IMG/VR virus record: IMGVR_UViG_3300025138_000499
Location: 1 to 20,379 of that record
DNA length: 20,379 bases
Reading direction: 5' to 3' (one strand)
DNA from: a virus
Shown here: positions 1 to 20,379 of the stretch, piece after piece
Layout of the letters: each line of letters opens with the position of its first letter
How positions within the stretch are numbered: the stretch's first letter is position 1
Notes under the pieces: generated by a model
Database searches by the model: none
Seen by the model: the letters and a program-made list of their open reading frames with translations, nothing else
What the model was told of the DNA's origin: nothing
Made by a program: the position numbers and the translations under genes

Positions 1-756
1 TGAACGATATGCACTTCCTCTTAGGTTAAAGTTAAAGCCTGGAAACAGGTCAACCATATACCACTGATTTGGTGGTAGGTTGGGGAATGATAGTTCACCC
101 CTGTCTTCAAAACCTTCGTACTCTTCATAATTAACTGTAAATGAACTTACATTCACATGACCATTATCAAATGGTATATTCTTACGAGCAAAATACTCAT
201 CATTAAATCCACTCACTCTGTTAAAGTAATGCATGAAGTCATGATAGAATTCACTGTTAGTATCATGCCACAATTTATAATTTGTGTTTATTACTGCTTT
301 ATGATAATGAAAGACTTCCATCTCTTCAGTATCAATTGCTTCTGCAATGCAATCAAACGCACCAGCAGTCCACTCATCAACACTTTGTGTGGGGTTTTCG
401 TTTAGTGTTGTCCACACCATTCCACCATGTTTAACTTCTGTGTATAACTCCTTATAGTCATTCATTAGGAATTCTACTCTAGTCATTGTTCCTGCTGGTG
501 TATTAATCTTACCTGTATTCAGATAAGATTTAATTGTATCACCGTTATTGACTGCAATAACATTAACGCCGGCAATTTGTGTTGTTCTAAAATTGCCTGG
601 ATTTGGCATCTCTGATTTGTGACACATCGGCACCCAGACCTTACTAAAAATTTGTTCTTGTTCTTGCTCAAAAATGTCTTTGTTATTATAACATTCACTA
701 GAGATATATTCTACGTTAGGCGTCTTAATCCAATTCTTATGATTTCTTGGTGGCAT
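1..756 (-). CDS. Rieske-family non-heme iron oxygenase large subunit-like, cluster loops missing (3' end outside window)
   Basis: This open frame runs from an ATG at 756 to the window edge and gives 252 residues without a stop. Residues 28-60 read like the start of ring-hydroxylating oxygenase alpha subunits (FEQEQEQIFSKVWVPM, then EMPNPGNFRTTQIAG). Residues 159-176 match the catalytic iron helix of that family: NYKLWHDTNSEFYH followed by DFMH, giving candidate iron ligands H172 and H176, with E169 where the family has an acidic residue. The family normally binds a Rieske 2Fe-2S cluster through CxH and CxxH loops between these segments. Here AVNNGDTIKSYLN (68-80) passes almost directly to the post-Rieske strand around 104-120, and no such loops exist; the only cysteines are 22, 45 and 136. 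The iron spacing is H-x3-H rather than the usual H-x4-H. The third iron ligand would lie beyond the window. The upstream gene's stop overlaps the ribosome site (TAGGAG). Family assignment is by recognition; the substrate is unknown. Confidence 0.72.
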   Translation of the reverse strand, partial: MPPRNHKNWIKTPNVEYISSECYNNKDIFEQEQEQIFSKVWVPMCHKSEMPNPGNFRTTQIAGVNVIAVNNGDTIKSYLNTGKINTPAGTMTRVEFLMNDYKELYTEVKHGGMVWTTLNENPTQSVDEWTAGAFDCIAEAIDTEEMEVFHYHKAVINTNYKLWHDTNSEFYHDFMHYFNRVSGFNDEYFARKNIPFDNGHVNVSSFTVNYEEYEGFEDRGELSFPNLPPNQWYMVDLFPGFNFNLRGSAYRS

Positions 757-767
757 AATACCATCTC

Positions 768-1058
768 CTATACTGCAAAACTTTCGCCACATCCACAGGA
801 TGCAGTTGCATTTGGGTTACTCACTTTTAAAAATGAACCACCCAACTCTGTAACATAATCTACAGTGCAACCCAATACAAACATCTCTGCTACTGGGTCT
901 ATCACTAAATTTTCAACGGTAGGTTCTTTCTCTGTTACTTCCCAAACATATTGGAAACCAGAACATCCCCCACCTTTTACTGATAAGTAAACATTTGGTT
1001 TACCTACTTCTTTTAAATATTCTCTTGCTTTTTCTGTTAACTGAATTACCCTTGGCAT
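768..1058 (-). CDS. A-type iron-sulfur cluster carrier (IscA/ErpA/HesB family)
   Basis: This is a small A-type carrier (96 residues from the ATG at 1058), which takes a 2Fe-2S or 4Fe-4S cluster from the assembly machinery and passes it to client proteins. The three family cysteines are present: one in KGGGCSGFQY (C32 from this start) and two in SCGCGESF near the C-terminus (C88, C90). The length is typical for the family. I prefer the ATG at 1058, giving MPRVIQLTEKA, the usual family N-terminus; a GTG at 1067 would add three residues. The start lies inside the end of nrdA, a 13-base overlap, so translation is probably coupled. Its stop codon is fused to the ribosome site of the oxygenase gene downstream. 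Phage copies are known; it may serve Fe-S proteins during infection. Its client here is uncertain because the oxygenase beside it lacks a Rieske site. Confidence 0.93.
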   Translation of the reverse strand: MPRVIQLTEKAREYLKEVGKPNVYLSVKGGGCSGFQYVWEVTEKEPTVENLVIDPVAEMFVLGCTVDYVTELGGSFLKVSNPNATASCGCGESFAV

Positions 1059-2857
1059 GCTACACACTCATCTTGCGATTGTGCAACAGCTTGTGATTCA
1101 TAGTCCTTTAACGCATTCCTTTCTACCTTTTCAGATACGTTCTCTGCACGTTGACTAGTTTCGGTTCTTAAATAATAAAGACCCTTACAACCATACTTCC
1201 ATGCATTGTAGTGTACTTGATGTAGATACTTTTTCTCTGCACCAGCAGGAAAAAATAGATTCAATGATTGACCTTGACATAGGAATCTTTGTCTGTCACC
1301 ACCTTGCTCTACTAGTTTATTCTGGTCAAGTTCAATTGCTGTTTTGAAAACTTCTTTTATAGAATCAGATAAAAACTTTAAATGTTGTACAGAACCACCA
1401 TTAGTAATAATATCATTCCACACCTTATCTGTATTCTTATTAACCTTTTCAAGTTCCTCTGCAAGATATTTGTTCTTTACAAGATGTGACCCTGCTCTAG
1501 TTCTATGTGTATATGCATTTGCTTTCAAGGGTTCGATTGATGGTGAAGTACCACAAATAATAGAACTGTTTGCATTCGGAGCGATTGCAAGTAGATGTGC
1601 GTTACGTCTACCAGTTCCTTCCATATCTGGTGCCTCTCCTTTTATCATACCCAACCTTAGACTTTCTGCAATTGCTTGTTTCTGAATATGTTGAAATACA
1701 ACTGCGTTCCATACATCTGCTTGACCACCATCAAATGGAATTCTTTTTTTGTTTAAGAATGAATGCCATCCCATCGCACCAAGACCAAGTGAACGCTCTT
1801 GTTCAGCAGAGTATCTTGCACGACTGATATCATCTGGTGCATTGTCAATAAAGAATTGTAACACGTTGTCCAAGAATCGAACAAGGTCAGCAATCATTTC
1901 TGAATTTTTCCAATCATCAAACAACTCAACATTCACTGAAGATAAACAACATACTGCTGTTCTTTCTTCAGATGTTGGTAAGTGAATTTCGTTACATAAG
2001 TTTGAACCGTGAATTCTTAAACCCTTATCCTTTTGAGTTTGGGGCATTGCACGATTAGCAGTGTCGATAAAGTTCAAGTATGGTTCACCTGTACGATATC
2101 TTACTTCTAAAATTTGTTCCCACAACTTCCTTGCTCTCATTGTCTCACGAACTGTATCATCATTAGGGTCTTTTAAATCCCACCACTCATTTCTTTCTAC
2201 TGCTCGCATGAACGAATCAGTAATGTTAATAGCATGGTGCAAGTTAAGGTTCTTACGGTTTACATCACCAGTAGGAACTCTCATGTTTAAGAATTCTATG
2301 ATGTCTGGATGAGAAACATCCATGTAAGCTGCATAAGAACCTTTCCTTGTCTTACCCTGTCTGTATGCCGTCATGTCTGCATCAACGGTATGCAAGAACG
2401 GCATAGGGCCTGGTGCTTTGTCAGACACAGCACGAATATCGCTCCAGTGTCCACCAACTCCACCACCCTTCACAGAAAGCCAACGTAGTTCCGCTGTATG
2501 GTCAATAAGACCTTCCAACGAATCTGGTACATAAGTTAAAAAACAAGAAATAGGTAATGCTTTCACTTTACCGCCTGGCAAAGGTGCATTAGATAATACA
2601 GGTGATGCAAACATGAACCACCCCTTAGAAACGTAATCGTAAATTCTTTGTGCAAGTTTTATATCGTCATATGAATATGCAACTGCTGCTCTTGCAAATG
2701 CTTGTTGTGGACTATCTTCACCCTCAATACAATAATAATCTTTTAATAATTTTCGTGCTTGTTCTGATAATGTTTTGTCTCTATCTAAATCAATAGTTAT
2801 ACCCAAGTACTTAGAGTCCTTCACCATTGGGAACTCCACAATCTCTGCTGTTTGCAT
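1046..2857 (-). CDS. nrdA: Ribonucleoside-diphosphate reductase class I, alpha subunit (compact, no ATP-cone)
   Basis: This is the catalytic subunit that reduces ribonucleoside diphosphates to deoxy forms, supplying dNTPs for phage replication. Key residues are visible: C105 (PISCF) and C303 (AVCCLSS) as the redox pair, N286-C288-E290 (SNLCNEI) as the radical site, the PNANSSIICGTSPSIEP phosphate-binding loop at 427-443, Y561-Y562 (GLYYLRT) of the radical path, and C598/C601 (ECVAC) at the C-terminus for re-reduction. At 603 residues it is about 150 shorter than E. coli NrdA. The N-terminus enters the fold directly without an ATP-cone, so overall activity regulation by dATP is probably lost. 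The ribosome site TAGGAG is fused to the primase stop codon. The beta subunit is not in the window and may lie further left. The last codons overlap the Fe-S carrier gene. Confidence 0.97.
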   Translation of the reverse strand: MQTAEIVEFPMVKDSKYLGITIDLDRDKTLSEQARKLLKDYYCIEGEDSPQQAFARAAVAYSYDDIKLAQRIYDYVSKGWFMFASPVLSNAPLPGGKVKALPISCFLTYVPDSLEGLIDHTAELRWLSVKGGGVGGHWSDIRAVSDKAPGPMPFLHTVDADMTAYRQGKTRKGSYAAYMDVSHPDIIEFLNMRVPTGDVNRKNLNLHHAINITDSFMRAVERNEWWDLKDPNDDTVRETMRARKLWEQILEVRYRTGEPYLNFIDTANRAMPQTQKDKGLRIHGSNLCNEIHLPTSEERTAVCCLSSVNVELFDDWKNSEMIADLVRFLDNVLQFFIDNAPDDISRARYSAEQERSLGLGAMGWHSFLNKKRIPFDGGQADVWNAVVFQHIQKQAIAESLRLGMIKGEAPDMEGTGRRNAHLLAIAPNANSSIICGTSPSIEPLKANAYTHRTRAGSHLVKNKYLAEELEKVNKNTDKVWNDIITNGGSVQHLKFLSDSIKEVFKTAIELDQNKLVEQGGDRQRFLCQGQSLNLFFPAGAEKKYLHQVHYNAWKYGCKGLYYLRTETSQRAENVSEKVERNALKDYESQAVAQSQDECVACQG

Positions 2858-2867
2858 TTAATAACTC

Positions 2868-3878
2868 CTATATTTTTTTCCATGTTTGAAGGGCAACCTT
2901 TGCTGTTAATCCTTGAAGGGTATTGTTATGTATAAGTTCCATAATCTCTGGAGCGTCCATTCCAGATAAAATCATATCATTTATATCTTTCTGTCGCACA
3001 TAATCTGGCCACACAACAACCCTATAACCTTCTTCAACTGCCTGTTCAATTTGTTTAATTACTTCCTTGTTCCTTGGTTCATTATCTGGAACAAGAACTG
3101 CCTTGTCTTTGTATTGAGGTACACGCAAATCACTTTGAGCCACCGCAATACAGTTTGGTATAAAAAGACTATCAATAGGGCCTTCCACGACAAAAATATC
3201 CCTAGAAGTATCCACCCTATCAAGTCCAAATATTTTCGGTACACTCTCATCAAGTATGATGGTGATGTACTTTGGTTTTTCTTTCCCAAACGCTCTCCCT
3301 TGATATGCGAATATATCACCATTGGAATCACGAAACGGTATTACCATCCTTGGGTGGTCGCCATCCAAGGTGGGGAACTTATTTGGAACTAACTCGTTAG
3401 TCCAAGAATAAAACTGATTGCACAAGAAGATATCAGTATCATTAGGAATTCTTCGGTCTTCAATGAACCGATAAGCAGGATGCTTTTTTCCAATTTCCCT
3501 AAAAGATTTGACATTTTCAAAGATACCCTTTTGTTTAAAAACAGGTTTCGGTATATCGAATTTTGGATTCTCGACATGACCACCCCTACCTGTTGCGGTG
3601 TGACCTTCTTTGTACCGTTCTAATATATAGTCATCATGAACCTTAGAGTCTATGAGTTTTATCAAATTAGATAAATTAGTTCCCATACTACAATTATGAC
3701 ATTTGTAGAATAGGTCACTCTTCTTGCGAAAGACAAATCCTCTTGCCTTTGACTGACTTTTTTTGGAATCTCCACAAAACGGACAACGAAAGTTCCAGAG
3801 ATAATCGCTCTTCTTCTTGAACCGTTGTAGTCTATGTGATATTAGATTAAGATATTTTAGGTCTATGTACATACTCAT
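2868..3878 (-). CDS. 61: DNA primase, T4 gp61-like
   Basis: This is a DnaG-type primase that would make RNA primers on the lagging strand together with a T4 gp41-like helicase, which is not in this window. A zinc-binding N-terminus is seen as CPFCGDS (C32, C35) and KCHNCS (C60, C63). A TOPRIM catalytic domain follows, with FVVEGPIDSLF (E232, D236), LVPDNE (D265) and the segment ending in KDINDMI at 298-303. The length, 336 residues, is close to that of T4 gp61 (about 340). The reading frame has ATGs at 3878 and 3872; neither has a clear ribosome site, so the exact start is uncertain. An 18-base gap separates it from the coiled-coil gene upstream, and nrdA follows 10 bases downstream. Confidence 0.93.
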   Translation of the reverse strand: MSMYIDLKYLNLISHRLQRFKKKSDYLWNFRCPFCGDSKKSQSKARGFVFRKKSDLFYKCHNCSMGTNLSNLIKLIDSKVHDDYILERYKEGHTATGRGGHVENPKFDIPKPVFKQKGIFENVKSFREIGKKHPAYRFIEDRRIPNDTDIFLCNQFYSWTNELVPNKFPTLDGDHPRMVIPFRDSNGDIFAYQGRAFGKEKPKYITIILDESVPKIFGLDRVDTSRDIFVVEGPIDSLFIPNCIAVAQSDLRVPQYKDKAVLVPDNEPRNKEVIKQIEQAVEEGYRVVVWPDYVRQKDINDMILSGMDAPEIMELIHNNTLQGLTAKVALQTWKKI

Positions 3879-3896
3879 AAGATAGAGTATATACAG

Positions 3897-4340
3897 TTAT
3901 AGGTTGATTGTCAAGACCTTTTGGATAATAAATCCAATTACTATTGCACCACCGATAATAAGCCATCTCCACTTCTCAAGAACACCCACTCTAGTGGATA
4001 ATTCTTCACGCATCTTGCGAAAATGTTCTTCTTCTGTTTTACTATGTGCATTCATTTGTTCTACAAGTCTACGTTCCATATCGCCCATAGCCTTGTTGGT
4101 TTCTTTAGCATTAGAAGTAATGCGAGAATGTAAATCCATTATATTCTCTGTAAGTTTTTTCTCTTGTTCGTCCAATGCTTCTTCCTGTCTAATTAATTTC
4201 TCTTCATGTACTGCCATGATTGTATGTAAAGAACTTGATACATCTGCTATTTTTTCGATAGCGGTATCAAGTCTAGAGTAGATGCCTTTCATGTCATCCA
4301 CCTCTCTTTTTAACAATGCAATTTCAGTTTCCACAGACAA
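3897..4340 (-). CDS. Coiled-coil protein with C-terminal membrane anchor
   Basis: The protein has 147 residues. Residues 1-122 are highly charged with heptad-like spacing (LLKREVDDMKGI, then EEKLIRQEEALDEQEKKL), which predicts a long coiled coil. Residues 125-144 (RWLIIGGAIVIGFIIQKVLT) form one hydrophobic helix at the C-terminus, so this is a tail-anchored membrane protein. The start appears to be a TTG at 4340, or a GTG two codons later; a G-rich stretch just upstream (GGGGGCAAG) is a plausible ribosome site. It abuts the 80-residue gene with no gap. It lies at the end of the membrane/lysis cluster, but I do not recognise a specific function. Confidence 0.8.
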   Translation of the reverse strand: MSVETEIALLKREVDDMKGIYSRLDTAIEKIADVSSSLHTIMAVHEEKLIRQEEALDEQEKKLTENIMDLHSRITSNAKETNKAMGDMERRLVEQMNAHSKTEEEHFRKMREELSTRVGVLEKWRWLIIGGAIVIGFIIQKVLTINL

Positions 4341-4583
4341 TTACTTGCCCCCTTTTCCTGGCATCCCTTGAGTAAACTCAAGTATGTCACCAGTTTCATC
4401 AATTACGACTTCTAGTTTTTGACAACTAATCCTTGTACCTGTTGTATTATTTGGGTCAATTGTCATGTTACGTTCCATAGTTCTTTTTGTTGATAAACAT
4501 TCGCTTAAACCATCTCTAACCGAATATTCTAATAGTTCACCACCACTCATATATAACAAAAGTACAAATTCTACTACTTTCAT
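4341..4583 (-). CDS. Small hypothetical protein, 80 residues
   Basis: I do not recognise this protein. It starts with an ATG at 4583, one base after the stop of the upstream gene, and ends exactly where the next gene starts. The N-terminus (VVEFVLLLYMSGGELLEYSV) is hydrophobic but short and carries acidic residues. It reads more like a strand-rich domain than a membrane helix. The middle is rich in Thr and Asn with cysteines at about 29 and 54, and the C-terminus is Gly/Lys-rich (GMPGKGGK). The gene is supported mainly by its tight fit between two likely genes. Confidence 0.65.
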   Translation of the reverse strand: MKVVEFVLLLYMSGGELLEYSVRDGLSECLSTKRTMERNMTIDPNNTTGTRISCQKLEVVIDETGDILEFTQGMPGKGGK

Positions 4584-4584
4584 A

Positions 4585-5010
4585 TTAGTGCGCTTTCTGC
4601 CCGTTTACCATCTTATCTTTTAGTGCATCAATTTGTGTTTCTAGTTTTTGAATTCTTGTTTCATAAAATTCTAGTGTTAACTTTTGTTGCTGGTCAAACG
4701 GTGCTTTTCCTGTTTCTATTTCTATTGTTAATTTTTCTAGTTCTCCAGCAATATGTTCTATTAGCATAAATTGTTCTGCGTCTGCTGGTAACGCACCCAT
4801 CTCTCCTCTTGGCCATTTAATTCGGAACTCAGTATTCTTTTCCAAATCAGAGGACATTAGAGTATTCTCAGTTTCTAAATTATTTATTCTTTCAATGATA
4901 CCAAAATACGCCCAAGTTGCAATTGCAGCTCCAGCGATAATAGATAATATATTCCGTAATGGCATTGCCACTTGGGTATCATCTGACAGTTTTGCAGTAT
5001 TATTACTCAT
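4585..5010 (-). CDS. Membrane-anchored coiled-coil protein, 141 residues
   Basis: The protein is predicted to have one membrane helix near the N-terminus (about residues 19-39, ILSIIAGAAIATWAYFGII). The following region is predicted coiled coil, with a second coil at about 85-135 (LEFYETRIQKLETQIDALKD). A conserved-looking segment KWPRGEMGALPADAEQ lies between them. This plan resembles small marine phage proteins of unknown role; a function in the cell envelope is likely. It has a good ribosome site (GGAG) and is the first gene after the only sizeable intergenic gap in the cluster, so it probably has its own promoter or control site there. Confidence 0.8.
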   Translation of the reverse strand: MSNNTAKLSDDTQVAMPLRNILSIIAGAAIATWAYFGIIERINNLETENTLMSSDLEKNTEFRIKWPRGEMGALPADAEQFMLIEHIAGELEKLTIEIETGKAPFDQQQKLTLEFYETRIQKLETQIDALKDKMVNGQKAH

Positions 5011-5035
5011 CTCACTTCTCCATTACTATTTAGGT

Positions 5036-5055
5036 ATTGTCAAAACTTTGACAAT
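5036..5055. promoter_or_regulatory. Perfect 9-bp inverted repeat, candidate operator
   Basis: ATTGTCAAA, a 2-base spacer, and TTTGACAAT form a perfect inverted repeat in the 75-base gap upstream of the gene starting at 5010. A third copy of the half-site, TTTGACATT, lies at 5064-5072. The minus strand of the repeat contains TTGACA, a -35-like box, but no matching -10 follows at 16-18 bases. Closer to the gene, CCTAAATA (5027-5034) matches six of eight bases of a T4 late box. The repeat could be an operator or a short hairpin in the leader RNA. It has no U-run, so it is not a classical terminator. Confidence 0.5.
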
Positions 5056-5061
5056 CGTAAT

Positions 5062-5087
5062 AATTTGACATTGTTTTTTGTCAGATT
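5062..5087 (-). terminator. Weak stem-loop at the end of the DUF1353-like gene
   Basis: AATTTGACA (5062-5070) and TGTCAGATT (5079-5087) can pair with one mismatch around an 8-base loop, overlapping the stop codon of the upstream gene. There is no run of T after it on the transcribed strand, so termination is doubtful. Its core is the same TGACA/TGTCA word as the inverted repeat next to it, so both may belong to one protein-binding region. Confidence 0.25.
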
Positions 5088-5691
5088 ATTTACTAACTTC
5101 AACCTCTTCATTTCTTTTTCTATGACCGTTCCATGCAACCCAACCACCAAGTCTCAAAGCATAGTATGCTAAGTAGTTAAGGAAGTGAAAACCATTTTGT
5201 TCAATGTTAATATCTCTAAAGATTTGGTCTGATTGTTTCTGGGTAATCTTACCCATAGTTTCTTTCTGACCAGATTTAAGTAGAGTTGCATACTTATAAG
5301 CATAGTCATGTACTAGTCCACCCATAAGCAATACGCCTGTTGGGGATAACCATGTATGTAAGAACTTAGGAATAGATGCTCCATCAAATCTAAAACCCTG
5401 TGGGATAATATACTTTTCTCCCATAATAGTAAATGACCAATCATCTGCGACTTCCCAATGACGAGTACCAGTTAACCACATCCAAATCGCACTCCAAAAT
5501 CCTTTGCCTGCGGTTGGGATTGGAATTGGTCTTAGTTGTGGCATTACGTTATACTCAAATCCTATTCTCTTCGTTTTACTATCAACACCAAACATATTGA
5601 TAATAAAACCTACTGCAATTAGTATACCAACTACAGTAAATTGCCACCATGTTACTGCTAAATCAGTAACGACATTAATCATCTGTTCCAT
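5086..5691 (-). CDS. DUF1353-like protein with N-terminal membrane anchor
   Basis: The protein has 201 residues. Residues 15-34 form a membrane helix (WWQFTVVGILIAVGFIINMF). Residues about 78-165 match the DUF1353 pattern: a strand pair leading to PQGFRFDGASIPKFLH (98-112), then GGLVHDYAYKY (124-134), and KQSDQIFRD (152-160). Conserved D103, H128, D129 and D155 could form a metal or catalytic site, but the biochemical activity of DUF1353 is not known to me. A second hydrophobic stretch lies at 168-186. The start overlaps the end of the o-spanin gene by 17 bases and has a good ribosome site (GGAGAAG). It sits next to the spanins, where an endolysin is often found. A role in lysis is possible but is inference. 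Confidence 0.85.
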   Translation of the reverse strand: MEQMINVVTDLAVTWWQFTVVGILIAVGFIINMFGVDSKTKRIGFEYNVMPQLRPIPIPTAGKGFWSAIWMWLTGTRHWEVADDWSFTIMGEKYIIPQGFRFDGASIPKFLHTWLSPTGVLLMGGLVHDYAYKYATLLKSGQKETMGKITQKQSDQIFRDINIEQNGFHFLNYLAYYALRLGGWVAWNGHRKRNEEVEVSK

Positions 5692-6076
5692 CTATCTTCT
5701 CCTCTGACGGTTTGACCGCCTCCTCATAATAGAGTATAATTTGTTTTTGTTGTTCAATATACCTTCTCAGTTCTGCAAAGTTCTTTGATAGGTTTTCATA
5801 ATCTTTGACAGATAATGCAATATATGAATCTGCACCATTCTTTGCCTCAAATTCTTTTTTGAATTTCTCAAAGTTTTCTTCTGGTGAAACGACATATATC
5901 TTAATTTCATTCATTCGTACTTGTTTAGGATGAGGAACAGTCGGTATCTGTCTCTCAACTAATTTTGTTACCGTAACAACTTGTTTCTCTGGTTTATAAA
6001 AACTAGAACAACTACTCAGAAGTAGCGTTGTCACTAGTAGCAGACTCAAGGTCAACCCATAGTTTATCTGTCGCAT
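5675..6076 (-). CDS. Putative outer-membrane spanin lipoprotein (Rz1-like)
   Basis: I chose the ATG at 6076 because AGAGGA lies seven bases upstream; the longer frame would need a TTG at 6094. The product has 133 residues: a basic N-terminus, a hydrophobic stretch at 8-20, and a lipobox LSSC with the lipidated cysteine at residue 23. This marks a lipoprotein of the outer membrane. The mature part is charged with helical segments (YEEAVKPSEEKIDG at the end). The start lies inside the i-spanin gene in another frame, the usual Rz/Rz1 layout. It would pair with the i-spanin to fuse inner and outer membranes at the last step of lysis. It is larger and less proline-rich than lambda Rz1, so the call rests on the lipobox and the nested position. 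Confidence 0.75.
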   Translation of the reverse strand: MRQINYGLTLSLLLVTTLLLSSCSSFYKPEKQVVTVTKLVERQIPTVPHPKQVRMNEIKIYVVSPEENFEKFKKEFEAKNGADSYIALSVKDYENLSKNFAELRRYIEQQKQIILYYEEAVKPSEEKIDGTDD

Positions 6077-6404
6077 TTTGCATCCTCTTTTCAATCAACC
6101 CAGGCTTCTTGTTTGCAAGGTGGGTTAGATTGTGTTTGTTTAATGTCTCACGCAACTCATCTCCATATGTCTCAGACTTTCTCAAGTTCTCATTTAGTTG
6201 GTCAGTGAGTGCGTTTAACCTTACACTATTTTCTGTCATCTTCGTGATAGTTGCTTGGTTCTCTTCATTTGCAACCTCTAGTTTTGCAGTATTCTCTCGC
6301 AATTGTCCAATGGTTGCTTGTGTTGTATCGTAGTAATACTTGGCGGCATAAGCAACACCGCCAAGTAATGCAACCACGAATATAATTGCGTATAGTCTAA
6401 TCAT
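6012..6404 (-). CDS. Putative inner-membrane spanin (Rz-like)
   Basis: The protein has 130 residues: an N-terminal membrane helix (4-22, LYAIIFVVALLGGVAYAAK), then a periplasmic coiled coil (about 25-92) and a C-terminal segment containing HNLTHLANKKPGLIEKRMQ, which I associate with spanin-like proteins of T4-like marine phages. The topology is that of i-spanins. The last 65 bases overlap the lipoprotein gene in a different frame, which strongly supports a spanin pair. The start overlaps the stop of the previous gene as ATGA, so translation is probably coupled. Confidence 0.8.
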   Translation of the reverse strand: MIRLYAIIFVVALLGGVAYAAKYYYDTTQATIGQLRENTAKLEVANEENQATITKMTENSVRLNALTDQLNENLRKSETYGDELRETLNKHNLTHLANKKPGLIEKRMQNATDKLWVDLESATSDNATSE

Positions 6405-6742
6405 TCTTTAGGTGCCTTTGTTCCAAACATTCTTTCATAAGATGGGTCATTAGCATAATCATCTGCCCATCTATTTTCAGTGAATGTTGCAAAGTCAATT
6501 AAGTCAGTGATATTTTGATAGTTCTGTGTTACAAACTCATCAGTTTCCTTTAACTTTGCTTTTAAGTCTGCGATATCACGTTTCATATTGATATCATTCT
6601 CCATAGTCATTCGACTTGTGAGTTCAGACACCTGTTCATTCAACTGTGAAATCGTCTGCGCCTGTTGTGCAGTCCACCATACAAAGGCAGATACTTGCAA
6701 CACAATCGCAATCAATACACCAATACTAAATTTCATATTCAT
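6401..6742 (-). CDS. Small membrane coiled-coil protein, 113 residues
   Basis: One membrane helix near the N-terminus (5-24, FSIGVLIAIVLQVSAFVWWT) precedes a long predicted coiled coil (27-80) and a polar C-terminus with TENRWADDYANDPSYERMFG. The gene overlaps both neighbours by ATGA. The build is spanin-like but no function is recognised. It may be a further i-spanin-like or membrane scaffold protein of the lysis cluster. Confidence 0.78.
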   Translation of the reverse strand: MNMKFSIGVLIAIVLQVSAFVWWTAQQAQTISQLNEQVSELTSRMTMENDINMKRDIADLKAKLKETDEFVTQNYQNITDLIDFATFTENRWADDYANDPSYERMFGTKAPKE

Positions 6743-6963
6743 GATAGTTTCCTTTTAATCCATAAGACTAGAGCATACACAACGATACCATATAGTGTTG
6801 CAACTCCAATGTCTAATAGGTGTTCACGCATATGATATATAAACTCTATCCCTGCTTGAACGTCACCCATGTTTCCAGCATCATCAACGACAATGCTTTT
6901 TACCGAACCATCTGTATCAAACTCTACAGCAGTTCTTTCTGTTTCTGACTGAATATCACTCAT
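6739..6963 (-). CDS. Small tail-anchored membrane protein, 74 residues
   Basis: The first 45 residues are acidic and soluble (VEFDTDGSVKSIVVDDAGN). Residues 50-69 form one membrane helix (LDIGVATLYGIVVYALVLWI), followed by a basic tail KRKLS. The predicted orientation is C-terminus in the cytoplasm by the positive-inside rule. The gene is joined to both neighbours by ATGA overlaps. I do not recognise the family. Its size and place beside the spanins make it a possible holin or antiholin partner, but this is inference. Confidence 0.75.
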   Translation of the reverse strand: MSDIQSETERTAVEFDTDGSVKSIVVDDAGNMGDVQAGIEFIYHMREHLLDIGVATLYGIVVYALVLWIKRKLS

Positions 6964-7121
6964 TCAGATTTCCAAATTGTCCAGATACCCCATGCGATTG
7001 CAATACCAGCAGCAATCTTCGCAAGTGGTGCCATGAATAGAATCATAAGTCCTAGTCCAATGCATACTGCACCATCCCAAGATGTTCTTTCACCAACTCT
7101 GTTTTTTATCCAATTTATCAT
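6960..7121 (-). CDS. Two-helix small membrane protein, 53 residues; candidate holin-type protein
   Basis: This short frame starts with an ATG at 7121, overlapping the previous stop (ATGA), and ends with a TGA that overlaps the next ATG in the same way. The product begins MINWIKNRVGERTSWDGAV and then has two hydrophobic stretches (about 18-30 and 33-50) separated by APLAK, ending in KSE. The short amphipathic N-terminus and helical hairpin suit a class II holin-like plan. The perfect fit of both junctions shows it is a real gene. I recall similar small WDGA-containing membrane proteins in T4-like marine phages, with no assigned function. The holin role is a guess from size and context. Confidence 0.78.
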   Translation of the reverse strand: MINWIKNRVGERTSWDGAVCIGLGLMILFMAPLAKIAAGIAIAWGIWTIWKSE

Positions 7122-7612
7122 TTTAGTCTCCTATATTGCTCAAAGGCAAGTTTTGTATTACGAGTTTTAAAGTCCTTCTTACGCATAATTGTTTTCGCAA
7201 CAAGTTCTAACTCACCCCCTTTGAGATTTAATGCAAACGGCATATTTACATCTGTTCGCATATCATTTAACACCGCTTCGGCATCAGGCCCAAGTTGTGC
7301 TATCTTTTTACCAAACTTCTTATACGACTGTTTAAAAAGTCTAGTGAGTTCAGCAGTGGTAATTTGTTTCTTATTTCTTTCGTCATTCACCCTGTCGAGA
7401 AAGTGTCGAGTGAATTCTACATCTATACCAACAGCACCAAACAATCTGTCTGCGTACTTCTCTAGTTGGTCTAAATCTGTTTTGGTAATTTCTTTTTGTG
7501 CATGAAGGTCAACGATTGGATTCATTGTACCAAGACCAGCCGTAACGGCATTCGCACTTAGGTCTGCGATTGGTTTCTGAAAATTATATGCAACTTCTCT
7601 AAATGAGTGCAT
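7118..7612 (-). CDS. Conserved phage protein with FTRHFLDRV motif, 164 residues
   Basis: Residues 1-45 look like a separate N-terminal segment. The core (about 60-160) contains DVEFTRHFLDRVNDERNKKQ (H70, R74, R79), a helix with LFKQSYKKFGKKIAQLG, then strands FALNL and ELELVAKTIMRKKDFKT. The pattern of [ST]-x-H-x3-R near the start with later basic strands resembles small RNase-type toxin folds such as DUF4258/BrnT, but the match is only by eye and weak. I recall similar domains in T4-like marine phages without known function. Its stop overlaps the 53-residue gene as ATGA. Confidence 0.8.
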   Translation of the reverse strand: MHSFREVAYNFQKPIADLSANAVTAGLGTMNPIVDLHAQKEITKTDLDQLEKYADRLFGAVGIDVEFTRHFLDRVNDERNKKQITTAELTRLFKQSYKKFGKKIAQLGPDAEAVLNDMRTDVNMPFALNLKGGELELVAKTIMRKKDFKTRNTKLAFEQYRRLK

Positions 7613-7616
7613 AACA

Positions 7617-8123
7617 TTACTTCATTACTACAGAAACCAGTTTCATCAATTGTGACTTACCACCCTTGTTGATAATGTCCATCATCTTTTTCTTGGTATC
7701 TGGTTTAACTTGGTCAAGAGCTTGTGTCAATGCAGATGCAGTGAAAAGGTCAATACGCATAGTACCATCCTTCATCTTGATTTTGTTATTCTGTTTGTTT
7801 TTTACGATGTTCTTTAGAATTGCAATGTTGTCTTCTGCAAGAAGATATTCTACTCCAAAATTGTCAGTGTTCTCTTGAACTTTCTTTGCGAGTTTAGATT
7901 CTCTTTTTGCACGAAGCGTTTCCATTCTTTTAACGAATGCTTTTGATTCTTTTCTTCGACCATCGTATGGGTTCTTTTTCTTCTTAACAACAACAACTGA
8001 ATTATCATCACCAGTACCAGCGACAGAAGCACCTGTTGCATTTACTGGTGCATCTTCATTCTTAATCCCAAGTGTTTCATCGTTGTAAAAGTTTTTCATA
8101 ATATCTTGAAACTTTAAACTCAT
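7617..8123 (-). CDS. Conserved phage protein, 168 residues, basic
   Basis: The function is not recognised. An N-terminal acidic and Ala/Gly/Thr-rich segment (about 17-45) precedes a very basic stretch (VVKKKKNPYDGRRKESKAFV at 45-64). A folded C-terminal domain ends in TKKKMMDIINKGGKSQLMKL, which I recall from T4-like marine phages. The basic middle could bind nucleic acid or the virion shell. The start is an ATG at 8123 overlapping the previous stop as ATGA. A four-base gap leads to the next gene. Confidence 0.8.
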   Translation of the reverse strand: MSLKFQDIMKNFYNDETLGIKNEDAPVNATGASVAGTGDDNSVVVVKKKKNPYDGRRKESKAFVKRMETLRAKRESKLAKKVQENTDNFGVEYLLAEDNIAILKNIVKNKQNNKIKMKDGTMRIDLFTASALTQALDQVKPDTKKKMMDIINKGGKSQLMKLVSVVMK

Positions 8124-8758
8124 AACTCTAAATCCTCTATTCCTACTGCTTTAATGTCTTCTGCACTTACAAAGATTTTACTCTGTGTTGGCATATGAAT
8201 GACAGGAAATACATCAACACCCAGAATTGTATCCTCTGGTGCGATTGATTCAAATGCTTGAACCTCATCACCTTCCAGTGCGTCTGGTGTATTTGCGTCT
8301 TCCTCATCAAATGCAATATCATTTGTTAACTTATATATACCTTTTGGTAACTTACCATTCTCTAAAGTAACTTCCTCTGCAATCGTATCATCAAATGTCA
8401 TTCCATTTTCTTTTAAATACTTGAGGAATTCTTTTTCAAACATCTGTGGGTCTTCTAACCCCTCTTTGAAAGTATCCTTTAATAAGAACAATGCTGCAGC
8501 ATATGTACCAACTTTAGTACGCAACCCAGGCACCTTCTCAAAGAGTTTCTTAATATTAAAAACTAATTTATGAAGAACTGTATATGCATTCTTTTCTGCA
8601 ATAGTTCTTAATGTAGTAGGTCTGTTCGTACCAGGCTCAGTAATTCTGTGACCCTGTTTGTCGATTATACCAAGTTTGTACGCCTCTGTCTTTTGAAACG
8701 GAGTCGTAAGTAACTTAATAAACCTGTACGTTACAAATAAATCTATCGCTCTACCCAT
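8120..8758 (-). CDS. Conserved virion-region protein, 212 residues
   Basis: I recognise the opening (AIDLFVTYRFIKLLTTPFQ, then a KLGIIDKQGHRI loop) as conserved among T4-like phages of the marine type, but no function is known to me. The N-terminal half (1-115) is helical and basic. The second half is acidic (DEEDANTPDALEGDEVQAFE at 151-170) and ends in a compact strand region, VDVFPVIHMP. It probably belongs to the structural or assembly set given its neighbours. It starts as TAATG with the previous gene and ends as ATGA with the next. Confidence 0.8.
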   Translation of the reverse strand: MGRAIDLFVTYRFIKLLTTPFQKTEAYKLGIIDKQGHRITEPGTNRPTTLRTIAEKNAYTVLHKLVFNIKKLFEKVPGLRTKVGTYAAALFLLKDTFKEGLEDPQMFEKEFLKYLKENGMTFDDTIAEEVTLENGKLPKGIYKLTNDIAFDEEDANTPDALEGDEVQAFESIAPEDTILGVDVFPVIHMPTQSKIFVSAEDIKAVGIEDLEL

Positions 8759-9120
8759 TATAGTTTCCCTAATACACCAGATACAAACTCATCTTCTAAT
8801 ACATCTGGCAATTCATTTTCTGGTATGATACCCAGAAATTTCATGAAAGATTTCAAGTGTGGCCAATACTCTGGTTCAATCTTGAAAAACAACAAGGTTG
8901 AACACGCATCTGCCCCGAACACATTATTCAGCACGATTATGTGGTTGAGTAATAACCTTTCCTTCAATATTCCGTGTTCAGTATATTTTCTCAAAAGTCT
9001 TTTGATATACTTGAACCTCTTCATATCATCATGAAATTCTTTCTCACCCTCGCACTGCGGATTGTCGTAATGTTTCAGTGCAAATAACATCACATTTTCA
9101 TTGGTTATTTTTTCAAACAT
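8758..9120 (-). CDS. Conserved helical phage protein, 120 residues
   Basis: This is a mostly helical protein without membrane segments. Its features include ALKHYDNPQCEGEKEFHDDM (14-33), a basic helix KRFKYIKRLLRKY, and RLLLNHIIVLNNVFGADACS. I recall near-identical motifs in T4-like marine phages, where it is uncharacterised. It could be a small regulator or an assembly factor. The stop shares one base with the next ATG (TAATG), and two bases separate it from the gene upstream. Confidence 0.82.
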   Translation of the reverse strand: MFEKITNENVMLFALKHYDNPQCEGEKEFHDDMKRFKYIKRLLRKYTEHGILKERLLLNHIIVLNNVFGADACSTLLFFKIEPEYWPHLKSFMKFLGIIPENELPDVLEDEFVSGVLGKL

Positions 9121-9122
9121 AA

Positions 9123-9524
9123 TTACATAATCTTTGCTAGAATTCTATGCGTTCCCCCACTTGTTCTCTCAAATACAAAGTTTAATGAACGTCCACTCTC
9201 TGGTTGGTCATCAAACTCGTCAATCGGTGTATCTGCACTTTTACCAAATGCACCACCGTATTGAATTAGAGGAACAGATACTTCTCCACTTTCCTCAGTA
9301 AATTGAACATCACCAAAGTGAAGACCAACTCTCATGAGTTTTTGTCTCATCTCACTAACTGCTTTTTCTGGATTAAGATATTCTCTATCTGCAACCGCAC
9401 CAACATATGCATTTAATCTTTCAATAACTGCATCACTGGTTAAGTCACCAAGCATCATATCTCCATCTACAGGTTCAGCACCGTGTGAAGAACCTTCTTT
9501 TACATATTGATTAAACGTCTTCAT
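9123..9524 (-). CDS. Candidate internal virion protein with capsid-targeting-like N-terminus, 133 residues
   Basis: The protein begins MKTFNQYVKE then GSSHGAEP. This closely follows the T4 capsid-targeting sequence of internal proteins (MKTYQEF... ending at a prohead-protease site of the type hydrophobic-x-Glu). Predicted cleavage is after E10. The remaining 123 residues form a small alpha/beta domain with a helix at 30-72, strands VGLHFGDVQF and VSVPLIQYGGAFG, an acidic loop and a C-terminal strand pair. The function is unknown. The N-terminus suggests it is packed in the head. The gene overlaps the 63-residue gene upstream by 14 bases. Confidence 0.8.
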   Translation of the reverse strand: MKTFNQYVKEGSSHGAEPVDGDMMLGDLTSDAVIERLNAYVGAVADREYLNPEKAVSEMRQKLMRVGLHFGDVQFTEESGEVSVPLIQYGGAFGKSADTPIDEFDDQPESGRSLNFVFERTSGGTHRILAKIM

Positions 9525-9702
9525 TTTCTTCCCCTGTCACTTCTTCATCAAATCCATCTTCAGCATTTGGATTAACCTCAAGAATTTCTTGAAGAGCTTG
9601 AGATTCTTTTTTTACTTCAGCAGGTTTTTCTACTGGTTCAACTTTTCGTTCAACCTTTGTAGGCATCGGCATTCCACCAGCACCATATCTGATTGTTTCC
9701 AT
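9511..9702 (-). CDS. Small acidic, low-complexity protein, 63 residues
   Basis: The product starts METIRYGAGGMPMPTKVE, continues with a Lys/Glu/Pro/Val-rich linker (KVEPVEKPAEVKKESQ) and ends very acidic (DGFDEEVTGEENEDV). It looks disordered. A strong ribosome site (TAAGGAG, fused to the previous stop codon) supports it as a real gene. Small Met/Pro-Gly starts like this are common in virion genes, but no function is recognised. Confidence 0.7.
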   Translation of the reverse strand: METIRYGAGGMPMPTKVERKVEPVEKPAEVKKESQALQEILEVNPNAEDGFDEEVTGEENEDV

Positions 9703-9713
9703 AACTTTACTCC

Positions 9714-10193
9714 TTAGTTAATTACACCAGCACCATTACTTGCAATTGCATACCACTTACTGTTAGTAAACAATAAAGTTGCAGATTCGCCAATTGCGTT
9801 TAATCGTACTTGGTTAGTTCCTGTTGCAGTACTGCCCCAGTTAGTTACTGTCAAGTTATATGTCGAACTGGTTGATGGTGCAGTTGTCATCACAATAATT
9901 TTGATTTGACCATTTGTACCGTCACCTAAAGTTCCAGTTGCAGTTGTACTTGAAGATACTCCATTCAAATCAACGTGTGTGACTGAAGTAGTTGTATTTG
10001 GTGCAACACTACCTGTAATAGATTGTGCAGTACCATCCAACGCAATATAGGTTGGAATGTTGTTAAACAGGTTTGACACACTAATATGTTTATTAACTGG
10101 TGTACCACTTGGGTCATCAATTACATGAAGTAAATCTTCACTAGCGATTGCATTACCTAGATTACTTAATGCTGTAATTTTCTTATCTGCCAT
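9714..10193 (-). CDS. Small virion structural protein, fibre-like, 159 residues
   Basis: The N-terminus (MADKKITALSNLGNAIASED, then LLHVIDDPSGTPVNKHIS) matches an attachment segment shared by many phage tail-fibre or decoration proteins that bind a common partner. The rest is Thr/Ser/Asn/Gly-rich beta sequence (TGTLGDGTNGQIKIIVM) with a final strand pair around LLFTNSKWYAIASNG, typical of a small trimeric beta domain. The ribosome site is good (AGGAG). It probably forms part of the tail or a fibre; the exact place in the virion is not known. Confidence 0.82.
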   Translation of the reverse strand: MADKKITALSNLGNAIASEDLLHVIDDPSGTPVNKHISVSNLFNNIPTYIALDGTAQSITGSVAPNTTTSVTHVDLNGVSSSTTATGTLGDGTNGQIKIIVMTTAPSTSSTYNLTVTNWGSTATGTNQVRLNAIGESATLLFTNSKWYAIASNGAGVIN

Positions 10194-10213
10194 TTTTTAT
10201 CTCCTATAAACCA

Positions 10214-10483
10214 TCAACTCATCACCGCAGCGGCGACATTGTTTGAACCCCTTTTCTTCTTTGGTTCAGATGGAATGCTACTGGTAATATCTTTATCATT
10301 ACCATCACTTAGTTGTTGTAAAAACAAATCACACTGTTGAATTGCACCACTTACGGCATAAATCTGTGCAGTGATATTTGTCTTCTTTTGTTCCAGTTCA
10401 TTGAGTGCAGACTTGTGTTGAACAAGTTCTGCATCCAATGTCTGTTTTCTTATATTAATTTCAGTTTCAGTCAATGCTGACAT
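10214..10483 (-). CDS. Small coiled-coil protein, 89 residues
   Basis: Residues 3-58 form a predicted coiled coil (EINIRKQTLDAELVQHKSAL, then LEQKKTNITAQIYAVSGAIQ). A polar, basic tail follows (EPKKKRGSNNVAAAVMS). It lies between two structural genes with a clear ribosome site (GGAG) and an AT-rich 39-base gap upstream. It may be a chaperone or structural partner of the neighbouring fibre-like proteins, but no family is recognised. Confidence 0.75.
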   Translation of the reverse strand: MSALTETEINIRKQTLDAELVQHKSALNELEQKKTNITAQIYAVSGAIQQCDLFLQQLSDGNDKDITSSIPSEPKKKRGSNNVAAAVMS

Positions 10484-10522
10484 ACTATATCTCCATTATT
10501 TAAAATTATATACTATTATATA

Positions 10523-12022
10523 TTAACTATCTGGGGTTGCAACATCTTCTGCATCACCACCAATACTTGAAGCGGCAACTAGAGTTTCATAGTGAACTCT
10601 ACCAGCACGACCACCAGTACCTACGGTTTTCTTAACCCAACCAATGTGAGCAACCTCACTTGCGTTTGTATCTCCATCAGAACCAAGTCCTTGAGATGCA
10701 ACAGCAGTTGCTTGAGTGGCACCAGTTACAATTGTAAATGTTTGAGCATTATGTCCAGTACCGATATTGATTGCAGTTCCACCAGAAGTAGCAGCAATCT
10801 TAAAGGTATTTGCAGTCTTATCTCTTACAAATACAGTAGCAGCATTTGCTACGTTAGTCATCAAAGTACCACCACCAATTTGGTTGTAAGTAATTTGGTC
10901 TGTATCAGATAAACCGTGTCCAGTAAATGTAATAACATTTGTAGTAGCGTTGACTGCACTTGTAGGAATAGTCATTTTAGGTACTTCAACTGTAATAGCA
11001 GGAACTGCTTGATAATCAGAACCACCATTAGAAACTGTGATACCAGTTACTTCTCCACCAGAAATGGTTGCAGCAGCAACAGCTTGAATACCTTCAAGTG
11101 TCTGTGCATTGTTACCCTGTCCAGTTAAAGTAATATCTGTACCAGCGTTTGCATTGCTAAGTGAAGATGCAAGTTGAATATTATTTGCGTCTACTCTGAT
11201 TACAAAGTAAGAAGTGTTATCGGCAAGACCAGCAAGTGCAGTTCCACCACCGTCTTGATATTTAACTTCTGTACCAGTTCTCATATTGTGACCAGTAATT
11301 TCAATTGAATCAGATGCAGTAGTAACTTTTGCAGCTGCAATAGTTCTTACAGTTGGTACTGGAATAGTAACAGTTGGTGCTTGTACATATCTTGCACCAG
11401 CAACATTGATTGCAATATCAGTAACATTGTCTACACCAGCAACTGCTTCTGCACTAGTGATACCGAAAATATTTGCATCAATCTGTGAACCACCAGATGC
11501 AAAGTTTACAGGGGGTCTTGTTACTGTACAAGCAGAACCACTATTTGTTGATGGTGTGAACGCTTCAACAGCAGTAAATGCTTTAGTAGAAGTTCCTTGG
11601 AACGACTGTGCGTTATTACCTGTACCAGTGATATTAATCTGTGTACCACCAGAAGTTGCAGATACAGTAAATGCATTTGCACTTGAAACAGTCTTAACAA
11701 AGACAGTTCCACCGTCTGCAATACCTGTACCAGCGATTGCAGTTCCACCACCAGCACGATATACTAACGGTGTGTTTGCAACAAATCCATGATTTGTTAT
11801 TGTTATTTGTTCGTTTGATGCATTGACAGCAGATGTTGCAACAGTTCTAGTAGGTTGCAAATTTGCAACTCTTACTTTATCTCCGTTGTCATCAATGACA
11901 ATATCACCAACTTTGATTTCAGATGTATCAGCACTTGAGTTACCTTGTACTATTGCACTAGCGTTAGTGAATGTATAAGTACCTGTTAATGCAGAGCCAT
12001 CATTCATACTCCATGAGCTCAT
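10523..12022 (-). CDS. Repeat-rich virion structural protein (fibre or decoration), 499 residues
   Basis: The protein is nearly all beta, rich in Thr, Ala, Gly, Asn and Val, with few Cys. Three copies of an about 80-residue repeat are visible at 64-143, 231-311 and 353-431. Each has an HGF/HGL/HNM turn, a GGGT motif, a TVFV or SYFV strand and an ending like NNAQ. Between them lie two shorter units with AxYVQAPTVTIPVP (211-224) and SDYQAVPAITVEVPK (335-349). The N-terminus (SWSMNDGSALTGTYTFTN) and the C-terminus (VAHIGWVKKTVGTGGRAGR) resemble other marine phage structural proteins. It likely decorates the tail or head surface. A CATAAATA late-type box and an AAGGAG ribosome site precede it. 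Confidence 0.85.
   Translation of the reverse strand: MSSWSMNDGSALTGTYTFTNASAIVQGNSSADTSEIKVGDIVIDDNGDKVRVANLQPTRTVATSAVNASNEQITITNHGFVANTPLVYRAGGGTAIAGTGIADGGTVFVKTVSSANAFTVSATSGGTQINITGTGNNAQSFQGTSTKAFTAVEAFTPSTNSGSACTVTRPPVNFASGGSQIDANIFGITSAEAVAGVDNVTDIAINVAGARYVQAPTVTIPVPTVRTIAAAKVTTASDSIEITGHNMRTGTEVKYQDGGGTALAGLADNTSYFVIRVDANNIQLASSLSNANAGTDITLTGQGNNAQTLEGIQAVAAATISGGEVTGITVSNGGSDYQAVPAITVEVPKMTIPTSAVNATTNVITFTGHGLSDTDQITYNQIGGGTLMTNVANAATVFVRDKTANTFKIAATSGGTAINIGTGHNAQTFTIVTGATQATAVASQGLGSDGDTNASEVAHIGWVKKTVGTGGRAGRVHYETLVAASSIGGDAEDVATPDS
10616..11834. repeat. Three-fold internal repeat in the structural gene
   Basis: The three about 240-base units encode residues 64-143, 231-311 and 353-431 of the structural protein. 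Shared words in the protein include GGGT, the xxFxV strand, SGGTxIN (first and third copies) and NAQ at the end. The copies have diverged, the second more than the others, so they are old duplications, though they could still recombine. Confidence 0.6.
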
Positions 12023-12058
12023 TTTAATTCTCCTTTAAAGACTTTGTATATACTCTTC

Positions 12059-12066
12059 TATTTATG
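12059..12066 (-). promoter_or_regulatory. T4-type late promoter box CATAAATA
   Basis: Read on the minus strand the sequence is CATAAATA, one base from the T4 late consensus TATAAATA. It lies 37 bases upstream of the ATG of the large structural gene, in a 44-base gap right after the stop of the HAD gene. The leader also contains the palindrome GTATATAC. Position and sequence both suit late transcription of virion genes. Confidence 0.6.
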
Positions 12067-12594
12067 TTATTTAAAACCTAGTCTCTTTAGTTCTGCAAGT
12101 GTGTTACTAGGTGATATATGATGTATACCAATTCCACCCATTGCTTCCCATTCATGAATATTCTTAATATAGTCATCAATTAAGAGATTAGATTTACCGT
12201 TTATCATTGCATACTTTTGTTTGTCTGCTCTCAATACTAAATGAATACGAGACTTTTGCGTTAGTCTTGCATTCTTCTTCAACCATGCAAGTTTACCCTT
12301 CCGACTGTTTGGGTCTTTGGTTGAATATGCAGATAAAATGTGTGCATCATATTTGTTTATGAATGTCCACATTCTTTGAGCGCCCATCATCCAATCAAGG
12401 TTTGCCCAAAAGTCTTTAGTGGAAGAAATTTTAATCCACTTCTCCCTCTTATCCGCTTTTGGAAATGGTACTCCAAGTACTTCCTCTGAACCTTTTAGAA
12501 AGTTACAAAGCACCATATCCATATCGCAATAGATGGTTGGAAGTTCTTCGTTCTCCTCTGCCACCAAATTATATAATTCATCAAATCGTTTCAC
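12067..12594 (-). CDS. HAD-superfamily phosphatase / 5'-nucleotidase-like protein, 175 residues
   Basis: HAD hydrolase motifs are in order: IYCDMDMVL (nucleophile D24 and acid/base D26), HILSAYS (motif II, S88), ADKQKYA (motif III lysine near 125-127), and LLIDDY (motif IV, D140-D141). The size and motif spacing are close to those of phage and bacterial 5'(3')-deoxyribonucleotidases, so it may dephosphorylate nucleotides; the substrate is not proven. The start is a GTG at 12594 sharing a base with the previous stop (TAGTG). The first residues MKRFDELYNLVAE end in a hydrophobic-x-Glu site like the other proteins of this cluster, which suggests it may travel in the capsid. Lack of a strong ribosome site suggests translational coupling. 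Confidence 0.82.
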   Translation of the reverse strand: MKRFDELYNLVAEENEELPTIYCDMDMVLCNFLKGSEEVLGVPFPKADKREKWIKISSTKDFWANLDWMMGAQRMWTFINKYDAHILSAYSTKDPNSRKGKLAWLKKNARLTQKSRIHLVLRADKQKYAMINGKSNLLIDDYIKNIHEWEAMGGIGIHHISPSNTLAELKRLGFK

Positions 12595-13424
12595 TATACT
12601 TTATTCTTCTCATTTTTAATTTTGGGCATTTTTGGTGAAGTTTCTATATCAGTCATCGTCTTTCCAGAGTCAGTCTTCAATTTTGTTTTCTTAGGTTTCT
12701 GGTCATCATCCATACCATCACCAGTTTTGTCCTGTTCCATATCTTGAGACTCAGTTTTCTTTGCAGCTTCATCCCACATTGCTCTAACTGATTCTGCAAC
12801 AGATACTAATGCTTCACCCATTGACTTTGAAACTGCCTTACGTCTTTTGTGTAAGAACTTATCAGAGTCATCTACGTCACCATCGTTGTCAATGTCCTTA
12901 TCCTTACGGTCACCAAACTTCTTCTTAACCGCTTTAGGTTGAACTGCATCAAGACCGTCACCGTCATCAGACTTATCGTTCTTGTTAGTTTCAGACTTCA
13001 TAACTTTTGGTTTAAACTTTGTCATGATTTCCTTATGATACTTACTCATATTTTTCTTACCAGCGTCAACCATAAGTTCACCATTAGAGATGTTATCATC
13101 ATTGATGTCAAAACTCATTAACTGAACCGCATCAAGCATCTTCTTTGCTGCCATTGCATCGTTCTTGTTTTTGAATTTGTACTCATAGTACTGATTTTCA
13201 TCAAGAACTTCTTCTTCGATGTAGTCTTCTACGTTGTATTCTTTACTTCCAATAGTGAAAGTTTTTTCACCATTCTTCTTTGCCATTTTAGCAGCATAGA
13301 TGAAATTATTTTCTTCTTTTGGTTTTTCACCCTTTTCCTTTTTAGAAATGGCGATAGCAGCTTGTTGTGCAGTACTTACTGCTTCTTCAAGACTGCCAGG
13401 TTTTGTATCAAAATATTTTGACAT
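12594..13424 (-). CDS. Charged modular protein with EF-hand/dockerin-like Ca-binding loop, 276 residues
   Basis: The protein is Lys/Asp/Glu-rich and largely disordered outside two parts. Residues about 55-103 look like a small domain (FTIGSKEYNVEDYI, then YYEYKFKNKNDAMAAKKML). Residues 177-188, DIDNDGDVDDSD, fit the D-x-D-x-DG-x5-D calcium loop and are followed by KFLHKRRKAVSK, a pair I recall in other marine phage virion proteins. Candidate prohead-protease sites are SLEE (after 14), VLDE (after 76) and possibly SVAE (after 211). The composition resembles a head core or internal protein. It has a strong ribosome site (AGGAG) and a TAATG junction upstream. Confidence 0.78.
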   Translation of the reverse strand: MSKYFDTKPGSLEEAVSTAQQAAIAISKKEKGEKPKEENNFIYAAKMAKKNGEKTFTIGSKEYNVEDYIEEEVLDENQYYEYKFKNKNDAMAAKKMLDAVQLMSFDINDDNISNGELMVDAGKKNMSKYHKEIMTKFKPKVMKSETNKNDKSDDGDGLDAVQPKAVKKKFGDRKDKDIDNDGDVDDSDKFLHKRRKAVSKSMGEALVSVAESVRAMWDEAAKKTESQDMEQDKTGDGMDDDQKPKKTKLKTDSGKTMTDIETSPKMPKIKNEKNKV

Positions 13425-15535
13425 TATCTTTCTCCTAGTTGTTTTGTTATAGCAGCAAGGTACGCAGCCATGTTTTCTGGTACTTCATTAGTACTCTCTT
13501 TAATATCGTCAATAGATGCACCCATATCACCAATAGCAAATCCTACAGTTCCATCTCTCTTGTATAGGTACTTCTTAACTGCCTTCTCATTACCCACAGT
13601 TGCAAGTGTAATCTTTTCTACTTTACCTTTGTTTACTGTGTTCTTTGACTTAACAATGTATTCTACATAGTCTTTACCTTGACTAATTGTAGAACTGGTT
13701 TTGAGTTTAATCTTAGAACCCTTCTTTAGTTTGTCAAACATTTTGAGCAACTTAGGGTCATTCATCTTCATACCCTCATCAAGTTCTTCACCCTCTGGAA
13801 CATGAGAGGATGTTAAGTACATATTGAGTTCAAATTTACTACCCATGTTGTACACTTGGACAGACCACATCTTACCCTTTTCAGTTTCAAGAGTATATGA
13901 GTTTTCTTTGCCAGAACTAGGTTTTTTAGGCCCTGTTGCAACTTTACTATCAATCTCATCTTTCTTAATTGGTTGTCCTTTTTTCTTTGCAAATGCAGTT
14001 GCGTGTTGCATTGCAGATGAAAAGTCTTTATGGAATATATCGTAACCAGACGCAGACTTACCAGCTTCAAACTTTCTTTCATCAAGTTCGACTTCTTCCA
14101 TACGTTTACCTTGAGTTGCACTCGTATTAGTTGGAAACTTATCCATCTCATCTGGGAATGGTCTGTTAACCATCATATCACCCTTTTTTGGTGCAAGAGG
14201 TTTTGTTAGAGTAACAACTCTACCTTTGTTTCTTCTTGCCATATCCTTTGCATCAGATTCCTTAGATGAAAAACCAATGACTTTACCCTTTTTATCTACT
14301 GCGGCAAAATTGTAATTGACCGCTTCATTAATTGCTCTATCAAGTACAAAGTCTTCTCTTCTGATTTTACCAAGTTTGTTTATATCATCTGCTTTATAAT
14401 TATGTTTAAGCATAAGTCTTGACATTGCCATCATACTAACAAAAGGTATATCTGCTTTATATAATTGTTCTAAACCATTTTTATTTGAATCAATTTTATC
14501 AAATATTTTCATTAAAGGTGTTGGGTTAATCTTTTTACCCTTCATAGGTTCATATGCTTTTTTAAGTTTATCAATCATACCATCACTAAACTTTGCTTCA
14601 TTAATATTTTCAGACTTTACACTTCTATGATTATATGCAATTGTAGATAACATTTGTCCAGGCTTTGACTTTGGATACATCTGTTGAAAAGTTTGTGGGT
14701 CATTTTTGCCAATAATATCTAAAATTGTTTCAAGTGGGTCTGTATCTAAATTACCAATAAACTTTTTAAGTTTTTCTCTTGAACCAGCATCACTTGCTTG
14801 AACGTACAATGCTCTTGCCTTTTGAAAATCTTTCTTATCCAAACCACCAGTTTTAATAATTCCGTCCAATGCCTTTGCGGCCTTTTCTTGTGGGCGAGTA
14901 TCTTTAAAAGAACCAGGCTTGTATGCCATCTCACCAAGTGACTTACACTCACAATCATCTTCACAGACACATGGTGTTTCTTCACAACAGGCACACTCTT
15001 CTTGTTCAGTTTCTTCTTTCATAAGTGATTTGATTGTTTTCAAATCAAGTTTCATTTTCTTTGCAATGTCTTCAGCAGACATTCCTTTTGCAATGTAACC
15101 ATGAAGTTCTTTCATTCTACCTTCATCAATACTTCCATAATCTAGTTGTTGTTCATTCATCAATGCATCATGATTCTTTATTGAATATGCTTCTGCTTCA
15201 TCCTTTGTATCAAACTCTGCAACCTTCTTATCTTTCATATCGTAAACGCAGTATTTACCAGTTTCTTTATTGAGTTTGACATGACTCTTTGGGTCTTTAG
15301 TATGTTCTGCATCTGAATCATACATTTCGTTTTGTCTTTTCAAAACAGCAGCAACCTGTGGGTGGTCTGACAATCCTCTTTTAAGTTTCTCAATTTGCTT
15401 AACAGCACCTGTCATATTTCCACCAGCATATCTTTTATCTGATGCAATACCAATTGCCATCTTTATTTGTTTTTGAGAGAACGCCTCTGACATTTCGGCA
15501 AGGGCTTGTCTCATAGTTTTTGTATATTTACTCAT
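13424..15535 (-). CDS. Modular putative internal head polyprotein with Cys cluster, 703 residues
   Basis: This protein is a string of small modules divided by hydrophobic-x-Glu sites: after E14 (ALAE), E138 (SIDE), E202 (SLGE), E313 (INE), E404 (INE), E486 (ELDE), E587 (ELDE) and E680 (IKE). The modules include a helical domain with AGGNMTGAVKQIEKLKRGLS (37-56), a helix-turn-helix-like unit (SAEDIAKKMKLDLKTIKSLM, 153-172), a cysteine-rich knot (C181, C183, C184, C189, C191, C195, C197) that could bind zinc, a helical unit at 314-400, and three likely beta modules after 405. Several look familiar from T4-like marine phages as parts of varied mosaics. No enzyme motif was found. The first residues suit capsid targeting. 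The function after packaging is unknown. The ribosome site is AAAGGA. Confidence 0.82.
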   Translation of the reverse strand: MSKYTKTMRQALAEMSEAFSQKQIKMAIGIASDKRYAGGNMTGAVKQIEKLKRGLSDHPQVAAVLKRQNEMYDSDAEHTKDPKSHVKLNKETGKYCVYDMKDKKVAEFDTKDEAEAYSIKNHDALMNEQQLDYGSIDEGRMKELHGYIAKGMSAEDIAKKMKLDLKTIKSLMKEETEQEECACCEETPCVCEDDCECKSLGEMAYKPGSFKDTRPQEKAAKALDGIIKTGGLDKKDFQKARALYVQASDAGSREKLKKFIGNLDTDPLETILDIIGKNDPQTFQQMYPKSKPGQMLSTIAYNHRSVKSENINEAKFSDGMIDKLKKAYEPMKGKKINPTPLMKIFDKIDSNKNGLEQLYKADIPFVSMMAMSRLMLKHNYKADDINKLGKIRREDFVLDRAINEAVNYNFAAVDKKGKVIGFSSKESDAKDMARRNKGRVVTLTKPLAPKKGDMMVNRPFPDEMDKFPTNTSATQGKRMEEVELDERKFEAGKSASGYDIFHKDFSSAMQHATAFAKKKGQPIKKDEIDSKVATGPKKPSSGKENSYTLETEKGKMWSVQVYNMGSKFELNMYLTSSHVPEGEELDEGMKMNDPKLLKMFDKLKKGSKIKLKTSSTISQGKDYVEYIVKSKNTVNKGKVEKITLATVGNEKAVKKYLYKRDGTVGFAIGDMGASIDDIKESTNEVPENMAAYLAAITKQLGER

Positions 15536-15546
15536 TGTTTTTTCCT

Positions 15547-17517
15547 TTAGTTATCTACCTTTGCACCACCACGCCATTGGTAGCAACTCCAATACTTTGC
15601 TTTCCACTTAGGGCCAGGGTCTTTATCACAACCGTGTCTTGCACGAAATGACTTCCTTGCTTTTGGGTCATCACGATTAATAGACATATTTGGGTCACCA
15701 AAACGAACTACAACAACTTTACCCTTTTCGTTATTAACGTAAACTTTGAACTTCTTATTTGGGTTTTCGCTTGTACGAATTGGGTCGTTTAGTTTTACTT
15801 TCTTTCCTTGATATTCAGACTCTACGATAGTATGTTCATACAAACCATCACAATCATCACAACAAGGAAGTTTTGATAACATCTTATTATAGGTTTCTGT
15901 TAGTTTTGTTAACCAGTTATCTCCAAATCTTTCTTCATATTTATCTCTTGTATTTTCATCCAAGTACCATTCTTCAACGGATTCTTTAGTCGCAGATTGG
16001 CCTGGTGTCATCTTACGAGTGTGGTCACTAAATTCTTTACCAATCTCTTTTGATTCACCTCTTACTTTTGCAGCAAGGTCAGCATCTGCTTTACCCCAAG
16101 TACCAGATGACTTGGTTGTAAAAGAGTTCACTCTCGCAAACGCCCACTGTTGTGCAGTAGTGCCAGGTCTATGTCCTGTCTTGTATGCAGCCATTCCTCT
16201 GTCATATACTTTCTTTAGAATTCCGTACGGCATACCAGACTTTTCTGCCTTCTTGACCAATCCATCAATCTTTTCATCCAGAACGTCTTCTTCTTTCATT
16301 CCAAGTTTTTTAGCAGGATTACCTCTAATTCTTTTTGCGAGTGTATCGTTATCAGAACGTCTATTAACTTTAACTTTGAGATTGGGTAACTTTTTATCTT
16401 TTCTCATATAAGTTGTTTTTTCATCAACTTCAATTTCCTCTTTAGGAACACAGTTAGGAACTTTTTTACCGTTCTTCATTTTAGTTCCGACCTGTTTATG
16501 AGTATCCCAACATGGGTCTTCATCCTCACCATACATCTGTTTGAACTTCTTAGTATGTTTAGACGGTTTTGTATCTGCGTCAGCATCGCCAGGCGCAGGG
16601 CCAGACTTACTCTTTGCAAAATGGGCAGCACGTTTCTTTTTAGTTGCGACTGACATTTCATCACCATCAGCATCTTTTGCAAAATACTTTGCTGGTTGAG
16701 TACCTTCTCTATCTTTGATATCCTTGTCCTGTTTGACTTCTTCAAGGTTGTGTAACCACACTCTTCTCAAGTCTTCAAACACAACATAGTTTGTACCTTT
16801 GCGAATGATTGTGCCTTCGTCACCATCAGTTGTTTTCACAACATCACCAACATTCCAAATCTCTCCACGAATGTATAGGTCACGATTTAGTTCTTCTAAT
16901 GTAAAATTATATTCTTCTTTGATATTCATGAACTTACGAACATCAGCAAACAGTTTTTCTCCCTGTTTAAAACTAGAGGGTAATCCACCCTTAAAGGATT
17001 CGTAATCGTTTGCAGCTGCAGCAGCACGCATTTTAGATGCAGACATTCCAGTTACACCTTCTGCGTCTGGGTCACGTTCTCCAGCAGATATTACTTTAAT
17101 ATCATCAAATCCGTAAAAACCGTGTCTACCTTCTTCACCATTATATTTGTTAAGTAGATTATCAAACTCTGCAACTCTATCAGAACCGACAACCATGACA
17201 ACTGCTTTATGTCCTTTATTATGCAACTCTGTTGCAACTTCAAACACATTTCTTGCTTTACTGACTACGATGTTCTTTTTGTATTTTGGGAACATTGCTC
17301 TCATGTATGCAACCTTCTTATTATGTGGAAGGGGGTCTTTTTTAGGATTTTGCGAATGAGATGGATACACATACATTGGAGCACCAGAGTTTTTACTCTG
17401 TTCTTTTGAAAGTGCATCTATAAGTTTTTCGTGACCAGTTGTTGGTGGATTGAATCTACCAAATGTAAATACAGCGGTATCACCTCTTGCTTCATGTATT
17501 TGATTGAAACTTTTCAT
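15547..17517 (-). CDS. Multi-domain protein with HxGH-type nucleotidyltransferase head, 656 residues
   Basis: I chose the ATG at 17517 because GGGAGAT lies just upstream and the protein then begins MKSFNQIHE-ARGD, a capsid-targeting-like segment; a longer frame to 17577 would overlap the previous gene. Residues 15-198 form a cytidylyltransferase-fold domain of the NMN adenylyltransferase type: GRFNPPTTGH (20-29) is the HxGH loop and SASKMR (159-164) matches the ISSTxxR motif. Next come an SH3-like strand unit (221-258), a DPCWDTHKQVGTKM...VPNC unit (335-356), a helical domain ending GTWGKADADLAAKV (416-485), and a C-terminal domain with CCDDC (552-556), FGDPNM and RARHGCDKDPGPK. Hydrophobic-x-Glu sites lie after 9, 366, 415 and 521, at the domain borders. 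The nucleotidyl substrate is unknown; NAD-related chemistry is only a possibility. Confidence 0.82.
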   Translation of the reverse strand: MKSFNQIHEARGDTAVFTFGRFNPPTTGHEKLIDALSKEQSKNSGAPMYVYPSHSQNPKKDPLPHNKKVAYMRAMFPKYKKNIVVSKARNVFEVATELHNKGHKAVVMVVGSDRVAEFDNLLNKYNGEEGRHGFYGFDDIKVISAGERDPDAEGVTGMSASKMRAAAAANDYESFKGGLPSSFKQGEKLFADVRKFMNIKEEYNFTLEELNRDLYIRGEIWNVGDVVKTTDGDEGTIIRKGTNYVVFEDLRRVWLHNLEEVKQDKDIKDREGTQPAKYFAKDADGDEMSVATKKKRAAHFAKSKSGPAPGDADADTKPSKHTKKFKQMYGEDEDPCWDTHKQVGTKMKNGKKVPNCVPKEEIEVDEKTTYMRKDKKLPNLKVKVNRRSDNDTLAKRIRGNPAKKLGMKEEDVLDEKIDGLVKKAEKSGMPYGILKKVYDRGMAAYKTGHRPGTTAQQWAFARVNSFTTKSSGTWGKADADLAAKVRGESKEIGKEFSDHTRKMTPGQSATKESVEEWYLDENTRDKYEERFGDNWLTKLTETYNKMLSKLPCCDDCDGLYEHTIVESEYQGKKVKLNDPIRTSENPNKKFKVYVNNEKGKVVVVRFGDPNMSINRDDPKARKSFRARHGCDKDPGPKWKAKYWSCYQWRGGAKVDN

Positions 17518-17518
17518 A

Positions 17519-17929
17519 TTAATCTCCCACCGCATCGGCCGCTGCCATTTTGTTTTTCTTAATTCGTTCACCTTCACCAGCTTTCAACTGTCTCAAAAGT
17601 TTCTTTGAAATTTTGTCGATGACCTTACGTTTCTTTGCAACGATATTCTGGTCAATTTGAATTCTTTTTTGGATGGGGAGTTCTTTGTAATTTACAGCAG
17701 GGCCCAAACTACGTTTGATGACCATCATTTTTGCTTGACGTTTTGCAATCGCCTGTAACGCATCTGGGTCACGGCGTCTTACTTTTGCTCGCTTCTTCTT
17801 CATTTTAGTAGAAGACTTTCTTGCGAGAAGTTTCATACGTCTACCCATCTTCCTACGCTGTTGCATAATTTCAGATGGAGACTTCTTTTCCTCTACGGTT
17901 TCTTCGTATAAGTCTTTAAAATTTCTCAT
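17519..17929 (-). CDS. Small, very basic protein, 136 residues
   Basis: The protein has a very high share of Lys and Arg (MGRRMKLLARKSSTKMKKKR at 28-47, then AKVRRRDPDALQAIAKRQAK). It is almost entirely helical in prediction. It begins MRNFKDLYEE, which suits the capsid-targeting pattern with cleavage after E9 or E10. A basic protein inside the head would bind packaged DNA, as T4 internal proteins do. I recall homologues in other T4-like marine phages next to the same neighbours. The start overlaps the previous stop as ATGA, and the next gene starts one base after its stop. Confidence 0.82.
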   Translation of the reverse strand: MRNFKDLYEETVEEKKSPSEIMQQRRKMGRRMKLLARKSSTKMKKKRAKVRRRDPDALQAIAKRQAKMMVIKRSLGPAVNYKELPIQKRIQIDQNIVAKKRKVIDKISKKLLRQLKAGEGERIKKNKMAAADAVGD

Positions 17930-19158
17930 TTATCCCATGCCTTAATTGCAGTAAAGTTATTAAAACTAAATTCCATTCTATCTACGAGTTTTACTGCATC
18001 GCCTGATACCCTGTCAATTGCAACGTAACCCTCTGGGTTAGTTACTTTAAATCCATTTTTTGTCTTAATAAAGGTATCAGTTAAACCCTTTACACTATTT
18101 AGTTTTTTTACAATCCCCATCTTAGCGTTAACCAGATGAGATTGAAATGCGATAATTTGTTCTAAATTAGTTAAATCTTTCTTAAATTCTCTTGCGTATT
18201 CTCTACCTTTTATTTCCAGAGCATCTTTACTCTTTTGGGTCTTAACCTTTCCAATCTCTTTTAGAAAGTGATTTTCTACCCAAGTAACATATCCAGCAGC
18301 GTGTTGTTTTGGGTTCTTAACTGCTTCACCCTTACGAACCTTTGAGTTATCATATGTTTTGAGAGATGCACCCACCAACTTACCTGTCAGTGAATCCTGT
18401 AGTCGTAAAAACTTGGTCAACTTTGCAGAGTTAATTCTCTGGAATGTTTTACCAGCATTTGATAGGTGTCCAGTAACTTCTGCATTCTCAGTTGATGTAA
18501 ATGTTGCAGTACCAGATGCATCCTTATAAGTTGCATCATCCATCCATACTGTAGATGTCTTTGTCAGTCCTTTGATGTTTGCACCGAATGATGCTTTCAT
18601 GTCTTGTAGTGCAGAACCAGTATAAGTTGTGTGCCAGACAATACCAACTTTTGCTTTGTTGATTACCTTACCCAATTCACTATCTGTTGGAATTGCATAT
18701 ACAATAGTATTAGGCTGGAAAGTATAATACTTGGTGCCATCAATGGTTGTTGTTTCAACATCATCTGTAAACATGAGGTCACCTTGTAATACCCCATTGA
18801 TACCCAACTTAGAAAATTCTTTAAGCGATACTTTAAATTTAGAATTGAGAGCTCCAGATAAATCAGCATCTATTTCTGCCTCCGTCTTGTACAGTTTTGG
18901 GTTTACATTAAATACAGATTTCTTTGCAACAAAGAATTTACCATCTTCTGGGTCAATACCAGCAAAGATTGCAGGAGCACCATCCCATTTCACAGTCATG
19001 TTGACTGAACTACGACTTTCACCAGAGAACATATCTCTTAGTGAACGCATAAAGTTGATTGCAGCACGACCACCTGGCACACCAAAGTTAAGTATCTCAT
19101 CTTCGATATGTTCAAGGTGCAGATTCTTTCCTGCTTTGTTTTCCATTAATGTTAACAT
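17926..19158 (-). CDS. Ligase-like nucleotidyltransferase (RNA/DNA ligase superfamily fold), 410 residues
   Basis: The motifs of covalent nucleotidyltransferases are seen in order: TVKWDGAPAIF (motif I, candidate nucleotide-linked K57 and D59-G60), FFVAKKSVFN after it, VLQGDLMF at 123-130 where motif III should fall, NPEGYVAID (motif IV, E376) and DAVKLVDR (motif V, K390). This fits an ATP-dependent ligase or capping-type enzyme. I saw no clear OB domain, and the 170-residue insert (about 200-360) is unusual. I recall this family as a large uncharacterised group in T4-like phages. Starts at 19158 or 19146 are possible. MLTLME gives a hydrophobic-x-Glu site after residue 6. The stop and start junctions are TAATG upstream and ATGA downstream. 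Confidence 0.72.
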   Translation of the reverse strand: MLTLMENKAGKNLHLEHIEDEILNFGVPGGRAAINFMRSLRDMFSGESRSSVNMTVKWDGAPAIFAGIDPEDGKFFVAKKSVFNVNPKLYKTEAEIDADLSGALNSKFKVSLKEFSKLGINGVLQGDLMFTDDVETTTIDGTKYYTFQPNTIVYAIPTDSELGKVINKAKVGIVWHTTYTGSALQDMKASFGANIKGLTKTSTVWMDDATYKDASGTATFTSTENAEVTGHLSNAGKTFQRINSAKLTKFLRLQDSLTGKLVGASLKTYDNSKVRKGEAVKNPKQHAAGYVTWVENHFLKEIGKVKTQKSKDALEIKGREYAREFKKDLTNLEQIIAFQSHLVNAKMGIVKKLNSVKGLTDTFIKTKNGFKVTNPEGYVAIDRVSGDAVKLVDRMEFSFNNFTAIKAWDK

Positions 19159-20294
19159 TAGAATTTAACCTTTGGGTTGCCGTTTGAAACATCAAGTCTT
19201 ATACCTAAAATTTCTTGCACTTTATCAATACCAGAAACAAGTAATGTCTTAACTTTGTTCCAAATATAAGATAGCATTTTTTTAAGAATGTTCTTTAAAA
19301 ATTGAACACCAGATTTTACACCAGCAACAACTTTATCAAATAATCCTTCATGTAATAATTCTTCTTCATATGCGTGTTCAAACGCTTCTTTAAATATACC
19401 CTTTGTAGCAGTCCATGCACTACCACCTGTTCCAGATGTTTTAAATGAAATATTAAATGAAGTTTGAGATGCAACATAGTCAACATATTTGTCATTGATT
19501 TGAACATAATCAGATTTACCTTGTTCATCAAATTTCAAAATATGTGTTGCTTTTGGTAGTTGGTCTTTAAATTTTTGATTTCCTGTCATTGCTTCACGAA
19601 CTACTTCTCTGTTAATCTCTTTTGTATTAAGTAAATCCTGTAGAGATTGAGTCATTGCAGTTTGTTTTTGCAATCTTTCTTTTACCCAATTAGTCAAATC
19701 ATCGTCAACACCATCTTTAATTGCTCGTTTAAAATCAGTTATTTGCCCACCAGCTGGTAATTTAAAAGAAATAAAATCCTTTTCAATTTCGTCAGTTAGT
19801 GAGTTCCAAGACTCATTCAGTGCTTTGCTTTTAACACTATCAGATAAATTGTCATATGCTGCAGCAAGAGTTGCAAGAGTTTCGGCTTTGCCACCAGACA
19901 TTAATTGTGAACCACCATACTTCTTTAGACTGATATTTTGTTTTCCAATATACATATCAGTTTTTGGTGTCTTTGTAGAACCACCAGCAGGTTTACCTGT
20001 GGTTTGAATGAAGTAAGAATCCCATTTAGGGTTGAGAGGAGCATTACCAGAACCAAAGTGTTTCATAGTTCCACTAGGTCTTCCAAATGAATTTTTTACA
20101 ATCTTATCACCAACCTCTAACCAATCATCATAAAGGGGTTTCCAATTGGTTTCTGCTGATTTAATTGCTTTTTGCTTATCTTGACGCAAGGACTTTATAT
20201 TGTAAGCGGCACAGATAATATTTTCAAACTCTGCACCCTTCGGTTTTTTGCCCTTTGCCTCAACAAGTTCTATGTGTTCTGTGAGACTTAACAT
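19158..20294 (-). CDS. PD-(D/E)XK nuclease-like protein with amphipathic C-terminal peptide, 378 residues
   Basis: Residues 17-146 carry a pattern of restriction-endonuclease-like folds: KGAEFENIICAAYN (E22/E24), KTPKTDMYIGKQNISLKKYG (D113, K124) and GSQLMSGGKAETLATL (128-143). This reads as E...D...SxK, suggesting a metal-dependent nuclease, although the match is by eye. I recall the ISLKK...SQLMSG block in many T4-like marine phages in proteins called structural. The first residues MLSLTEHIELVEAKGKK give a hydrophobic-x-Glu site after E12. A second site, LLHE, follows at E316, and the last 62 residues are an amphipathic, Lys-rich helical region (GLFDKVVAGVKSG at its start). It is the first gene after the composite promoter and has a good ribosome site (GGAG). 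Confidence 0.75.
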   Translation of the reverse strand: MLSLTEHIELVEAKGKKPKGAEFENIICAAYNIKSLRQDKQKAIKSAETNWKPLYDDWLEVGDKIVKNSFGRPSGTMKHFGSGNAPLNPKWDSYFIQTTGKPAGGSTKTPKTDMYIGKQNISLKKYGGSQLMSGGKAETLATLAAAYDNLSDSVKSKALNESWNSLTDEIEKDFISFKLPAGGQITDFKRAIKDGVDDDLTNWVKERLQKQTAMTQSLQDLLNTKEINREVVREAMTGNQKFKDQLPKATHILKFDEQGKSDYVQINDKYVDYVASQTSFNISFKTSGTGGSAWTATKGIFKEAFEHAYEEELLHEGLFDKVVAGVKSGVQFLKNILKKMLSYIWNKVKTLLVSGIDKVQEILGIRLDVSNGNPKVKF

Positions 20295-20379
20295 TCAATC
20301 ACTCCATATAAATTATACTTCTATTTATATGATAACTGAACTAGGAACGAATGTCAACTCTTAATTGTCAAAAAAGCAG
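20295..20379 (-). promoter_or_regulatory. Composite upstream region: sigma70-like promoter next to late box
   Basis: On the minus strand TTGACA (20352-20357), a 17-base spacer and TATCAT (20329-20334) form a good sigma70-type promoter. A second TTGACA lies 14 bases further upstream (20366-20371), within the ten-base word attgtcaaaa (plus strand, 20364-20373). The same ten-base word also occurs at 5036-5045. The region directly precedes the 20294 gene. Confidence 0.6.
20322..20329 (-). promoter_or_regulatory. T4-type late promoter box TATAAATA
   Basis: The minus strand reads TATAAATA exactly, the T4 late consensus used by the gp55/gp33 sigma system. It is 28 bases upstream of the ATG at 20294 and shares one base with the TATCAT box, so the same gene cluster could be served by host-type and late RNA polymerase. 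Confidence 0.72.

Follow-up and report, generated by a model that had tools for sequence, protein, structure and literature searches.

In phage T4, the internal proteins IPI, IPII and IPIII as well as Alt are processed by gp21, and these otherwise unrelated proteins carry a short N-terminal segment of the form MK-[ST]-[FY]-x-x-[FYI]..[LIV]-x-E↓ (the arrow denotes a known or predicted cut). The T4 scaffold proteins gp22 and gp67 contain several internal (L/I)-x-E sites per chain, and most of the peptides produced by cutting them are lost. In the giant phages phiKZ and SPN3US, whose ejection proteins are processed by the prohead protease, many head proteins are cut C-terminal to Glu, and propeptides carry redundant sites. 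Among cyanophages (S-SM1, S-SCSM1, S-SZBM1, S-CREM2), virion-associated NMNAT/cytidylyltransferases, SAM hydrolase, APH-like kinase and Cas9-like nuclease have been reported; no loading mechanism is proposed in those portions of the reports that were available.

The window analysed here, a stretch of 20,379 nucleotides, represents part of the genome of a T4-like marine myovirus (Kyanoviridae), with Methylophilales phage Melnitz as a close relative. It holds a block of genes with replication genes on one side and primase/ribonucleotide-reductase genes on the other, which we read, with a probability of roughly 0.8, as head cargo of a T4-like phage, loaded by an N-terminal tag, cut by a gp21 homologue and including polyproteins. 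This reading is built on sequence features, i.e. the tag and its enrichment, the shuffling of modules, the conservation of their junctions, and the association of the DUF5754 tag with T4-like phages. That the proteins are cut after Glu and injected into the host is inferred by analogy with T4; there is no proteomics for the window phage, and no cleaved N-terminus has been seen.

N-terminal segments in the block

The earlier note had singled out eight products whose starts end in hydrophobic-x-Glu (Phi-x-E), and all eight N-termini were found as quoted on the minus strand, to which all coordinates below refer. They fit our definition of the segment, which asks for aromatic or hydrophobic residues around positions 4 and 7 and for an (L/I/V)-x-E end reached after some 10-19 residues; two of the eight window copies are weak or short. 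A gene of unknown function at 9123-9524 opens with MKTFNQYVKE↓ (9495-9524); among its 25 non-redundant homologues, 23 show Phi-x-E between residues 4 and 20 (6.5 after shuffling), and 15 match the broad motif against 0.6. The small basic protein at 17519-17929 starts with MRNFKDLYE↓ (17903-17929), with Phi-x-E in 15/15 homologue N-termini (shuffle 6.9). The product of 19158-20294, also of unknown function, carries MLSLTEHIELVE↓ at 20259-20294; a phmmer search of the PDB with it gave no match, and cyanophage proteins at the same locus are without the segment. An unflagged gene at 7118-7612 has a degenerate start of its own (MHSFREVAYNF), with tagged homologues (MIRFNQYITE↓QEITKSDLD, MKNFANYITE↓QALSKSDLD) and matches in 5 of 12 homologue N-termini, 0.4 being expected.

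Two further genes encode predicted enzymes. The first, at 12067-12594, is 5'-deoxyribonucleotidase-like (HAD/NT5C; phrog_2643, E 1.4e-26; the PF06941 match falls below that family's cut-off); its segment MKRFDELYNLVAE↓ at 12556-12594, which requires a GTG start, aligns to Melnitz MKSIVEVTSINE↓EELPELYCDMD. The second, at 17926-19158, is a DUF6267 protein (PF19782, E 3.5e-103), predicted to be a polynucleotide-ligase-like nucleotidyltransferase. Residues K57-W-D-G60, E376-G-x-V379 and V389-K390 are invariant in 37 sequences (KWDG, EGxV, VKxxDR), in agreement with ligase/capping nucleotidyltransferase motifs I (KxDG), IV (EGxV) and V (with Lys). RNA and DNA ligases head the structural matches, with a best Z of only 7.8 and Foldseek E-values that are not significant. 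Its six-residue segment MLTLME↓ (19141-19158) had been called weak, a judgement that was too cautious: it is real, since a whole clade retains a version of this length (MINLLE↓G, MVTLLE↓N, MISLME↓N) and Phi-x-E precedes the core in 36/37 DUF6267 proteins; the tag is missing from cyanophage homologues. SLEE, likewise doubted, is still weak, Melnitz having GSIES at that place. Together with the NMN-adenylyl/cytidylyltransferase-like enzyme described below, these enzyme types suggest early nucleotide/NAD supply or nucleic-acid repair; a role against host defences is possible.

In the Melnitz orthologues Phi-x-E is kept and the remaining segment has diverged (MQGFKTFLSE↓A for the 19158 gene; MLTLINFSKYITE↓D, MKKFSEIIE↓A, MKNFKNHIAE↓E and MKSIVEVTSINE↓E elsewhere). 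Starts predicted after the Glu in Melnitz include ↓ARGDTAVF, ↓AKSSTGYELYHK and ↓MKMDDPK. As in the T4 internal-protein system, gp21, gp22 and gp23 are encoded by this relative, and the N-terminal region of its gp23 contains FLSE↓AAPT; a gp21-type protease and core and shell proteins with matching sites are thus present in Melnitz, the 20-kb window ending short of those genes.

Modular proteins and their junctions

It had been overlooked that three of the eight products are modular polyproteins, each with a number of further Phi-x-E sites inside the chain, which is new here. The smallest (12594-13424, 276 aa) has a weak N-terminal segment, MSKYFDTKPGSLEE at 13383-13424, with VLDE↓N (near 13197) and VAE↓S (near 12792) as sites inside the chain; in its orthologue from Melnitz, a module C has been added behind VELDE↓G. 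The largest (13424-15535, 703 aa) carries MSKYTKTMRQALAEMSE↓ at 15485-15535; the segment quoted earlier is indeed found there, but the better-conserved site lies three residues later than the one given in the earlier note (..ALAEMSE↓AFSQK; homologues ..ALQEIRE↓GFSPK). Its modules, which occur in any order among relatives, are C (KQIKMAIGIASDKRYAGGN.., residues 21-72, 15320-15475), B (GYDIFHKDFSSAM.., residues 491-577, 13805-14065), which follows EVELDE↓R (P1 Glu at 14078-14080), and A (KMNDPKLLKMFDKLKKG.., residues 591-682, 13490-13765), which follows EELDE↓G (P1 Glu at 13775-13777). Further predicted junctions at 14324-15124, namely SIDE↓G (15122), SLGE↓M (14930), NINE↓A (14597) and AINE↓A (14324), lie in or adjoin predicted disordered segments. 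The third protein (15547-17517, 656 aa) starts at ATG 17517 with GGGAG upstream (an alternative ATG lies 18 bases earlier) and consists of MKSFNQIHE↓ (17491-17517), a cytidylyltransferase/NMNAT-like enzyme, a PCW..NCVP module, DUF5824 and DUF5754; its junctions are EVDE↓K (16420), VLDE↓K (16273), YLDE↓N (15955) and TIVE↓S (15820).

Modules A, B, C and D are swapped freely between genes, in the orders C-B-A, A-C-B, B-A-C, C-A-B and B-D-C-A, and most modules are preceded by (L/I/V)-x-E↓(G/A/K/M) with the consensus EE[VI]E[LI]DE↓. An aligned Phi-x-E precedes C in 22/31, A in 18/33, B in 24/63 and D in 21/42 cases, against a background of 2.4% and above linker shuffles. Module K was omitted from these counts, its shuffle test being uninformative because the junction falls within the stretch taken as core. 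Conservation of a junction beside a module may in part travel with the module. In stand-alone copies the targeting sequence takes the place of the junction (MKTFKQYINE↓AEYQG versus AELDE↓AEYQG). Across the whole Melnitz proteome the linker pattern occurs in only five proteins, three of them in the block, and is therefore no common acidic motif. The AlphaFold model of the 703-aa protein predicts a string of beads whose disordered linkers contain Phi-x-E sites; of 18 Phi-x-E sites in all, 9 fall in low-confidence segments (p 0.026), only moderately above chance. Phi-x-E is also found within folded domains, where no cutting is expected. A Foldseek search with the 703-aa protein turned up no relative in the PDB or among viral models, and a phmmer search of the PDB with the 656-aa protein gave no match. 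Independent folded modules with conserved protease-type sites in flexible linkers are thus in place, the processing itself being inferred; in the open-access literature we found no description of such a system, either for phage polyproteins that a prohead protease cuts or for the three DUFs.

We propose, with confidence only somewhat better than even, that marine T4-like phages run a retrovirus-like polyprotein scheme in the capsid: interchangeable modules behind one tag would be cut apart at (L/I)-x-E junctions ahead of packaging of the DNA and then be delivered by injection as a multi-protein kit, the junctions serving as shuffling seams between genes and phages. In the more probable reading given above, the tag, an N-terminal segment of 6-17 residues with an aromatic near position 4, a hydrophobic near position 7 and a hydrophobic-x-Glu end, would dock each protein on the scaffolding core during prohead assembly, like the T4 capsid-targeting sequence; the prohead protease, a gp21 homologue, would cut after the Glu, and the mature protein would remain in the head with the DNA. 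For three genes the cargo would be a polyprotein of small folded modules on flexible acidic linkers, and, given that these end in (L/I/V/M)-x-E↓(G/A/K/M), one tag would load several proteins for release by the same protease. The cargo would then pass into the cell together with the DNA.

Unlikely, though to be taken seriously, is that the tags target the head as in T4 but that the modular proteins are core fillers whose peptides leave the head, so that nothing useful is delivered. Several sites of this kind are cut in T4 gp22 and gp67 (PMC9026906), the C-terminus of the 703-aa protein (MAAYLAAITKQLGER) resembles gp22 tails (Melnitz MSAYMSAISK, S-CREM2 MAAYVRGLGR), and among the modules many are basic, with no known function. 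However, the modules are well folded in prediction and conserved over diverse loci, several also exist as stand-alone tagged genes, modular relatives are found in mature virions, and one polyprotein is headed by an enzyme. It is rather doubtful that the proteins are head-targeted and lose the N-terminal tag while the internal acidic (L/I)DE linkers stay uncut as spacers or docking motifs: acidic flexible linkers are common, the N-terminal tags are less acidic than the linker consensus and there are no processing data, but conservation is centred on the module edge, where Phi-x-E precedes G/A/K/M, and far exceeds that in linker shuffles, and the same module has either tag or linker before the same residue.

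Relatives in purified virions

Relatives carrying the tag have been detected in purified virions by others (PMC10665884, PMC3037559, PMC9146016, PMC9602691), and through these relatives head location of the cargo is well supported; its cutting, release, injection and function are inferred. In S-CREM2, a strict form of the motif picks out 5 of 219 proteins (SAM hydrolase, APH-like kinase, cytidylyltransferase, gp13 and gp136), every one of them listed among the published virion proteins, against 0 of 167 undetected ones (PMC10665884, Table 3); Fisher's test among non-structural proteins gives p 4e-5. The strict motif was tightened after the S-CREM2 N-termini were known, and a looser one gives p 0.01. 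Many S-CREM2 virion proteins have no tag, which is therefore not the sole route. The modular type is represented by the virion-detected gp155 and gp160 of S-CREM2 and by S-SZBM1_139.

These proteins might act inside the cell, the segment having another role (e.g. oligomerisation or membrane contact) and their detection reflecting carry-over. The S-CREM2 and S-SCSM1 authors allow for carry-over, in S-CREM2 of non-structural proteins after CsCl purification (PMC10665884, PMC9602691). We nevertheless consider this improbable: the cytidylyltransferase family is reported from virions of S-SM1, S-CREM2, S-SCSM1 and S-SZBM1 in at least four independent studies, the S-CREM2 list holds all five strict-motif proteins without polymerase, RNR or other non-structural enzymes, and DUF5754 is untagged in phages that are not T4-like.

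Counts and controls for the motif

In related IMG/VR loci the tag motif was found in 96 of 1,408 ORFs, spread over about 21 unrelated families, against 1.9 expected when residues 2-17 were shuffled within each ORF at constant composition, and in 1 of 782 antisense ORFs. Among non-redundant homologues of the other flagged families, the broad motif occurs in 9/17 (12067), 5/21 (12594), 29/56 (15547), 8/15 (17519), 11/22 (17926) and 1/3 (19158); shuffled values for the flagged families are 0.2-2.0. The unflagged neighbours gave 0/14 (8120), 0/11 (7617) and 0/7 (tail-like 9714, correctly described before as lacking the segment), and the 8758 family 5/26 versus 1.2 shuffled. Relaxing the motif to any Phi-x-E among the first 12 residues made it uninformative, with 30 S-CREM2 matches against 22.9 expected.

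The proposed likeness to T4 is borne out by the T4 record, in which IPII and IPIII start with MKTYQEFIAE↓A and IPI with MKTFKEF..ITE↓A, the same form as MKTFNQYVKE↓G of the window. DUF5754 of T4-like phages reads MKTFKQYINE↓AEYQG; the segment is missing in pelagic siphophages and podophages, with Kolga and HTVC111P starting directly at MAKYQG.. or MAKYKG.., and no tag found in CRP-3, HTVC106P and Fussvirus. The reading of the flagged segments as a T4-type capsid-targeting sequence is thus supported, because four independent lines fit: the T4 internal-protein match, the roughly 21 families, the DUF5754 contrast and the virion-found relatives.

Early-codon bias of AT-rich genomes, in which Lys, Asn and Phe are frequent as early codons, combined with chance Phi-x-E can practically be dismissed as the source of the tag, being ruled out at family level by the composition-keeping shuffles, the antisense ORFs and equally biased neighbour genes that mostly lack the motif.

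Comparison with known systems

A readable tag would explain why enzymes are repeatedly found in cyanophage virions without a loading mechanism, contamination being suspected by some authors, and would predict head cargo from sequence alone in the abundant marine phages that infect cyanobacteria, SAR11 and OM43. Should the internal junctions be cut, the block would amount to a polyprotein system in a phage, with several proteins loaded by one tag, placing a modular, sequence-defined protein set in the first minute of infection, the time of takeover and counter-defence.

T4 cargo comprises small basic proteins and an ADP-ribosyltransferase, with one mature product per gene, whereas that of the window would be mainly enzymes and modular polyproteins. 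The several internal sites per chain and the gp22-like tail of the 703-aa protein recall gp22 and gp67, but between the sites of the window proteins lie conserved folded modules that are exchanged between genes, in contrast to the lost scaffold peptides. phiKZ and SPN3US belong to a different phage lineage, and we know of no case in them where the modules of a polyprotein are shuffled and each is preceded by a site. The cyanophage virion enzymes include a homologous cytidylyltransferase with what we read as the same segment; to these the window contributes enzymes resembling nucleotidases and ligases, as well as polyproteins, and the targeting segment would supply the loading mechanism.

Genomic setting and predicted functions

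The best isolate matches of the IMG/VR record (20,379 bases) are four Methylophilales phages Melnitz (Kyanoviridae, T4-like), and its gene order matches that of Melnitz at 12.2-28.9 kb. A block of ~20 genes lies between replication genes (RecA, DnaB-like helicase) and primase/ribonucleotide reductase, and an equivalent block occupies the same place in P-SSM4, S-SM1, S-SZBM1 and HTVC008M. Separately, a fragment at 1-1067 resembles a Rieske-type ring-hydroxylating oxygenase and adjoins an IscA/HesB-like iron-sulfur protein; both are possible auxiliary metabolic genes.

Within the block, gene 15547 encodes a cytidylyltransferase/NMNAT-like protein and 12067 a 5'-deoxyribonucleotidase-like protein. 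DUF6267 (17926-19158), of unknown function in Pfam and fused to a cytidylyltransferase in phrog_455, carries invariant KWDG, EGxV and VKxxDR, which are ligase motifs, and RNA and DNA ligases made up most of the best structural rows for its model (Z up to 7.8). DUF6267 is thus likely, though not proven, to be a ligase-like nucleotidyltransferase. A conserved KTD..SLKK stretch in 19158-20294 is reminiscent of PD-(D/E)xK nucleases, an untested likeness.

N-terminal tags and virion association

The eight N-termini (9123-20294) for which the earlier note had proposed T4-style capsid targeting are all present as quoted, and the terminal hydrophobic-x-Glu is retained in most Melnitz orthologues while the remaining segment diverges. 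In the retrieved IMG/VR loci, with duplicate ORFs removed, the expression M-x(1-4)-[FYL]-x-x-[FYH]-Phi-x-E (Phi, hydrophobic) matched 96 of 1,408 ORFs on the coding strand, against a mean of 1.9 after shuffling residues 2-17, and only 1 of 782 on the opposite strand. The 96 matches fall into 21 families without mutual similarity once the tag is removed; the tag thus occurs on proteins unrelated in sequence. Tested family by family, the flagged genes are enriched (19158 with only three non-redundant homologues). The family of their unflagged neighbour 8758 gave a few matches and those of 8120, 7617 and tail-like 9714 none among homologues, 9714 itself lacking the tag as had been noted.

The cytidylyltransferase family of 15547 has been found in virions of S-SM1 (PMC3037559), S-CREM2 (PMC10665884), S-SCSM1 (PMC9602691) and S-SZBM1 (PMC9146016). 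A stricter motif, M-x(1-4)-[FYL]-x-x-F-Phi-x-E, matched five of 219 S-CREM2 proteins: a SAM hydrolase (MKDFDSFLEE), gp13 (MKDLHSFLTE), an APH-like kinase (MKRFDAFLTE), gp136 (MQTFSMFFSE) and the cytidylyltransferase (MKNFSSFLTE). The published virion list contains each of these five, and there were no matches among the 167 proteins that went undetected (Fisher p 4e-5 among non-structural proteins). This value is optimistic, because the S-CREM2 N-termini were known before the motif was fixed; a looser motif gave p 0.01. The suggested tie between tag and head location is supported by an association with virion proteins in this one relative. The S-CREM2 Cas9-like virion protein (L007:7704-10313) has RFASFMAE↓A (↓, predicted gp21 cut) at residues 18-25; its C-terminal end, KTFRDFLN, is also tag-like.

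Tags were also seen on two Melnitz genes outside the block (L003:15855-16523 and L002:82-1131), one for a P-loop protein of the GGPGSGK type (MKTFAELQE↓G) and one for an ATP-grasp protein resembling RimK (MTQKFSQFITE↓E), and, in perfect form, on two hypothetical genes between the S-SZBM1 terminase genes (MKSFKSFLSE, MKTFKQYITE; L005:32312-33126).

DUF5754, the final module of 15547, offers a natural control. Stand-alone genes of T4-like phages bear the tag (MKTFKQYINE↓AEYQGRQVKL, MKTFKQYITE↓AEYQGRDVPL, MKKFKEYIEE↓AEYQGREVEL). Those of pelagic siphophages and podophages open at the module (Kolga MAKYQGRTVKL, HTVC111P MAKYKGRTVKL) or have other starts, also untagged. DUF5754 outside T4-like phages thus lacks the tag, the gp21 status of those phages not being directly established.

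Predicted modular polyproteins

Alignment with Melnitz showed that modules are exchanged between proteins: module C is first in the 703-residue product of 13424 and last in a different Melnitz protein, A and B have traded places, and 217 IMG/VR loci hold the modules in many orders. Phi-x-E is aligned at one position before C in 22 of 31 non-redundant instances, A in 18/33, B in 24/63 and D in 21/42 (background 2.4% per position), counts never reached in 1,000 shuffles of each linker's own residues. The 171 collected sites give the consensus EE-[VI/E]-E-[L/I]-D-E↓[A/K/G/M/S]. In proteins that open with module C, the tag stops at the residue where the linker stops in others (MTRYSSTMTEALQEIRE↓GFSPK vs EEVELDE↓GYSPK), and tag is likewise exchanged for linker in DUF5824 and DUF5754. 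Modules are shuffled, and their junctions are conserved.

AlphaFold renders the 703-residue protein as folded beads (pLDDT around 90) connected by segments under 50, in which Phi-x-E occurs at 202, 313, 404, 486, 587 and 687; nine of 18 sites lie in low-confidence segments, a modest excess (p 0.026). Foldseek searches of PDB and of viral models matched it to no known fold. S-CREM2 gp155 and gp160 and S-SZBM1_139, all virion-detected, are built alike. The C-terminus of the 703-residue product (13424-13480) ends MAAYLAAITKQLGER, resembling scaffold gp22 tails (Melnitz MSAYMSAISK, S-CREM2 MAAYVRGLGR), and could possibly make a second contact with the core. Two cyanophage modular proteins, S-SZBM1_139 (virion; L009:23989-25362) and S-SM1_191 (L010:19422-20843), have long histone-H1-like KKAGSA.. 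stretches, which possibly bind packaged DNA.

Proposed capsid cargo and comparison with T4

In combination, tag, enrichment, virion association and shuffling are observed, but cutting, release, injection and activity are not. We therefore put the probability that the flagged genes encode capsid cargo at about 0.8, and regard processing of the polyproteins into modules as somewhat better supported than an even chance. We infer that the cargo serves to supply NAD/nucleotides early or to repair nucleic acids, although no activity has been shown.

In T4, residues 4 and 7 of a 10-residue sequence serve targeting and residues 8 and 10 processing, with cutting after L/I-x-E (PMC9026906). In the T4 record, IPII and IPIII open MKTYQEFIAE↓A and IPI opens MKTFKEFTSTTTPVSTITE↓A; these N-termini are themselves of the tag type, ending x-E↓A, and form the T4 counterpart to the segments described here.
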